From contig NZ_CP145904.1 in assembly GCF_036895565.1 (NCBI RefSeq), positions 2,046,001 through 2,110,000 on the forward strand: a DNA stretch of 64,000 nucleotides, given 5' to 3'. The translations under genes were made by a program, and so were the position numbers. This stretch comes from Flavobacterium sp. KS-LB2 (GTDB lineage: Bacteria > Bacteroidota > Bacteroidia > Flavobacteriales > Flavobacteriaceae). Shown in pieces: positions 1 through 64,000 of the stretch (positions within the stretch are counted from its first letter, which is position 1; every line of letters begins with the position of its first letter). Below the pieces are notes generated by a model. The model saw only the letters and a program-made list of their open reading frames with translations. It was not told the origin of the DNA and made no database searches.

Positions 1-727
1 TGTCTGTTATTTTAGGTAAATCCGAAATAGCACTTTTAACTGTAACATGTTTTTCTAACTTTTCAATATCAATAACAGTTTCATTAGGATTGATATTAAA
101 TTTACCATCCTTATACCAATGAGTTATATCTGGGTATTTAAAGTACATTCCTTTCAAATATCCCACAAGAATCATTCTTCTTCTATTTTGAGGAACTCCA
201 TAATTAACACTATTTAGAACTTTTACTTCACTAACTAAATCATATTCTGGTAAATCTCTTTTTATTATTTCTTTTACAGCATTAAAAGTAGCTCCTTTAT
301 ATTTAGTTAAAAATTGGGGCACATTTTCCATAACAAACATTTTTGGTCGGAAATAATCGACATATCCAAAAAAATCTAAAAACAAATCATTTCTTGGATC
401 ATTAGTTATATCCTTGTCGTCATGTGATTTATAAACGGATTGAATTTTAGCATGTCCAATCGTACTGAATGTAGGACAAGGAGGACCTCCAATTATTAAA
501 TCAACTTTTTGCCCATTTAAAAATTTTTCAAAATCTTCTGGTGGAACTTTACGAATATCTTCACAAATTGAAACTGAATTTTTAAAATTATGCTTATGTG
601 TCTCAATTGCTGATGGTTTATTATCTATACCTCCTATGCATTTAAATTTTCCTGTCATTTCAAAACCTTTTGCAAAACCACCTGCACCACAAAATAAATC
701 TATGAAATTAATTGTATCTTTCTTCAT
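1..727 (-). CDS. DNA (cytosine-5-)-methyltransferase, C-terminus cut by window edge
   Basis: The reading frame opens with ATG at 727 and runs leftward without a stop to base 1, giving 242 codons of an incomplete protein. Class I m5C methyltransferase motifs are in order: SAM-binding motif I with FCGAGGFAKGF (about residues 12-22), catalytic motif IV GGPPCPTFS with Cys84, motif VI ENVPQ, and motif VIII QNRRRM. The target-recognition domain and motifs IX-X lie off the edge. It starts 21 bp after the first methyltransferase and is probably co-transcribed with it. The function, methylating cytosine in double-stranded DNA, is secure; the target sequence is unknown. Confidence 0.93.
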   Translation of the reverse strand, partial: MKKDTINFIDLFCGAGGFAKGFEMTGKFKCIGGIDNKPSAIETHKHNFKNSVSICEDIRKVPPEDFEKFLNGQKVDLIIGGPPCPTFSTIGHAKIQSVYKSHDDKDITNDPRNDLFLDFFGYVDYFRPKMFVMENVPQFLTKYKGATFNAVKEIIKRDLPEYDLVSEVKVLNSVNYGVPQNRRRMILVGYLKGMYFKYPDITHWYKDGKFNINPNETVIDIEKLEKHVTVKSAISDLPKITD

Positions 728-748
728 TCTTGAATTATAACATATTAC

Positions 749-1951
749 CTACAAAAACTTTTTAATTGCTTTTGCTATTTGTTGAGCCATTAACGGAGGA
801 ACAGCATTACCTACTTGTTTAAATTGATTTGTTCTAGACCCCATAAACACAAAATCATCTGGAAAAGATTGAATTCTGGCTGCTTCACGAACTGTAAAAG
901 TTCGTTCTTGCGTATGGTCTGGATGAATAAATAAATTACCATCTTTATAAAGATGAGCAACCACTGTTGTTCCTGGTAAATTATTTTTCTGAACAGTATA
1001 TCTATTACCAAAATGTTTAGGATCGTGGTGAACTAATTCAGGTCGAACTTCTGCTAAATGTTTCAATTGCCACTCATTCTTACTGAGTAAATGATATCTT
1101 TCTCTATCATTCTGATTGTGTTTTCTAGCTTCGTGATTGTACAATTTATCAAATTCTGAATCACGTATTTTTTTTAAATAGGAATTTAATTTAGAGGGTT
1201 TAAAATCCAATTCATTCTGTCCTTCTCCAGGAAGTAATTTAGGTAAATCTGATATGGCATCTTTTACTGTAATGTATTTTGACAATCCGATTGTATCAGC
1301 TTTAACTTCCATATCTGGACTGTAATGTGTTTTCAAGATGCTTTTATAAATATCTTTTGCCTTAAAATTCAAATCTTTTCTAACACCAACAATAATTACT
1401 CTTTTCCTAACTTGAGGAACACCGTAATGAACAGAATTAAGAAGAATAGTTTCTTTTTCATCGCAAACATCATAATGCTTTGACATTGCTTTAATTATTT
1501 CAGGAAAAATAAATTTACCATTAGGCTTTGCAGAAAGTAATCCTGAAACATTTTCAAAAACAAAAACCTTTGGCATATTTTTTTCCAATATGTTCATGTA
1601 ATTTTGAAACAAATAATTTCTCGGATCATCTTTCATTGAGTTTGGGTCTTGTGCTCTACCAACTGTTGAAAAACTTTGGCATGGAGGGCCACCTACTAAA
1701 ACATCAACTTTTGAATTTTTAATTACATTTTCTATCTGTACATTAATTTCTTCTTTTGTTAAATCTCCACATATTACACTATTCTCAATTTCGTCAGGAG
1801 AATAATTATAATATTTCATTCTTTCTTTTATTGTAAGACAAGCTGCTTCATCAAAATCAACATGAACTAAAGATTTAAAATCTTCTTTATAAAAACCTTC
1901 ACTAAAACCACCACAACCTGCGAATAAATCTATAAATGTTAATTTACTCAT
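749..1951 (-). CDS. DNA (cytosine-5-)-methyltransferase, complete
   Basis: A 400-residue Dcm-type enzyme that transfers a methyl group from SAM to C5 of cytosine. Visible motifs are motif I FAGCGGFSEGF (residues 10-20), motif IV GGPPCQSFS with catalytic Cys91, motif VI ENV (133-135), motif VIII QVRKR (180-184) and motif X QVGNAVPP near the C-terminus. The variable region between VIII and X is the target-recognition domain. It starts 4 bp after the XRE regulator and is followed after 21 bp by a second m5C methyltransferase, so the three form one operon. Paired m5C enzymes suit a restriction-modification system with an asymmetric site, but no endonuclease is visible; it may lie beyond base 1. 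Confidence 0.96.
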   Translation of the reverse strand: MSKLTFIDLFAGCGGFSEGFYKEDFKSLVHVDFDEAACLTIKERMKYYNYSPDEIENSVICGDLTKEEINVQIENVIKNSKVDVLVGGPPCQSFSTVGRAQDPNSMKDDPRNYLFQNYMNILEKNMPKVFVFENVSGLLSAKPNGKFIFPEIIKAMSKHYDVCDEKETILLNSVHYGVPQVRKRVIIVGVRKDLNFKAKDIYKSILKTHYSPDMEVKADTIGLSKYITVKDAISDLPKLLPGEGQNELDFKPSKLNSYLKKIRDSEFDKLYNHEARKHNQNDRERYHLLSKNEWQLKHLAEVRPELVHHDPKHFGNRYTVQKNNLPGTTVVAHLYKDGNLFIHPDHTQERTFTVREAARIQSFPDDFVFMGSRTNQFKQVGNAVPPLMAQQIAKAIKKFL

Positions 1952-1955
1952 CTAA

Positions 1956-2222
1956 TTATTTAATATTTTTTCGTTCATAAATTTCAAATTCAAATCCTAA
2001 AAACCAAGAAAACTTTGATAGGTAATCTATACTACAATTGAATTTTCCACTTTCAATTTTAGAAATAGTTGTTCTACTTACTTTCATAATTCCGGCTAAT
2101 TGTTCTTGATTATATCCTTTTTTTTCTCGGATTTCCCGAATTGATTCCCCTATCTTTAAGCGACAGTCGTGGAGGTAACCTTCCATTGAATTCTCATTTA
2201 TTTGAGCGTCACTGTTTATCAT
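1956..2222 (-). CDS. XRE-family helix-turn-helix regulator, possible R-M controller
   Basis: An 88-residue protein with a Cro/CI-type HTH: the segment from about residue 27 (IGESIREIREKKGYNQEQLA) through SRTTISKIESGK is the classic helix 2-turn-helix 3 pattern. An internal ATG at codon 13 could be the true start. It ends 4 bp before the complete methyltransferase gene and starts 3 bp after the upstream small ORF. Its size and position resemble controller (C) proteins that time expression in restriction-modification loci. That role is inferred from context; a generic XRE repressor is the alternative. Confidence 0.85.
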   Translation of the reverse strand: MINSDAQINENSMEGYLHDCRLKIGESIREIREKKGYNQEQLAGIMKVSRTTISKIESGKFNCSIDYLSKFSWFLGFEFEIYERKNIK

Positions 2223-2225
2223 TTT

Positions 2226-2468
2226 TTATGCTTCTGTTATTTGTCGTGTAATAATTTCAATAGCTTCTACTTTACCAAGAATATTGTCAAACTCTCTCAT
2301 CGAATCCTCATCTTTATAAACACCATTTCGGTCATTCCAACACAACCATTCTATTAAATCTAACCTAGACCAAGAATTTAATTCTGTTTCCAAAGCTTCT
2401 CCTCTCAATTTCATTAGTTTATAATATGGATGTTTTAGTTTTTCTTCTTCGCTAATGTTTATACTCAT
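2226..2468 (-). CDS. Small conserved-looking hypothetical protein (80 aa)
   Basis: An 80-residue, acidic, Trp-rich protein with the central stretch SWSRLDLIEWLCWNDRNG followed by a D/E-rich segment. There is no signal peptide or membrane segment. I do not recognise a function. It sits 3 bp upstream of the XRE regulator in the same strand and operon, so it is probably co-expressed with the methyltransferases. The tight spacing and clean helical composition support a real gene. Confidence 0.7.
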   Translation of the reverse strand: MSINISEEEKLKHPYYKLMKLRGEALETELNSWSRLDLIEWLCWNDRNGVYKDEDSMREFDNILGKVEAIEIITRQITEA

Positions 2469-2504
2469 AATACTATCTTTTTAATTTTGCTCTCTTATGA
2501 TTCT

Positions 2505-2909
2505 TTACTCTAGATTGACAAACAAGGTTCCTAAGTGCTCTACACCATCATAATCAACCACCGTAAGCCAAACATTCGTTTCGACACCATGAACTCCGTT
2601 AGAAATATTAACTTCTACTTTTTGTTCACTCACTTTGATCACTCTTCCTTCCACTTGAGAATAGTCAGATTTATTGATGGTTACTTTGTGACCAATTAAA
2701 TCATTCGTATCGACTTCTACTACTTCTAAATCACCTAAACGAACTGTGTTAATTGGAGGAAAAGATAATCCCGTATTCAAAGCTTGAATATCTGCTCTAG
2801 GTCTTTCATCATCTGTAATTACCTCCAAAACGACATACAACTGACTTGGGTTTTCTTCTGGTAATGGTGTATGAAATTTCACGATCTGTCCTTTTTCAAT
2901 TGGTTTCAT
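2505..2909 (-). CDS. Hypothetical protein, all-beta/SH3-like (134 aa)
   Basis: A 134-residue protein rich in Val, Asp, Glu and Thr with alternating hydrophobic residues, suggesting a mostly beta fold. The opening stretch (KGQIVKFHTPLP) and the middle (VTINKSDYSQVEGRVIKVS) look like two KOW/SH3-type barrels, but no diagnostic motif is present. It is the first gene of the minus-strand group leading to the methyltransferases, 36 bp upstream of the 80-aa gene. A -7-like element TATTTTTG lies upstream at 2950-2957. Function unknown. Confidence 0.7.
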   Translation of the reverse strand: MKPIEKGQIVKFHTPLPEENPSQLYVVLEVITDDERPRADIQALNTGLSFPPINTVRLGDLEVVEVDTNDLIGHKVTINKSDYSQVEGRVIKVSEQKVEVNISNGVHGVETNVWLTVVDYDGVEHLGTLFVNLE

Positions 2910-3209
2910 AATTAATCCTTTTACGTAGATTATCTCTTATTGTACTGAACAAAAATAGTAAAGCCATCGCAATAAAGTGCAATATACTGAACATTTTATT
3001 AACAATTTTATACAATTTCAATAAAATAGTAATTAGGGTAAGGTTGGTACCTAATTTTCAAGTAAAAGATTTCTTTTTTGATCATTATAAAAACAAGGCA
3101 AGACGGCTCTGGTGGTGCAAACTACAATCGATTTATAGTTTTATCTAAATGTAGATTTATATATTTCTCTTTCAAAATTAATAAAGTTTCTAGTACTAAT
3201 TAGATGTAT
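2910..3209. other. Intergenic region with candidate promoter
   Basis: About 300 bp without a convincing gene on either strand. On the minus strand TATTTTTG (2950-2957) matches the Bacteroidetes -7 consensus TAnnTTTG and would serve the 134-aa gene, although no well-spaced -33 TTTG is present. The rest is AT-rich. I see no RNA gene or strong hairpin. Confidence 0.45.
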
Positions 3210-3746
3210 TTAATCACAATATCTATCTATCATTTCTACTATTTCAAGAATTGAAGATTCATTAACCAATGAAAAATCAAACTCTGAGGCAAATCCAATC
3301 AGTAAATTTTGTAATTCCTTACGCAGTTCTTCCCTTAGTTCTGTAGATTCTGGATTGTACAGTTTGTATGCTAATTCTCTACCAAATTTATAATTAAGGC
3401 GCTCAATGTAATCATCTGAATCTTTTAAATCAACTTTAAAATTATCGTAGTATTCCATGTATTTTTCATTCAATAACCAGAAATATAGCGAAGTGAGTTC
3501 CTCTTTAGTACAAGCATTTAAAAAATCAATAATTAAAAGCATCATATCATGTTGTTGCTCGTAATCGGGTAAGTCTCCTAAATAAAAATTTACAGCAACA
3601 ATTAAGTCTGAAACATTTTGTTTCTCCTCGTAAATTGTAAAACTAAAGTGAGTTAATAATTTTCGGAGCACTACATTCTTTGAATAATTAACCACTATGT
3701 TGTTTACTTCTTTGGTTATGTATAGTTTGTCGTCAATTGTAATCAT
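3210..3746 (-). CDS. Hypothetical cargo protein (178 aa)
   Basis: I place the start at the ATG at 3744-3746 (MITIDDKLYI), not at the furthest upstream ATG at 3845, because the preceding 33 codons are low-complexity Phe/Ile/Asn and the DNA there looks like an AT-rich promoter. The protein is largely alpha-helical and acidic, with no signal peptide, membrane helix or recognised motif. It lies 125 bp downstream of the zinc-ribbon-like gene in the same direction. Together they form the least understood cargo of the element. Function unknown. Confidence 0.6.
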   Translation of the reverse strand: MITIDDKLYITKEVNNIVVNYSKNVVLRKLLTHFSFTIYEEKQNVSDLIVAVNFYLGDLPDYEQQHDMMLLIIDFLNACTKEELTSLYFWLLNEKYMEYYDNFKVDLKDSDDYIERLNYKFGRELAYKLYNPESTELREELRKELQNLLIGFASEFDFSLVNESSILEIVEMIDRYCD

Positions 3747-3871
3747 AGCAAATAAATTAAAATAATTATTAATTTTAAATGTAAGAAAAAATTTAAAAAA
3801 TTTTATAGAAATATAGTTCTCTATAATAGTATTTTGAACTATCAATTAGCAATAAGAGTTACCTGTATTTA

Positions 3872-4858
3872 TTAATCTGCGCCTAAATTATTTAAATAAT
3901 CAATCATAACTTGTCTTATAGATTTAGGTTGGCTGCTGATTCTTTTTGTTTGTGGAGTTTTTTCTAAGTTTTCTAATGGTGTCATTGTTAGATAGAGATT
4001 TTCGTTTGCTCGATTCCATAATCCAAAGATGTACTCCACTCCAGGTTCAATAACGATACGTTCTTTGAAGGTAACTGTTCCAGCGTGCAAAGGACTATCA
4101 GGATGGTGTTGATTTTCATTGATAGTCAACTTAAATTTTAATTCATTTGTGTCAACATCATTTTGAACATGACTTGGTCTAATTTTTTTCGGTGGTTTGA
4201 TTTCATCTTTGAATTCTGTCAAATAACTTAAATGTTCATAGGCATAGATATAATTGTGAGGAGCATTTCTAAAAAGTAGAATAAGATTTTCATTAGCAAT
4301 TTTTTCTAAGGCTCTTATTAATCTGATATAGGATTCTTTGCCGAGCTGATCCCAATATTTTTTACCTAGTTCTGTAAAATTCATTCCAAGGGAGCTAATT
4401 AATACCTCTCTTTCAAAATTGGTCAGGTTATTCCAATTTTTGGTTTCAATAGCTTGCTCAAATTTTTGCTTTAATTTTTTTTGCGCTTCTTTTTTTTCTT
4501 GAATCAATTTTTTTTCCTCAAGTTGTTTACAATGTGCACATTTAAAACCTGAATGGGAGTTCCTTTGTCTTTTTACTTTTATAATTTCAATGTATCTAGT
4601 AATACTATTAATTGTTTGCATTTCATACCTGTTACAATGCTCGCATAAGAAATCAAAGGATAATTCGCTATGGGTTCCTATAATTTTTTTTAATTCAGTT
4701 AAACCAATGCCAAAAGTTAATGCTACTTGTTTTGGATAATGTAAAATTTCATTTTCCTTGAACTTCCAATAATATTTGATAATTTCTTTCTCTGTTTCTG
4801 AGCAGTTTTCAGAAATGTACACCTTAAGATTGGCGATTTTTGTGTTTTGATCTTCCAT
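3872..4858 (-). CDS. Hypothetical protein with two CxxC knuckles (328 aa)
   Basis: A 328-residue protein. Residues 40-60 (PKQVALTFGIGLTELKKII) resemble a small helix-turn-helix. Two Cys pairs follow, CEHC (72-75) and CAHC (107-110), spaced as a treble-clef or zinc-ribbon pair. A Lys/Glu-rich coiled-coil segment covers about 112-140. The second half is mixed alpha/beta with a Pro/Lys-rich linker near 215-225. There is no catalytic motif I can name. The zinc-binding reading is inferred from the cysteines. Its upstream flank holds the 119-nt nested inverted repeat. Possible roles include DNA binding or defence, but nothing fixes this. Confidence 0.65.
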   Translation of the reverse strand: MEDQNTKIANLKVYISENCSETEKEIIKYYWKFKENEILHYPKQVALTFGIGLTELKKIIGTHSELSFDFLCEHCNRYEMQTINSITRYIEIIKVKRQRNSHSGFKCAHCKQLEEKKLIQEKKEAQKKLKQKFEQAIETKNWNNLTNFEREVLISSLGMNFTELGKKYWDQLGKESYIRLIRALEKIANENLILLFRNAPHNYIYAYEHLSYLTEFKDEIKPPKKIRPSHVQNDVDTNELKFKLTINENQHHPDSPLHAGTVTFKERIVIEPGVEYIFGLWNRANENLYLTMTPLENLEKTPQTKRISSQPKSIRQVMIDYLNNLGAD

Positions 4859-4893
4859 GTAGTGTTATTAAAAAAGCGTGGAACTGTTACTTA

Positions 4894-5012
4894 TTAGCAC
4901 TATAGGTATCGCCAAACACCAGCACACCAAATAAGAACAGCCCACGCTAGGCATGGGCGTCTTAGTTTTGATATTAGGGTGCTATTATAATTTGGCGATT
5001 TTATAGTACTAA
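4894..5012. repeat. 119-nt nested inverted repeat / multi-stem structure
   Basis: An imperfect outer inverted repeat pairs 4894-4916 with 4991-5012; the last nine bases ATCGCCAAA / TTTGGCGAT pair perfectly. Inside it, AGCAC pairs with GTGCT, and the core TAAGA-GCCCA pairs with TGGGC-TCTTA around GC(TAG)GC. Three nested stems on one axis are far more than an ordinary terminator shows, and no T-run follows on either strand. It lies between the partition genes and the zinc-knuckle gene of the mobile element. Candidates are a replication origin (oriV), a structured RNA or a recombination site; the sequence alone does not decide. Confidence 0.6.
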
Positions 5013-5142
5013 TTCAAAAGCTAAACACTTTGAGTTATTATATTTTAAGTAATTATCTATACAGAATAGGCATTTTTTTTTGTTAAAAGTCTCAAATTAA
5101 ATCCTTGGATTTAATAATGTAAAATAAGCTATTTTTTTGAAC

Positions 5143-5367
5143 TTAATCAAGTGAATTTCTTAATGCATTATTCACGATTTCTTTCATACTGATTTCATTT
5201 TGAAAAGCTTTTAATTTTAATTTTTTGTAGAGCTCTTTCTCAATGTAAAAAGAAAATTGGACTTCTTCTATTTCTTTGGTAACAATAGGAACAATTTTTT
5301 GAATTTTGTTTTGTTGATTGTTAGACTTTACTTTATTTATCAAGTCATTCATGCTTTCTGATTCCAT
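5143..5367 (-). CDS. Small ribbon-helix-helix-like partition/regulatory protein (74 aa)
   Basis: A 74-residue protein encoded directly downstream of ParA. The C-terminal half (VQFSFYIEKELYKKLKLKA ... ISMKEIVNNALRNSL) has the strand-helix-helix spacing of MetJ/Arc/CopG-type ribbon-helix-helix proteins, preceded by a Lys/Asn-rich N-terminal tail. Plasmid parA genes are commonly paired with such small centromere-binding proteins (ParG/ParB-like), so a partition adaptor that also represses its own operon is likely. The tandem repeat and perfect palindrome immediately upstream are its obvious candidate targets. Assignment is from fold pattern and context. Confidence 0.7.
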   Translation of the reverse strand: MESESMNDLINKVKSNNQQNKIQKIVPIVTKEIEEVQFSFYIEKELYKKLKLKAFQNEISMKEIVNNALRNSLD

Positions 5368-5370
5368 AAT

Positions 5371-5402
5371 TATAGATTTATATGTTTATAGATTTATATG
5401 TT
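5371..5402. repeat. Two perfect tandem 16-bp repeats, candidate partition/operator iterons
   Basis: The unit TATAGATTTATATGTT occurs twice head to tail at 5371-5386 and 5387-5402, directly upstream of the start of the small ribbon-helix-helix-like gene. Arrays like this serve as centromeres or operators for RHH partition proteins. Function is inferred. Confidence 0.7.
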
Positions 5403-5435
5403 ACTATAATTGTAGCTTACTACAATTATAGTAAC
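5400..5435. promoter_or_regulatory. Perfect 16-bp palindrome overlapping the parA 3' end
   Basis: GTTACTATAATTGTAG (5400-5415) and its exact complement (5420-5435) flank CTTA. The right arm overlaps the last codons of parA. There is no T-run after the hairpin in the direction of transcription, so a protein-binding site (parS/operator) is favoured over a terminator, although an intercistronic mRNA hairpin is possible. The half-site motif recurs upstream of bfmA and in the divergent operator at 10671. Confidence 0.65.
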
Positions 5436-6016
5436 AAGAGTAATATTTCTTTTGTCAGCTGGTCTAACTGACGTTGGGCATTTCTGTCATTTGTAACTCC
5501 TTGTAAAACAACGGATCTCGTAAAAGCAACTAAATCACTGATTTGCGTTTTTGCAATGGGTACTTCATATTCTTCTAATCCTATTAAAATATCTAGGGTT
5601 AATGTAGTGTTGGGCTTAATCATATTGAATACAACAAGAGTAGCATCAGTTTTATGTTCGTGTTCAATAAGTTTTAAAGTGCTTTTAATAGCCAACAAAT
5701 CCAGAATTCCGGCTTTAGTTGGAACAAGTATCAGATCTGCTATGCTGATTAATTTTGGTAATTGATTGGATAAGTAAGGAGGAGTATCGATAAAAACAAA
5801 ATCATAATCCAGGTTTAAAATAGTATTTATATCCTCGACAAATGGAATAATACTGAAACTAGTGATGATCTCTGTTAATTGGCTCAAACTTCCTTGTAAG
5901 TCGAAATCGACTACCGCAACTTTTGAGCTTTTAGCTATATTCTGACTGAGGTTAAAGGCAAGAGTGCTCTTGCCTACACCTCCTTTTTGGTGCGTGATTA
6001 AAATTATTTTTGGCAT
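5426..6016 (-). CDS. parA: ParA-family partition ATPase
   Basis: A 196-residue Walker-type ParA/MinD-like ATPase with the deviant Walker A motif KGGVGKST (residues 11-18), the DFDLQGS motif (A') and FIDTPP (Walker B region). It is short and lacks an N-terminal HTH, like ParA proteins of small plasmids and integrative elements. It is encoded 17 bp after the relaxase gene and before the small RHH-like protein, all in one minus-strand operon. It probably helps maintain the excised circular or replicating form. Confidence 0.93.
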   Translation of the reverse strand: MPKIILITHQKGGVGKSTLAFNLSQNIAKSSKVAVVDFDLQGSLSQLTEIITSFSIIPFVEDINTILNLDYDFVFIDTPPYLSNQLPKLISIADLILVPTKAGILDLLAIKSTLKLIEHEHKTDATLVVFNMIKPNTTLTLDILIGLEEYEVPIAKTQISDLVAFTRSVVLQGVTNDRNAQRQLDQLTKEILLLLL

Positions 6017-6033
6017 GGGTTTTAAAAATTTGA

Positions 6034-7104
6034 TTATGTTTCTCTGTTAGTGCTGATACTCTTTCTCTTCTTCTTTTTATCAGCGTCAGCAATTGCGCAA
6101 TTTTCAAACTCAGAAGTGCTTTCTTGGGTCACTATTTCATCATTTGGGAAATCATTTAATGTTTGAGTTGTTTTTTCCTTTAAGCCCGCAGGATCTTGAA
6201 CCATTGTTATGGTTTTCCATAGTTGATGCTTATCAATAGCTGCTTCGAAATTCGTTTGATTGGATTTAATTAATTTATTTAAATCGTATTTCTCTTGAGG
6301 ACTGCCATTTTTAAAGATATTTTGATTTTTAAATTTTTCAAGCTCTTTGCGCTGGTATTTAAAATGTTCATCAAATGTTTTTTCATTCATATCAATCCAC
6401 TTTACTCGATCAAATCCCACTTGATATTCATTGTCACCAATAGTTCTATTGGTTAGTTTTTCATTACAAGTAGGACTTAATTTCAATTTTTGTGTCTTAT
6501 CTTTCCGTGATACAATAACGTGTATATGCGATTGAAGACCTTGTTTAAATGTGCCTGACTTTACACTCTTATCAGCTACTTCCTTATCAGTACCTTTAAA
6601 TTTTCTAAAATGCTCAATCTTTCCAAAATAAACCAAATCAGCCCCGGTTTGAACTCCTTTGTCTTGTCGATTGAAGTTTAAAGCGTAATTGTCCATTACT
6701 TTTCTTCCAAAATCTGTTATGAGCCTGTTATACTCTTCTAATTCCATCAACGATAGATCCCAAACACTTTTTACATTATTTTTTCCAGATGCTAAAAAAG
6801 CAATGTGTTGGAGTTCGTTCTTGCTAAAAGAAATGGTAGGTGCGAAATATTTAGAATCATTTGCTCCTAGTTTCTTTTTATTTGCGTCAATGGAACTTAT
6901 AACCTCAATTGTACTAATGTTTGTCTTTAATGCATTAAAGAATCCTTGTTTTCGGCTCTCCAACTGTAAAGCTTCTTCGCTAGAAGTAGACTTTCTTATA
7001 CTCATATCTAAGTATTGATTTTCTTTTTCTAAATACAAAGCCAGATTTGAACAACTACCTTTATTGTCTGCTCCAAGTGAACTGTGCGGTTTAGAAATCG
7101 GCAT
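6034..7104 (-). CDS. MobB-type relaxase / mobilization protein (DUF5712-like)
   Basis: A 356-residue protein with an HIH motif at residues 193-195 in the context SHIHVIVSRKD, matching the metal-binding HxH of Bacteroidetes mobilization relaxases. Its N-terminus (MPISKPHSSLGADNKGSC), the preceding BfmA/BtgA-like gene and the following parA fit the MobB/DUF5712 family; the family name is from memory. It would nick the element at oriT and pilot the strand during transfer with help from a conjugative element. It overlaps the upstream gene by one base (TGA/ATG junction at 7104). The C-terminal tail is Lys/Ser-rich. Confidence 0.82.
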   Translation of the reverse strand: MPISKPHSSLGADNKGSCSNLALYLEKENQYLDMSIRKSTSSEEALQLESRKQGFFNALKTNISTIEVISSIDANKKKLGANDSKYFAPTISFSKNELQHIAFLASGKNNVKSVWDLSLMELEEYNRLITDFGRKVMDNYALNFNRQDKGVQTGADLVYFGKIEHFRKFKGTDKEVADKSVKSGTFKQGLQSHIHVIVSRKDKTQKLKLSPTCNEKLTNRTIGDNEYQVGFDRVKWIDMNEKTFDEHFKYQRKELEKFKNQNIFKNGSPQEKYDLNKLIKSNQTNFEAAIDKHQLWKTITMVQDPAGLKEKTTQTLNDFPNDEIVTQESTSEFENCAIADADKKKKRKSISTNRET

Positions 7105-7622
7105 TATGAAAACAGCGTTTTAATTTTGTCAATTGCTCCCGATTTATTTTTGTCATCTAATAATCGGCAAAGAATTACTAAAGCTTTTTGGGTTTTTTGT
7201 AATTCAGCATTAACAAGTTTGGTTCTGTCACTATCAGTATTGTTTATTTTATTTAAGAACTCTAAATATTTTTTTTCAGTAGCACCAATGTTCTCTGAGT
7301 TCTTATTTATTTGTTTTACAATTAAATCCTTTAATTTATCAATTTCTATTTTTTGCGAATTTTGATAATCAAAAACATCTTGCCTTAAAGGTTTCAAAAT
7401 GTCCCGCTCTTGAACTTTTAAAAAAGAAACAATTCTTTTATCCAAAGCAGAAACCATTGCCGAAGGATCTTTGTTCACAGCATCTTTTGGATTAATGCCT
7501 GTTTTTTTAAAATAGTAGATCATTTCTTCAACTAAAGTACCATAATTTAACCTTAAACTTTCAGATAACTTCGCAAGCTCCTTATGTGGTTTTTCCTCAA
7601 TCAAAATGCTTTTTTTGGTCAT
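7104..7622 (-). CDS. BfmA/BtgA-family mobilization protein
   Basis: A 172-residue protein. The N-terminal part (SILIEEKPHKELAKLSESLRLNYGTLVEEMIYYFKKTGINP) is a ribbon-helix-helix-like DNA-binding region, followed by a long coiled coil of Lys, Glu and Asn. This matches BfmA/BtgA relaxosome accessory proteins of Bacteroides mobilizable elements, which bind oriT and assist the relaxase. It is the first gene of the mobilization-partition operon. The AT-rich upstream region contains TATAATTGTA (7635-7644), the same core as in the palindrome near parA, and the candidate oriT. Confidence 0.85.
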   Translation of the reverse strand: MTKKSILIEEKPHKELAKLSESLRLNYGTLVEEMIYYFKKTGINPKDAVNKDPSAMVSALDKRIVSFLKVQERDILKPLRQDVFDYQNSQKIEIDKLKDLIVKQINKNSENIGATEKKYLEFLNKINNTDSDRTKLVNAELQKTQKALVILCRLLDDKNKSGAIDKIKTLFS

Positions 7623-7711
7623 AATTATATTTTTTATAATTGTAAATCAATTAGTTAAGTTGTTATTTATATTTTCGCTATAAAAGAGTATAAATATATT
7701 TTGTACAAATT

Positions 7712-7780
7712 GCCTTGTTTACAAGGCTTGGCCTCGCAGAGCAAGTAGGATAGGGGTTTTTCCGCCCCTGTCCTACTTGC
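7712..7780. promoter_or_regulatory. Candidate origin of transfer (oriT)
   Basis: Two hairpins lie back to back upstream of the mobilization operon: GCCTTG/CAAGGC with loop TTTA (7712-7727), then a 16-bp stem (7741-7756 with 7765-7780) with a single G-T mismatch and loop TTTTTCCG. The segment is much more GC-rich than its surroundings. Position between the mobilization and replication operons and paired inverted repeats are the usual signature of an oriT. A terminator for the dnaB operon is the alternative, but there is no suitable T-run on the minus strand. Confidence 0.6.
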
Positions 7781-7854
7781 TTTTCTAAACACAGCAGCAC
7801 TACTCCATTTGTCAATACGAGATACACTTATTAGAAATTGTATTTGATTTGGAA

Positions 7855-9270
7855 CTAATAACTTTCATTATTGTCTTGAGGATCTGTAAATTTTGTTTTG
7901 CTTTCATCAAAAAATAATCCTTTTCTATCTAAAGATCCATTTCGATGTTTTGCAATTATGAACTCTGTATTTGCTCCTTGTCTCAACATTGCATCATCAA
8001 GTTCAATTCCATAATATGAAGGACGATAAATAAAAGCAACTAAATCGGCATCTTGTTCAATTGCTCCAGATTCGCGTAAATCTTTCAGTAAAGGTCTCCT
8101 ATCAGATCTATTTTCAACATCCCTACCTAATTGAGAAAGCACTATAATGGGAATATTTAATTCCTTTGCTAATCGTTTCAAGGATCTAGTAATCGTAGCT
8201 ATTTCTTGCTCTCTAATACTATTTTTATTTAATAATTTACAACTCATTAGTTGCAAATAATCGATAATTACCATTCTAATCCCAAATTTCCTATGCCAGA
8301 AACGTATTTTTGCAATAACATCATAAACATCAGATGATTGGTCATCAAAGTATGCTGGATATTTCTCCATTTTGCCTTTTAAAATGATGAACTCTTCAAA
8401 ATAAATACTTTCATTGAATCCTGTTCTTAATAATTGATTCAAATCAAAATTACTATTACAAGCAACCAATCTTGTCATTAATTGCTCTGAACTCATTTCA
8501 CATGATATAAAGCCTACAGGTATATTTTGTTTTATATTTTCGAGCATTGTTTTAAGAACTAAGCTCGTTTTACCCATTCCAGGACGTGCGCCGATAACAA
8601 TTAAATCAGAATTTTGCCAACCATTAGTAATTGCATCTAGTTTTTTGAAACCAGTAAAACAACCTGATAATTCATTACTTTTTTTTAATGTTAAAACCTC
8701 AATTCGTTTTCCAATTCTAGTTAATCCTTCTTTCATTGATAAATCTGAAACACCGGTCGAAGTTTGTTCTCTAAGTGAACCAATATTCCTTTCAGCATGA
8801 GCCATCAATTCAAATATATCCTTCTCCACATCATAAGCTAATGCAGATAATTCAGCATTATCAAAAATCATTTTTCGTCTTATGTAATATTGTATTAATA
8901 TTCTACAATGAAATTCAATATGAGCTGACGAGGATATCTTTTGTGTAAGCTCAATCAAATAAATATCTCCCCCAATTGAATTTAGCAAGCCCATTGTACG
9001 TAGGCTAGAAGAAACAGAAAGTAAATCAATAGGAGCTCCTTCTTGATATAATTTCTGAATGGATTTAAAAATACTTACATTTTCAATTTTGTAAAAAACT
9101 TCAGGGCTTTTTAAAATTAACAGACACTCGTGAGCACCATTCATTGAAATCATCATTGCTCCAAGAACTGCCTCCTCAATATCAATTGCGTGTGGTAGTA
9201 ATTTCCCCTTTTCAAGTTCGATTACTCGATTTGAATCATTTTTTCTAAATTCTTTGGCTTGAGATTCCAT
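7855..9270 (-). CDS. dnaB: Replicative DNA helicase, DnaB family, element-borne
   Basis: A 471-residue DnaB-type hexameric helicase. The N-terminal primase-interaction domain (HAIDIEEAVLGAMM onward, about residues 27-130) is followed by a RecA-like ATPase core with Walker A GARPGMGKTS, Walker B VIIDYLQLM, and the conserved LSQLGRDVENR and LRESGAIEQDAD segments. Both domains and all motifs look intact. It overlaps the upstream gene as TAATG. The chromosome should have its own dnaB elsewhere, so this copy probably supports replication of the excised element. Confidence 0.94.
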   Translation of the reverse strand: MESQAKEFRKNDSNRVIELEKGKLLPHAIDIEEAVLGAMMISMNGAHECLLILKSPEVFYKIENVSIFKSIQKLYQEGAPIDLLSVSSSLRTMGLLNSIGGDIYLIELTQKISSSAHIEFHCRILIQYYIRRKMIFDNAELSALAYDVEKDIFELMAHAERNIGSLREQTSTGVSDLSMKEGLTRIGKRIEVLTLKKSNELSGCFTGFKKLDAITNGWQNSDLIVIGARPGMGKTSLVLKTMLENIKQNIPVGFISCEMSSEQLMTRLVACNSNFDLNQLLRTGFNESIYFEEFIILKGKMEKYPAYFDDQSSDVYDVIAKIRFWHRKFGIRMVIIDYLQLMSCKLLNKNSIREQEIATITRSLKRLAKELNIPIIVLSQLGRDVENRSDRRPLLKDLRESGAIEQDADLVAFIYRPSYYGIELDDAMLRQGANTEFIIAKHRNGSLDRKGLFFDESKTKFTDPQDNNESY

Positions 9271-9989
9271 TAACTTAAAGGTTTTTGCATATAAGCAGGT
9301 TTAGATTCGTCAGTCGTTGGCTTTCTATTTTTATCTCCTTTAAGATTGTCGAGATAATTAATTGTAAATCTTGTCAATCTTGCTTTTATTTTTTTTAAAG
9401 TAAATTCTAATGACTCCTCATCAACTTTACAATTGAATACTTCTTTGAATTTTTCAAACTCCTGATTAGAAAACTCGTTCCTAAATCTCGTTAGAAACAT
9501 TCCCCATTCCAAGGGAGAATCGTTCATAAAAAAGGTGATAGCATCTTCTCTATTTGTGTTTATATCTGGTTTATTATCTGTTCCTATTATACATATAGGA
9601 ATTTCTACTAATCCATTTGTGCATTTTTTAGCTTCCATTTGTGGTTTTTTAGACATCGAGCCGTTCCTTTTAGAAGCCCCCTTTTCCTTTAAATATTCGT
9701 CTGAAAAAGTATACCAATTTGTCCTATCGAAAGAATTTTTGTTAAAGTTCCCAATCTCAATTACATTCATATCACTTAATTTTTTAATGATATATCTTAC
9801 TCGATTTTCTGTCCAAAAAGGAAACAATGTCAAAAATGCTTTGTTTGAATTATAAGTCCAAAATTTCCCATTGTAAAAATGCTTGTTGTTAGCTTGATTT
9901 TTACTAATCCAGAAATCAATATTCTTAATCATTACAGCACAATCAACGCCATAATTACTTGCATCTTCAACATTAAAACTATACTCCAT
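9270..9989 (-). CDS. Replication-initiator-like winged-helix protein
   Basis: I choose the ATG at 9987-9989 (MEYSFNVEDASNYGVDCAVM), because the 24 extra codons upstream are not protein-like for this family. The N-terminal about 120 residues (IKNIDFWISKNQAN ... WTYNSNKAFLTLFPFWTENRVRYIIKKLSDMNVIEIGNFN) form a winged helix typical of DnaD-like/phage replication proteins in Bacteroidetes. A low-complexity linker and a second helical domain follow. It overlaps dnaB by TAATG, which supports a helicase-loading or origin-binding role. That role is inferred. Confidence 0.72.
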   Translation of the reverse strand: MEYSFNVEDASNYGVDCAVMIKNIDFWISKNQANNKHFYNGKFWTYNSNKAFLTLFPFWTENRVRYIIKKLSDMNVIEIGNFNKNSFDRTNWYTFSDEYLKEKGASKRNGSMSKKPQMEAKKCTNGLVEIPICIIGTDNKPDINTNREDAITFFMNDSPLEWGMFLTRFRNEFSNQEFEKFKEVFNCKVDEESLEFTLKKIKARLTRFTINYLDNLKGDKNRKPTTDESKPAYMQKPLS

Positions 9990-10093
9990 TAAAATTATTT
10001 TTGTATTGATCAGCTTGCGACTAAAAGCATGTATTATTAGTATCCACAGGCACGACTTCATTATGAAAAGCGATAATTTTTAAAAAGCATTAT

Positions 10094-10321
10094 CTACTTC
10101 TTCAAATACTTTGGTTTAGTTGCCCTAGTGCCACTTGAAATCATCTCTTTATATTTATTAATCTTTTCAGCCTTCGTTTCCTTTGAAGGTAATTTAAGGG
10201 CTTTGCCTGGTACAGCATCCCCCTTAACATTACCAAGACTATCAATAATTACAATAGCCTGCTCAAACGTCTCCCGCAAGACATTATATTTTTCAATTGA
10301 AATGGTTATAGTTTTTTGCAT
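10094..10321 (-). CDS. Small hypothetical protein (75 aa)
   Basis: A 75-residue basic protein with N-terminal MQKTITISIEKYNVLRETFE, a helical centre and a Lys-rich tail. It lies 104 bp upstream of the replication gene and 9 bp downstream of the 104-aa gene, on the same strand. The opening resembles short coiled-coil accessory proteins of phages and integrative elements, but I cannot name a function. Confidence 0.6.
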   Translation of the reverse strand: MQKTITISIEKYNVLRETFEQAIVIIDSLGNVKGDAVPGKALKLPSKETKAEKINKYKEMISSGTRATKPKYLKK

Positions 10322-10330
10322 AATCTTTCA

Positions 10331-10645
10331 CTATTTCTTTTTTAAAATTTCAAGAACACTTTCTACGCAAACAGCAACTTCTTTATCCAGGAGTAAACAA
10401 TTCCAAAATTTTTTAAGCTTTAGAGAATTTATATCTGGATAGTAAAAAATTACTATTGTTCTAAAAGCTTCATAAGATTTAAATCCTAAATAAAAATACT
10501 CTCTCAACACTGTCGCACATTTTGCATAGGCTTCAAAACGAAGAACTGTAACTTTTTCTCTGTTTGAAATATTCAAAATGGAAATATTTTCATTTAAAAT
10601 ATTCCCACTAGGAATATTTACTATATTTTTGGTGTTATTATTCAT
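10331..10645 (-). CDS. Hypothetical protein (104 aa), first gene of the replication operon
   Basis: A 104-residue protein with an Asn/Ile-rich N-terminal tail and a helical C-terminal part containing EAYAKCATVLREYFYLGFKSYEAF and the end KLKKFWNCLLLDKEVAVCVESVLEILKK. There is no diagnostic motif. It is transcribed away from the divergent HTH gene, with a 12-bp inverted-repeat operator between them, so it is likely the first gene of an operon running through dnaB. Confidence 0.6.
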   Translation of the reverse strand: MNNNTKNIVNIPSGNILNENISILNISNREKVTVLRFEAYAKCATVLREYFYLGFKSYEAFRTIVIFYYPDINSLKLKKFWNCLLLDKEVAVCVESVLEILKKK

Positions 10646-10670
10646 AAAAATGTTCGCATATTAATTATTA

Positions 10671-10706
10671 CTATACAAATATAGTAAAATAAACATATTT
10701 GTATAG
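10671..10706. promoter_or_regulatory. Divergent operator with perfect 12-bp inverted repeat
   Basis: CTATACAAATAT (10671-10682) and ATATTTGTATAG (10695-10706) form a perfect inverted repeat with a 12-bp spacer, centred in the 85-bp gap between two divergent genes. This is the expected binding site for the HTH protein encoded at 10731. The half-site plus flank ACAAATATAGTAA resembles ACAATTATAGTAA at the parA palindrome. Confidence 0.65.
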
Positions 10707-10730
10707 CATTTATTAAAAAATAAATATAGT

Positions 10731-11183
10731 ATGAAGAAATTAATTAAATCCAATAAAAAACAGAAGCTAATTTATATACTAGATTTTGTGAGTGCATTAG
10801 ACTTATCTGCTTACCACTTATCTAGGAATACTAATTTAACTGAAGCAGGAATTTTAAGGATTTTAAATGGAACTGTAAAAAACCCTCATGAAAGCACACT
10901 AAATGAAATAATCTCATATCTTGATTCAATTGGGACTCCAACTCCACAAGTCATTAGTCCATCAATAAACAATAAAGATCTATGTAATATTGAGATAGAA
11001 AACAAAACTGAATCGTCGAGTGAAATACAAGAACAAATAAATGAGTTAAAAAAAATAATTCTTGTATCAAAAAAAATAAATCAATCCTGTGATCATCATG
11101 AAGAAATGTTAAGATTAAAAGAACATCATCTGAAACTCTTGAACGTATATGAAGAACTAACTGATAAAGAAGATTTAGAGTAG
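10731..11183 (+). CDS. Helix-turn-helix regulator with coiled-coil tail (150 aa)
   Basis: The only plus-strand gene of the element. The N-terminal about 70 residues (LDFVSALDLSAYHLSRNTNLTEAGILRILNGTVKNPHESTLNEIISYL) fit a Cro/CI-type HTH: helix 2 around SAYHLSRNTN and recognition helix around EAGILRILNG. The C-terminal half is a Glu/Lys/Ile coiled coil, likely for dimerisation. It diverges from the replication operon across a palindromic operator, so it is probably the element's main repressor or activator. Confidence 0.75.
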   Translation: MKKLIKSNKKQKLIYILDFVSALDLSAYHLSRNTNLTEAGILRILNGTVKNPHESTLNEIISYLDSIGTPTPQVISPSINNKDLCNIEIENKTESSSEIQEQINELKKIILVSKKINQSCDHHEEMLRLKEHHLKLLNVYEELTDKEDLE

Positions 11184-11378
11184 CTCTTCTTCCGAGAATC
11201 ACTCTAAAAAAAATCGAATAATATTAACAGCAACGTACTATTTAAGAAATAAAATTTGAATAAAACCATTCGATTTTGCAATGAACAAAAAGTGAACAGA
11301 ATCTTATAAAATCAATTTTTAAAATACTTGCAAAAAATTAACAATCAACTAATTAGCTTTTTAATAAACAACAATAGA

Positions 11379-11398
11379 GAATCCCTCTTTCTCCGCCA
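11379..11398 (+). other. Attachment site: duplicated 3' end of a tRNA gene (probably tRNA-Ser)
   Basis: GAATCCCTCTTTCTCCGCCA reads as the 3' half of a T-arm, the acceptor strand, the discriminator and CCA of a tRNA. No tRNA body lies upstream: 11184-11378 is AT-rich and holds nothing I recognise. It is followed within about 25 bp by a strong terminator. This is the typical right junction left by integration into a tRNA 3' end. The intact tRNA should be beyond the left edge. The Ser identity is a guess from the acceptor sequence. Confidence 0.72.
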
Positions 11399-11423
11399 GT
11401 AGAAAAACAAGTGGTATCAAAAC

Positions 11424-11453
11424 CCCGTAAATCTTATGATTTACGGGTTTTTT
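11424..11453 (+). terminator. Rho-independent terminator after the tRNA fragment
   Basis: CCCGTAAATC (11424-11433), loop TTAT, GATTTACGGG (11438-11447), then TTTTTT. This was probably the original terminator of the target tRNA gene, and marks chromosomal sequence to the right of the element. Confidence 0.9.
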
Positions 11454-11510
11454 GCTTTTACTACATATTCAAATTATTCATCTAATCTCATCCTTAAAGA
11501 GACTAAATCT

Positions 11511-11540
11511 AGACCCTAACAAATGCAACAATTAGGGTCT
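11511..11540. repeat. Inverted repeat flanked by short direct repeats, upstream of the integrase remnant
   Basis: AGACCCTAA (11511-11519) and TTAGGGTCT (11532-11540) form a perfect 9-bp inverted repeat. The octamer CTAAATCT flanks it on both sides (11503-11510 and 11543-11550). A second hairpin, AACCAGT/ACTGGTT, follows at 11580-11599. Such arrays next to an integrase may be arm-type or excisionase sites; this is inferred from position only. Confidence 0.5.
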
Positions 11541-11669
11541 CGCTAAATCTCCTTAAAGCCTGCAAACATTATGTTTTATAACCAGTTCAACGACTGGTTC
11601 ACTATTTAAACATCTTGTTTGGTATTCTTAAGAAATTTAAATTGAGTAAATAATTAAAAGGTCACCACC

Positions 11670-12077
11670 ATGAAAACAAAAATCACATTACACTTTTATA
11701 CTAAAAGCACCAAAGCCAACACTTCAGGTCAATTACCAATCTATATTAGATTGACTATGGATGGAAAACGAATGGAATTCAGTTCAAAGGAATTCATTGA
11801 TGCAGCAAAATGGTCAACCGAATTGTCAAAAATGAAAGGAACCTCAGAGGAAGCCCGTTCATTAAATAAATACCTTAATTTGATGAAATCAAAAATATTT
11901 GACATTCAGATGGAATTAATTCACAAAAACGAATTGCTGACACTTGAAGTTTTCAAAAACAAATTACTAGGTATCGAAGAACGTCAAAGAACCCTCATCC
12001 CTATCTTACAAGACCACAACAATAAAATCAAAGAATTGGTACCCATAGAATATACCTTATTAGTCAATAAAACTTAG
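11670..12077 (+). pseudogene. Truncated tyrosine recombinase (integrase) remnant
   Basis: The 135 codons match the N-terminal arm-binding and start of the SAM-like core-binding region of Bacteroidetes phage-type integrases: KSTKANTSGQLPIYIRLTMDG, the EFSSKEF strand, then the helical stretch ending KIKELVPIEYT. Family members are around 400 residues with an R-H-R-Y catalytic domain, which is absent here; after EYT the frame reads LLVNKT and stops, and the next 190 bp are AT-rich noncoding. It is therefore a decayed integrase. It lies outside the tRNA-fragment boundary, so it probably belonged to an older element at the same tRNA gene. Confidence 0.82.
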
Positions 12078-12168
12078 ATTGAAAGCTTTATAATATTTAA
12101 ATATCATAAAATTAAAACACAAAAAGAATAACACTAAAATCCTAAAAGCCAATGAGTTATTTTATTAC

Positions 12169-12187
12169 AAATAAATTAAATTTATTT
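12169..12187. promoter_or_regulatory. AT palindrome upstream of the ROK regulator gene
   Basis: AAATAAATT and AATTTATTT flank a central A as a perfect 9+1+9 palindrome, about 80 bp before the ROK start. It resembles the palindromes found downstream of the same gene at 13520-13568 and the AT-rich operators of NagC/Mlc-type ROK repressors. A role in autoregulation is inferred. Confidence 0.4.
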
Positions 12188-12269
12188 ATTATATAGCAAT
12201 AATTATTAAATATTAACACTAAGTTTGTAATAGAATACCACCTAAGTAATTACAATATAATATAACAAG

Positions 12270-13502
12270 ATGAGCTTAAAAGATTTATTAGACAGTAGTA
12301 CAGACAAAAGTCTTTCTGGACAAAAGTGGCATATGCTAAGACAAGCAATCGTAAAAAGATTACTATCTGCTGGCAATGCTACAATAGCAGAATTAAGTTC
12401 TGAACTACAATCTAGTGTTCCAACGGTAACCAAAGCTGTCAACGAATTATTATCAGAAGGCTATGTGGTAGATCTTGGAAAAGTCTCTAATAGTGGCGGA
12501 AGACGACCTTCTCTCTACAGCATCAATCCAACTTGCGCTTACTTTTTAGGGGTAGAAGTCAATATAGCCAGCATGTCTATTGGGTTACAAAATATTAAAA
12601 ATGAGTTTGTTAGTATCGAACTAGGAACTGCTTTTGTTTTAGAAAACACACAAGAGTCGCTTTTGGAATTCTGTAATTTGATAAATTCGTTTATAGAAGA
12701 CAGTTCAGTTGAAAAAAAAATGATTGTGGGAGTTTGTATTAACTTTTCAGGTCGTATTAATTCAATGGAAGGATTTAGCTACAATTATTTCTTTAGTGAA
12801 AACAGACCATTGACAGAAATTATTTCGGATCAATTAGAACTCCCAGTTCACTTAGAAAATGATACAAGAGCAATGACTTTTGGGGAATATTGCGAAGGTG
12901 TTGTTGATGATGAACAAAATATAATATTTGTAAATTACAGTTGGGGTGTGGCAATAGGAATGATTACTGATGGCAAACTTTATTATGGAAAATCTGGTTA
13001 TTCGGGTGAATTTGGCCACAGTACGATCTTTAATAATGAAATTATGTGTCAGTGCGGCAAACTCGGATGTCTAGAGACTGAAATTTCTGGTTGGTCCTTA
13101 GTAAACCAGTTCAAGGCCGCTTTAAAAGAGGGGAAACAGTCAAAAGTAGTTCTTGATCAAAGTTCTTCAGCTTTGCAGCACCATGCCATTATTTCTGGTG
13201 CTATCAACTTAGAAGATACTTTGTGTGTCGATTTAGTAACAAGGCAAAGTGAGAAAATGGGACGCTATTTGTCTATTCTACTTAATATCTTCAATCCCGA
13301 TCTATTGGTAATTGGCGGTGATTTTGCACAATTAGGAGAATACGCTCTTTTACCTATTCAGTCTTCATTAAAAAAATATTCCTTAGGTTTAGTTAACCGG
13401 GATATGAAACTTAAAAAATCAACTTTAGGCCGTCGTGCGGGAGTTATTGGGGCTTGTTGCGTTATTAAAGAAAAGATGTTATCTCCATTAATAAACATCT
13501 AG
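12270..13502 (+). CDS. ROK-family transcriptional regulator (NagC/XylR type)
   Basis: A 410-residue protein. An N-terminal winged HTH (about residues 22-75: ATIAELSSELQSSVPTVTKAVNELLSEGYV) precedes a ROK sugar-kinase-like domain with the zinc-binding motif CQCGKLGCLE and the EFGH segment. The phosphate-binding DxGGT motif expected at the start of an active ROK kinase is missing (it reads FLGVEVNIASMS), so this is a sensor-regulator, not a kinase. It sits at the head of the sialic-acid locus on the same strand, and would sense an amino sugar or its phosphate and control the SusC-to-NagB genes. Confidence 0.92.
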   Translation: MSLKDLLDSSTDKSLSGQKWHMLRQAIVKRLLSAGNATIAELSSELQSSVPTVTKAVNELLSEGYVVDLGKVSNSGGRRPSLYSINPTCAYFLGVEVNIASMSIGLQNIKNEFVSIELGTAFVLENTQESLLEFCNLINSFIEDSSVEKKMIVGVCINFSGRINSMEGFSYNYFFSENRPLTEIISDQLELPVHLENDTRAMTFGEYCEGVVDDEQNIIFVNYSWGVAIGMITDGKLYYGKSGYSGEFGHSTIFNNEIMCQCGKLGCLETEISGWSLVNQFKAALKEGKQSKVVLDQSSSALQHHAIISGAINLEDTLCVDLVTRQSEKMGRYLSILLNIFNPDLLVIGGDFAQLGEYALLPIQSSLKKYSLGLVNRDMKLKKSTLGRRAGVIGACCVIKEKMLSPLINI

Positions 13503-14015
13503 AAATACTTCTTAATTTCAATTATTAAATTTATTTAATAATTACATTGTATTTATTAAATTTATTTATATATTTACAACGTGATAATAAATAAAGCGGA
13601 AAACAATTCGGATTTAAAATTGTTTTTTTAATAATTTTTCTACTTTCTCTGCTAAAAGGGGGCAAGAAAAAACTTTTATTCAATAAAAAAACGTGAAAAT
13701 TACTATTGCAAAAAGAGATAAGTCTTTTAAGATTATTATCTCTAAATGTATTTTGACTGTATTATTGTCTCTATTGAAATCTTTTTGATAATGATGATTA
13801 ATCTTCTAAAATAAAGCAAGATTTTAAGATTGCTAACCTATAAAATTACAAAATTGGGAATGCCCTTTTTTATACAATATTCATTTGTCTCCATAAAAAA
13901 GCCAGCAGATGCTGGAAACATTGCTGGCTGGTTCTTAATAAAAAGAATTGTAGTTGGAAAACAAATAAATAAACCAAGAAGGAAGAATAATTATTAACCT
14001 AACCATTACAAAAGT
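13503..14015 (+). promoter_or_regulatory. Regulatory intergenic region ahead of the SusC operon
   Basis: These 513 bp contain no convincing gene. A perfect palindrome, AATTATTAAAT and ATTTAATAATT around TT, lies at 13520-13543. The 16-mer TTATTAAATTTATTTA recurs at 13522-13537 and 13553-13568, 31 bp apart, about three helical turns. Near the SusC start, GCCAGCA (13901-13907) pairs with TGCTGGC (13922-13928). The AT palindromes are candidate ROK operators; the GC hairpin probably lies in the mRNA leader. Confidence 0.5.
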
Positions 14016-17000
14016 ATGTATTTATTACCAAAAAGCAAGCCGAAAAATTATTGGCTCAGCCCTTCCCTAGGGAAAGCAATGAAATTAACATCCTTATTTC
14101 TAGTAGCTTTTACTGCACAAGCATCGGCTTCAGTTGCTTCAAAGACTGTTGTTTTTTTAGAACAACAAAGTATCGTTACAAAAGAAGAAAACAAATTAGG
14201 CCTAATCCAAAAGAAAATTACAGGAAAGGTAACTGATGAAAAAGGAGAATCTTTACCTGGAGTAAATATTATTGCTAAAGGCACTACTATTTCAACACAA
14301 ACCGATTTTGATGGTAATTTTACTATTGAAGTACCGGATACAGTTACAACCCTAGTGGTATCCTATATAGGTCTTCAAGAGCAAGAAGTGACTATTGGAA
14401 ACTCACCGCTAAGCATTGTACTTAAAGAAGTCGGACAACAAATGAATGAAGTAATTGTTGTTGGTTATGGTTCCCAAAATAGAAGAACCTTAAGTACTTC
14501 AGTTTCTAAACTAGATAAAAAAGTATTAGAAAATGTTCCTTATTCTAACGTAACACAAGCATTACAAGGAAACGTTACGGGTTTAGTAGTACGTACTTCT
14601 TCTGGACAACCTGGAAAAGCATCAAATATTTTAGTTCGTGGAGGAACTTCTATTGATAATCCAGCAGGAGCAACACCAATGTATATTGTCGATGGAGTTA
14701 TTAGAACACAAATTGATGATATTAACTCTTCTGATATTGCATCTTTACAAGTATTAAAAGATGCTGCGGCAACCTCCATTTATGGTGCCAGAGCTTCAAA
14801 TGGGGTTATTATTGTTACCACATCGACTGGTAAAGCTGGCGTGACTAAAATCACTTATAATGTTTCTACTCAAAATAGTCAAATCGGAAAAAAATATGAC
14901 TTTTTAGATGGCGGGGACTATATTAGACTACAACGCTTAGGTTTGTATAATGCTGCCGAAATAGCAGGACTTACTACAACTACTGGTATTGCCAGATTAG
15001 GACAATTAACTGGGGCAACGCCCGCTGGTACAGGTAATAATTTATTATCAAATACACCATTTGCCACTTTATTGAAATCAAATTTATCAGCTACAACAAT
15101 TCAAGGCTTACAAGCCAAAGGATGGCAAGAAATTGTTGATCCATTAAATGCTAACAATACAATTATGTATAAAAGCACAAATTGGAATGATGTTTTATTT
15201 AAAAACGCAATTACCCAAAATCATACTTTAGGTTTTAGTGGAGGTAGTGATAAAGGTGTATTCGATTTAAGTTTAGGTTATTTAAAAGGAGATGGTATCA
15301 CTATATTTACTGGATACCAACGTTTTACAAGTAAATTAAACGCTTCCTTGCAAGTAGCCGATAACTTTACCTTAAATGGTAGAGTGTTATATTCTAAATC
15401 AAGCAATAACCAAGTAGTAGCCAGCAGTGTTGTTTTTAATAGATACTTAGGTAATTCTCCAACAACTAAACTCTATTTAGAGGATGGCACATTAGCTCCT
15501 GGGCAGAATAACATTAATGGAAATCCATTATACCAAATGGGTAAAATGAAGGGAATTAATGAGAATAATAAATTACAAATGAGTGTTGATGGTGATCTAA
15601 AACTTACTACTGATTTAACGTTTACTCCCTCTTTATCGCTGTATAATGAAAATGAAAACGATAATACTTTCCAACAAGCTTTCTTAAGTGGTAATAATGG
15701 TTTAGTTGACAATACTCGTACAGCCACTAGATTAAGTAATCAAATTACTCAATATCAATACGAAGGAGTTTTTACTTACGTTAAAAATTTAGAAACTATA
15801 GGAGACTTTCAAGCAAAACTTGGTGCATCTAAATTTGACAGAAGCATAAAAACCTTTAATGCATCTGGAAAAGGAAGTCCTTCTGACCTAGCACAGACTT
15901 TAGATTCTTCACCAATACCGGTTTCAGTATATAGTAACAACACAAGATTAATATTGAATAGTGTTTTTGGTCGTGTAAATTACGATTATAAAAGCAAGTA
16001 TTTTGCAACAGCTTCATTTAGATATGATGGTGCTTCTAGTTTAGGACCGGACAATAAGTATGGCTTTTTCCCTGGATTATCTGTGGGTTGGAATGCACAG
16101 GAAGAGAAATTTTGGTCAGTGATGCCTGAAGCCGTTTCTTCTTTAAAACTTCGTGGAAGTTATGGGGTAAACGGAAACTTAGGTACTTTGGGTGATTTCC
16201 AAGCAGGTGGATTATATTCTGGATCTGCTAACGGATTCGCTAATAGTTATAATGGTCAATCAGCAATTATCAACTCTCAAATCGCAAACCCAGGTTTAAA
16301 ATGGGAACAATCTCAAACTTTTAATGCTGGTTTTGATTTAGGTTTTAATCAAGATAGAATTAGATTAATTGGAGATTTTTACAATAAATTAACTTCTGAT
16401 TTATTAACAAACTTAACGCTTCCTTCTAATAGTGGTTTCTCTACTGTTCTAACGAACTTGGGAGGATTGAGAAGTAAAGGATTTGAATTAGAATTGAATG
16501 CCAATGTTTACAATCAAAACGATTTGAAAATTAACTTTGGAGCTAATATCTCTCACAATACAAACGTTATCGAGAAACTTCCATTTAATGGCAATACAAA
16601 TAACCGAATTGGAGGAACTGAGATCTGGGATAAATCTAGCGGAAGCTATAAATATGTTGGAGGATTACAAGAAGGCAACAAAATTGGTGATTTTTATGCC
16701 CACAAACAATTATACATTCTTTCTACTCAAGCAGAGGCAGATGCATACAACCTGTTAGTACATGATAATTATGTTACAAAAACAGGTCTTACTGGAGGTA
16801 ATCCAACAGGAAAGAAATTCGCTGGTGATGCTGTGTTTGAAGATACAGATAATAATGGCGTAATAGATAGTAGAGATAGAACCTTCATGGGTAATATGTT
16901 TCCAAAATTCACAGGTGGTTTTAATTTAAATGCTGAGTACAAAGGATTTTCGTTAGCCGTTAGAACTGATTACTCACTTGGAGCTACAATTTATAATGAA

Positions 17001-17465
17001 GCGAGAGCACGTTTTGTAGGTCAATTTCAAGGTAATTACGGATTATTGGCTGAAAGCTTACAATCTTGGCAAAAAGAAGGAGACATAACTAATGTTCCTC
17101 GTTACCGTTGGGCTGATCAAACCAACCAAAACAACTTATTTAGATCTGAAGCAAGTGGCGCTAGTTATAACAACAATATGTTTCAAGGAAATAGTCGTTA
17201 TTACGAAAGTGGAGATTACCTATGTTTAAGAGAAGTTACCATCAGTTATACTCTTCCAAAATCAATGATCGAAAAAATAAGATTGACAAACATACGTGTC
17301 TATCTTACAGGAAGTAACTTATACTATTTCACCAAATACAGTGGTTTAAATCCAGAAGTTCAAGGTATTGACGGAGGTTCTAGTCTTGGATTACTTGATT
17401 CAGGAGCTAAAGGAACTTATCCTGTTCCTAGAAACATTATACTAGGTTTAAATATTGGTTTGTAA
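14016..17465 (+). CDS. SusC/RagA-family TonB-dependent outer-membrane transporter
   Basis: A 1149-residue SusC-type protein. An N-terminal signal region (hydrophobic LTSLFLVAFTAQASASVA) is followed by a carboxypeptidase-regulatory-like domain (about 68-130, ITGKVTDEKGESLPGVNI), the TonB-box/plug region (NEVIVVGYG; VRGGTSIDNPAGATPMYIVDG) and a long beta-barrel. It ends in a short hydrophobic strand, as expected. It is paired with a SusD gene 18 bp downstream and linked to NanA, NanM and O-acetylesterase genes, so the likely cargo is sialic acid or sialylated oligosaccharide, as for NanO-type porins. Substrate is from context. Confidence 0.96.
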   Translation: MYLLPKSKPKNYWLSPSLGKAMKLTSLFLVAFTAQASASVASKTVVFLEQQSIVTKEENKLGLIQKKITGKVTDEKGESLPGVNIIAKGTTISTQTDFDGNFTIEVPDTVTTLVVSYIGLQEQEVTIGNSPLSIVLKEVGQQMNEVIVVGYGSQNRRTLSTSVSKLDKKVLENVPYSNVTQALQGNVTGLVVRTSSGQPGKASNILVRGGTSIDNPAGATPMYIVDGVIRTQIDDINSSDIASLQVLKDAAATSIYGARASNGVIIVTTSTGKAGVTKITYNVSTQNSQIGKKYDFLDGGDYIRLQRLGLYNAAEIAGLTTTTGIARLGQLTGATPAGTGNNLLSNTPFATLLKSNLSATTIQGLQAKGWQEIVDPLNANNTIMYKSTNWNDVLFKNAITQNHTLGFSGGSDKGVFDLSLGYLKGDGITIFTGYQRFTSKLNASLQVADNFTLNGRVLYSKSSNNQVVASSVVFNRYLGNSPTTKLYLEDGTLAPGQNNINGNPLYQMGKMKGINENNKLQMSVDGDLKLTTDLTFTPSLSLYNENENDNTFQQAFLSGNNGLVDNTRTATRLSNQITQYQYEGVFTYVKNLETIGDFQAKLGASKFDRSIKTFNASGKGSPSDLAQTLDSSPIPVSVYSNNTRLILNSVFGRVNYDYKSKYFATASFRYDGASSLGPDNKYGFFPGLSVGWNAQEEKFWSVMPEAVSSLKLRGSYGVNGNLGTLGDFQAGGLYSGSANGFANSYNGQSAIINSQIANPGLKWEQSQTFNAGFDLGFNQDRIRLIGDFYNKLTSDLLTNLTLPSNSGFSTVLTNLGGLRSKGFELELNANVYNQNDLKINFGANISHNTNVIEKLPFNGNTNNRIGGTEIWDKSSGSYKYVGGLQEGNKIGDFYAHKQLYILSTQAEADAYNLLVHDNYVTKTGLTGGNPTGKKFAGDAVFEDTDNNGVIDSRDRTFMGNMFPKFTGGFNLNAEYKGFSLAVRTDYSLGATIYNEARARFVGQFQGNYGLLAESLQSWQKEGDITNVPRYRWADQTNQNNLFRSEASGASYNNNMFQGNSRYYESGDYLCLREVTISYTLPKSMIEKIRLTNIRVYLTGSNLYYFTKYSGLNPEVQGIDGGSSLGLLDSGAKGTYPVPRNIILGLNIGL

Positions 17466-17483
17466 ATTTTAACAATAAATATC

Positions 17484-18935
17484 ATGAAAAAGAAAATTCT
17501 ATTATATACAATGCTTTTTACAGGTTTTATAGTACTGAACTCGTGTCAGGATGATTTAGATCTAAAATCTGAAAGTGTAATCACTGCTGCTAATTTTTGG
17601 AAAACAGAAGATGATGCTAAAGCAGGCGTAAACGGTATGTACTTTAACTTTAGAACTCAAACCCAACAGAATTACTATTTGTTGGGAGGAGCAAGAAGTG
17701 CTGAAATTACTAGTGGTGTTCAATCTCCTCTAACTTTAGCAAATTACTATAACAATAACTTAACTGCACAAAATATTGATGTGGATTGGGCTGGTTTGTA
17801 TACCGTAATTCATCAGGCAAATTTAGTTTTGAAATATGTTCCTGGAATTCAATTTAGTCCTACAACACTAAATGAGCAAAAGAGATACATTGCCCAAGCC
17901 TATTCAATGCGTGCTTTAGCTTATTTCATTATGGCACGTTCTTGGGGTGGAGTACCAATTGTGACAACACCTACAGAAAATACCAATCAAGCTGAATATA
18001 TTATTCCTCGTAACACTATAGAAGAAGTATTTACTTTTATAAAAGCAGATATCGAATCAGCTCTTGCTAATTTCCCAGATGCAACCAATAATAAAACACA
18101 ATTGTCATTGGCTTCTGTAAATGCATTAAAGGCGGATGTAAATTTATGGACAGCCAAACAACTAGGTGGCGGAAATACTGATTTAAATACAGCCTTAGCA
18201 GCAATTAATGCTATTCCTGCAGGACCCGCTTTATTGCCTAATTTTAAAGATGTTTTTGCTTATACAAATAAAGGAAATAATGAAGTGCTTTTTGCAGTCC
18301 GCTATTCTGTTACTGACGTACCTTCTTCCCTATCAGACAACTGGAATTCTTTTATGTTTGTAGGACCTGCTGATTTTGCACCGCTAAGTGCTGCAACGGC
18401 TACTGCAACTTTTGGAACTTTAGGTACAGGTGCTGGTAATGCTGGTATTTCGAGAGTACAACCTGATATTACACGATTTAATTTTGCTTCAACTGATACT
18501 AGAAAAGCAGCAACTTATTTAACATTGATGAACGGAACTACACCGGTTGTAACTGGATTAGTGAAATACAATGGAACTGTAGATGGAGCAATCAGAAGAT
18601 TTGTGAGCGATGTAATTATATATCGTTGGGCGGATATTTTGTTAATGAAAGCAGAAATTAAAAATGCTTTAGGCCAAGATCCAACTGCTGAAATGAATCT
18701 GGTAATGCAAAGAGCTGATGCTTCTGCATCATTTACAAATGGTAGCCAAGCAGCCAATAATGATATTATTTTAAACGAACGTTTAAAAGAATTAGCATTT
18801 GAAGGTAAAGCATGGTGGGATTTAGTACGCTTTAACAAAACAAATTTAGTTCCTTCAATGGCAGGAAAAAAAGTATTATTCCCTATATCGCAAAACACGA
18901 TTAACTTCAATCCAAAAATTACTCAGAATCCATAA
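17484..18935 (+). CDS. SusD/RagB-family surface lipoprotein
   Basis: A 483-residue glycan-binding lipoprotein partnering the SusC transporter. The N-terminus has a lipoprotein signal (MKKKILLYTMLFTGFIVLNSC; lipidated Cys21) followed by acidic residues (QDDLDL), typical of surface export. SusD features include the TPR-like helical body with YIAQAYSMRALAYFIMARSWGGVPIV and the C-terminal NERLKELAFEGKAWWDLVRF. It ends at QNP without the usual GY. Likely role: capture of sialic-acid-bearing ligand at the cell surface (NanU-like). Confidence 0.95.
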   Translation: MKKKILLYTMLFTGFIVLNSCQDDLDLKSESVITAANFWKTEDDAKAGVNGMYFNFRTQTQQNYYLLGGARSAEITSGVQSPLTLANYYNNNLTAQNIDVDWAGLYTVIHQANLVLKYVPGIQFSPTTLNEQKRYIAQAYSMRALAYFIMARSWGGVPIVTTPTENTNQAEYIIPRNTIEEVFTFIKADIESALANFPDATNNKTQLSLASVNALKADVNLWTAKQLGGGNTDLNTALAAINAIPAGPALLPNFKDVFAYTNKGNNEVLFAVRYSVTDVPSSLSDNWNSFMFVGPADFAPLSAATATATFGTLGTGAGNAGISRVQPDITRFNFASTDTRKAATYLTLMNGTTPVVTGLVKYNGTVDGAIRRFVSDVIIYRWADILLMKAEIKNALGQDPTAEMNLVMQRADASASFTNGSQAANNDIILNERLKELAFEGKAWWDLVRFNKTNLVPSMAGKKVLFPISQNTINFNPKITQNP

Positions 18936-18971
18936 AAAAATTGGATTTATGAAATACAATTTAAATAGTAA

Positions 18972-18995
18972 ACCGGGAATATTTAAGTTCCCGGT
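18972..18995 (+). terminator. Intercistronic hairpin between susD and nanA
   Basis: ACCGGGAA (18972-18979) and TTCCCGGT (18988-18995) form a perfect 8-bp stem. No T-run follows, so partial termination or mRNA 3'-end protection of the susCD segment is more likely than full termination. Confidence 0.5.
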
Positions 18996-19039
18996 CTATT
19001 TAAAAACCATAAATAAAAGACAATTTAAAAAAATACCTC

Positions 19040-19960
19040 ATGAAAATTCAACACTTACAAGGACTTATTTCAGCGCCTTTTACACCCTTTGATAGCAATG
19101 GAAAATTAGATGTTAGTCTAATTCCTGATTACTATTCTTTTCTAAAACAAAATGGAGTAACAGGCGCTTTTATAAATGGTTCAACAGGAGAAGGAGTTTC
19201 TACAACAGTAGCAGAAAAGAAAGCGGTTGCTCAAGCTTGGGCTGATTGTAGTAATCATGATGCCGATTTTAAAGTAATGGCATTTTTAGCTGGTACCTGT
19301 CTTGCAGATTGTATCGAATTGGCTAAACATGCTTATGAAATAGGTTTATATGCTGTTTCTTTAACAGGACCTTTTTATTTCAAACCAGCAAATGTTGATG
19401 TGTTAGCACAAATTTGTATTGAAGTAGGAAAAGAAGTACCGAACATGCCTTTTTATTACTATCATATTCCAGTATTAACAGGTGTGAATTTTCCAATGTT
19501 TGATTTAATTCAAGCCCTAGACGGAAAACTTCCAAACTTTGCAGGTGTAAAATATACACATGAAGATTTCATGGATTTCCAAAGTTGTATGAGCTATGAA
19601 AATGGGAAATTCGACATGCTTTGGGGACGTGACGAAAATATGTTATCCGCATTAGTTTTAGGAGCCAAAGGTGCTGTAGGAAGTACTTTCAATTATGCTG
19701 CGCCATTGTATTATGATTTAATTGATGCGTTCAATGCCAATAATTTAGTTAAAGCACGTGCTTTACAGCAAAAGGCCATTAATATGATTCGCTTATTAGG
19801 GAAATACGGCGGAATCTCTGTAGGAAAAGCGTACATGAAAGTGGTAGGATTGGATTTAGGTGAATTTAGATTACCTGTCAAAAACATGAGTGCTGACCAA
19901 TTTGAATTATTTAAAAAAGATGTAGAAAGTCTAAATTTTGAAGATTTCAAATCAAAATAG
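19040..19960 (+). CDS. nanA: N-acetylneuraminate lyase
   Basis: A 306-residue class I aldolase of the DHDPS/NAL family that cleaves N-acetylneuraminate to ManNAc and pyruvate in the cytoplasm. The GSTGE carboxylate-binding loop is at 47-51, the YYYHIP segment with the catalytic Tyr near 141, and the Schiff-base Lys171 in GVKYT. NAL rather than DHDPS identity is supported by YYYHIP and by the neighbours NanM, transporter, esterase and epimerase. The start is 104 bp after susD. Confidence 0.95.
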   Translation: MKIQHLQGLISAPFTPFDSNGKLDVSLIPDYYSFLKQNGVTGAFINGSTGEGVSTTVAEKKAVAQAWADCSNHDADFKVMAFLAGTCLADCIELAKHAYEIGLYAVSLTGPFYFKPANVDVLAQICIEVGKEVPNMPFYYYHIPVLTGVNFPMFDLIQALDGKLPNFAGVKYTHEDFMDFQSCMSYENGKFDMLWGRDENMLSALVLGAKGAVGSTFNYAAPLYYDLIDAFNANNLVKARALQQKAINMIRLLGKYGGISVGKAYMKVVGLDLGEFRLPVKNMSADQFELFKKDVESLNFEDFKSK

Positions 19961-19988
19961 CTAGTTCGCCAATTTCAAAACAAGCACT

Positions 19989-21164
19989 ATGAACAAATCT
20001 ATTTTTTCCTTAATTTTTATATCCCTTATTATGTCAACAACTGATGCATTTTCTCAAAAAACAGATGTAAGCCACATCGAATGGAAAACGGCAGCCCAAT
20101 TACAAAATGAAGACGGAACTCTTTCTCTAGGCTTCGCAGGAGCTATAAACGGACTAAGTAATGATATTTTTCTTGTAACTGGTGGTGCAAATTTTCCTGA
20201 TAAAATGCCTTGGGAAGGAGGAAAAAAAAGCTATTCAAAAGTGATTCACGTATTACAAAAATGCAAAGATCAATTTACTTGGATTAAAGATGTAAAAAGT
20301 GTACTACCAGAAGCTATCGCTTACTGTGGAAGTACATCCACAGATTTAGGCGTAGTATATGTAGGTGGCGAAAATGAAAATGGGCTTTCTAATAAATCGT
20401 ATCTCTTAAAATGGAATGCAGACCTGAAAGAAGTTGAAATAAAATCGTTACCAGATTTCCCTTTAACAATAGCAAATATAGCGCTGACCCACATTGGCAA
20501 TGTAGTCTATGCAGTTGGCGGTGATGAGGCAAAACAATCTTCTGACTTTTTTACAAGTCTAGATTTAAATGATACAAAACCAGCGTGGAAAACATTACCC
20601 AAATTACCTTTGGCTTTAGCCAATGCAGTAGTAATTGCACAAAAAGGAAAAAATGGAACTAACATTTATGTTTTAGGAGGAAGAACAAAAACACCTTCAG
20701 GAATAAGCGATTTACACAATACCACTTTTGTTTTTAATATAAAGAAACAAAGTTGGGAGAGTGCCGCAACAATCTCGGATGGGAAAAAAAGTACAAACTT
20801 TTCAGCTGGAGCTGGAGTAGCTGTTGGATCGCACTCTATTTTAATTGTTGGTGGAGATAATGGTATTATTTTTAATAAAATTGAAACCTATTTATCCCAA
20901 ATTACCCAAGCAGAATCTCCTGTACAGAAAGAAAACCTCATCGCTGAGAAAAATAAGTTAGTAATAAATCATCCCGGATTCTATAATGGAATTTTATTAT
21001 ACAACACACTAACAGACCAATGGTCAAAAGTGGGTGAATTACCTTTTCTGCCTCAGGTTACGACTCCGGCTCTTATTTGGGATAAAAAAATAATCCTATC
21101 AAATGGAGAAATAAAACCAGGAGTTCGCACCCCTGCAATAATGTTGGGCACAATTAAAAAATAA
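19989..21164 (+). CDS. nanM: N-acetylneuraminate epimerase (NanM-like kelch protein)
   Basis: A 391-residue protein with a cleavable signal peptide ending near TTDAFSQ. Repeated kelch-type blades are visible (VYVGGENENGLSNKSYLL, VVYAVGGDEAKQSSDFF, IYVLGGRTKTPSGISD, HSILIVGGDNGIIF). Family members convert alpha- to beta-N-acetylneuraminate in the periplasm to speed uptake. It lies 28 bp after nanA and before the transporter gene, consistent with this role. The length matches the cyclically permuted mutarotase family. Confidence 0.9.
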   Translation: MNKSIFSLIFISLIMSTTDAFSQKTDVSHIEWKTAAQLQNEDGTLSLGFAGAINGLSNDIFLVTGGANFPDKMPWEGGKKSYSKVIHVLQKCKDQFTWIKDVKSVLPEAIAYCGSTSTDLGVVYVGGENENGLSNKSYLLKWNADLKEVEIKSLPDFPLTIANIALTHIGNVVYAVGGDEAKQSSDFFTSLDLNDTKPAWKTLPKLPLALANAVVIAQKGKNGTNIYVLGGRTKTPSGISDLHNTTFVFNIKKQSWESAATISDGKKSTNFSAGAGVAVGSHSILIVGGDNGIIFNKIETYLSQITQAESPVQKENLIAEKNKLVINHPGFYNGILLYNTLTDQWSKVGELPFLPQVTTPALIWDKKIILSNGEIKPGVRTPAIMLGTIKK

Positions 21165-21236
21165 AAGTAAATAGTTTAATCTATTATTTCTTCCCCAAAA
21201 TAGCAGATAAAACTTGAAAATAAAGCAAATTTAAAC

Positions 21237-22481
21237 ATGAAAGAATCAAAATATTATCCTTGGATTGTTGTAGGCTTACTATGGATCGTCGCATTGCTAA
21301 ACTATATGGACAGACAAATGCTGGCAACAATGCGTCCTTCAATGGAAACAGATATTCCTGAATTAGTATCTGGTGAAAACTTTGGACGATTAATGGCAAT
21401 ATTTCTTTGGATTTATGCTTTAATGAGCCCTATATCTGGTATTATAGCTGACAAATTAAACAGAAAATGGCTAATTGTAGGTAGTTTATTTGTGTGGTCA
21501 GCAGTAACGTATGCAATGGGATATGCAACAACTTACAATCAGGTATATTGGTTAAGAGCTTTGATGGGAGTAAGTGAAGCGCTGTATATTCCAGCAGGTT
21601 TATCACTTATAGCCGATTACCATCAGCAAAAAACAAGATCTCTTGCCATTGGTATTCATATGACTGGACTTTATGTGGGTTCTGCATTAGGAGGTTTTGG
21701 AGCTACCATCGCAGCTACTTATTCTTGGCATACTACTTTTCATTATTTTGGAATAATTGGCGTTTTTTATGCTTTTGCTTTGGCTTTCTTTTTAAGAGAG
21801 AAAAAAATTGGTCAAATAAAAACTACTGATTCTGATTTGATAGTAACAAATGAAAAAAAATCGCTCTTTAAAGGCTTAGCTTTATTATTTACTAACATCT
21901 CTTTCTGGGTTATCTTATTCTATTTTGCCATAATAAGTTTACCAGGCTGGGCTACAAAAAACTGGTTGCCTACCCTATTTTCAGAAAACTTAGGAATTCC
22001 AATGGAAGAGGCAGGTCCTATAGCAACTATCGCCATCTCCTTTTCATCTTTATTAGGAGTGATTTTCGGTGGTATTTTATCAGATAAGTGGGTTCAAAAA
22101 AATATAAAAGGTAGGGTTTATACTAGCGCGATTGGTCTGAGTTTAACGATTCCAGCTTTGTTGCTAATTGGTTTTGGAGATTCCTTATTCAATGTGGTAG
22201 GTGCTGCACTTTGCTTCGGTATTGGATACGGAATGTTTGATGCGAATAACATGCCTATTATATGTCAGTTTGTTTCTTCAAAACACCGGGCAACGGCCTA
22301 TGGCGTTCTAAATATGACTGGAGTTGGTTGTGGTGCATTAGTAACTTCGCTTTTAGGTAAATCCTCGGATAGTGGGACTTTAGGCTCGGGTTTTGCTTTG
22401 ATGGCAGGAGTTGTTATAATTGCATTAGTAGTTCAAATCAGTTTTCTGCGTCCAAAAGTGAATGATTTTGTCGATGCCTAA
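21237..22481 (+). CDS. MFS transporter, probable sialic-acid uptake (NanT-like)
   Basis: A 414-residue integral inner-membrane protein with about 12 hydrophobic segments. The N-terminal LLNYMDRQMLATMRP and the loop GIIADKLNRKW are the anion:cation symporter (ACS/ExuT-like) signature of the major facilitator superfamily, with the second-half counterpart GGILSDKWVQ. Its place between nanM and the O-acetylesterase gene makes N-acetylneuraminate the likely substrate. Substrate is inferred from context. Confidence 0.88.
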   Translation: MKESKYYPWIVVGLLWIVALLNYMDRQMLATMRPSMETDIPELVSGENFGRLMAIFLWIYALMSPISGIIADKLNRKWLIVGSLFVWSAVTYAMGYATTYNQVYWLRALMGVSEALYIPAGLSLIADYHQQKTRSLAIGIHMTGLYVGSALGGFGATIAATYSWHTTFHYFGIIGVFYAFALAFFLREKKIGQIKTTDSDLIVTNEKKSLFKGLALLFTNISFWVILFYFAIISLPGWATKNWLPTLFSENLGIPMEEAGPIATIAISFSSLLGVIFGGILSDKWVQKNIKGRVYTSAIGLSLTIPALLLIGFGDSLFNVVGAALCFGIGYGMFDANNMPIICQFVSSKHRATAYGVLNMTGVGCGALVTSLLGKSSDSGTLGSGFALMAGVVIIALVVQISFLRPKVNDFVDA

Positions 22482-22546
22482 AATACACTAGTATCTTTTA
22501 CTAAGTTCAAAATTTGTTTTAAGTTGGTTTTTGGTTTTTATCTGTT

Positions 22547-22571
22547 AAGGCGGAAGCTAGTGTTCCGCCTT
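22547..22571 (+). terminator. Intercistronic hairpin after the transporter gene
   Basis: AAGGCGGAA (22547-22555) and TTCCGCCTT (22563-22571) are a perfect 9-bp stem with loop GCTAGTG. There is no clear T-run, so it is probably a partial terminator or a stability element inside the operon. Confidence 0.55.
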
Positions 22572-22615
22572 GCGGATAATTTATGCCCATTTTTAATAAT
22601 TTCTGAAAAAAAAAC

Positions 22616-24721
22616 ATGAACACAATGAAAAGGAATCTATTTTTAGTAGTCTTTTTGATTTCAATAATCATTCATTTTGAGTCATTTGCACAAAAAACAA
22701 AACTCAAGGTAGCTTGTATTGGAGATTCCGTTACAGCGGGTTATCTCTTGTCTGATGCTACAAATGAATCCTATCCTTCGCAACTTCAAATCTTGATGGG
22801 CGGACAATATGAAGTGAAAAATTTTGGATATAGTGGAGCAACACTTTTGAAAAAAGGAAGCACCCCATACTTCAAAACCAAGGAATGTGCTGATGCTATT
22901 GCATACAGACCTGATATTGCAATTATTCATTTGGGATTAAATGATACAGATCCACGAAATTGGCCGAATTACAATGCCGAATTTGATGCAGATTACACTT
23001 GGTTAATAGACATCTTAAAAAAACAAAATCCGGCAGTCAAAATTTACATCTGTCGATTAACTCCCATATTTAATGAGCATCCTCGGTTTAAATCGGGAAC
23101 CAGAGATTGGTTTTGGCAAATTCAATCTCATATCCCCAACATTGCAAAAGCAAATCAAGTTGGTTTAATTGATTTGCATGAAAAGTTATACCATCGTCCC
23201 GATCTTTTTCCTGATGCTTTACATCCAACGAAAGAAGGAGCAACTATTCTGGCCAAAACCGTTTATGAAAACATCACTCAAAATTATGAAAGATTAAAAT
23301 TAGCAGCTGTTTTCACCGACAATATGGTTTTGCAACGCAATCAAACTATTCCAGTTTATGGAACAGCTAATGGAGGTGATACCATAGAAGTAACTTTTAA
23401 ACAACAAAAAAAGAACGTCATTGCCGACGAATATGGAAAATGGAAAATTATTTTCCCTGCCATGACACAAGGCGGACCTTATGAAATGACTATTCAATCT
23501 AAGGAAGCAAAAATTGCTTTGAAAAATATTCTGGTTGGGGATGTTTGGTTTTGTTCCGGACAATCCAATATGGCATTTCAGCTTCAAAATTCAGAAAATG
23601 GTTCGGCAGAAGTAAAAAAAACAATCGCTAATACTACTATCCGATTATTTAATGCCAAACCGATTCGTGAAACTGATGAAACGGCTTGGGATGCTGCTAC
23701 TTTGTTAAAAACCAATCAGCTACAGTTCTTTTCTGGAAATTGGTCAGTATGTGATTCAACAAGTACCAAAGATTTCTCGGCCATTGCTTATTACTTTGGT
23801 AAAAACATTGCCCATGAAGAAAATGTACCTGTGGGTTTAATTCAAGTTGCCGTTGGCGGATCACCAATAGAATCTTGGATTGACAGATACACCTTGGAAC
23901 ACGACGATAAAGTAGTTGATGTATTAACCAACTGGCGTAAATCGGATTTCATCATGCCATGGGTCAGAGAACGTGCCAATGTAAATTTGAAAAATGCTGA
24001 AAATGTTAAACAACGTCATCCCTATGATCCTTGTTACAATTTTGAAGCTGGAGTGGAAGCCTTTACAAAATTTCCAATAAAAGGCGTGATTTGGTACCAG
24101 GGTGAAAGCAATGCCCATAATGTTGACTTATATGAACATCTCATGCCAAAATTAGTCGGAAGTTGGCGCAAAGCTTGGGACACTAACCTACCCTTCTATT
24201 ATGTTCAATTATCAAGTATAGATCGACCAACTTGGCCCGCATTCAGAGATATGCAAAACAGATTGCAAAACAAAATACCAAATAGCCATATGGCAATTAG
24301 TATGGATTATGGCGATTCTATAAATGTGCATCCCATTAAGAAAAAAGAAGTCGCCGATCGTTTAGCACTTTTGGCCTTGCGTTACACCTATGGAAAAGCT
24401 ATACTAGCGAATGGTCCTGTTGTTTTAAATGCCATACAGCAAGGAGAAAACATTATAGTTTCATTTGCTTTTGCAAAACAATTATCTACTTCAGACAAAA
24501 AAAAACTAATTGGCTTTGAAATAGTAAACGACAAGGGAATTCACATCCAAACCAAAGCAACTATCGTGAAAAACCAAGTATTAATTATTATCCCGAAAGA
24601 TGAAAAAATAAAAACAGTTTTATATGCATGGAAACCTTTCACTAAAGCCAATTTAGTGAATGAAGCAGGACTTCCATGTTCCACTTTTAAACTCGAATTG
24701 AGTCCTGCCACTGAAAACTAA
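22616..24721 (+). CDS. Double-domain SGNH hydrolase / sialate O-acetylesterase
   Basis: A 701-residue secreted protein with an N-terminal signal (VVFLISIIIHFESFAQ). Domain 1 (about 28-225) is a GDSL/SGNH esterase: GDSVTAGY with the nucleophile Ser, GLNDTDP, and the C-terminal DALHPT with Asp and His. Domain 2 (about 230-690) is a SASA sialate O-acetylesterase: CSGQSNMAF with the second nucleophile, and WYQGESNAH. Both active sites look intact. Sialate esterases with two catalytic domains are known in Bacteroidetes (Tannerella NanS). It would remove O-acetyl groups before cleavage or uptake. Confidence 0.93.
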   Translation: MNTMKRNLFLVVFLISIIIHFESFAQKTKLKVACIGDSVTAGYLLSDATNESYPSQLQILMGGQYEVKNFGYSGATLLKKGSTPYFKTKECADAIAYRPDIAIIHLGLNDTDPRNWPNYNAEFDADYTWLIDILKKQNPAVKIYICRLTPIFNEHPRFKSGTRDWFWQIQSHIPNIAKANQVGLIDLHEKLYHRPDLFPDALHPTKEGATILAKTVYENITQNYERLKLAAVFTDNMVLQRNQTIPVYGTANGGDTIEVTFKQQKKNVIADEYGKWKIIFPAMTQGGPYEMTIQSKEAKIALKNILVGDVWFCSGQSNMAFQLQNSENGSAEVKKTIANTTIRLFNAKPIRETDETAWDAATLLKTNQLQFFSGNWSVCDSTSTKDFSAIAYYFGKNIAHEENVPVGLIQVAVGGSPIESWIDRYTLEHDDKVVDVLTNWRKSDFIMPWVRERANVNLKNAENVKQRHPYDPCYNFEAGVEAFTKFPIKGVIWYQGESNAHNVDLYEHLMPKLVGSWRKAWDTNLPFYYVQLSSIDRPTWPAFRDMQNRLQNKIPNSHMAISMDYGDSINVHPIKKKEVADRLALLALRYTYGKAILANGPVVLNAIQQGENIIVSFAFAKQLSTSDKKKLIGFEIVNDKGIHIQTKATIVKNQVLIIIPKDEKIKTVLYAWKPFTKANLVNEAGLPCSTFKLELSPATEN

Positions 24722-24816
24722 AAAAAGTCAAATCCATTATTTATTGACTAAACGAGATAAAAAAATAACATCTAGTACAACATAAAAAATACTAGTTACA
24801 AAACATATATTAAAAA

Positions 24817-26049
24817 ATGAGCTATTCAAAAACAGATCTTCTCAGCTTACAAGATTTTTATCAGAATCAATTACTAAATGATACCGTACCATTTTGGTTT
24901 CCACGTTCTATTGATACCGAGTTTGGAGGTTATTTATTAATGCGTGATCAAGATGGAAGTTTGATTGATGATGACAAAGCCGTTTGGATACAAGGCCGCG
25001 CCGCTTGGTTATTGGCTACACTTTACAATACAGTCGAACCAAAACAAGAATGGTTAGAAGGTTCTAAGACAGGTATCGATTTTTTAAACAACTACTGCTT
25101 TGATACCGATGGACGAATGTTTTTTCACGTAACACGCGACGGACAACCCATACGCAAACGCCGTTATTACTTTTCGGAAACCTTTGCAGTTATTGCAATG
25201 TCTGCTTATGCAAAAGCTAGTGGAGATGAAACGGCTGCTGAAAAAGCCCGATTTCTATTTGGAAAATGTATTGAATACTCAACAAATCCCAATTTATTAG
25301 AGCCTAAATTCACTGCTACCCGACCTTCCAAAGGAATTGGAACTCCTATGATTATGATAAACACGGCACAACAGTTAAGGGAAAATATTGGCGACCCGCG
25401 GTGTGATGAATGGATTAGCACATGGATAAAAGAAATTGAAAGTGATTTTGTAAAAGATGATATCAAATGTGTGATGGAACAAGTAGCACCAGATGGTTCT
25501 ATTATCGATCACATTGATGGCCGTACCTTGAATCCTGGACATGCTATTGAAGGAGCTTGGTTCATCTTGCACGAAGCAAAATATAGAAATAATGATCCAC
25601 ATTTAATGGCATTAGGTTGTAAAATGCTCGACTATATGTGGGAACGCGGATGGGATAAAGAAAATGGAGGAATATTATATTACCGTGATGTCTATGAAAA
25701 ACCCGTTCAGGAATACTGGCAGGATATGAAGTTTTGGTGGCCTCATAACGAAGTAATTATTGCAACGTTACTAGCCTATACCATAACAGGCGATGAAAAA
25801 TATGCAACATGGCACAAAATGGTACATGATTATGCATACAGCAAATTTCATGATGCAGCAAACGGAGAATGGTTTGGGTATTTACATAAAGACGGAACTA
25901 TTGCCCAAACAGCTAAAGGAAATATGTTCAAAGGACCGTTTCATTTACCAAGACAGGAATGGTACTGTTTGCAAATACTCAATGAGTATTTAGAAAACAA
26001 CAAGAATGTTATCAGTGATAAATTAGATAAAACACATTTGAAATTATAA
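24817..26049 (+). CDS. N-acylglucosamine 2-epimerase (AGE family)
   Basis: A 410-residue cytoplasmic enzyme of the renin-binding-protein/AGE (alpha/alpha)6-barrel family, with length matching the family (about 400). Conserved segments include WIQGRAAWLLATLYN, RRYYFSETFAVIA, LNPGHAIEGAWF and DMKFWWPHNEVIIA, with the catalytic His residues. It converts ManNAc to GlcNAc without phosphorylation, the route used by Bacteroides instead of NanK/NanE. It lies 4 bp upstream of nagA. Confidence 0.94.
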   Translation: MSYSKTDLLSLQDFYQNQLLNDTVPFWFPRSIDTEFGGYLLMRDQDGSLIDDDKAVWIQGRAAWLLATLYNTVEPKQEWLEGSKTGIDFLNNYCFDTDGRMFFHVTRDGQPIRKRRYYFSETFAVIAMSAYAKASGDETAAEKARFLFGKCIEYSTNPNLLEPKFTATRPSKGIGTPMIMINTAQQLRENIGDPRCDEWISTWIKEIESDFVKDDIKCVMEQVAPDGSIIDHIDGRTLNPGHAIEGAWFILHEAKYRNNDPHLMALGCKMLDYMWERGWDKENGGILYYRDVYEKPVQEYWQDMKFWWPHNEVIIATLLAYTITGDEKYATWHKMVHDYAYSKFHDAANGEWFGYLHKDGTIAQTAKGNMFKGPFHLPRQEWYCLQILNEYLENNKNVISDKLDKTHLKL

Positions 26050-26052
26050 AAA

Positions 26053-27174
26053 ATGAAACAAGCTATTGTTAACGGAATTGTGCATACTGGCGAAGAAATA
26101 AATAATGACGTCATTATTATAGAAAATGGAATAATTATTTCTGTTCAAAAAGAAGTTCCAAAAACTATTCCTCTAATTGATTTGCAAGGAAAACATATTT
26201 CTGCTGGCTTCATAGACATCCAAATAAATGGTGGAGAACGACTTTATTTTAGCCAAACTCCAGCAGAAAAAACCATTCAAGATATTTATGAAACCAGTTT
26301 AAAATATGGTACTACTCATGTGCTTCCATGCTTGATATCTTCCTCCAGAGAAACCATTCTTCAAGGGATTGAAGCTATTCGCAATTATAAAGCAAAACAC
26401 AATAACGGAGTCTTGGGAATGCATCTTGAAGGGCCTTTTTTGAATCCTTTAAAACGCGGTGCGCATAGTCTTAATCAGGTTCGTAAACCTACTAATTCTG
26501 AATTAGAAGAAATCATTAGATATGGTAAAGAGGTTATAAAAGTAATCACAATCGCACCGGAATGTTTTACAGACGAGCAGTTGGACATGCTGTTAGAAAG
26601 CGGCATTGTTATTTCGGCAGGCCATTCGACGATGACCTATAAAGAAGCGCAGTATTATTTTTCTAAAGGGATTAAATTAGTAACCCATTTATTTAATGCC
26701 ATGACTCAATTTAGTCATCGAGAACCTGGTTTAGTTGGTGCAACATTCGAAAATCAAGACGTTTTTGCTCCTGTTATTTTAGATGGTGCACATTGTGATT
26801 ATGCTGCAGCAAGAGTCGCATATAAATTAAAAAAAGATAAATTCTTTTTAATCAGTGATGCTGCGTTTTTAGGGCGCAAAGTTGCTAGTTTTAAATGGGA
26901 AAATTTTGATGCTCATCTTGAAAATGGTTTTTACAGAAATGAAGAAGGCAATCTAGCCGGAGCCAGCATTTCGATGGAAGAAGCGGTTCAAAATGCTTTC
27001 AATCATTTGAATGTTTCAGCAGATGAAGCTATCAAAATGGCTACTTGTCGCGTTGCAAGTGCTATTAATATGGATCATCAATTGGGGAAAATAAAATCCG
27101 GATTCCCGGCAAGTTTTGTCACATTCAATGATAATCTGTCAAAAATAGAAACGTTAAACTATAATCCGATTTAG
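26053..27174 (+). CDS. nagA: N-acetylglucosamine-6-phosphate deacetylase
   Basis: A 373-residue amidohydrolase that hydrolyses GlcNAc-6-P to GlcN-6-P and acetate. Key motifs are HLEGPFLNPLKRGAH (metal-binding Glu), the SAGHS and THLFNAM histidines, and catalytic Asp in LISDAA. Starts 4 bp after the epimerase gene, and is followed 50 bp later by nagB. A GlcNAc kinase must supply its substrate and is not encoded here. Confidence 0.95.
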   Translation: MKQAIVNGIVHTGEEINNDVIIIENGIIISVQKEVPKTIPLIDLQGKHISAGFIDIQINGGERLYFSQTPAEKTIQDIYETSLKYGTTHVLPCLISSSRETILQGIEAIRNYKAKHNNGVLGMHLEGPFLNPLKRGAHSLNQVRKPTNSELEEIIRYGKEVIKVITIAPECFTDEQLDMLLESGIVISAGHSTMTYKEAQYYFSKGIKLVTHLFNAMTQFSHREPGLVGATFENQDVFAPVILDGAHCDYAAARVAYKLKKDKFFLISDAAFLGRKVASFKWENFDAHLENGFYRNEEGNLAGASISMEEAVQNAFNHLNVSADEAIKMATCRVASAINMDHQLGKIKSGFPASFVTFNDNLSKIETLNYNPI

Positions 27175-27223
27175 ATAATCTACATAAAAAAATAACTACA
27201 CAACTAACTCAAATAACAATACA

Positions 27224-29161
27224 ATGAAAAGTGTTTTAGAAATTAAACCTGACATCAGTTACAAAAGTGCTGGTAAATTTGAAGAAACCAGATTTGAAAA
27301 AATTCACAATGAGATTTTTAAAAATTCGGTTGAAGCTTCAAAAATTGTTGCTCAAGAAATAGCCACATTAATTAGATCCAAACAAACCAAAAATAAACCT
27401 TGTATACTTGGTTTGGCTACAGGTTCATCTCCTATAAAAGTCTATGAAGAGTTAGTTCGAATGCATAAAGAAGAGGGACTTAGCTTTAGTAATGTAGTAA
27501 CTTTCAATTTGGATGAGTATTATCCAATGACAAAAGAAAATAACCAAAGCTATCATTATTTCATGCATCAGCATCTTTTTAATCATATTGATATTAAACC
27601 CGAAAATATAAATATTCCAGACGGAACGGTTGCGATTGATGAATTGAATCAATATTGCGTTGATTACGAAATGAAAATAAAAAATGCCGGAGGACTTGAT
27701 TTCCAATTATTGGGAATTGGTCGTACGGGACACGTAGGTTTCAATGAACCGGGATCTCACATCAATTCAGGAACTCGAATCATTACTTTGGATCATATTA
27801 CAAGAGTAGACGCATCTTCTGATTTTAATGGTATTGATAACGTTCCTAAAAGAGCGATTACGATGGGCGTTTCTACTATTTTGAGATCCAAAAGAATTGT
27901 ATTAATGGCTTGGGGACAAAATAAAGCATCCATTATAAAAAGAACTATCCAAGGAGAAATAAGTCCCGAAGTTCCTGCAACTTTTTTGCAAAATCACGCG
28001 AATACCACTTTCGTTTTAGACCAATCGGCAGCTTCCGAATTAACTCGATTTGAAACACCATGGTTAGTTGGAGAATGCATTTGGACACCAGAATTAAAAA
28101 ACAAAGCTATTGTTTGGCTTTGCCAAGAAACAAAACAATCGATATTAAAACTGACTGACAGAGATTACAACAACAATGGAATGTCGGATCTTTTGGCACA
28201 AGAAGGATCTGCTTATGATTTGAATATTAATATGTTCAATGAATTGCAACATACCATAACGGGATGGCCGGGAGGAAAACCCAATACGGATGATTCCCAC
28301 AGACCTGAAAGAGCTAATCCTGCCAAAAAAAGAATCATCCTTTTTAGTCCACATCCTGATGATGACGTGATTTCTATGGGAGGAACTTTTTCGAAATTAA
28401 TAAAACAAGGTCATGATGTTCATGTCGTGTATCAAACTTCTGGAAACATTGCCGTTACAGATGATGAAGCACTGAAATTTGCCGAAGTTTGCAATGATTT
28501 TATTGGAGAAACCGATTGTAATATTGATTTTCCTGCGGTAATCAATTTCATAAACAGCAAAAAAGAAAATCAAATTGATTCTCTTGAAGTTCGAAAATTA
28601 AAAGGTCTCATCAGACGTCGTGAATCCTATGCTGCAACAAGATACATTGGATTACAAGATGAAAACACACACTTTTTAGACCTTCCTTTTTATGAAACTG
28701 GTCGCGTAAAGAAAAGCCCATTGGGTAATGAAGATATAGCCATAGTTGCAGCCATTATTGCCAAAATAAAACCGCATCAGGTTTTTGCAGCAGGTGATTT
28801 AGCGGATCCACACGGTACGCATGAAGTTTGCTTGAATGCCATATTTGCTGCCTTGAAACAATTAAAACCAGAACCTTACATGAATGATTGTTGGTTATGG
28901 CTGTATCGCGGTGCTTGGCATGAATGGGACATTCACGAAATAGATATGGCTGTTCCTTTAAGTCCTGACGAAGTTTTATTAAAAAGACATGCTATTTTGT
29001 ACCACCAATCCCAAAAAGATAGAGTAATGTTTCAAGGAAACGACTCCAGAGAATTTTGGGTTAGAGCCGAAGATCGCAACAAAAATACCGCAAAACTATA
29101 TGACGATTTAGGCTTGGCTGAATATGAAGCTATTGAAGCTTTTAAACGTTTTGATTATTAA
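27224..29161 (+). CDS. nagB: Glucosamine-6-phosphate deaminase fused to a PIG-L-type domain
   Basis: A 645-residue two-domain protein. Residues about 1-290 are NagB: ATGSSPIKVYEEL, FNLDEYYPM with the catalytic Asp, and GIGRTGHVGFNEPGS with the active-site His and Glu. It converts GlcN-6-P to fructose-6-P and ammonia. Residues about 365-640 form a LmbE/PIG-L deacetylase-like domain with the metal motif PHPDD and a late DPHGTHE. The fusion is recurrent in Bacteroidetes; the second activity is not established. It closes the sialic-acid locus before a strong terminator. Confidence 0.94.
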   Translation: MKSVLEIKPDISYKSAGKFEETRFEKIHNEIFKNSVEASKIVAQEIATLIRSKQTKNKPCILGLATGSSPIKVYEELVRMHKEEGLSFSNVVTFNLDEYYPMTKENNQSYHYFMHQHLFNHIDIKPENINIPDGTVAIDELNQYCVDYEMKIKNAGGLDFQLLGIGRTGHVGFNEPGSHINSGTRIITLDHITRVDASSDFNGIDNVPKRAITMGVSTILRSKRIVLMAWGQNKASIIKRTIQGEISPEVPATFLQNHANTTFVLDQSAASELTRFETPWLVGECIWTPELKNKAIVWLCQETKQSILKLTDRDYNNNGMSDLLAQEGSAYDLNINMFNELQHTITGWPGGKPNTDDSHRPERANPAKKRIILFSPHPDDDVISMGGTFSKLIKQGHDVHVVYQTSGNIAVTDDEALKFAEVCNDFIGETDCNIDFPAVINFINSKKENQIDSLEVRKLKGLIRRRESYAATRYIGLQDENTHFLDLPFYETGRVKKSPLGNEDIAIVAAIIAKIKPHQVFAAGDLADPHGTHEVCLNAIFAALKQLKPEPYMNDCWLWLYRGAWHEWDIHEIDMAVPLSPDEVLLKRHAILYHQSQKDRVMFQGNDSREFWVRAEDRNKNTAKLYDDLGLAEYEAIEAFKRFDY

Positions 29162-29222
29162 AATAGAATAGGAAGATCGAAATATTACAAAATAAAATCA
29201 CTCCTATTTATCAGCTACACCA

Positions 29223-29259
29223 AAACCCTAAATAATTTAAATTTAATTATTTAGGGTTT
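29223..29259. terminator. Strong terminator closing the sialic-acid locus
   Basis: AAACCCTAAATAATT (29223-29237) pairs perfectly with 29245-29259 around loop TAAATTT, followed by TTTG-rich sequence (GTTTGTTTG). Confidence 0.85.
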
Positions 29260-29432
29260 GTTTGTATAATTAATCAAATATCTACCATCAAATACTATCT
29301 CTAGTACCTATGTACCGTTGAACAAAAATCTTTTAAAAACATTTTTTTCAAATTCTGAATTGTATAGCTATAGAATTTTGTTTCTTTGTTTCTGCAAAAT
29401 AATTGCCTAAAACTTGAATTTAAAACCTATAA

Positions 29433-30002
29433 ATGGCAGAATATCTTTTAGACATTGAGTACAAAGACATTACGTACCACGAGGAGGAAGTCAATTTTAA
29501 GGAATTTGAATGCTGTACGTTTACTAATTGTAATTTCTCCCAATGTACATTTCTAGCAGTAACTTTTATTGACTGTACTTTCAATGATTGTACCTTTTCT
29601 AACGCCAAAATAAATTATGTAGCCTTTAGGACTGCAACTTTCAATCGATGTGAAATCAAAGAAGTCAATTTTGCCATGTGCGATAAATTAATCTTCGAAA
29701 TCGCTTTTAATGATTGTATTTTAGATTTCTGTAAATTTTATACTTTAAAAATTAAAGGAACAAAATTCACTAATTGCAGTATTATTGCGGTAGATTTTAT
29801 GAGTACAGATTTGACCGAAGTCATTTTTGAAAACTGTGACTTATACCGTTCTGAATTTGAAAAAGCAATTGCTAATAAAGCTGATTTTACAACAAGCTAC
29901 AATTATACAATCGACCCTAAAACAACTAAATTAAAGAAAGCTGTATTTGCTTTGGAAGGACTAAAAGGATTGCTCTATAAACATGAAATTATAGTTAGAT
30001 AG
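29433..30002 (+). CDS. Pentapeptide-repeat protein (189 aa)
   Basis: A cytoplasmic protein built of A(D/N)LXX-like pentapeptides with central Phe/Leu and many Cys: CTFTNC NFSQC TFLAV TFIDC TFNDC TFSNA. The repeats run from about residue 22 to 150, giving a right-handed quadrilateral beta-helix. Length and layout resemble Qnr/McbG-like DNA mimics, but sequence alone does not show a gyrase-protection role. It stands alone between the sialic-acid locus and the convergent ABC operon. Confidence 0.9.
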   Translation: MAEYLLDIEYKDITYHEEEVNFKEFECCTFTNCNFSQCTFLAVTFIDCTFNDCTFSNAKINYVAFRTATFNRCEIKEVNFAMCDKLIFEIAFNDCILDFCKFYTLKIKGTKFTNCSIIAVDFMSTDLTEVIFENCDLYRSEFEKAIANKADFTTSYNYTIDPKTTKLKKAVFALEGLKGLLYKHEIIVR

Positions 30003-30005
30003 TAC

Positions 30006-30686
30006 TCAAGAAATTATTTTTCCATCTTCCATAGTAATAATTCTATTTGTTTTTTTGGCAAAATCAGTGTCGTGGGTAACTACCAACAAAGTCTGATTGT
30101 GTTCTTGTGTCAGTTCATTAAAAATATCAAAAACTAAGTCACTGTTTTTTTTGTCTAAATTCCCTGTAGGCTCATCTCCCATAATAATTAACGGATCGTT
30201 TATTAAAGCACGCGCAATTGCCACACGCTGTTTTTGTCCGCCACTCAACTGATTTGGCATTTTTAATGCCTGGTCTTGCATATCGAGTGTTTTTAAATGT
30301 TCCATGGCACGATATTCTAATTCTTTATCCGAATATTTCGCTAATTTCATCCCCGGCAGCATTACATTTCTCAGTACATTGTATTCTGCTAACAAGTAAT
30401 GAAACTGAAATACAAAACCTATTTTTTCATTTCTAATTAATGCTAATTCAGTGTCAGTCTTCCTTGTAAGCAGTTCGTTATGAATCAATATTTTACCGTC
30501 ATAGTCCGTATCCATTGTAGAGAGCAAATACAATAACGTCGATTTTCCACAGCCTGATTTACCAACTATTGAAACAAACTCACCATGATCAACACTCATG
30601 CTAATCTCCTTTAAAACCTGAAATTTTACAGGATCATAAAAATATTTACTGAGGCCAATTGTCTCTAAAACAGTATTATTTTCCAT
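30006..30686 (-). CDS. ABC transporter ATP-binding protein (MacB/LolD type)
   Basis: A 226-residue ATPase with Walker A GKSGCGKST, Q-loop FVFQFHYLL, signature LSGGQKQR, Walker B LIIMGDEP and the switch VTHD. It is the last gene of an operon with a permease 2 bp upstream and a membrane-fusion lipoprotein before that. The set resembles MacAB-type exporters, with the ATPase and permease encoded separately as in LolCDE. Confidence 0.95.
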   Translation of the reverse strand: MENNTVLETIGLSKYFYDPVKFQVLKEISMSVDHGEFVSIVGKSGCGKSTLLYLLSTMDTDYDGKILIHNELLTRKTDTELALIRNEKIGFVFQFHYLLAEYNVLRNVMLPGMKLAKYSDKELEYRAMEHLKTLDMQDQALKMPNQLSGGQKQRVAIARALINDPLIIMGDEPTGNLDKKNSDLVFDIFNELTQEHNQTLLVVTHDTDFAKKTNRIITMEDGKIIS

Positions 30687-30688
30687 TG

Positions 30689-31945
30689 TTATTTTCCTCT
30701 GATAATTTCTACTGGATCTACTTTACTAGCTTTTAAAGCAGGAAAAAGTCCAGCAATGGTCGTTGTAAATAATGCAAAAGTAATCCCGATACCATAAAAT
30801 ATAGGATTGTAATTAATAGGATAGGTTTTCACCGTGGGTAACGAAGCCGTTTCAAACGGAATAACATCTATAATAGAAGAAAAAATATAACCAAACAACA
30901 AACCAAACAATCCACCAGCAAGACCTATGATTATAGAAAGCGAAACAAAAATCCATTTCACATCATTACCGGAAAATCCGGTAGCTTTCAAAATCGCAAT
31001 ACTGTCCATTTTCTCATAAATCATCATGTTCAAAATATTATAAATTCCAAAACCAGCAACAATCAACAACACTACTCCAACAGAATAGGAAATGATGCTT
31101 CGCACCGTACTACCGGTTTCAAACTGTGAATTTGCGGTTTGATAATCAATTGTATCCAGATTAAAGGTATCCTGAAACTCTTTTGCAACAGCAGGTGCTG
31201 CAGTTTTATCGTATAAATTCAACTGAATGTCAGTGATATAATTTGTAGGTTCTCCCAATATTTTTTGGGCTGTCGCCAAAGAGGTATAACTCATCACATT
31301 ATCGATTTCAGCAATACCTATTTCTGAAATACCTACAATTTTTAGCGAAGCCAAATTCCCTTTAGAAGTGGTAATCTTGATGATATCTCCTTTCGAAAGC
31401 AGCATTTTATCTGACAAACCTTTCCCAATGATAATACTGTTATTCTGAAGCAAATCAGCTACTTTTCCTTCTATGATATAATCACTTATTTTAAATAATT
31501 TATCTTCCGATAAAACATCAATTCCATTAATTATTCCAGAAATTTCGATGGTTCCCGAATTAAAAAAAACTGGCGAAGTAACCTTTGGAGCAACATCAAT
31601 CACGCGCGAATCTTGTTTTAAAACTGCTAAAATAGTTTTGCTGTTGTAAATGGATTTTCCACGATCTTTAGGTTTAATCGACCGAATAAAATTATTGCTC
31701 TTCTTGAGCGCAACTGACAAAAATACGGGTTGATTTTCGGAAGGTTTAATTTCGTTATACAGCAGTACATGAGGTGTTCTGTTGAGCATTAAACCATCTA
31801 ATAAGTCATTTAAACCATTCATAAAACTAACCAAAGCAATAAACATAGCAATACTAAAAGTTACTCCGATAGCAGCAACAATCGTTTGCTTCAATCGCGC
31901 CCGAAGCAAATGCAATGCAATGTTTAAAATAAGTTTAAAGTTCAT
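30689..31945 (-). CDS. ABC transporter permease (MacB/FtsX type)
   Basis: A 418-residue inner-membrane protein with one N-terminal transmembrane helix (about 22-45), a large periplasmic domain (50-275) and three C-terminal helices ending in the FtsX-type coupling region GLFPALKASKVDPVEIIRGK. This four-helix topology defines the MacB/LolCE family. Its ATG overlaps the stop of the adaptor gene (31945), and the ATPase follows after 2 bp. Confidence 0.94.
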   Translation of the reverse strand: MNFKLILNIALHLLRARLKQTIVAAIGVTFSIAMFIALVSFMNGLNDLLDGLMLNRTPHVLLYNEIKPSENQPVFLSVALKKSNNFIRSIKPKDRGKSIYNSKTILAVLKQDSRVIDVAPKVTSPVFFNSGTIEISGIINGIDVLSEDKLFKISDYIIEGKVADLLQNNSIIIGKGLSDKMLLSKGDIIKITTSKGNLASLKIVGISEIGIAEIDNVMSYTSLATAQKILGEPTNYITDIQLNLYDKTAAPAVAKEFQDTFNLDTIDYQTANSQFETGSTVRSIISYSVGVVLLIVAGFGIYNILNMMIYEKMDSIAILKATGFSGNDVKWIFVSLSIIIGLAGGLFGLLFGYIFSSIIDVIPFETASLPTVKTYPINYNPIFYGIGITFALFTTTIAGLFPALKASKVDPVEIIRGK

Positions 31946-33039
31946 TATTTTGGTTTATAAATCGTTTCTTCGGCGGTTAATCCCGATACTATTTCCACTT
32001 TTTGATAATCGCTTAAACCGGTTTTCACTTCGCGTTTTTCATCTTCATTTACTAAAACATACTTGCCTTCTACTAAATATGTTTTCGGAATTGTGATGGC
32101 ATTATTCTTTATCTGAATGATAATATTTGCTTCAGCGGTAAGATTTGGGTAGAGTTTTTGGGGTGGTTTTATAAAATGTGCCTCGATTTTAAAAGTACGG
32201 GAGCGCTCCTCCATTATTGGGTAAATTTTATCAATGACTGCATCAAAAACCTGTCCTTTGTAGCTATCCATTGTCACGAGTACTTTTTGACCAGTTCTCA
32301 CACGAACCATGTCGTTTTCGTCTACTTCAAGTTCCAGTAAAAAGGAGTTTTTCTGTCCAATAATTGCCAAAGGAGTTTGAGAAGTAACTACTGTTCCTTC
32401 TTTAACTAACACATCAAATAGTTGTCCAGAAAAGGCGCTTTTAATGCTAAAATCATTTTGGAATTTCTGATTGATTTTTAGGTTGACACTATTTCTGCTT
32501 TGGTCATTTTTTAATTGTACTTTGAGTTGTGACAATTGTTTTTTGGCCGATTCATAATTAATTTTAGAACTTTTATAGGCTAATTCGACTCTTTCAAAAT
32601 CAACTTCGGAAATTCCTCCCTGATTCTTAATGTTTTTATTTCGATTGTAAATAGATTCATCTAAAGTCAATTTGTCTCTGCTTGCTTGGGCTTTCATTTC
32701 CATTTCGGCAATTTTATCCTGAATGTAACGGCTACTTTCCAAACTTAGTTGATACGCTAATCGAGCATTCTCTGTATTTAGCTCCGCTTTATCACTTTCA
32801 AATTCAAATAATAGTTGCCCTTTAGTAATAGATTGTCCAGCTGTAACATTTACTTTCAGTAATGTACCATTTACGGTGGCGTAAACCGTGTACTGCCCAT
32901 CTGCTTTTATAACTCCAGAAGCATAAACACTCTCCGTAACTGCTCCAACTGTTGGTTTGATTGCTTCTGTTTCATTTTTGGAACATGAAAGCAAATTAAG
33001 AACTAACAAATAAAATAGGGATTGTAATTTAAAACTCAT
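31945..33039 (-). CDS. Membrane-fusion (MacA/HlyD-type) adaptor lipoprotein
   Basis: A 364-residue periplasmic adaptor with a lipoprotein signal peptide (LLVLNLLSC, Cys19). A biotinyl-lipoyl-like half (VYATVNGTLLKVNVTAGQSITKGQLLFEFES) precedes a long alpha-helical hairpin rich in Lys/Glu (about 80-185), and the barrel domain (SAFSGQLFDVLVKEGTVV) follows. It would link the permease to an outer-membrane channel, which is not encoded nearby. First gene of the three-gene minus-strand operon. Confidence 0.92.
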   Translation of the reverse strand: MSFKLQSLFYLLVLNLLSCSKNETEAIKPTVGAVTESVYASGVIKADGQYTVYATVNGTLLKVNVTAGQSITKGQLLFEFESDKAELNTENARLAYQLSLESSRYIQDKIAEMEMKAQASRDKLTLDESIYNRNKNIKNQGGISEVDFERVELAYKSSKINYESAKKQLSQLKVQLKNDQSRNSVNLKINQKFQNDFSIKSAFSGQLFDVLVKEGTVVTSQTPLAIIGQKNSFLLELEVDENDMVRVRTGQKVLVTMDSYKGQVFDAVIDKIYPIMEERSRTFKIEAHFIKPPQKLYPNLTAEANIIIQIKNNAITIPKTYLVEGKYVLVNEDEKREVKTGLSDYQKVEIVSGLTAEETIYKPK

Positions 33040-33172
33040 TTCGCTTCTCTTTTTACTTTATCGTTTGGTACAAATTCTTTATATAAATATACGACAAATC
33101 CATGTTGAAGTTAGATTCATTTTAGTAAAATTATTCGCTAAAAGTGTATGAAAACAAAGAAATTGTGGTAGG

Positions 33173-33670
33173 TTATAACTTTTTTTCCATTCTGTAGTCT
33201 TCCATTTTATAGCCATGATCCAATTCAATATCTTCTTCGAAAATGACTTCAAATCCTATTTTTTTGTAAAATGTGATGGCTTTATTGAATTTATTCACAT
33301 TTAATGAAACGACAACTGAATGATTTTCCTTGGCAAGGTTTTCAATGGCATTAATCAACAATTTCCCTGCCCCTTTTCCTTGTGCTTCCGGTAGCAAATA
33401 GATTTTGTGCAGGCGAGTGCATTTATCGTTTTGATAGTTGTGTTCATACGAAGCAAAACCTAGGCAAACTGTACCTTCACGCACCAATATAAAACGATGT
33501 CCTTTTTGGTTTAAATTTTGAAGTAGGGTTTGCTCAGAGTAAAACAAATCGAGCATGTAATTTATTTGCTCTTTTGACAAGATAGAACCATACGTATTGG
33601 GCCAGGATTTATACGCAATCTCTTGAATTATTTTAAAGTCTTGTATAGTGGCTTCAGCTAGTAATAACAT
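33173..33670 (-). CDS. GNAT-family N-acetyltransferase
   Basis: A 165-residue acetyl-CoA-dependent enzyme. The core motif LHKIYLLPEAQGKGAGKLLINAIENLAKE contains the Q/RxxGxG/A pyrophosphate loop (QGKGAG), followed by LNVNKFNKAITFYKKIGFEV, typical of the family. The acceptor is unknown. It lies 22 bp downstream of the histidine kinase gene on the same strand, but may be functionally unrelated. Confidence 0.9.
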   Translation of the reverse strand: MLLLAEATIQDFKIIQEIAYKSWPNTYGSILSKEQINYMLDLFYSEQTLLQNLNQKGHRFILVREGTVCLGFASYEHNYQNDKCTRLHKIYLLPEAQGKGAGKLLINAIENLAKENHSVVVSLNVNKFNKAITFYKKIGFEVIFEEDIELDHGYKMEDYRMEKKL

Positions 33671-33691
33671 GGTATTTGTTGGTTCTAATTA

Positions 33692-35488
33692 TTAAAGTAA
33701 CTCTACTTTTGGAATAAAAATATAAAATTTAGCCCCTGCGTTTGGTTTTGATTTAACTTTCATAAATCCATTGTGGTTCTCTACAATTCTACTACAAATA
33801 GCTAGACCAAGTCCTGTCCCTGAATATTTAGGATTGGTTTCTAAGCGCTTGAACAATAGGAATACTTTATCTGCATATTCTTGTTTGAAACCAATTCCAT
33901 TATCTGAAATTACAATCTTATAATAATCCTTTTTATTGGCAATTTTATAATTCTGTTTTTCTTTATCCGTTATTTTATTAGAAGTAATACTGATTTTAGG
34001 AGCAATATCTTCTTTACTATATTTGAGAGAATTTGAAATTAAATTGATAAAAAGCTGTTTAACCTGAAAAGGTATCGCTTTAATTGTGGGCAAATTTCTT
34101 ATTTCAATACTGGCGTTTTTATCTTCAATATTAGAAGACAAATCTTGAAGTATCTCTTCTATAACTTTATTCAAATTCGTTTCTACAAAAACTTTATCAC
34201 CTTTTATTGTTCTGGAATAATTCACTAAATCCATTAATAGTGTCTGCATTCTATTAGCCGTTAGCCGAATTTTAGAAAAATAGTCTTTTCCTTGTTGGGA
34301 AAGCAAATTCAATTCTTTTTCTTCTAATCTAGAAATAAACATTTGAATCTTACGAAGTGGTTCCTGCAAATCGTGACTTACAATATTATTAAAAGCCTCG
34401 AGTTCTGTATTGATATATTTAAGTTCTTTATTGTTTTCCTCTAATTCAAGTGTTTTCTTGTATTGACTTGTAATGTCATAGTTCACCCCTATTTTTACTA
34501 ACTCACCACTGCCATTGGTAGTAAAACTTCCAACACCCATAATATATTTAATATCTCCACTTGGAGTCAAAAATCGAAAGACCATAGAGGTAGATTGATG
34601 ATTTACTAACGAATCAGTATGTATTTTAGTAACATACGCTAAATCATCTGGATGAATGTATTTAATTGTATTTTCTATATTCGGTTCAAATGCATTGGGT
34701 TCAACACCCATTAACCGATAAAGATTATCTGAAAAAGTGTACATACTAGTCTCTACATTGACCATCCAATGTCCAAAACCTGCTGTCATTTCAGCAGTAT
34801 TATAGGACTCATTCAGTAATTTTAACTGGTCATTTGCCTTTTTGAGTTCATCAATATCAACATTCATTTTTTGAAACGAAAGCAATAATATCAATAGGGA
34901 AAGAATTACTAATAAAAAAGCGGTAATGATAGAATCTTGTAATTCAAATTGATGATTATTATTTTGAAATTCTGTTTTTGTGCTTTCAGAAAATATTATT
35001 TTAGTCACAAAGGATTTCATACTTTCGGTAACCTTACTGCTCTCCAATAACATTGCATTTATTGCTTCTGGTGTAGCATTATTACTTTGTGCAAGAAGTA
35101 AAGTTCGCCTGAATAATTTGAATCTAAGATCAATAAGTTTTTTTAACTTACCTATATCATTGTTTCTAATGCTATCATTTGCGGTTAAAAGCTTAAGCTT
35201 TGTAATACTTTCTTCGATTTTACCTCTACTTAAAAACCGATCTTCTATATAGGCATCTTCTTTTGTGATGATGTAGCTTCGTAGGCTTGTATCGTAATTA
35301 CTGATTACGGATAACAGTTTTTCTAATTCAAGTTGTGTTTGATTTGAATTCGCAATTAATTCAACCGTTGAATCTAGTTTTTTCATTTGGGAATAAAACA
35401 TCGAGGCTATATAACAAACTACAACAATGGCAATAGCTAAAGCTATTTTAAATACTTGTGAGTTTTTATATAGTCCAAGAATTTTCAT
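33692..35488 (-). CDS. Membrane sensor histidine kinase with CHASE3-like and PAS domains
   Basis: A 598-residue kinase. Transmembrane helices at about 12-31 and 185-207 enclose a helical CHASE3-like periplasmic sensor (SYIITKEDAYIEDRFLSRG). A PAS/PAC domain follows (about 225-345), then HisKA with phospho-acceptor His in NIVSHDLQEPLRK, and HATPase with N box LISNSLKYS, G1 SDNGIGF and G2 GTGLGLAIC. The response-regulator gene is 10 bp upstream and an AraC gene before that. This is a light/phytochrome-like or stress-type cascade; the signal is unknown. Confidence 0.95.
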   Translation of the reverse strand: MKILGLYKNSQVFKIALAIAIVVVCYIASMFYSQMKKLDSTVELIANSNQTQLELEKLLSVISNYDTSLRSYIITKEDAYIEDRFLSRGKIEESITKLKLLTANDSIRNNDIGKLKKLIDLRFKLFRRTLLLAQSNNATPEAINAMLLESSKVTESMKSFVTKIIFSESTKTEFQNNNHQFELQDSIITAFLLVILSLLILLLSFQKMNVDIDELKKANDQLKLLNESYNTAEMTAGFGHWMVNVETSMYTFSDNLYRLMGVEPNAFEPNIENTIKYIHPDDLAYVTKIHTDSLVNHQSTSMVFRFLTPSGDIKYIMGVGSFTTNGSGELVKIGVNYDITSQYKKTLELEENNKELKYINTELEAFNNIVSHDLQEPLRKIQMFISRLEEKELNLLSQQGKDYFSKIRLTANRMQTLLMDLVNYSRTIKGDKVFVETNLNKVIEEILQDLSSNIEDKNASIEIRNLPTIKAIPFQVKQLFINLISNSLKYSKEDIAPKISITSNKITDKEKQNYKIANKKDYYKIVISDNGIGFKQEYADKVFLLFKRLETNPKYSGTGLGLAICSRIVENHNGFMKVKSKPNAGAKFYIFIPKVELL

Positions 35489-35498
35489 TTATTCCTTA

Positions 35499-35951
35499 TT
35501 AAATGCTAAAGAAAAAAGTTTCAATATTTAATCCTGAGGTATGAAATTGCCAATTCATATTTACAACTTCCTTGATTACTTTTTTTAATTTAGAAAAATC
35601 ATTGGGTTTTTTAATGTAGATATTTGCACCTTCAATAAAAGTATCTTCAATATCTTTTTCTGATGAAGAGGTCGAATATATGGCAATCGAAACATCTTTA
35701 AAACGAGTGTTTGATCTGATTTCTTTCAAACAGTCTATTCCTGTTTTTCCTGGCATATTTAAATCTAAAAACAAAACATGAGGCAACTTAATCTCAGGTT
35801 GTACTAAATAATCCATTAGATCATTACCATCTTTAAAGAGAGTCAACTTATTATTCATTTTTAGCTCTTGTATAGCTTCACTAAAAAAAGTGCGATCATC
35901 TTCATCATCGTCAGCCAAAAGAATATGCATTGAATCTTGGTGTGTAATCAT
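35499..35951 (-). CDS. Single-domain response regulator (Rcp1/CheY-like)
   Basis: A 150-residue receiver with the acidic pocket ADDDEDDR, phospho-acceptor Asp in FLDLNMPGKTG, the Thr/Ser position YSTSS and the conserved Lys in YIKKP. There is no output domain. The true start may be the internal ATG at codon 8. It is encoded directly upstream of the histidine kinase, so the two probably form a phosphorelay pair. Confidence 0.94.
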   Translation of the reverse strand: MITHQDSMHILLADDDEDDRTFFSEAIQELKMNNKLTLFKDGNDLMDYLVQPEIKLPHVLFLDLNMPGKTGIDCLKEIRSNTRFKDVSIAIYSTSSSEKDIEDTFIEGANIYIKKPNDFSKLKKVIKEVVNMNWQFHTSGLNIETFFFSI

Positions 35952-35978
35952 AAAATATGGGGTGTTTTTATAATTTTA

Positions 35979-36551
35979 TTAATCATTATTAGATAACTCT
36001 CTTTTTTTACCTACTATTCTCTTAAACATTGAAGGCGTTAATCCAGTCACTTTTTTAAATTGAGTGGACAAATACGCAACACTACTATAGTTTAACTCAT
36101 GAGAAATTTCGGTTAACGTAAGTTTCTCTTCAATTATAAGTTTTTTGGCTCTTTCAATCTTTTGAATAATAATAAAATTCTCAATAGATGTAAATGTGTA
36201 TTCCGAAAAAACATTGGTAATATAACCGTATCTAAAATTCAGTTTGTCCGATAAATATTGAGAAATGGTAATGTTTGGAAATTTCTCTTTTTCATAGACA
36301 ATCTCAACGATAGCGTCTTTAATTTTTTGGATTAATTGTCCTTTAGGATTATTAATAATCTGAATACCATACTTTGTCAAACCAACTTGAAGTTCTTCCA
36401 AAACATCTTCAGAAATAGGATCTCCAATTTCAATTTGTCCTAAATCCAACAGTTGATATTTAATATCAAATTTTTCTAATTGTTCTTGTAATATTGCCTT
36501 ACATGCAATATTTCCATCATAATTAAAATTGAGTTTCATATCAATAAACAA
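35979..36551 (-). CDS. AraC-family helix-turn-helix transcriptional regulator
   Basis: A 190-residue protein with a C-terminal double HTH: KLTLTEISHELNYSSVAYLSTQFKKVTGLTPSMFKRIV. The N-terminal about 80 residues (NYDGNIACKAILQEQLEKF) are a small alpha/beta domain with no sugar-binding cupin. ATG at 36539 (codon 5) is an alternative start. It heads the cluster with the response regulator and kinase, which suggests a shared signalling circuit. Confidence 0.92.
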   Translation of the reverse strand: MFIDMKLNFNYDGNIACKAILQEQLEKFDIKYQLLDLGQIEIGDPISEDVLEELQVGLTKYGIQIINNPKGQLIQKIKDAIVEIVYEKEKFPNITISQYLSDKLNFRYGYITNVFSEYTFTSIENFIIIQKIERAKKLIIEEKLTLTEISHELNYSSVAYLSTQFKKVTGLTPSMFKRIVGKKRELSNND

Positions 36552-36736
36552 GTGTTAAAGTTAAAATTAAACGATAAATGTAAATCAAAAAATATTAATC
36601 TGGTAACAAATCATTTACTTTAAATACAAAACACTGCCTTGTTTTAAGGGATCCAATATAAACAACTGATTACTAAGTCTCTTAAATGAAACCCTATTTA
36701 TTAAAAATCACAACGAAAAATATGTGCTAATAAAAA

Positions 36737-37330
36737 TCATCCATGAATTGTTTCGTTTTTACCGTAATTTTTTATAATATTTTCTTCAAATTCAAGCCAT
36801 TCTCTCCAACGCTTTTCAACGTCAATTCCTACGCCGTATTTTCTTGCGTAAGTAATAAAAGTGGTGTAATGTCCCGCTTCACTCTCCATCAAATCTCTAT
36901 AAAAAACAGCTAATTCTTCATCTTGAATGTTTTCCGAAAGCACTTTGAAACGTTCACAACTTCTAGCTTCTATCATCGCTGAAAACAATAACCGTTCCAC
37001 TAAACTAGAAACTCTGCTTCCATCACTGCTTTTTTTCATGTATAAATACAATTCATTTACATATTCATCTTTGCGCTCTCGTCCCAATTTCAAGCCACGT
37101 TTAATTATAATGTTGTGAACTTGCTCAAAATGATCAATTTCTTCTTTGGCCAAAGCCAATAAATCCTTCACTAAATCTTGATGTTCTGAATTGTTTGTTA
37201 TAATAGTGATTGCATTTGTAGCTGCTTTTTGTTCACACCAAGCATGATCTGTCAAGATTTCTTCAATGTTTTTTTCTACAATATTAACCCATCTTGGATC
37301 AGTTGGTAATTTTAATCTTAGTACAGACAT
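36737..37330 (-). CDS. miaE: tRNA-(ms2io6A)-hydroxylase
   Basis: A 197-residue ferritin-like diiron enzyme. The metal-ligand motifs are EKNIEEILTDHAWCEQKAA, ALAKEEIDHFEQVH (ExxH) and the second-half ARSCERFKVL and ESEAGHYTTF. The family hydroxylates the isopentenyl side chain of A37 in tRNAs. It is monocistronic, and a repeat-rich intergenic region separates it from glyA. Confidence 0.93.
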   Translation of the reverse strand: MSVLRLKLPTDPRWVNIVEKNIEEILTDHAWCEQKAATNAITIITNNSEHQDLVKDLLALAKEEIDHFEQVHNIIIKRGLKLGRERKDEYVNELYLYMKKSSDGSRVSSLVERLLFSAMIEARSCERFKVLSENIQDEELAVFYRDLMESEAGHYTTFITYARKYGVGIDVEKRWREWLEFEENIIKNYGKNETIHG

Positions 37331-37356
37331 TACAAAATTTGTTTAAAGTTTGAAAA

Positions 37357-37477
37357 AAGTTTAAGGTTTAAAGAAAAAGGTTTAAAATTAAAATTCAGAA
37401 ACCAATGCATTATTTAAATACCTAGTAGTATTTAATAACTGTTGATTCCAAAACTTTAAACCTTAAACCTTAAACTT
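37357..37477. repeat. Inverted AT repeat between miaE and glyA
   Basis: AAGTTTAAGGTTTAAAG (37357-37373) is the complement of part of a repeat-rich segment at 37454-37477 made of TTTAAACC units. A related pair occurs at 44760-44841 upstream of argD. The shared unit GTTTAAGGTTTAAAG points to a dispersed intergenic repeat. Confidence 0.6.
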
Positions 37478-37490
37478 GAAACTAAAAAAA

Positions 37491-38765
37491 TTAATATACG
37501 AAAATAGCTCTTTCGCTCATCATTTCGTTCACTTCATTGGCTACTGCCTCGATAACATCTTCGTTAGTATGATCTACTAATACTCTGTCAATTAAGGCAA
37601 CAATAGTTTCCATATCTTCTTCAACAAGACCACGAGTTGTAATCGCTGCTGTTCCTACACGAATTCCTGAAGTTACAAATGGTGATTTATCATCAAATGG
37701 AACCATGTTTTTATTTACGGTAATTTCTGCTTTTACTAATGCATTTTCAGCATCTTTTCCAGAAATATTCTTGTTTCTTAAATCAATCAACATCATGTGA
37801 TTGTCTGTTCCACCAGAAATAATCTCATATCCTCTTTTTACAAAAGCATCCGCCATAGCGTTAGCATTTTTTTGTAATTGTAGCGCATAGGTAAAAAATT
37901 CATCTTTCAAAGCTTCACCAAAAGCTACTGCTTTTGCTGCTATAATATGCATTAATGGACCACCTTGATTTCCAGGAAAAACAGCCAAATCCAATAAAGA
38001 AGACATCATTCTGATTTCTCCTTTTGGAGTAGTTAAACCAAATGGGTTTTCGAAATCTTTACCCATCAAGATTAAACCTCCTCGAGGTCCACGTAATGTT
38101 TTGTGTGTTGTAGTTGTTACAATATGGCAATGTGGCAATGGATCATTCATCAACCCCTTGGCGATAAGCCCAGCTGGGTGAGAAATATCAGCCAATAAGA
38201 TGGCGCCAACGCTATCCGCAATTACCCTAAAACGCTCAAAATCCATATCACGAGAATAAGCCGAAGCTCCTGTGATAATTAATTTTGGTTGCTCTCTAGT
38301 AGCTATTTCTTGAATTTTATCATAATCTAATCTTCCTGTTTCCTTGTCTACACCGTAAAATGAAGGCGTATATAATCGTCCTGAAAAATTAACTGGTGAA
38401 CCATGCGTTAAGTGTCCTCCATGTGACAAATCAAAGCCTAAAATTTTATCACCTGGTTTGATACACGCGTGGTAAACCGCTGTATTTGCTTGCGAACCAG
38501 AGTGTGGCTGTACATTTGCGTAAGCAGCTCCAAATAATTCTTTGGCTCTGTCAATAGCAATTTGCTCCACAACATCAACTACTTCACAACCTCCGTAGTA
38601 TCTTTTGCCAGGATATCCTTCCGCATATTTGTTAGTTAAAACAGAACCAGCTGCTTCCATTACTTCGTCACTTACGAAGTTTTCCGATGCAATAAGTTCT
38701 AATCCGTGAATTTGTCTTTCTTGTTCTTCTAGAATAAGGTCAAAAATTTGTTCGTCGCGTTGCAT
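37491..38765 (-). CDS. glyA: Serine hydroxymethyltransferase
   Basis: A 424-residue PLP enzyme interconverting serine and glycine with tetrahydrofolate. I use the ATG at 38763-38765 ([18 protein letters not shown]); an earlier ATG adds 12 unlikely residues. Conserved segments are [26 protein letters not shown], and the PLP Lys in [15 protein letters not shown] -7 box TATTTTTG (minus strand, 38791-38798) lies just upstream and overlaps the divergent fahA promoter region. Confidence 0.97.
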
Positions 38766-38808
38766 TTTTTTGATTTTCGTTAATTTGATGCAAAAATACA
38801 AAAAAACG

Positions 38809-38839
38809 TTTGGTTAATAGTTAGATTATAATATATTTG
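38809..38839 (+). promoter_or_regulatory. Bacteroidetes sigma-A-type promoter for fahA
   Basis: TTTG (38809-38812), a 19-bp spacer, then TATATTTG (38832-38839) match TTTG-N19-TAnnTTTG exactly, 35 bp before the fahA ATG. Confidence 0.8.
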
Positions 38840-38873
38840 ATGAGTAATTTTTTAACAAAATAATTAACAAAAT

Positions 38874-40157
38874 ATGCCAATAACAGCTAACGATACCAAT
38901 AGAAAATCATGGCTAGAAGTTCCCGCCAATAGTGATTTCCCTATTCAAAATATTCCTTTCGGAGTTTTTCTTACCAAAGAAAATATAGTAACCGTAGGAA
39001 CAAGGATTGGTGATTTTGCAATCGACTTGGGAGCTTTGCAACAATTAAATTATTTTGAAGGTATTGAACTTACGGACGATATGTTCATGCAGGATACTTT
39101 GAATGATTTTATTTCGGATGGCCAAAAAACATGGCGTTTGGTTCGAAACCGAATTTCAGAGCTTTTTGATGTGAAAAATCCGAAACTACAAGATAATGCA
39201 AAAGATAGAGACATTATAATATTCAGAATGGAAGATGTTGAGATGCAATTGCCAGTACTTATTGGTGATTACACTGACTTTTATTCCAGTAAAGAACACG
39301 CTACTAATGTAGGAAAGATGTTCCGTGACCCTGAAAATGCATTGTTGCCAAACTGGCTTCACATCCCTGTAGGCTACCACGGCAGAAGCTCTACAATAGT
39401 TCCATCTGGAATCCCAGTTCACAGACCAATGGGACAGACCTTACCTAATGGAGAAACAACTCCCGTTTTTGGACCTTCACGTTCTGTTGATTTTGAACTA
39501 GAAACTGCTTTTATTACCACTGATGTAAATATAATGGGTGAAAACATTCCTGTTACTGAAGCTGAAGATTATATTTTCGGAATGGTTTTGTTAAACGACT
39601 GGAGTGCACGCGACATTCAAAAATGGGAATATGTACCACTAGGACCATTCTTAGCAAAAAACTTTGCGTCGTCCATTTCACCTTGGATTGTTACCATGGA
39701 TGCTTTGGAACCTTTTAGAACCAAAGGACCAAAACAAGAACCTACTCCACTTCCCTACTTACAACAAAAAGGGAAACATTCTTTTGACATTAATTTAGAA
39801 GTAGCTATCCAGCCTGAAAAAGCAGAAGCAACAGTTGTTTCTAAATCCAATTTTAAATATATGTATTGGACTATGAGCCAGCAATTAGCACATCATACCT
39901 CGAATGGCTGCCGCGTTAATTCAGGAGACATGATGGGTTCAGGAACAATTTCTGGTCCAACAGAAGATAGTTTTGGTTCGATGCTAGAATTAACTTGGGG
40001 CGGAAAAAATCCAATAAAAATGAACGACGGGACAGAACGTAAATTCATCAATGACAACGATACTGTTATCATGAAAGGATTTTGTCAAAACGGACATGTC
40101 AGAATTGGTTTCGGAGAAGTTTCTAGCAAATTACTTCCTCCTTTTGTGAGAAAATGA
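38874..40157 (+). CDS. fahA: Fumarylacetoacetase
   Basis: A 427-residue enzyme, the last step of tyrosine/phenylalanine degradation, splitting fumarylacetoacetate to fumarate and acetoacetate. Characteristic segments are DYTDFYSSKEHATNVG, VGYHGRSSTIVPSG, the metal-binding DFELETAFI and the active-site QQLAHHTSNGCRVNSGDMMGSG. Length matches the family. It is divergent from glyA, with its own promoter and a terminator downstream. Confidence 0.96.
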   Translation: MPITANDTNRKSWLEVPANSDFPIQNIPFGVFLTKENIVTVGTRIGDFAIDLGALQQLNYFEGIELTDDMFMQDTLNDFISDGQKTWRLVRNRISELFDVKNPKLQDNAKDRDIIIFRMEDVEMQLPVLIGDYTDFYSSKEHATNVGKMFRDPENALLPNWLHIPVGYHGRSSTIVPSGIPVHRPMGQTLPNGETTPVFGPSRSVDFELETAFITTDVNIMGENIPVTEAEDYIFGMVLLNDWSARDIQKWEYVPLGPFLAKNFASSISPWIVTMDALEPFRTKGPKQEPTPLPYLQQKGKHSFDINLEVAIQPEKAEATVVSKSNFKYMYWTMSQQLAHHTSNGCRVNSGDMMGSGTISGPTEDSFGSMLELTWGGKNPIKMNDGTERKFINDNDTVIMKGFCQNGHVRIGFGEVSSKLLPPFVRK

Positions 40158-40180
40158 AAAAATTAAAAACAAACTTTTCA

Positions 40181-40216
40181 AACCTAACATTTAGTCTATT
40201 TTTGTTAGGTTTTTTT
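40181..40216 (+). terminator. Rho-independent terminator after fahA
   Basis: AACCTAACA (40181-40189) pairs with TGTTAGGTT (40203-40211), followed by TTTTT. Confidence 0.85.
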
Positions 40217-40303
40217 ATGGCATTATTTTTGGATTTTAAAATAAAAGCCAATTAATTTGTTTAACAACAATAGCCTAAAAAATCATTTATAATAGAAACG
40301 CTT

Positions 40304-41488
40304 ATGAAAAAAATTACTCTTTTACTATCCTTGTTTCTTCTCATTTCCTCTTGTGGTGTGAAACAAACACAAAATTTATTAAGTTCTGGAAATTACGACC
40401 AAGCGATTGACAATGCCGTATCTAATTTGCGAAGCAATAAAGATAAAAAAAGCAAGCAAGATTATGTTTACTTGCTGGAAGAGGCTTTCGCCAAAGCAAA
40501 AGAACGCGATTTGAATGCCATAAATATGTTGGCAAAAGATGCTAATCCCGCTCAATTAGAAAAGATGTACAACACCTATATACAATTGAATTCCCGTCAG
40601 GAAAAAATAAAACCATTACTTCCATTAAAGCTACTTAAAGAAGGGAGAAATGCAATTTTCCCATTTGATAATTATAACGACCAAATCATTGACAGCAAAA
40701 ATGCCTTATCAGCCTATTTGTATGCAAATGCAAAAAAATTAATGGGAACTTCAGACAAAATGAATTACCGCAAAGCGTATGATGATCTGGACTATTTAAA
40801 TCAAATAACTCAAAATTATAAAAACGTCATACAACTTATTGATGAAGCTAAATTTAAAGGATCGGATTATGTTTCGGTGTACACCAAAAATGAAACAAAC
40901 ATGATCATTCCGGTTCGTCTTCAAAATGACTTATTAGACTTCAGTACTTATGGATTAAATGATAAATGGACCGTTTATCACAGTAATAAACAAAAAGGAA
41001 TTGATTATGACTACGGAATGGTAATCAATTTTAGACATATTTACATTTCGCCAGAACAAATAAAAGAAAAAGAGTTTGTAAAAGAACGTGTGATAAAAGA
41101 CGGTGTAAAAAAACTCATTGATGCCAACGGAAAAGAAGTGCTTGACGAAAAAGGAAAAGTCGTGATGGTGGATAATATGAGAAATGCAACAGTACGCATT
41201 TATGAATTCAGACAGTTTAAATCGTGTCAAATTACCGCTAAAGTAGATTACATCAATTTTAGAAGTAATCAGTTATTACAATCTTTTCCAATAGCCAGTG
41301 AGTTTATTTTCGAAAATATTTATGCAACATACAAAGGAGATCGACGTGCTTCTGATGATAATTATTACTCATATTTTGACAAAAGAGCAGTAGCTTTTCC
41401 TAGCAACGAACAGATGGTTTATGACACAGGAGAAGATCTAAAAGCAAAAATTAAAGACATTATTACCAGAAATAGGTTTAGAAACTAA
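40304..41488 (+). CDS. Putative lipoprotein (394 aa) with helical repeat region
   Basis: A 394-residue exported protein with lipobox LISSC (Cys17) after a short hydrophobic signal. The N-terminal half is helical and TPR-like (NYDQAIDNAVSNLRSNKDKKSKQDYVYLLEEAFAKA), and the C-terminal half is beta-rich. No catalytic motif or close named family is recognised. It stands alone, followed by a strong terminator. Confidence 0.85.
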   Translation: MKKITLLLSLFLLISSCGVKQTQNLLSSGNYDQAIDNAVSNLRSNKDKKSKQDYVYLLEEAFAKAKERDLNAINMLAKDANPAQLEKMYNTYIQLNSRQEKIKPLLPLKLLKEGRNAIFPFDNYNDQIIDSKNALSAYLYANAKKLMGTSDKMNYRKAYDDLDYLNQITQNYKNVIQLIDEAKFKGSDYVSVYTKNETNMIIPVRLQNDLLDFSTYGLNDKWTVYHSNKQKGIDYDYGMVINFRHIYISPEQIKEKEFVKERVIKDGVKKLIDANGKEVLDEKGKVVMVDNMRNATVRIYEFRQFKSCQITAKVDYINFRSNQLLQSFPIASEFIFENIYATYKGDRRASDDNYYSYFDKRAVAFPSNEQMVYDTGEDLKAKIKDIITRNRFRN

Positions 41489-41517
41489 TCCTATAAAATT
41501 CATCCCATTTCATAAAA

Positions 41518-41553
41518 CTCCTTGATATTTAAAGCTATCAAGGAGTTTTTTTT
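41518..41553 (+). terminator. Rho-independent terminator after the lipoprotein gene
   Basis: CTCCTTGATA (41518-41527) pairs with TATCAAGGAG (41536-41545), loop TTTAAAGC, then eight T residues. Confidence 0.92.
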
Positions 41554-41608
41554 AAATTTAAAAAATCAACAATACATTAAAATTTTGTTAGAAAAAACAA
41601 AAACAGTG

Positions 41609-41636
41609 TTGTGTTTTAAAAATATGTGTACTTTTG
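41609..41636 (+). promoter_or_regulatory. Promoter of the arginine operon
   Basis: The -7 element TACTTTTG (41629-41636) matches TAnnTTTG exactly; a TTG lies at 41609-41611, slightly close for a -33. The leader ATG follows only 6 bp after the -7 box, so the leader message may be nearly leaderless. Confidence 0.7.
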
Positions 41637-41641
41637 CACCA

Positions 41642-41728
41642 ATGAATAAAACAAGTTTACATATAACTTCTTTGTCACGGACAAACAGACCTACTACTTC
41701 TCCCGAAGTACGGATACTATCACTATAG
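41642..41728 (+). CDS. Candidate 28-residue leader peptide of the arginine operon
   Basis: ATG to TAG gives 28 codons, MNKTSLHITSLSRTN followed by RPTTSPEVRILSL. Three Arg codons (CGG, AGA, CGG) include two CGG, rare in such an AT-rich genome. It starts 6 bp after a consensus -7 box and overlaps a hairpin, TACTAT/ATAGTA, around its stop codon, with T-rich sequence beyond. This arrangement resembles a translation-coupled attenuator sensing charged tRNA-Arg. The rest of 41489-41964 holds only a terminator and AT-rich sequence; a 63-codon ORF there looks spurious. Confidence 0.55.
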   Translation: MNKTSLHITSLSRTNRPTTSPEVRILSL

Positions 41729-41964
41729 TACCCAAAAGCTGTTTCGTATCTTTATTCATTTTTCATTTTTTTCGTTTTGAAATCATCACTATTTTCCATT
41801 GGATTAATACATCCAAAAACTAATACTTATTTATTCCTATTGTATTGTTTTTCAATTTATTGCAAAACAATCAACAGTTTAAATATTATATTTGAATTTG
41901 GTGAAAATGTATTTCAAAAACAAACACACAAATCATTTTATAACTCAAAAATTCAGCTTTTGAA

Positions 41965-42582
41965 ATGAATATTTCTATCATTATAACTCAGGAAGAACAT
42001 TATAAGTACTCGCAAGAAATATGCGATACCATAGAATTGTCCGCACTATTGAGAGGTACGGGAATTGCTAAAAGAACTCCTGAGTACATCCAGAAAAAAA
42101 TGGAAACCAAAGATGCAGTCCTCGCATTAGTCGATGGTAAATTTGCTGGTTTTTGCTATATCGAAAGTTGGCAACACGGGAAATTTGTGGCACATTCGGG
42201 ATTAATCGTACATCCTGATTATAGAAATCTAGGTTTAGCAAAAAAAATCAAATCATTTGTATTTGACTATTCCTTGAAAAAATATCCAGACGCTAAGGTT
42301 TTTGGAATCACAACTGGCTTAGCGGTTATGAAAATCAACTCCGATTTGGGGTACAAACCAGTCCCTTTTTCAGAATTGACCAGCGATCCAAGTTTTTGGA
42401 AAGGATGTCAAACGTGTACCAATTATGAAATTCTAAAAATTAAAGACAACAAAATGTGCTTGTGTACCGGAATGCTTTATGACCCAAAAGAAAAGCCTAA
42501 AGACCCGCCTAAACACCCATTTAATATCAGAGTGTTAAACAGATTAAAATCAATTAAAGAAGCCTTGTTCTTAAAAAAATAA
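41965..42582 (+). CDS. GNAT acetyltransferase, probable N-acylglutamate synthase of arginine synthesis
   Basis: A 205-residue GNAT protein with the acyl-CoA loop HPDYRNLGLAKKIKSF and a distinctive Cys-rich C-terminal part (FWKGCQTC, MCLC). It is the first structural gene of the arginine operon, 4 bp before argG. No argA or argJ is otherwise present, so it is the best candidate to acylate glutamate, giving acetyl- or succinyl-glutamate. Function from context; the acyl donor cannot be read from the sequence. Confidence 0.8.
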   Translation: MNISIIITQEEHYKYSQEICDTIELSALLRGTGIAKRTPEYIQKKMETKDAVLALVDGKFAGFCYIESWQHGKFVAHSGLIVHPDYRNLGLAKKIKSFVFDYSLKKYPDAKVFGITTGLAVMKINSDLGYKPVPFSELTSDPSFWKGCQTCTNYEILKIKDNKMCLCTGMLYDPKEKPKDPPKHPFNIRVLNRLKSIKEALFLKK

Positions 42583-42586
42583 TATC

Positions 42587-43780
42587 ATGAAAAAAGTTGT
42601 ATTAGCTTATAGCGGAGGATTAGATACCTCATATTGCCTAAAATATTTAAAAAATGAAAAAGGATATGAAGTTCATACCGTTCTTATAAATACAGGAGGA
42701 TTTGATGAAGTTGAACTAGCCGCTATTGAAGAAAGAGCCTACGAATTAGGAAGTGCGCAACATGCAAATCTTACCATCGTTGATAAATATTACGATAAAG
42801 CTATTAAATATTTGATTTATGGAAATGTATTAAAAAATAATACCTATCCATTATCAGTAAGTGCAGAACGTGTTTTTCAAGCTATAGAAGCAATAAAATA
42901 CGCAAAATCTGTTGGTGCCAGCGCCATTGCTCACGGAAGTACTGGTGCAGGAAATGACCAAATTCGTTTTGATTTAATTTTCCAAACCATTGCTCCCGAA
43001 ATTGAAATTATCACTCCTATTAGAGATTTAAAATTATCAAGACAAGAAGAAGTTGATTATTTATCTAAAAATGGAGTTCATTATTCTTGGGAAAAAGCAC
43101 AATATTCCATTAATAAAGGATTGTGGGGAACAAGCGTAGGCGGTAAAGAAACATTGACCTCAAATCAAACTTTACCAAGTGAAGCATACCCCTCTCAATT
43201 GCAAAAAACGGGTGAAGAGAAAGTGACACTACAATTTGAAAAAGGACAATTAGTAGGTATCAACGGGACATTAGACACACCAACAAAAAACATCGTAGCA
43301 TTAGAAAAATTAGCCAGCGCATATGCAATTGGTAGAGATATCCATGTTGGTGACACTATAATCGGAATTAAAGGAAGAGTTGGTTTTGAAGCCGCTGCAC
43401 CTTTAATCATCATCAAAGCACACCATTTATTAGAGAAACATACGCTGGGTAAATGGCAACAATACTGGAAAGAACAACTAGGAAACTGGTACGGAATGTT
43501 GTTTCATGAAGGACAATTTTTAGATCCTGTAATGAGAAACATCGAGGCTTTTCTGGAAGATACTCAAACGACTGTAAATGGAACCGTTATCGTTTCGTTA
43601 AAACCATATCACTTTACATTAGACGGAATTGAATCTGAAAATGATTTAATGAATACCGGTTTTGGACAATATGGAGAAATGAACAACGCTTGGACATCTG
43701 ACGATGCCAAAGGATTTATCAAAATTCTTGGAAATGCCCAAAACATATTTTCATCTGTAAATAAACTGACGCATGATTAA
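42587..43780 (+). CDS. argG: Argininosuccinate synthase
   Basis: A 397-residue ATP-dependent ligase joining citrulline and aspartate. The N-terminal P-loop AYSGGLDTSYCLKYL and the HGSTGAGNDQIRFD segment are diagnostic. It overlaps argC by 8 bp and lies 4 bp after the GNAT gene, so all are translated from one message. Confidence 0.96.
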   Translation: MKKVVLAYSGGLDTSYCLKYLKNEKGYEVHTVLINTGGFDEVELAAIEERAYELGSAQHANLTIVDKYYDKAIKYLIYGNVLKNNTYPLSVSAERVFQAIEAIKYAKSVGASAIAHGSTGAGNDQIRFDLIFQTIAPEIEIITPIRDLKLSRQEEVDYLSKNGVHYSWEKAQYSINKGLWGTSVGGKETLTSNQTLPSEAYPSQLQKTGEEKVTLQFEKGQLVGINGTLDTPTKNIVALEKLASAYAIGRDIHVGDTIIGIKGRVGFEAAAPLIIIKAHHLLEKHTLGKWQQYWKEQLGNWYGMLFHEGQFLDPVMRNIEAFLEDTQTTVNGTVIVSLKPYHFTLDGIESENDLMNTGFGQYGEMNNAWTSDDAKGFIKILGNAQNIFSSVNKLTHD

Positions 43781-44750
43781 TATTGGAATAATTGGTGGTT
43801 CAGGTTACACAGCGGGAGAACTTATCAGAATATTGATGTTCCATCCCAATGCTACACTTGATTTTGTTTACAGCACGACAAATGCTGGAAAACCACTTCA
43901 TGTTGCGCATCATGATTTGATGGGCGATATCGAAATGAATTTTACCGATACTGTAAATCCGAATGTGAATGTTGTTTTCTTATGTTTAGGTCATGGAAAA
44001 TCAAAATCGTTTTTAGAACAAAATCAATTTGCGAGTCATACCAAAATTATCGATTTAGGAAATGATTTCAGATTGACAAAAGACAAAGATTTTGACAGCA
44101 AAACTTTCGTTTACGGTTTACCTGAATTGAATAAAGCGGTTATTAAAAACGCTCAATTTATCGCTAATCCAGGTTGTTTTGCAACTGCAATTCAACTAGC
44201 GTTATTGCCATTGGCCAAAAACGAAATGCTTACAACTGATGTTCATATCAATGCAACGACCGGAAGCACAGGAGCTGGAGTTTCACCTTCGGAGACGACG
44301 CATTTCAGTTGGAGATCAAATAATATGTCGCATTACAAAGCTTTTGAGCACCAACATTTGGGCGAAATAAACCAAAGTGTCAACCAATTGCAAGCGGATT
44401 ATGCAAACGAATTGATTTTTGTACCTAATAGAGGTGATTTTTCAAGAGGAATTTTTGCAACATTGTACACAACAATCGAAGAAACTTTGGAAGATGTAGT
44501 GGCGAAATACGAGGCTTTTTACAAAGGCCAACCTTTCGTAACCGTTACAACCACTGGAATCAACATGAAACAAGTGGTTCAAACGAATAAATGTATTATT
44601 AGTTTAATGAAAAAAGGAAATCGGTTATTGATTACTTCAGTAATTGATAATTTAACAAAAGGAGCCTCAGGACAAGCCATTCAAAACATGAATTTAATGT
44701 TTGGATTGGATGAAACCACAGGATTGCATTTGAAACCAAGCGGATTTTAG
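43773..44750 (+). CDS. argC: N-acyl-gamma-glutamyl-phosphate reductase
   Basis: A 325-residue NADPH enzyme with the Rossmann start IGIIGGSGYTAGELIR and the active-site Cys in ANPGCFATAIQLALLPL. It reduces N-acylglutamyl phosphate to the semialdehyde. Overlaps argG by 8 bp; a repeat-rich gap of about 100 bp follows before argD. Confidence 0.96.
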   Translation: MINIGIIGGSGYTAGELIRILMFHPNATLDFVYSTTNAGKPLHVAHHDLMGDIEMNFTDTVNPNVNVVFLCLGHGKSKSFLEQNQFASHTKIIDLGNDFRLTKDKDFDSKTFVYGLPELNKAVIKNAQFIANPGCFATAIQLALLPLAKNEMLTTDVHINATTGSTGAGVSPSETTHFSWRSNNMSHYKAFEHQHLGEINQSVNQLQADYANELIFVPNRGDFSRGIFATLYTTIEETLEDVVAKYEAFYKGQPFVTVTTTGINMKQVVQTNKCIISLMKKGNRLLITSVIDNLTKGASGQAIQNMNLMFGLDETTGLHLKPSGF

Positions 44751-44759
44751 AAAAAATTT

Positions 44760-44841
44760 GTTTAACGTTTAAGGTTTAAAGTTAGAGAGCGATACAATTA
44801 TTTACTTCTACAACTTTAAACCTGAAACTTTAAACTTTAAA
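44760..44841. repeat. Inverted AT repeat between argC and argD
   Basis: The left arm around GTTTAAGGTTTAAAGTT (44767-44783) pairs with AACTTTAAACCTGAAAC (44812-44828) and neighbouring TTTAAAC units. The sequence family matches the repeat between miaE and glyA. Confidence 0.6.
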
Positions 44842-44854
44842 CAAAAAGAAGAAA

Positions 44855-45991
44855 ATGAACTTATTTGACGTTTACCCATTATACAACATCACTCCCGTAA
44901 AAGCACTAGATTGTACTATTACAGATGAAAAAGGAGTGGAATATTTAGATTTATATGGTGGTCATGGAGTAATTTCCATTGGACACACCCAACCGGATTA
45001 TGTTGCCAAATTAAAAAATCAATTGGATAATATTGGTTTTTATTCGAATGCAATTCAAAATCCATTGCAAGTAGAATTAGCAGAAAAATTAGGAAAACTT
45101 TCCGGATTGGAAGACTATACTTTATTCTTATGCAGTTCTGGAGCTGAAGCCAATGAAAATGCGTTGAAACTGGCTTCTTTTCACAACAATAAATCACGTG
45201 TAATTGCTTTTGATAATGCATTTCACGGAAGAACTTCGGCCGCTGTTGCGGTTACAGATAATAAAAAAATTGTAGCGCCATTAAATGCGCAACAAATTGT
45301 TACTTTTTTACCATTGAACAACATCGATTTGGTGGAAAACGAATTAAAAAAAGGAGATGTTTCTTCAGTTATAATCGAAGGAATTCAAGGAGTTGGCGGT
45401 TTAGACCAAGGTACAACTGAATTTTTTCAGGCATTAGAAAAAATGTGTGCCGCTTATGACGTTGTTTTAATTTTGGACGAAGTACAATCCGGATACGGAA
45501 GAAGCGGAAAGTTTTTTGCACACCAACATCATAACATCAAAGCAGATATTATTTGTCTGGCGAAAGGGATGGGTAACGGATTTCCTATTGGCGGAATCTT
45601 GATTTCTCCAAAATTTACTGCTAGTTATGGATTATTAGGAACTACTTTTGGTGGAAACCATTTGGCTTGTGCTGCCGGAATAGCAGTTTTGGATGTGATT
45701 GAAAGTCAAAAATTAATGGATAACGTAAATGACGTTTACGCCTATTTTTTAGAAGCAATCAAACAAGTTCCTCAAGTTATCCAAGTAAAAGGAAGAGGAT
45801 TAATGCTAGGTGTAGAATTTGATTTTGACGTAAGTGCGCTTCGTAAAAAAATGATTATTGATAAACATATTTTCACAGGAAATGCAAACAATAAAAATTT
45901 ATTGAGAATACTTCCACCATTGACAATCAAGAAAGAAGCAATTGATACTTTCATCATTGCTTTAAAAGAAACATTGGCAGAATTGAAATGA
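44855..45991 (+). CDS. argD: N-acylornithine aminotransferase
   Basis: A 378-residue class III PLP aminotransferase with LCSSGAEANENALKLA, LDEVQSGYGRSG and the PLP Lys in LAKGMGNGFPIGG. Converts the acylated glutamate semialdehyde to acylornithine. The order argC-argD and the following proA indicate the same operon. Confidence 0.94.
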   Translation: MNLFDVYPLYNITPVKALDCTITDEKGVEYLDLYGGHGVISIGHTQPDYVAKLKNQLDNIGFYSNAIQNPLQVELAEKLGKLSGLEDYTLFLCSSGAEANENALKLASFHNNKSRVIAFDNAFHGRTSAAVAVTDNKKIVAPLNAQQIVTFLPLNNIDLVENELKKGDVSSVIIEGIQGVGGLDQGTTEFFQALEKMCAAYDVVLILDEVQSGYGRSGKFFAHQHHNIKADIICLAKGMGNGFPIGGILISPKFTASYGLLGTTFGGNHLACAAGIAVLDVIESQKLMDNVNDVYAYFLEAIKQVPQVIQVKGRGLMLGVEFDFDVSALRKKMIIDKHIFTGNANNKNLLRILPPLTIKKEAIDTFIIALKETLAELK

Positions 45992-46020
45992 TTTTTTTCT
46001 AAAATAGCAAACCAAAAGCA

Positions 46021-47217
46021 ATGCACCATTTATTACCAATAGAAAAGCGAAATGCAGTTTTAAGTCGTATGGCCGAACTTCTCGAACAAGAAAGAGCCAA
46101 CCTTAAAACAGTGAATCAACGGGATATCAATAATTATTCTGGCGATGACTTGGCCATGGAAAAACGTTTATTGGTTGATGATGCCAAAATTGACGGGATG
46201 ATTTTATCCCTGCAACAATTAGCAAGTCAAGAAGATCCTATTGGGGTGGAGCGTTTTAATTTCGACCACGAAAATGGAATGAAAATCATCAATAAAACAG
46301 CGGCTTTTGGAACCATAATGATTATTTACGAATCTAGACCCGATGTTACTGTTGAAGCGGGTGGAATCGCTTTTAAATCCGGAAATAAAATTTTATTAAA
46401 AGGCGGAAAAGAATCGGTACTATCCAATTTAAAAATTGTGGAATTGTGGCATCAGGCTTTACAAGAAAACAATGTTGCTACAGAATGGGTAGAATATTTG
46501 AATTACAATCGAGAAGAAACGCAGGCTTTTTTAGAAAAACCAACACAAAAAGTAGATTTAATCGTTCCTCGTGGTGGTGAGAAATTAATCGCTTTCGTAA
46601 AAAAACACGCAAACTGCCCGGTGATTATAAGTGGTCGAGGAAATAATTTTGTGTATGTAAATAAGGAAGCGGATTTAAAAAAAGCACTTGACATTATTAT
46701 TAACGGAAAGACCTCAAACATATCTGTTTGTAACGCTTTAGATAAAGTTTTAATTGACACGAATCTTGACAATTGGGAAGCTTTTGCAAAGAAAATAATT
46801 ACCGAATTACAACAAAAAAACGTTACGGTTTTGGGAGATGAAAGCATTTCCAGAGCAACAAATGTTCCTCAGATTGAATCCGATTTAATTTGGTACGAAG
46901 AGTTTTTAGATTACAAAATTGTTATCGGAACAACCAATTCAGATCAAGAAGCAATTGACAAAATAAATAAATATTGTGGCGGACATTCCGCTTCGATAAT
47001 CACAAAAAACAATGCAATTGCCCAGGAATTCATGGAAAACGTGGATACTGCAGCCGTTTATCAAAACGCCTCTACCCGATTCACTGATGGAGGACAATTT
47101 GGCTTAGGTGGCGAATTGGCAATAAGCACGGACAAATTACACCAACGTGGACCAATTGGTTTGCAACATTTAGTTACTAATAAGTGGTATATTTACGGAA
47201 ATGGACAAATCAGGTAA
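46021..47217 (+). CDS. proA: Gamma-glutamyl phosphate reductase
   Basis: A 398-residue NADPH-dependent dehydrogenase producing glutamate-5-semialdehyde in proline synthesis. Conserved segments are IIYESRPDVTVEAGG, LKGGKES, and SVCNALDKVLI with the catalytic Cys. It overlaps proB by 17 bp. The presence of proA and proB inside the arginine operon couples two glutamate-derived pathways. Confidence 0.95.
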   Translation: MHHLLPIEKRNAVLSRMAELLEQERANLKTVNQRDINNYSGDDLAMEKRLLVDDAKIDGMILSLQQLASQEDPIGVERFNFDHENGMKIINKTAAFGTIMIIYESRPDVTVEAGGIAFKSGNKILLKGGKESVLSNLKIVELWHQALQENNVATEWVEYLNYNREETQAFLEKPTQKVDLIVPRGGEKLIAFVKKHANCPVIISGRGNNFVYVNKEADLKKALDIIINGKTSNISVCNALDKVLIDTNLDNWEAFAKKIITELQQKNVTVLGDESISRATNVPQIESDLIWYEEFLDYKIVIGTTNSDQEAIDKINKYCGGHSASIITKNNAIAQEFMENVDTAAVYQNASTRFTDGGQFGLGGELAISTDKLHQRGPIGLQHLVTNKWYIYGNGQIR

Positions 47218-47971
47218 AAAAAGAATTTTATTAAAGCTAGGAAGTAATACGTTAACCAAAGAAACCAATCACATTTCGAGAGGGAAGATTGAAGATATTG
47301 GGATGCAAATAGCCGCTTTACAAGACGATTACGAGTTCATTATTGTAAGTTCAGGCGCGATTGCCGCAGCCAAACAATTTGTAAAACTGGAAAATCAAGA
47401 CAAAGATGTTTTTGTAAAACAAGCATTAGCTTCTATTGGTCAGCCTCATTTAATGCGGATTTATCATGAAAATTTCAGCGATTTAGGATTACTGATTTCA
47501 CAGTGTTTGCTTTCTTATTCTGATTTTGAAAAAGAACAATCCAAAGTAAATATCGTGAACACCATCAATGTGTTGGTCAAAAATAATTACATTCCGATTA
47601 TCAATGAAAATGATACGGTGGCTACGGATGAGATTCGGTTTGGTGATAACGATAAATTAGCCGCTTTAACGGCCGTTTTATTAAATGTTGACATTCTGAT
47701 CATCGCTACCAATACAAACGGGATTTACACCAAAGCATCCATTAATGATGCCGTTCCCGAAACCATTTCTTTGGTAACCGATTTAAAAGTATTGGAAAAA
47801 GAGATTGGTGATTCTAAATCCTCGCACGGAACCGGCGGAATGCAATCTAAAATAGAAGCCTCGGCAATTGCCAAAGCAGCCAATATCGAAACCTGGATTG
47901 TCAATGGATTAGAGGACAAATTTATTTTGAACGCTTTAAAAAACGAAATACCTTTTACTAAAATCTTATAA
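47201..47971 (+). CDS. proB: Glutamate 5-kinase (no PUA domain)
   Basis: A 256-residue amino-acid-kinase domain protein: KLGSNTLTKE, IVSSGAIAA, NENDTVATDEIRFGDNDKLAALTA and the GTGGMQSKIEA segment. It lacks the C-terminal PUA domain of the about 370-residue enterobacterial enzyme, which occurs in many Bacteroidetes. The start lies inside proA (17-bp overlap), implying translational coupling. Confidence 0.94.
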   Translation: MDKSGKKRILLKLGSNTLTKETNHISRGKIEDIGMQIAALQDDYEFIIVSSGAIAAAKQFVKLENQDKDVFVKQALASIGQPHLMRIYHENFSDLGLLISQCLLSYSDFEKEQSKVNIVNTINVLVKNNYIPIINENDTVATDEIRFGDNDKLAALTAVLLNVDILIIATNTNGIYTKASINDAVPETISLVTDLKVLEKEIGDSKSSHGTGGMQSKIEASAIAKAANIETWIVNGLEDKFILNALKNEIPFTKIL

Positions 47972-47981
47972 AATGTTGCTG

Positions 47982-48037
47982 CGGTTAATCGTTAATTCGG
48001 TTAATCGATTAAACAAATAACCGATTAAACAAATAAG
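47982..48037. repeat. 16-bp-period tandem repeat between proB and argF'
   Basis: CGGTTAATCGTTAATT and CGGTTAATCGATTAAA (47982-48013), then CGATTAAACAAATAAC and CGATTAAACAAATAAG (48006-48037), fill the 69-bp intercistronic gap. The central TTAATCGATTAA is palindromic. Probably a small minisatellite. Confidence 0.6.
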
Positions 48038-48040
48038 ACA

Positions 48041-48988
48041 ATGAACTACATTTCCATACAAAACATAGATTCACTCGATAAATGGGTGAAACAAGCGCTA
48101 AAAATCAAGAAAAAACCACTTAAAAATAAAAAACTGGGTAAAAACAAAACCTTAGGAATGTTGTTTTTTAATTCGAGTTTGAGAACGCGTTTGAGTACAC
48201 AAAAAGCAGCTCTGAATTTAGGAATGAACGTCATGGTAATGAATTTTACCAGTGAAGGTTGGACACTTGAATTTGAAGATGGAGCTATCATGAACTCCGG
48301 TGCTTCGGAACATATCAAAGAAGCTGCAGCAGTTGTTTCTCAATATTGCGATATCATTGCCATCAGGGCTTTCGCAGGATTAATTGACAAAGAAAAAGAC
48401 AATGCGGAAACCGTTCTTATGGGTTTCTTGAAATACGCCACTGTACCTGTTGTCAATATGGAAAGCGCTACAGGACACCCTTTACAATCGCTTGCAGATG
48501 CTATAACTATGGCAGAACACAAAACGAAGCACAGACCAAAAGTAGTTTTGACTTGGGCGCCACATCCCAGAGCATTGCCTCAGGCTGTTCCAAATTCCTT
48601 TGTGGAAATGATGCAGTTACAAGATGCAGATTTTGTTATTACGCATCCGGAAGGCTACGAATTGAATCCTGAAATTACTAAGGATTCAAAAATTGAATAC
48701 GACCAGGATAAAGCTTTCGAAAATGCCGATTTTATCTATGCAAAAAATTGGAGTAATTACAAGGAATATGGCCAGATTACGAATTCCGACCCAAATTGGA
48801 CTGTAACTGCCGATAAAATGAAACTGACTAACAATGCTAAATTCATGCACTGCTTACCGGTAAGACGTAATGTAATTGTTACTGATGAAGTGATTGACAG
48901 CGAAAATTCAATTGTTATCGAACAAGCCAACAATAGAACCTATGCCGCACAATTAGTGTTGCAAAAAATATTGAAAAATGGAAAATAA
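48041..48988 (+). CDS. argF': N-acylornithine carbamoyltransferase (argF' type)
   Basis: A 315-residue transcarbamylase with the carbamoyl-phosphate motif FFNSSLRTRLST (43-53), HPLQSLAD and HCLPVRRN. It resembles the Bacteroides succinylornithine enzyme over its length. The residue I align with the substrate-switch position (Pro in succinyl- and Glu in acetyl-type enzymes) is Ser89, before Glu90-His91, so the acyl group remains undecided. It makes N-acylcitrulline, which fits the deacylase two genes on. Overlaps argB by 11 bp. Confidence 0.93.
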   Translation: MNYISIQNIDSLDKWVKQALKIKKKPLKNKKLGKNKTLGMLFFNSSLRTRLSTQKAALNLGMNVMVMNFTSEGWTLEFEDGAIMNSGASEHIKEAAAVVSQYCDIIAIRAFAGLIDKEKDNAETVLMGFLKYATVPVVNMESATGHPLQSLADAITMAEHKTKHRPKVVLTWAPHPRALPQAVPNSFVEMMQLQDADFVITHPEGYELNPEITKDSKIEYDQDKAFENADFIYAKNWSNYKEYGQITNSDPNWTVTADKMKLTNNAKFMHCLPVRRNVIVTDEVIDSENSIVIEQANNRTYAAQLVLQKILKNGK

Positions 48989-49763
48989 AAAACCGGTAAC
49001 GCTAATAAAAATTGGTGGAAACATTATTGATAATCCAACGGAATTATCACAGTTTTTATCTGATTTTTCTAAGATTGAAGGGTACAAGATACTCGTTCAC
49101 GGCGGAGGAAAATCAGCTACCAAAATGGCCGAAAGTATTGGTTTAGTCCCTCAAATGATTGATGGAAGACGCATCACCGATGCTGCTATGCTTGATGTAG
49201 TTGTGATGATTTATGCAGGTCAAATCAATAAAAGTATTGTTGCTCAATTGCAAGCTAAAAATACCAATGCGATGGGGTTTTCTGGTGCTGATGGGAATTT
49301 AATTCAGTCGGATAAAAGAAACCACCCAACAATCAATTATGGTTTTGTAGGAGATGTCAAAAAAGTGAATACACCATTATTGGAAACGTTGCTTTCAAAT
49401 GGTATTGTTCCTGTATTTTGTGCTATCACACACGATGGAAAGGGACAATTATTAAACACAAATGCAGATACAATTGCCAGCGAATTAGCGATAGCTTTAT
49501 CGGAAGTTTTTGATGTTACTTTGAATTATTGTTTCGAAAAACCTGGCGTTTTATTTGATGCCGAAGATGATTCTTCCGTAATTGAGAACATCAATCAAGA
49601 ATTATATTCCAAATTAAAAGCCGAAAAAGCGATACATTCTGGTATGATTCCTAAATTAGACAACTGTTTCAATAGTTTATCTAAAGGAGTTCAAAAAATA
49701 AAAATTGGTCATCATCGAATGTTGCAAGACAAAACCGCATTGTACACTACAATTACACTATGA
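48978..49763 (+). CDS. argB: N-acylglutamate kinase
   Basis: A 261-residue amino-acid kinase with the ATP loop VHGGGKSATKMAE and the substrate segment GRRITDAAMLDVVVMIYAG. It phosphorylates N-acylglutamate. Overlaps argF' by 11 bp and argE by 4 bp (ATGA). Confidence 0.95.
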   Translation: MENKKPVTLIKIGGNIIDNPTELSQFLSDFSKIEGYKILVHGGGKSATKMAESIGLVPQMIDGRRITDAAMLDVVVMIYAGQINKSIVAQLQAKNTNAMGFSGADGNLIQSDKRNHPTINYGFVGDVKKVNTPLLETLLSNGIVPVFCAITHDGKGQLLNTNADTIASELAIALSEVFDVTLNYCFEKPGVLFDAEDDSSVIENINQELYSKLKAEKAIHSGMIPKLDNCFNSLSKGVQKIKIGHHRMLQDKTALYTTITL

Positions 49764-50830
49764 AGAGTATAGAAATCCTTACACAAGAAGCCATTGCGCT
49801 ATTAAAATCGCTGATTGAAACGCCTTCCTTTTCAAGTGAAGAAGACCAAACAGCACTTTTAATCGAAAATTGGTTTACACAAAATAATATCCCTTTCGAA
49901 AGAGAGAATAATAATGTTTGGGCTTTCAACAAACATTTTGACGCCACCAAGCCAACGCTTTTACTGAATTCGCACCACGATACCGTAAGACCGAACCAAG
50001 GTTATACCAATGATCCTTTTGAAGCCATCGTCAAAGACGGTAAATTATTTGGACTGGGAAGCAATGATGCGGGAGGTTGTCTGGTTTCGCTTTTAGCCAC
50101 TTTTGTACATTTTTATTCGAATGAAAACCTGCCTTACAATATCGTTATGGTCGCTTCAGCCGAAGAGGAAAGCAGCGGAAAAAACGGGTTAAACAGCGTT
50201 TTGAAACATTTACCAGAACTAGAATGTGCCATTGTTGGTGAACCAACATTAATGCAATTGGCTGTAGCCGAAAAAGGCTTATTGGTACTCGATGTTATCG
50301 TAAAAGGTACCGCCAGTCACGCCGCCCATAATAATCCGGACAATCCTATTTACAATGCGATTCCCGTTATCGAGTGGTTTAACAGCTATCAATTCGAAAA
50401 AATATCGGAGGTTTTAGGTCCAGTAAAAATGACAGTTACGCAAGTCACAGCCGGAAAACAACACAACGTAGTTCCTGCGGAATGTCATTTGGTTGTCGAT
50501 ATCAGGGTGAATGATTGCTATAACAATCAAGAAATTTTAGATACCGTAAGAAAACATTTGACTGCTGAAGTCAATCCGCGTTCTATGCATTTAAACGCAT
50601 CATCAATTCCTGTTGCACACGGATTGGTAAAAGCCGGAATCGCATTGGGAAGAACCACGTATGGCTCGCCTACCCTTTCAGATCAATCAGTTTTGAGCTG
50701 CCAATCCTTGAAATTAGGACCTGGAGAAACTCTGCGGTCACACTCTGCAGACGAATTTATATTTATAAACGAAATAGAAGAAGGAATTCAATTGTATATC
50801 AAAATACTAACTGATTTTTTCAAACAATAA
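49760..50830 (+). CDS. argE: N-acylornithine/N-acylcitrulline deacylase (M20 family)
   Basis: A 356-residue M20 metallopeptidase-type enzyme: metal ligands in LNSHHDTV, GSNDAGG, SAEEESSGKNG and the C-terminal SLS..CQSLKLGPG segment. In a pathway with argF', its natural substrate is likely the acylated citrulline. It overlaps argB (ATGA) and precedes argH. Confidence 0.93.
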   Translation: MKSIEILTQEAIALLKSLIETPSFSSEEDQTALLIENWFTQNNIPFERENNNVWAFNKHFDATKPTLLLNSHHDTVRPNQGYTNDPFEAIVKDGKLFGLGSNDAGGCLVSLLATFVHFYSNENLPYNIVMVASAEEESSGKNGLNSVLKHLPELECAIVGEPTLMQLAVAEKGLLVLDVIVKGTASHAAHNNPDNPIYNAIPVIEWFNSYQFEKISEVLGPVKMTVTQVTAGKQHNVVPAECHLVVDIRVNDCYNNQEILDTVRKHLTAEVNPRSMHLNASSIPVAHGLVKAGIALGRTTYGSPTLSDQSVLSCQSLKLGPGETLRSHSADEFIFINEIEEGIQLYIKILTDFFKQ

Positions 50831-50860
50831 AATAATTTGGATTTATCCTGATTATTTTCA

Positions 50861-50949
50861 GGAGCTAATCCCGCTATCCGCTATATCTTTTCCTGGTCTC
50901 GTTAAAAAAAACGAGACCAGAAAAAGGATGTCGCTTCTATCGGGGCTAA
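50861..50949. repeat. Hairpin-bearing intergenic repeat, copy A
   Basis: Conserved outer parts GAGCTAATCCCGCTATCCGC (left) and CTTCTATCGGGGCTAA (right) flank a perfect stem CTGGTCTCGTT/AACGAGACCAG (50893-50903/50910-50920). A second copy with the same outer parts but an unrelated stem lies at 60978. No T-run supports termination. Confidence 0.72.
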
Positions 50950-50983
50950 AAATCTAAAAGTCTAAAAATCTAATAATCCATAT

Positions 50984-52264
50984 ATGAAACTTTGGGAAAA
51001 AGGAATACCAACCGATAAGCAAATCGAACATTTCACCGTTGGAAACGACAGAGAACTGGATTTAGTTCTGGCAAAATATGATGCATTAGGTTCTATTGCA
51101 CATGCAAAAATGCTAGGTCAAATCGGTCTTTTAACAGACTCCGAAACCGTTTCTTTGGTTTTGGCTTTGGAAGAAATAATAAAAGATGCTGAAAACGGTA
51201 ATTTCGAAATCGAAGACAGCTTTGAAGACGTGCATTCCAAAATCGAATATTTACTTACAGTAAAATTGGGAGACGCCGGAAAAAAAATTCATACCGCCCG
51301 TTCCCGTAACGACCAAGTTTTAGTGGACGTTAATTTATACCTGAAAGATGTCGTTAAAGAACTGAAAGAGCAAGTAAAAAGCCTTTTTGATTTGCTAATG
51401 GAATCAGCAGAAAAGCACCAAAATGTATTGTTACCAGGATACACACATTTACAAATTGCAATGCCTTCCTCTTTTGGAATGTGGTTTTCGGCTTACGCTG
51501 AAACCTTGATTGATGATATTACAATGTTGAATGCCGCTTTGAAAATTGTGGACCAAAACCCATTAGGTTCAGCCGCAGGTTACGGAAGTTCATTTCCTAT
51601 CAACAGAACGTTCACGACACAAGAATTAGGTTTTGAAACTTTAAAATTCAATTCGGTAGCGGCACAAATGAGCCGTGGAAAATCAGAAAAAACAGTAGCT
51701 TTTGCTATGAGCAGCGTGGCAGCAACTTTGGCTAAATTCTCGATGGATGTTTGTTTATATATGAGCCAAAATTTTGATTTCATCACTTTGCCTTCGCATC
51801 TTACAACAGGTTCGAGCATCATGCCTCACAAAAAAAATCCCGATGTTTTTGAATTGATTCGTGGAAAATGCAATAAAATCCAAGCGTTGCCATACGAAAT
51901 CACTTTAATCACCAACAACCTTCCAAGTGGCTATCACAGGGATTTACAATTGTTGAAAGAAGGATTGTTTCCAGCGATTCAAAACTTAAAAGCCTGTTTG
52001 GATATTGCGATTTTTGCAATCAAAGACATTAAGGTAAAAGAGCACATCTTGGACGATAAAAAATACGATTATTTATTTACGGTAGATTCTTTAAATGAAA
52101 TGGTGGTTGCCGGATTGCCTTTTAGAGATGCGTATAAAGCCGTAGCAGAACAATTAGAAAATGGCACTTTCCAATCTCCAAAAGAGACCAAGCATACACA
52201 TGAAGGAAGTATAAACAACCTTTGTTTGGATGAAATTAAAGAAAAAATGATGAGAGCTTACTAA
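50984..52264 (+). CDS. argH: Argininosuccinate lyase
   Basis: A 426-residue fumarase/aspartase-superfamily enzyme with TARSRNDQV, PGYTHLQIAMP and the signature GSSIMPHKKNPDVFE, where Ser of the SS loop is catalytic. It releases arginine and fumarate, and is the last gene of the operon, separated from argE by the hairpin repeat. Confidence 0.96.
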   Translation: MKLWEKGIPTDKQIEHFTVGNDRELDLVLAKYDALGSIAHAKMLGQIGLLTDSETVSLVLALEEIIKDAENGNFEIEDSFEDVHSKIEYLLTVKLGDAGKKIHTARSRNDQVLVDVNLYLKDVVKELKEQVKSLFDLLMESAEKHQNVLLPGYTHLQIAMPSSFGMWFSAYAETLIDDITMLNAALKIVDQNPLGSAAGYGSSFPINRTFTTQELGFETLKFNSVAAQMSRGKSEKTVAFAMSSVAATLAKFSMDVCLYMSQNFDFITLPSHLTTGSSIMPHKKNPDVFELIRGKCNKIQALPYEITLITNNLPSGYHRDLQLLKEGLFPAIQNLKACLDIAIFAIKDIKVKEHILDDKKYDYLFTVDSLNEMVVAGLPFRDAYKAVAEQLENGTFQSPKETKHTHEGSINNLCLDEIKEKMMRAY

Positions 52265-52296
52265 TCATCTCACCTATTTCTCCAAAAAAAAAACCA

Positions 52297-52337
52297 CAAA
52301 TTCGCTAACTAATGACTACATTAAATTAGCGAATTTG
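52297..52337. terminator. Bidirectional terminator between argH and ytxJ
   Basis: CAAATTCGCTAA (52297-52308) pairs perfectly with TTAGCGAATTTG (52326-52337). It lies between two convergent genes with A/T runs on both sides. Confidence 0.75.
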
Positions 52338-52369
52338 CGGTAAATTATTTAAAAAAAAAATACTATTTA

Positions 52370-52759
52370 CTAGACTTTCGTCCCTAATTCTTCCGCATCA
52401 ATATCACTATGCGAAACATTGTAAATCGCTTTTCCTCCTTTAATTAATATCAATTGTGGAGATTGATGCGTCACTCCAAAACGATTCGCTATTTCATTAG
52501 AAATATCACGATTCGCTATTAAATCTAAAAAATAAGGTGTAACTTTATCTGAGCTATTAAACTCATTTTCAAACTGTTTCAGCGCCATCCTACTTACGCT
52601 ACATCGTGTACTATGCTTGAAAATTGCTACTGGTTTTTCATTCGAAATAGCAATAATTTCATTCAGTTGCCCCAAATCGGTTAGTTCATTCCAGTTGATT
52701 TTGTTTTCGTTTGAATCTTTTTCGTCTGAACTGTTGAACATATTTTTAAAAAAACTCAT
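52370..52759 (-). CDS. ytxJ: Bacillithiol-system redox protein YtxJ
   Basis: A 129-residue thioredoxin-like monothiol protein with IFKHSTRCSVSRMALKQF, the YtxJ/DUF2847 signature with a single active Cys, and the cis-Pro region FGVTHQSPQLILIKGG. The family is thought to reduce bacillithiolated proteins. Monocistronic, convergent with argH. Confidence 0.93.
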   Translation of the reverse strand: MSFFKNMFNSSDEKDSNENKINWNELTDLGQLNEIIAISNEKPVAIFKHSTRCSVSRMALKQFENEFNSSDKVTPYFLDLIANRDISNEIANRFGVTHQSPQLILIKGGKAIYNVSHSDIDAEELGTKV

Positions 52760-52904
52760 AATTGTCTTGTTTTAAGACATTTTGACTTAAGAACATGATA
52801 AAAATCATGAAATTTCTGTCAATTTGTCGGTACTATTGTATTGGAATATAAATTGAATATTGATTCGCAAAGTTAGTCAAATAACCACAAAACAATATAC
52901 TATC

Positions 52905-55508
52905 ATGAACATAAATAAATTTACAATCAAATCCCAGGAAGCCATTCAGCTTTCGCAACAATTGGCGCAAAGCCAAGGACAGCAACAAATAGAAAATGAA
53001 CATATTTTCAAGGCTATTTTTGAAGTAGATGAAAATGTGGCACCTTTTATTCTGAAAAAACTGAACGTAAATGTGCCGTTATTTCTCCAAATATTGGATA
53101 GCACGATTCAGAGTTTCCCGAAAGTTTCCGGTGGCGAAATCATGCTTTCCAGAACCGCAAACACAACACTTAATGAGGCCGAAATTATCGCTAAAAAAAT
53201 GAATGACGAATTCGTTTCAGTAGAGCATTTAATTTTGGCAATTTTTGATTCTAAAACCAAAGCTGCCCAAATATTAAAAGATCAGGGCGTAACGGGAAAA
53301 GGACTGAAAGCAGCCATAGAAGAATTGCGAAAAGGAGAACGAGTAACTTCGGCATCTGCGGAGGAAACATACAATTCATTAAATAAATATGCCAAAAACC
53401 TCAACGAACTGGCTCGATCTGGAAAACTAGATCCTGTTATTGGTCGCGACGAGGAAATTCGCAGAGTGCTGCAAATTCTGACACGTCGTACTAAAAATAA
53501 CCCAATGTTAGTCGGTGAACCTGGCGTAGGGAAAACCGCCATTGCAGAAGGTTTAGCGCACCGAATTGTAGATGGAGACGTTCCTGACAATTTGAAAGAT
53601 AAAATCGTGTATTCCCTTGATATGGGAGCGCTGATTGCCGGTGCCAAATACAAAGGGGAATTTGAAGAGCGCTTGAAATCTGTGGTAAAAGAAGTGACTT
53701 CTGCCGAAGGTGATATTGTCTTATTCATTGACGAAATCCATACGCTTGTGGGAGCTGGCGGTGGCGAAGGTGCCATGGATGCAGCGAATATCTTGAAACC
53801 CGCTTTGGCTCGTGGAGAATTGCGCGCTATTGGTGCTACAACTTTAGACGAATATCAAAAATATTTTGAAAAAGACAAAGCACTCGAAAGACGTTTCCAA
53901 AAAATAATGGTTGAAGAACCGGATACCGAAAGTGCGATTTCAATTTTGCGTGGAATCAAAGAAAAATACGAAACGCATCATAAAGTCCAAATCAAAGACG
54001 ACGCTATTATTGCGGCTGTCGAATTATCGCAACGTTACATTACCAACCGCTTTCTTCCGGACAAAGCCATTGATTTAATGGATGAAGCCGCTTCAAAACT
54101 GCGTATGGAAATCAATTCGAAACCCGAAGAACTCGATGTTTTGGATCGAAAAATCATGCAGTTGGAAATTGAAATTGAAGCCATCAAACGTGAAAAAGAC
54201 GAAAGCAAACTCAAAATTCTGGGTATGGATTTGGCCAACCTCAAAGAAGACCGCAATGAAATCTACGCCAAATGGAAATCAGAGAAAGATGTAGTCGATA
54301 ATATTCAAGCCGTTAAAACGGAGATTGAAGACTTCAAATACGAAGCCGAACGTGCAGAACGTGAAGGCGATTATGGAAAAGTAGCCGAAATTCGTTACGG
54401 TAAAATCAAAGAAGCACAGGAACGCCTGGATGTTTTACTCAAAGAATTACAAGAAAACCAGTCGGGAACTTCGTTGATAAAAGAGGAAGTTACCCGCGAA
54501 GATATAGCCGAAGTTGTGGCCAAATGGACCGGAATTCCGGTGATGAAAATGCTTCAGGGCGAACGAGAAAAATTATTAAAACTGGAAGATGAATTGCATC
54601 ACAGAGTGGTAGGACAGGAAGAAGCGATTCAAGCCGTGAGCGATGCCGTACGTAGAAGCCGTGCCGGACTGCAGGACATGAAAAAACCAGTAGGAACGTT
54701 TCTTTTCCTTGGAACAACAGGAGTTGGAAAAACAGAATTGGCGAAAGCCTTAGCGGAATATCTGTTTGACGATGAAAATGCAATGACGCGTATTGACATG
54801 AGCGAATACCAAGAACGCCACAGCGTAAGCCGTTTGGTGGGTGCGCCTCCGGGATATGTAGGGTATGATGAAGGCGGACAATTGACCGAAGCCGTTCGCA
54901 GAAAACCATATTCTGTAATCTTATTGGATGAGATTGAAAAAGCGCATCCGGATACGTTTAATATCTTGCTACAAGTTTTGGACGAAGGACGTTTGACAGA
55001 TAACAAAGGACGTTTGGCCGATTTTAAAAATACGATTATCATCATGACTTCTAATATGGGAAGCCAGATTATTCAAGATAAATTCGAAAATCTAAAAGGA
55101 AGCGTGGAAGCTGCAACCGAATTGGCTAAAGTCGAAGTATTGGGATTATTGAAACAAACGGTGCGCCCAGAATTCATCAATCGTATTGACGAAATTGTGA
55201 TGTTCACGCCATTAACTAATGAAAACATTGCTCAAATCGTAGGGTTACAACTGAAAAATGTAACCAAAATGCTGGCACAACAAGGCATCACGATGGACGC
55301 CACTCCAGAAGCTATTGCCTATTTATCTGAGAAAGGATACGATCCGCAATTTGGAGCTAGACCCGTGAAAAGAGTGATTCAACGAGACGTTCTCAATGAA
55401 TTATCCAAAGAAATTTTATCCGGAAAAATAACAACAGACAGCATTGTTTTGATTGATGCGTTTGATGGAAAACTGGTTTTTAGAAATCAAACCGAGTTAG
55501 TTTCCTAA
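52905..55508 (+). CDS. clpB: ATP-dependent chaperone ClpB
   Basis: An 867-residue disaggregase; I use ATG at 52905 (MNINKFTIKSQEAI), since the 15 codons before it are not ClpB-like. N-domain, NBD1 with GEPGVGKT, coiled-coil M-domain (about 405-525), NBD2 with GTTGVGKT and the GAPPGYVGYDEGG pore loop are all present. Its last 31 codons are duplicated at 59090-59185. Confidence 0.97.
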   Translation: MNINKFTIKSQEAIQLSQQLAQSQGQQQIENEHIFKAIFEVDENVAPFILKKLNVNVPLFLQILDSTIQSFPKVSGGEIMLSRTANTTLNEAEIIAKKMNDEFVSVEHLILAIFDSKTKAAQILKDQGVTGKGLKAAIEELRKGERVTSASAEETYNSLNKYAKNLNELARSGKLDPVIGRDEEIRRVLQILTRRTKNNPMLVGEPGVGKTAIAEGLAHRIVDGDVPDNLKDKIVYSLDMGALIAGAKYKGEFEERLKSVVKEVTSAEGDIVLFIDEIHTLVGAGGGEGAMDAANILKPALARGELRAIGATTLDEYQKYFEKDKALERRFQKIMVEEPDTESAISILRGIKEKYETHHKVQIKDDAIIAAVELSQRYITNRFLPDKAIDLMDEAASKLRMEINSKPEELDVLDRKIMQLEIEIEAIKREKDESKLKILGMDLANLKEDRNEIYAKWKSEKDVVDNIQAVKTEIEDFKYEAERAEREGDYGKVAEIRYGKIKEAQERLDVLLKELQENQSGTSLIKEEVTREDIAEVVAKWTGIPVMKMLQGEREKLLKLEDELHHRVVGQEEAIQAVSDAVRRSRAGLQDMKKPVGTFLFLGTTGVGKTELAKALAEYLFDDENAMTRIDMSEYQERHSVSRLVGAPPGYVGYDEGGQLTEAVRRKPYSVILLDEIEKAHPDTFNILLQVLDEGRLTDNKGRLADFKNTIIIMTSNMGSQIIQDKFENLKGSVEAATELAKVEVLGLLKQTVRPEFINRIDEIVMFTPLTNENIAQIVGLQLKNVTKMLAQQGITMDATPEAIAYLSEKGYDPQFGARPVKRVIQRDVLNELSKEILSGKITTDSIVLIDAFDGKLVFRNQTELVS

Positions 55509-55531
55509 TTGGAATAATTTAAAAATAATGA

Positions 55532-55561
55532 AAACATCAGTCGAAAGGCTGGTGTTTTTTT
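55532..55561 (+). terminator. Terminator after clpB (copy 1 of a recurring type)
   Basis: AACATCAGTC-GAAA-GGCTGGTGTT followed by T residues. Two near-identical copies occur at 59211 and 60907. Confidence 0.85.
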
Positions 55562-55777
55562 GTTGCTATATATAAATATATTCTATTCACTGTTTAAAAA
55601 ATTGTCAACAAGAAAAAACAGCAATTTGAAATTAACACTGAAATAAACAAAATAATTTAAAAAAAATAACACGAATATTCATCTATTTTTATTTACTTTC
55701 GGAATTTAAATTAAACTAGAAAAGTAATTTTTTAAAAAAATCAGTAGTAAGAATAAACAAGATTTTAAAACTTATTA

Positions 55778-58700
55778 ATGAAGTTAAAAAAAACACCAAA
55801 AATAATTATGAATATTTCTACAACTTTCAAAAATCTAGTATTCGTTTCCGCTTTTTTTTGTTTCTCATTACCTATACATTCTCAAACCAATTGGGAATTA
55901 TTGAACCCAAAACCATCCAGTAATAATGGTTTAGATATTCGTTTTGTTTCAAGTAGCAATGGATATATTATAAATTCTAATGAAATACTTGAGACTTTAG
56001 ACGCTGGAGTTTCTTGGCAAAAAAAACAAAATATAAACAGTGGGAATGACTTAAATTTCTATAGTACCATCGGTTTTATTGTCGGTAATAATGGTTATGT
56101 TTTAAAATCCAATGATGGCGGAACTTCTTGGTCACAAATTTCCACAGGGTTCAGCGATAATTTTAACACAGTAAACATTATAAATGAAACTGACATTATT
56201 ATTTCAACTTCAAATAGTATTATTAAGTCCTCAGATGGAGGTTTAACTTGGACAAATAAAACAATCCCTAATAGCACAGTTAATAAAACGTTTTTTGTAA
56301 CTCCTCTAATTGGTCACGCAGCATGTAATAATGGTACAATGCTAAAAACTGTTGATGGAGGTGTCAATTGGTATGTTACCCAGAGCTCCAATTCATTTCC
56401 ATCAGATTTATTAATGGTTTATTTCATAAATCAAAATATTGGTTTTTACACAAAAGAACATAGCGATATGTATAAAACGATTGATGGTGGAGAAACATGG
56501 TCCAAAGTAAATGGAATTTCTGATGCCATTTATGCAATATCTTTTTTAAATGAAAATATGGGATATGCAACTGGTGCTGATGGAGTTATTTTTAAAACCA
56601 TGGATGGAGGAAATACATGGGTATGGGCTGGTTTCCAAAATGGACGTTATGCTAACACAACAATATATGGCATACATTTTTTAGACCAAAACAGAGGTTA
56701 TGCGACTGGTGCTCGTGGACGAATTATTAAAACTATTGATGCTGGTAAAACTTGGACTGAGAACTCACCTACTTATAATGATATCAAGCAGCTGCAGTTT
56801 ATTGATAACAATATGGGATTTGCTGAAGTTGGAGACAAATTCTTTAAAACAGTGGACGGTGGCCAAAATTGGCAAAATATTGGTTCCTTGAATCTTGGAC
56901 AATCAGTTTTCGCAAGTAAATATCAATTTATAAATAAAAATTTAGGCTACGCTACAACGGGAGGAACTTACGGAGGACAAGTATATAAAACCGTTGATGG
57001 TGGAATTACTTGGGCAATATTAAACAATGGATATTACATTATTGACGAAGGTATTGATTCTATTTGTTTTTTGGATGAAAATACTGGTTTTATATCAGGA
57101 GGGTTTAATCAAAAAAAAGTAATGAAAACTATTGATGGAGGTATTACATGGCAGCAAGTATTGAATCAAGAATTTGGACAAATACAATTTCTCAATAACC
57201 AAGTAGGTTATGCAAATCGTATCGGTTATACAGGTGGCAGAATGTACAAGACTATAGATGGAGGTAATACTTGGAATATAAATATTGATGTCGACCAAAG
57301 TATTAATTCTTTTCATTTTTTAGATGAAAATAACGGTTATTTTGCCGGTGACAATGGCTTAATGTATAAAACTAAAAATGGCGGAATTACTTGGGAGAAA
57401 TTGACAGTACCTTATGTTTATTACACATTTGTAAAATTTTATTCTAAAAATGTAGGATACATTTTTGATGATTATGGACGACTATACAAGACAACTAACG
57501 GTGGCGTCACATGGGAAAATATAACAACAATAAACTCGTATGGTTCACCATCAAATTATATCGATATTGTTCAAAAAGACATTTACGTAGGTGGTAGTAA
57601 TGGTAAAATTTTAAAAAGCGAGATTTCATTTGATCCTGTTTCAATTCTTGCTAATCCAGTTCTAAATCTATCAAACAAGGGTGCAACACTTTCTGGAAAT
57701 GTAGCTTCGAATCAAGGACTTATTCAAAATATTAGATTTGAATACGGAACAAATTATGCTCTCTCTAACATTAAAAACACAAATCCTAATTCAGTAACTT
57801 TCGATTCTTCATTAGATATTTCTAGTGATTTAACTAATCTTAGTCCAAATACAACTTACTTTTATAAAGTGGTGGCAACTTATAACAACATCGATTATTC
57901 AAGTCAGATCTTGAGTTTCACTACACTTCCAGATTTTGTAGTATCCATGAATGATATTTACACCTATTCTTCAAATACCGCAGAAGTATCAGGAAATATA
58001 AAATCAAATGAAAATGAAATTTCCAATATTGAATTTCAGTACGGAACAAAAGCTGATTTTTCAGAATTTAGTATTTTACCACTAAACACTTTGATAGCAG
58101 GAAATACAAATCAAAACATCACAAGTAATTTGTCAAACTTGATTCCAGAAACTACTTATTACTTGAGAATTAAAGCAGTACATAAAGGACTAAATATTTA
58201 TAGTCCAGTAAAATCATTTAAAACAAGGGCAGAATATACAATCAATTTATATAATCCTACTATTAGTGGTAATAATGTTACTTTATCAGCTTATATAACT
58301 AGTTATAATAAAAACATCACTAACATAGTTTTTGAATACGGAACCATAAATTATGAAAATTCTATCTCGACTGCTATCAATCAGGTACCTCTAAATACTT
58401 CAAATACTGTAAGTGCTACAATTGCTAATCTAGACCCAAATTTGACCTATTATTATAGAATAAAAGCATTAAATGGAACTGATATTATTTATAGTAAAGG
58501 AAACGTTTTTAATACTTCAGGCAATGTAATTATGGTTTCTAATCCAACAATAGAGACGACTTCTGCTATTAGTTTTGTGGGTCTCATTAATGGCTATGGA
58601 AAATATCTTACAAATATTCAATTTGAATATGGTCTCACAGACAGCTATGGTTCAACAATTAACGGTTTACCTAACTATGCTTTTGGATATGAGACAAGCA

Positions 58701-59089
58701 CTATAACAGCTACAGTAACTAATCTATTACCAAATCAAACCTATTTCTATAGATTAATCGCTACATACAACGGAAACAAACTTTACTCCAGTAAATATCA
58801 ATTTACAACTAACACGCTAAATATTGATAATTTTGATATCGATAATAATAAAATTACCCTGTATCCAAATCCAACAAATGATGAAGTGAGTATTACTTCA
58901 AATGGAATTAAGAATGTAGCAAGTATTATATTAATTGACATTACTGGAAAAGTATTAATGACTCAAGATAATCCAAATCAAAAAAATAATTTTAAAATTT
59001 TACTTTCCAACCAAGCAAAAGGCACATATATTGTAAAAGTGCTATTTAGCGACAATACTATTAGTAGCAAAAAACTTATTTTAAAATAA
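55778..59089 (+). CDS. Secreted T9SS BNR/Ycf48-like repeat protein (1103 aa)
   Basis: A large exported protein with a signal peptide (FFCFSLPIHSQ); ATG at 55808 is an equally possible start. About 13 BNR/Ycf48-type repeats of the form K(T/S)xDGGxTW fill residues 60-600, enough for two beta-propellers. Four fibronectin-III-like modules (FEYGT...TYFYK) follow, about 630-1010. The C-terminal about 80 residues (ITLYPNPTNDEVSI...GTYIVKVLF) are a type A T9SS sorting domain. The gene is very AT-rich, ends exactly where a duplicated clpB tail begins, and is therefore an insertion. Likely surface adhesion or binding; ligand unknown. Confidence 0.93.
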   Translation: MKLKKTPKIIMNISTTFKNLVFVSAFFCFSLPIHSQTNWELLNPKPSSNNGLDIRFVSSSNGYIINSNEILETLDAGVSWQKKQNINSGNDLNFYSTIGFIVGNNGYVLKSNDGGTSWSQISTGFSDNFNTVNIINETDIIISTSNSIIKSSDGGLTWTNKTIPNSTVNKTFFVTPLIGHAACNNGTMLKTVDGGVNWYVTQSSNSFPSDLLMVYFINQNIGFYTKEHSDMYKTIDGGETWSKVNGISDAIYAISFLNENMGYATGADGVIFKTMDGGNTWVWAGFQNGRYANTTIYGIHFLDQNRGYATGARGRIIKTIDAGKTWTENSPTYNDIKQLQFIDNNMGFAEVGDKFFKTVDGGQNWQNIGSLNLGQSVFASKYQFINKNLGYATTGGTYGGQVYKTVDGGITWAILNNGYYIIDEGIDSICFLDENTGFISGGFNQKKVMKTIDGGITWQQVLNQEFGQIQFLNNQVGYANRIGYTGGRMYKTIDGGNTWNINIDVDQSINSFHFLDENNGYFAGDNGLMYKTKNGGITWEKLTVPYVYYTFVKFYSKNVGYIFDDYGRLYKTTNGGVTWENITTINSYGSPSNYIDIVQKDIYVGGSNGKILKSEISFDPVSILANPVLNLSNKGATLSGNVASNQGLIQNIRFEYGTNYALSNIKNTNPNSVTFDSSLDISSDLTNLSPNTTYFYKVVATYNNIDYSSQILSFTTLPDFVVSMNDIYTYSSNTAEVSGNIKSNENEISNIEFQYGTKADFSEFSILPLNTLIAGNTNQNITSNLSNLIPETTYYLRIKAVHKGLNIYSPVKSFKTRAEYTINLYNPTISGNNVTLSAYITSYNKNITNIVFEYGTINYENSISTAINQVPLNTSNTVSATIANLDPNLTYYYRIKALNGTDIIYSKGNVFNTSGNVIMVSNPTIETTSAISFVGLINGYGKYLTNIQFEYGLTDSYGSTINGLPNYAFGYETSTITATVTNLLPNQTYFYRLIATYNGNKLYSSKYQFTTNTLNIDNFDIDNNKITLYPNPTNDEVSITSNGIKNVASIILIDITGKVLMTQDNPNQKNNFKILLSNQAKGTYIVKVLFSDNTISSKKLILK

Positions 59090-59185
59090 ATTCTGTCCGG
59101 AAAAATAACTACAGACAGCATCGTTTTGATCGATGCGTTTGATGGAAAACTGGTTTTTAGAAATCAAACCGAGTTAGTTTCTTAA
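59090..59185 (+). pseudogene. Duplicated 3' end of clpB (31 codons plus stop)
   Basis: Reading from 59090 in frame gives ILSGKITTDSIVLIDAFDG and the rest of the ClpB C-terminus to its stop. Against the clpB copy the only differences are six synonymous third- or first-position changes (for example TTA to CTG). It has no start and is not a functional gene by itself. It is a direct-repeat scar of the event that brought in the BNR gene. Confidence 0.92.
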
Positions 59186-59210
59186 GAATCTAGAACATTT
59201 AAACTTATGA

Positions 59211-59242
59211 AAACACTAGTCGAAAGGCTGGTGTTTTTTTTT
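59211..59242 (+). terminator. Terminator after the clpB scar (copy 2)
   Basis: AACACTAGTC-GAAA-GGCTGGTGTT followed by eight or more T residues, the duplicate of the clpB terminator. Confidence 0.82.
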
Positions 59243-59317
59243 ATATCATTCTGTTTTTAGAAGTAAACCAGCTCTGATTTAATTGCTGTTTTAGGATCAA
59301 TATAATGCGAAACCACT

Positions 59318-59785
59318 TTAATCTATAGCTTCAATTTCACAAGTTGGAAAATGCAGAATTGGAAAATTACAAGAATTGGCTATAAAACAGAGTTGGTTTG
59401 CTTTTTTATGCAAGCTAAGTGCCTCCTCTATTTTTTCTTTGTTAGTAATACAAACTTTAGGATTGAGATTAATGGCAATAAAACGTCCGCTACTGTCTTC
59501 CGAAACTTCCAGAGTTGCCTCTGCTTCGTCTGTATAAGACACAACGTCAATCCCATTTTGTTTACAAACATACAAGTAAGACATCATGTGACAGGAAACC
59601 ACACTGCTCAACAACAAGTCTTCGGGATTGTATAAAGCGGGATCTCCTTTGAAAGCTTTAGCAGCCGAAACATGTAGAACAGCCTTACCATCAATCGTTA
59701 TGGTATGACTTTTAGTATACGTCGCCGCTTCCTTTTTAGAAAAAAGCCAATCTAATTTAGCTTTAAATACATGTTTGAACCCCAT
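59318..59785 (-). CDS. OsmC-family hydroperoxide reductase-like protein
   Basis: A 155-residue OsmC/Ohr-type protein with two redox Cys contexts, LLSSVVSCHMMSYLY and FIANSCNFPIL, and DPALYNPEDLLLSS. The family reduces organic hydroperoxides using thiols. Monocistronic and divergent from the DUF808 gene. Confidence 0.92.
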   Translation of the reverse strand: MGFKHVFKAKLDWLFSKKEAATYTKSHTITIDGKAVLHVSAAKAFKGDPALYNPEDLLLSSVVSCHMMSYLYVCKQNGIDVVSYTDEAEATLEVSEDSSGRFIAINLNPKVCITNKEKIEEALSLHKKANQLCFIANSCNFPILHFPTCEIEAID

Positions 59786-59987
59786 AATTATTTTTATTTC
59801 AAAAGTAACTAAAAACAGTACGACTAATGCAGAAAGGTTTTAGGTGAATATTAACTAAAAATTCACCCCTTTTATAAATAGAGTAAATAAAAAAAGTTTT
59901 AGATTCGCAGGAATAAACAAACAAAACGCGCAGCTTACATTTTGGTAAAGTAATACCAAAATCAATGCAGTTTCTAAAACAATCAAA

Positions 59988-60857
59988 ATGGCATCAGGTT
60001 TTTTCGCACTATTAGATGATATCGCAGCAATCATGGATGATGTTGCAGTAATGAGTAAATTTGCAGCCAAAAAAACGGCTGGTATTTTAGGTGATGATTT
60101 AGCCGTAAATGCTGAGAAAGCTTCCGGATTTGTTTCATCGCGAGAGCTTCCGGTATTATGGGCAATTGCAAAAGGTTCTCTGCTCAATAAGGTAATCATT
60201 TTACCCATCGCTTTTTTGCTGAGTGCATTTTTACCGGTAGCAGTTATCATAATCTTAGTACTTGGAGGACTTTATTTAGCCTACGAAGGTGCCGAAAAAA
60301 TATACGAATACTTCTTTCCGCACGAACATGCAAAACACGAAATTTCGTTGGAACCGATGACCGAAGAACAAATTTTAGCCTTTGAAAAAGAAAAAATAAA
60401 ATCAGCCATCGTAACCGATTTTATTTTATCAGTAGAAATCGTAATTATTGCATTGGGAACCGTTATTGGCAAACCTATTTTATCTCAAATTATGGTTGTT
60501 TCCATCATTGCAATAATAGCAACCGTAGGTGTTTATGGGATTGTAGCCCTAATTGTACGTATGGATGAAGCAGGTTTAAAACTGATAAGCATGAGCACCA
60601 GAGAGCGTAGCTTCTCAAAGACTATCGGAAATATTCTGGTACAAGCCTTGCCAAAAGTCATTAAGAGTTTATCCTTTATAGGTACCATCGCCTTACTGTT
60701 AGTAGCAGGTGGCATATTTGTACACAACATCGGTTTTTTACATGGCGTATTACCTCAATTACCTTCCATTCTAACTGAATTTTTAATAGGACTTGTATTT
60801 GGTGGAATTGTTTTGGGAATTGTTACGCTGTTCAAAAAGATCACTGGCAAAAAGTAA
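59988..60857 (+). CDS. DUF808 family inner-membrane protein (YedI-like)
   Basis: A 289-residue membrane protein with the family start ASGFFALLDDIAAIMDDVAVMSKFAAKKTAGILGDDLAVNA and about six hydrophobic segments. Function in the family is unknown. Followed by the third copy of the GTCGAAAGGC terminator. Confidence 0.9.
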   Translation: MASGFFALLDDIAAIMDDVAVMSKFAAKKTAGILGDDLAVNAEKASGFVSSRELPVLWAIAKGSLLNKVIILPIAFLLSAFLPVAVIIILVLGGLYLAYEGAEKIYEYFFPHEHAKHEISLEPMTEEQILAFEKEKIKSAIVTDFILSVEIVIIALGTVIGKPILSQIMVVSIIAIIATVGVYGIVALIVRMDEAGLKLISMSTRERSFSKTIGNILVQALPKVIKSLSFIGTIALLLVAGGIFVHNIGFLHGVLPQLPSILTEFLIGLVFGGIVLGIVTLFKKITGKK

Positions 60858-60906
60858 GCAACATTTGAATACACTTTAGCCGCATACATAATTTAAAAAC
60901 AAGGAG

Positions 60907-60936
60907 AACATCAGTCGAAAGGCTGGTGTTTTTTTT
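60907..60936 (+). terminator. Terminator after DUF808 gene (copy 3)
   Basis: AACATCAGTC-GAAA-GGCTGGTGTT then T residues, nearly identical to copies at 55532 and 59211. Confidence 0.85.
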
Positions 60937-60977
60937 ATGTCTTTTTTTAGGAGCAGACGACTTTGTTTTTTCAACAC

Positions 60978-61043
60978 GAGTTGTCCCGCTGTCCGCAGTA
61001 TCCACGCCCAAAAGCGTGGGATACTTACTTCCATCGGGGCTAA
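60978..61043. repeat. Hairpin-bearing intergenic repeat, copy B
   Basis: The outer parts TCCCGCTGTCCGC (left) and CTTCCATCGGGGCTAA (right) match copy A at 50861. The inner stem GTATCCACGC/GCGTGGGATAC (60998-61007/61014-61024) is unrelated to that of copy A but also pairs well, so pairing rather than sequence is conserved. Confidence 0.72.
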
Positions 61044-61186
61044 TTTAGTACTATTTGATTTCCTAAACTTAAAAGTAAAAAAAGCACTTTAAAAATCTAA
61101 AAAATAGTGCAATACCGATTCACACACGTATCAAAAAGCATCTATCAAATAAAAAGCTCTTTTAATAATTTGTAAGAAAATTTTAA

Positions 61187-61194
61187 TATATTTG
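61187..61194 (+). promoter_or_regulatory. Candidate -7 box for the S1-domain ORF
   Basis: TATATTTG matches TAnnTTTG. The upstream TTTG (61169-61172) is too close for a standard -33. A start near 61200 would put the nested hairpin at 61207-61283 in the 5' leader. Confidence 0.45.
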
Positions 61195-61206
61195 AAATTC
61201 AATACT

Positions 61207-61283
61207 GCGCAACAAACCTTCGCCAATCTACCCATATTTGGGTGTATATCCGAAGTTTTCTTTCGCCTATATATTAGTTGTGC
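61207..61283 (+). ncRNA. Nested hairpin region upstream of the last ORF
   Basis: GCGCAAC (61207-61213) and GTTGTGC (61277-61283) pair at the ends, CTTCG (61218-61222) pairs with CGAAG (61251-61255), and ACCCA/TGGGT (61230-61234/61239-61243) form the inner stem. CGAAG can alternatively pair with CTTTCG (61260-61265), so two mutually exclusive folds exist. It may be a 5' leader switch or an attC-like recombination site; neither is shown. Confidence 0.5.
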
Positions 61284-61330
61284 ATCATTCTGCAAAAACC
61301 TAAATGTATTAAATAGAATAATCTTCTTAT

Positions 61331-64000
61331 ATGATAGAATTAAAATGTGAAATTGTTGAAATAACTAAAAGAGGTGAAAATGAATATTTTTTGATAAACT
61401 CAATAGAAGAAAATCAGAAATACATTATACCTATAGAACAACTTTTAAAGTACAACATAAAAGTAGGTGAATCTCATATTTTTGAAAAAAAATTAAATAA
61501 AAATTCTCAAAAATATTTTCTAGAATACTTATATCAATCAAAACCTATTTTCAATCATCATTATTATGTCTGTGGTCAAACCTATGATTTTACAATTATT
61601 AGTATAGAAGCTTCTTTAAATAAGAAAGGTAATACAATTTCAATAATTAGTGTTGAAGATGTAGACAAAAATATAATTACAGTTTTAGGACTTAAATGGC
61701 AAACGAAAGATCTCTGGAAATTTGATACACTTAAATGTGAAGTTGAACGTATTTCAGCAAATGGTTTACCAATGTTAATTAATAAGGAAAATAGGCATCC
61801 AATATATAAAATTGGTCAAGAATATGATTTTAAAGTAGTTGAAGAGAAAACAAAAGAAATAAAAAATATAAAATATGATATTTATGAATTAGAAGGAAGT
61901 GATGGTTGCATTCATGAAGTTAATATCTTACCTGGTCAAAATTCAATTAAACCAAAATTAGAAATTATTAGTTGCGTGGTAATAAACATTACGACTCACA
62001 TTAGATTATCCCAAGGAAATGTAAAAGACAAATTTTATTCTTCATTTGAAAAAATAGTAAATAAAAAAGATTTTGAAAAAAAATATTTTATACCTCTTTT
62101 TAATAATATTGATAGTTCAACCAAAGATGAAATACAATTAGTAGAACAATATAATTCCCAAAGTGCTTTTTGGGTCTTAACATACACTAATAAGATATTA
62201 CCAAAACTATTTAAAGAAAGTATCTTAAAACAAGAATATAAAAAATCTAAAGAAATTAACAAGCTTATCATTGCCTTTGAAGATTGGATAATTACAAAAG
62301 GAATTATAACTTCTATTCCTGATGAAGAAATAAGAGTAAGTACTATTTATAAAGCAAAAAGTCAATTAGAGTCATCAAAAATTTTGGATTCTGTAATATC
62401 TACTCTAATATCAAATCCTTTTTACTTTCTATCTGACAATGCCTTTTTTGAAGACAAAAAAAATCTCCTTCCGAGATTTTATTTTATTATTAGTTTTTCT
62501 AACATTGACGTTATTGAAACAAATTTATTTATAAATAGATTAATTGAAGTACTTAAAATAATAAATTTAGAGTCTAAGTCCGATTTATACTATTTAAACA
62601 AAATATTGAATTACGTTTCCTTTGTTAAAAAAGGATATATTAGTGAAGAAGAAAAAGAATATTTTAGTTTATCTTCTCAAAAACCAAATGAATTAGCTTT
62701 TAACGCAAACGAAATTAAATACATTCATTTATCATATGGAGAAATCTTAATTTCTCTAATACTTTCTAAAAAAGAAAATGCAAATATATTAATTGGACAA
62801 CTACTAAAGTTATATACAAAATCAACATCTGAAATTAATAAAAAGGAATGTCTACTCTACAATGCTTACAAGTATTTCGAAAATTATCAAATTCTAGACC
62901 TTGATATTCCTTTTCTCTATGATAATGAATTAAACATAAATTTTGCATTGTTAAATTCAAATTTATTAGATTTAGAAATTGACAATGATGTTTGGGATAT
63001 TTTAGAAAATATATACAAGAAAAATGATTCTTTTTCTGTTCAATTAACTAAAAAAAGCAAAACTGGTTTTGAGGTAAAATATAAAAATCTAAAAGGATTT
63101 CTACCATATCATCTAATTTGTGAAAATTCATTAAAAAATTACCCTTTTGATGAATGCGATTATACAATAGAAGCAAAATGTATTACGATTAGTAGACCTT
63201 TCAATTTTTTCATTATTGAACAATTATTTAATGAAAACTCGAATGAGAGTTACAAAAATAACATTCCATTTATAATAGGAAAAGAATATGATGCAATTGT
63301 AAAAAACGTTGTTAGTTATGGTTTGTTTTTATCTACAAATGCCGGAGAAGGTCTATTACATACAAATGATATTTTTGATTTTGGATGGAATACTGGGAAC
63401 ATATACAATTACTTTAAAGTTGGGCAAAAAATAAAAGTCATACTTAATGATAAAACAGAAGATGGAAAAGCACAATTTAGCTTTTATAAGCTGAAAGAAA
63501 GTAATTTACTATATTATAATGATTATGTCGAAAGAATTTTGTCGAAAAATTTATCAGGATTATTTGACGTAAATCAAGAGAAAGAACAAGTAACTTTTTT
63601 TGAAATTGCTTTAAATGAAAAGGCATTTTGTATAGAACAATATGCTGTATTACAAGCGGACTTTGATAAAAAAATACAAAACTTTCAAATTGCAAAGCAA
63701 TTTTATACTAATGCTCAAAATGCCAGAAGTTTTTTAATTAATATTTATACTTCATATTTTGAAATTTTGTTAAACATCAAGTTAACTTTAGATAGTGGGT
63801 CATTGAATGAAATAACAAAAATTAAAAACAATGCTAAGGAAATAAAAAATAAAATGAGTCAAAAAACTTTGGAAACATTTCCAGATTCTGATAAACTTAT
63901 TTTCTTCTTGGATATTATTAGCATTTTCAATGAAAAAAGTGAAACTACATTAGAATTACTTTTTGAATATATTAAGAAATATGCAAGCGAAGTATCTCAC
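61331..64000 (+). CDS. Large S1-domain protein, C-terminus beyond window
   Basis: Starting at ATG 61331 the frame is open for 890 codons to the last base. The protein is rich in Asn, Lys and Ile. An S1 RNA-binding domain is clear at about 647-720 (GKEYDAIVKNVVSYGLFLS...FKVGQKIKVIL); a weaker S1/OB-like segment lies near 569-600 (GFEVKYKNLKGFLPYH), and the N-terminal 200 residues hold OB-like strands. The last part is helical. There is no catalytic motif in view. Very AT-rich compared with clpB, suggesting transfer. I do not recognise a named family; RNA binding is the only supported activity. Confidence 0.85.
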   Translation, partial: MIELKCEIVEITKRGENEYFLINSIEENQKYIIPIEQLLKYNIKVGESHIFEKKLNKNSQKYFLEYLYQSKPIFNHHYYVCGQTYDFTIISIEASLNKKGNTISIISVEDVDKNIITVLGLKWQTKDLWKFDTLKCEVERISANGLPMLINKENRHPIYKIGQEYDFKVVEEKTKEIKNIKYDIYELEGSDGCIHEVNILPGQNSIKPKLEIISCVVINITTHIRLSQGNVKDKFYSSFEKIVNKKDFEKKYFIPLFNNIDSSTKDEIQLVEQYNSQSAFWVLTYTNKILPKLFKESILKQEYKKSKEINKLIIAFEDWIITKGIITSIPDEEIRVSTIYKAKSQLESSKILDSVISTLISNPFYFLSDNAFFEDKKNLLPRFYFIISFSNIDVIETNLFINRLIEVLKIINLESKSDLYYLNKILNYVSFVKKGYISEEEKEYFSLSSQKPNELAFNANEIKYIHLSYGEILISLILSKKENANILIGQLLKLYTKSTSEINKKECLLYNAYKYFENYQILDLDIPFLYDNELNINFALLNSNLLDLEIDNDVWDILENIYKKNDSFSVQLTKKSKTGFEVKYKNLKGFLPYHLICENSLKNYPFDECDYTIEAKCITISRPFNFFIIEQLFNENSNESYKNNIPFIIGKEYDAIVKNVVSYGLFLSTNAGEGLLHTNDIFDFGWNTGNIYNYFKVGQKIKVILNDKTEDGKAQFSFYKLKESNLLYYNDYVERILSKNLSGLFDVNQEKEQVTFFEIALNEKAFCIEQYAVLQADFDKKIQNFQIAKQFYTNAQNARSFLINIYTSYFEILLNIKLTLDSGSLNEITKIKNNAKEIKNKMSQKTLETFPDSDKLIFFLDIISIFNEKSETTLELLFEYIKKYASEVSH

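Follow-up and report, generated by a model that had tools for sequence, protein, structure and literature searches.

Displacement of gene 3' ends by recombination anchored in a constant upstream part has been described for the C-terminal tips of rhs genes (Jackson et al., 2009, PMC2935791) and for T6SS effectors of Vibrio cholerae (Kirchberger et al., 2017, PMC5361080); in these accounts, the old 3' part survives downstream as an orphan and no integrase is invoked. Related descriptions concern homology-facilitated illegitimate recombination, whereby homology is present at one end and the other end is joined without long homology (PMC3240628; PMC5361080), and hotspots of HGT, where one interval between conserved core genes has changing content (Oliveira et al., 2017, PMC5635113). 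The clpB locus of Flavobacterium sp. KS-LB2 described here resembles all of these, to the extent that the cited accounts outline them. Unlike in the rhs and T6SS systems as presented there, clpB encodes a housekeeping chaperone, the peptide specified by its old and new ends is identical, and the cargo forms a gene of its own behind clpB instead of a new C-terminus. Unlike homology-facilitated illegitimate recombination as set out in PMC3240628, the clpB case is known as a product and not as an event, and the short homology at its right junction, a shared AAATT, was recognized by eye. Finally, whereas the hotspots are characterized in PMC5635113 by their changing content, some of the events at clpB are marked by repeated core-gene tails.

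The window, that is, the whole stretch of 64,000 nucleotides that was analysed (contig NZ_CP145904.1, positions 2,046,001-2,110,000; genome G000), supplies the coordinates used throughout. Its clpB gene (52905..55508, + strand, 867 aa in the list of ORFs) is intact and ends in the tail copy that is in use (copy 1; 55413..55508, + strand; 31 codons and the stop), followed by a 3'-UTR with terminator (55514..55561, + strand). Behind it lies a BNR/T9SS gene (hereafter, BNR gene; 55778..59089, + strand, 1103 aa), the stop codon of which directly abuts a second clpB tail (copy 2; 59090..59185, + strand) with its own terminator (59193..59240, + strand). The right flank is formed by osmC (59318..59785, - strand; Pfam OsmC) and a DUF808 gene (59988..60857, + strand; Pfam DUF808, 1.8e-96), and a third clpB-type terminator, 94% identical to the first and overlooked in the initial annotation, is located 3' of the DUF808 gene (60888..60935, + strand).

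The recurrence of the last 31 clpB codons and stop behind the BNR gene, with a second terminator, had been noticed in the initial annotation and was confirmed by a repeat search (repeat D4, 55407-55508 versus 59084-59185, 93% identity over 102 nt). The 96-nt tail copies differ at six bases in five codons, and upon recomputation all six differences were again synonymous, an outcome with a random chance of 1e-4 (unweighted) to 8e-4 (transitions weighted 4:1); thus, both tails stem from working clpB genes. The terminators of the two copies are 81% identical, and the 21-nt terminator core, with up to three mismatches, occurs genome-wide at three sites only, namely the three window terminators, a weaker match (85% over 34 nt) being found at C1:1424911-1424944. 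Among the 47 window ORFs of at least 120 aa with at least 2.5 kb of sequence downstream, clpB is the sole one with a repeated 3' tail. On the basis of the repeat, terminator-core and window-ORF searches, a chance repeat was rejected as the source of the second tail. Duplication of the whole clpB gene was rejected as well: in a search of 398 genomes, which cannot pick up short or decayed copies and misses those of G283, G349 and G007, two tail matches were obtained only in G000 and G163 among the 360 matching genomes, and in G163 the matches belong to full-length frames, located on two contigs of an assembly that is 4% contaminated.

The product of the BNR gene matches PSII_BNR (2.7e-42), Pur_ac_phosph_N (1.2e-18) and Por_Secre_tail (7.4e-12) in Pfam, and TIGR04183 in NCBIfam. 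Judging from its layout, with a signal peptide-like N-terminus (by eye), Ycf48/BNR repeats, phosphatase-N/fibronectin-like domains and a C-terminal T9SS sorting domain, it is probably exported and sorted to the cell surface by the T9SS. Two of the six contig-search matches (L088 and L089), which have the C-terminal sorting domain alone in common with it, were omitted from the BNR comparison. A plasmid-borne BNR gene was discounted, with 14 plasmid records matching weakly and none covering 80% of the query, as was a phage-borne one, with no phage match.

Behind clpB, osmC is found in 11 of the 117 loci, in six of which (G265, G394, G133, G029, G355 and G317) it is located 104-153 nt past clpB. 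G265, the nearest relative found, with a ClpB 99.5% identical to that of the window at the amino acid level, is without the insert and has osmC at +148. The BNR gene is therefore an insert relative to these close relatives, as had been proposed, and the insert-free strains predicted at the outset do exist.

The same slot is occupied in other Flavobacterium. In F. turcicum, a BNR gene 75% identical to that of the window is followed by a 27-aa stretch of clpB tail (85% identity), the BNR stop meeting the tail at nearly the same junction position as in the window (by eye), and in G283 a BNR gene with 66% identity is followed by a 42-nt clpB tail remnant and UTR. Other cargo between clpB tail repeats, likewise predicted, was found in G349, where a HepT/MntA-like pair lies between tail and terminator copies 93% identical over about 120 nt, and in G007, where a 187-aa ORF precedes a decayed clpB tail and a terminator resembling those of empty-site relatives. 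In G135, the BNR gene directly adjoins clpB in a donor-like order, with no tail copy detected. The genus-wide searches covered 398 genomes (BNR, tail) or 199 genomes (recombinase, repeat), drawn from a larger group. Of nine sampled Flavobacterium genomes with the BNR gene, eight have it near clpB; it is a recurrent neighbour of clpB in the genus, not random cargo. As a picture of arbitrary cargo, the suggestion of a reusable dock is incomplete.

In an automated scan, tail copies turned up at 3 of 69 clpB genes and at 3 of 482 other ORFs; as some ORFs of different loci are orthologous to one another, they are not independent. The three non-clpB cases all reflect tandem paralogs, with 53-61% identity along most of the gene, and when these are scored as 0, clpB is enriched with P = 0.002. 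Of the three clpB cases, one is the window and another is G283, the locus of which had been retrieved on account of its BNR gene; without these two, the counts are 1/67 versus 0/482 and significance is gone (P = 0.12). A larger scan tested 112 of the 117 loci, the remainder having less than 1.5 kb downstream, and yielded coding-tail repeats in six (G000, G283, G349, G322, G307 and G337), of which the last three were discounted, the match landing on the end of the DUF808 gene and its terminator. F. turcicum and G007 were missed by the scan filter and were recognized via clpB tails taken from other species or by visual inspection. A tail repeat lacking any insert, which would speak against insertion, was in no case judged real among the 112 loci, in a scan that would miss copies within about 100 nt.

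We consider it fairly probable that clpB-anchored recombination displaced a 3' end after the manner of rhs C-terminal displacement. DNA from a related Flavobacterium with the BNR gene directly behind clpB would have recombined at the resident copy of that gene, with its clpB portion as the homologous anchor, and the other end would have been joined within the last 100 nt of the second clpB copy, so that the BNR gene would have been placed before a complete clpB tail and terminator, pushed downstream. Since the two tails specify identical 31-residue ends, clpB retains a full reading frame. In favour of this reading are the empty sites, the affinities of the two tails to G355 and G265, the donor-like order in G135, the recurrence of the arrangement with BNR and with other cargo, the AAATT string at the right junction, and a BNR tree that pairs G000 with F. 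turcicum where the clpB tree does not. The existence of relatives with an empty slot or with other small genes looks like the outcome of recombination that exchanges the neighbours of a core gene, and not of a dedicated insertion enzyme. We infer, rather than observe, in which direction DNA was transferred, which of the copies is foreign and what form the donor had (linear, with one end joined via short homology, or a circle). The single crossover proposed initially stands as one option, and homologous recombination on one side only or a circular intermediate fits equally well.

Elements integrate site-specifically into tRNA, tmRNA or icd genes, and integration of this kind, with a trans-acting recombinase targeting the 3' end of clpB, would agree with a gene end that is restored with a further copy downstream and with several cargos at one site. 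We nevertheless regard it as highly improbable. There is no recombinase ORF in the window insert (55509-59089), the one insert searched, where the BNR gene is the sole ORF of at least 80 aa lying wholly within. Moreover, although decay may shorten the copies, the position at which the downstream copy starts differs from genome to genome, being at -102 to -96 in the window, at about -90 in F. turcicum (by eye), at -42 in G283, at -37 by BLAST or -46 by eye in G349, and at -28 by BLAST or -35 to -45 by eye in G007. The differing starts and an insert without a recombinase leave a fixed attachment site, one of the routes envisaged in the initial annotation, unsupported.

A circular intermediate, as proposed for rhs tips in the account of Jackson et al. 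(2009, PMC2935791), would involve a circle of clpB tail, terminator and BNR gene that enters via a single homologous exchange within the clpB tail, making the left and right copies hybrid, with the junction between BNR stop and tail fixed in the circle. Such a route would account for the BNR gene and nearly identical junction common to G000 and F. turcicum, and for copy 2 of the latter, which is degenerate at its start and differs from copy 1 in the middle only synonymously (7 codons). However, an arm of 96 nt is short and tail copies begin elsewhere with other cargo, and we deem this route possible but unlikely.

For clpB-anchored displacement, the preferred reading, evidence on whether the displaced copy is native points in both directions. 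The closest tail to copy 1 is that of G355 (3/96 differences; 116 other loci compared) and the closest to copy 2 that of G265 (3/96), and G265-like sequence runs from the copy-2 terminator up to osmC in the window; copy 1 is about as distant from G265 as the entire clpB (92.7% identity over the aligned region). The tail differences thus point to a native displaced copy, with a weak assignment to G265 over 96 nt only, at 8 (copy 1) versus 3 (copy 2) differences, whereas the 3'-UTR types point the other way. These run crosswise, copy 1 having the type of the empty-site sister G265 and copy 2 that of G394, G247, G355 and G029, which argues for import of the right copy or of the whole allele and against the main reading. 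In F. turcicum, comparison of the last 75 nt with the sister G152 gives 10 differences for copy 1 and 14 for copy 2, the opposite of the window. No donor strain was found, which, like the loss of significance in the tail-copy scan, weighs against the main reading.

The G265 locus combines the copy-1 UTR with the copy-2 post-terminator sequence, as would be expected if the BNR gene had long resided behind clpB and been lost in most lineages, the tail copy being a local duplication and G265-like strains being deletions by recombination between the repeated terminators. Such a history is consistent with the recurrence of the BNR gene near clpB, with its 75% identity between the window and F. turcicum, which resembles the 78% of the neighbouring DUF808 gene, and with the copies of G349 and G283 being alike in the UTR too. 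Against it, copy 2 of G000 is unchanged in amino acids and 3/96 from a working tail, which implies that its function was lost recently, and the BNR and clpB trees disagree, G000 being paired with F. turcicum in the former but not in the latter (single FastTree runs, topology read without branch support; the G207 BNR gene has an in-frame stop and only its last 160 residues entered the tree). On balance, long residence appears quite improbable.

An integron-like cassette system, with a 347-aa recombinase and palindromic repeats, is present in the genus, the BNR gene being a cassette in F. limicola, and in F. kayseriense a BNR-holding cassette cluster begins 316 nt behind clpB. Matched inverted ends of 9 nt (GTTNNNNNN / NNNNNNAAC) surround the BNR gene in these two species, a match reached by 5/300 and 2/300 random windows, respectively. 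The window BNR gene was rejected as a cassette of this type, its best end match in G000 being 4 nt, as reached by 222/300 random windows. As a tentative extension, to which we give little credence, the clpB tail might act as a portable homology arm: units of cargo plus a piece of tail and terminator would circulate in Flavobacterium and, through ordinary recombination, become lodged behind any clpB, leaving the chaperone unharmed and the old tail as a scar, with the slot partly fed by a genus-wide pool of integron-like cassettes.

If clpB-anchored displacement is correct, the locus would represent gene gain beside a housekeeping gene in which the displaced end is still readable and which recurs with several cargos in one genus. 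It would allow one to ask how bacteria, with no integrase involved, gain new genes next to important ones and leave the latter intact. Recombination would then generally produce, as a side effect, the kind of end displacement seen in toxin genes, and the trace would be visible at any conserved gene next to a variable slot.

The initial annotation had placed a repeat of the clpB end behind the BNR/T9SS gene (BNR, 1103 aa; 55778-59089, plus strand), and this was borne out: the clpB tail in use (copy 1, 55413-55508) recurs at 59090-59185 (copy 2), adjoining the BNR stop codon, which ends at 59089. The copies differ at six bases in five codons and, as had been claimed, all the differences are synonymous. 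With 23%-30% of random single changes in this stretch being synonymous, six out of six would arise by chance with a probability of 1e-4 to 8e-4, which shows that the two tails diverged as parts of working clpB genes. More differences are found in the leaders of the two terminators that follow. A third near-identical terminator lies at 60888-60935, behind the DUF808 gene (59988-60857, plus strand), and the 21-nt terminator core, searched with up to three mismatches, occurs nowhere in the genome beyond these three sites. Across the compared loci, 21 of 112 contain a further copy of the clpB UTR, the terminator or the stretch after it within 6 kb, so that terminators may be exchanged or serve as small homology patches.

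The interval between clpB and osmC is a variable slot in this clade, since osmC follows clpB in 11 of 117 loci, at 104-153 nt in six of them and beyond extra DNA in the remaining five (at +320 in G247, +968 in G201, +1086 in G007, +2691 in G382 and +3813 in the window; the extra DNA of G201 is, by eye, a lipoprotein-like gene). In the nearest relative found, G265, whose clpB is the sister of the KS-LB2 gene in the clpB tree (99.5% identical in protein, 92.7% over aligned nucleotides), the clpB-osmC spacing is 148 nt. When both tails were compared over 96 nt with 116 other clpB loci, copy 2 was nearest to G265 (3 differences, versus 8 for copy 1) and copy 1 to G355 (3 differences, versus 5 for copy 2). 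Together with the G265-like stretch from the copy 2 terminator to osmC, this suggests that copy 2, on the right, belongs to the resident clpB and that copy 1, on the left, was imported. The UTRs count against this assignment: the G265 3'-UTR is of the copy 1 type, and the copy 2 type is that of G355, G394, G247 and G029. The UTR may have moved separately (behind the DUF808 gene of G265 lies a further copy 94% like its clpB UTR and terminator), or the allele may have arrived differently, or G265 may itself be a deletion product.

A second, downstream tail copy is present in five of the 117 loci, three of them chosen via the window or BNR (KS-LB2, Flavobacterium turcicum and G283) and two via the clpB tail or kinship (G349 and G007). 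In F. turcicum (L084), clpB is followed by a 75% identical BNR, a clpB tail stretch of 27 residues (85% identical) and DUF808, with the junction of BNR stop and tail, by eye, within about 3 nt of its position in the window; the seven differing codons between -63 and -16 of its tails are all synonymous, with amino-acid changes at both ends. In G283 a 66% identical BNR and a palindromic stretch are followed by a 42-nt piece of the clpB tail, which still has its UTR and terminator. The cargo differs in G349, where a pair of HepT-like and MntA-like nucleotidyltransferase ORFs (L115, 2946-3567), the second of which also matches the candidate-defence family PDC-S09, is bounded on each side by a clpB tail, UTR and terminator. 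It differs too in G007, where a 187-aa ORF with no Pfam match precedes a degraded tail and a terminator, both similar to their counterparts in relatives with an empty site. By eye, G382 shares the leader and ORF of G007 but has no tail copy, and none was found in G135, where BNR lies behind clpB. A partly palindromic repeated stretch, CCGCTGTCCGCAATATCTTTT ... GGATATTTGCTTCCATCGGGGCTA, was seen by eye behind several clpB terminators and between BNR and the tail remnant of G283 (L096).

BNR itself is a recurrent neighbour of clpB rather than arbitrary cargo: relatives (E <= 1e-60) occur in nine of 398 Flavobacterium genomes, and in eight of these within about 5 kb of clpB, namely directly behind it (G000, i.e. 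KS-LB2, G135 and G283), behind DUF808 (G102, G207 and G369), 3.4 kb behind clpB (G243) or about 1 kb upstream of it (G189); in G297 it lies away from clpB. A scan of genome contigs added F. turcicum, F. limicola (BNR away from clpB), F. kayseriense (same place as in G243) and Chryseobacterium aquifrigidense, where a shortened BNR follows what is, by eye, a groEL-like gene. KS-LB2 and F. turcicum form a pair in the BNR tree, as do G135 and G283, whereas in the clpB tree F. turcicum pairs with G152 and KS-LB2 with G265, making lateral exchange likely. The BNR units of F. limicola (L085, 6875-10302) and F. kayseriense (L086, 6811-10233) are 97% identical over 3.4 kb. They occupy two different chromosomal places, both with the cassette ends GTTGGGCAA.

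Matched inverted ends (GTT...AAC) are a hallmark of integron cassettes. The F. limicola BNR belongs to an array whose members, mostly single genes, have imperfect palindromes of about 115-145 nt between them; the array lies behind a 347-aa tyrosine recombinase (L085, 3144-15590); similar regions are L189, L190 (8290-18001) and C1:1048000-1066000 of KS-LB2 (L188, recombinase at 8291-9331, minus strand), where the single recombinase gene (C1:1056290-1057330) is followed by six repeats within the 18 kb examined. Matched ends of 9-10 nt bound 7/7 intervals between repeats in G283, 7/9 in F. limicola (the BNR interval included), 2/3 in G135, 2/5 in KS-LB2 and 1/4 in F. kayseriense. To the single interval in F. 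kayseriense are added the BNR unit and a first cassette behind clpB (+316 to +958; 10 nt), which have matched ends as well; the cassette cluster there, BNR included, begins 316 nt past the clpB stop (L086, 3930-12200; matched ends GTTATAGAGC / GCTCTATAAC). Cassette-like repeats match behind clpB in 10 of 117 loci, several partially, and lie 2.8-6.2 kb behind it in G265, G394, G355, G005 and G283. With 210 bits, the recombinase stays below the cut-off of the integron-integrase model (265); it barely passes the 'site-specific tyrosine recombinase/integron integrase' model (221.5, cut-off 220) and, aligned to Vibrio IntI (2a3v), has 12 residues opposite 54, so that an IntI segment seems to be absent. 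The integron-integrase family search, taken alone, proves nothing, because none of nine genomes exceeded the cut-off and all 14 controls also matched below it. Of 199 genomes, 92 carry the recombinase (E <= 1e-70) and 39 have one repeat motif (up to one mismatch), so many recombinase-bearing genomes lack that particular motif. A 2008 survey includes intI genes of the Bacteroidetes/Chlorobi group in its listing; among the matches listed in our literature search, no paper dealt with such arrays in Flavobacterium. Palindrome-flanked cassettes and an Xer/IntI-like recombinase make up this integron-like system of the genus.

Cassette ends were looked for around the window BNR and none were found. 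Site-specific docking at the clpB end, one of two routes initially proposed, is not supported: the insert contains no recombinase ORF and tail copies begin at differing points, which makes a fixed attachment site unlikely. A literature search joining Flavobacterium, clpB, hotspot and insertion returned no paper. A clpB-anchored event, the preferred explanation, resembles those suggested for rhs tips, which invoke circles, and for Vibrio T6SS effectors, which invoke one-sided homology; either a linear or a circular donor would fit the window. In such an event, clpB would serve as the anchor of recombination and the other end would be joined inside a clpB tail, which would account for the restored gene, the displaced tail, the varied starts of the tail copies and the varied cargo.
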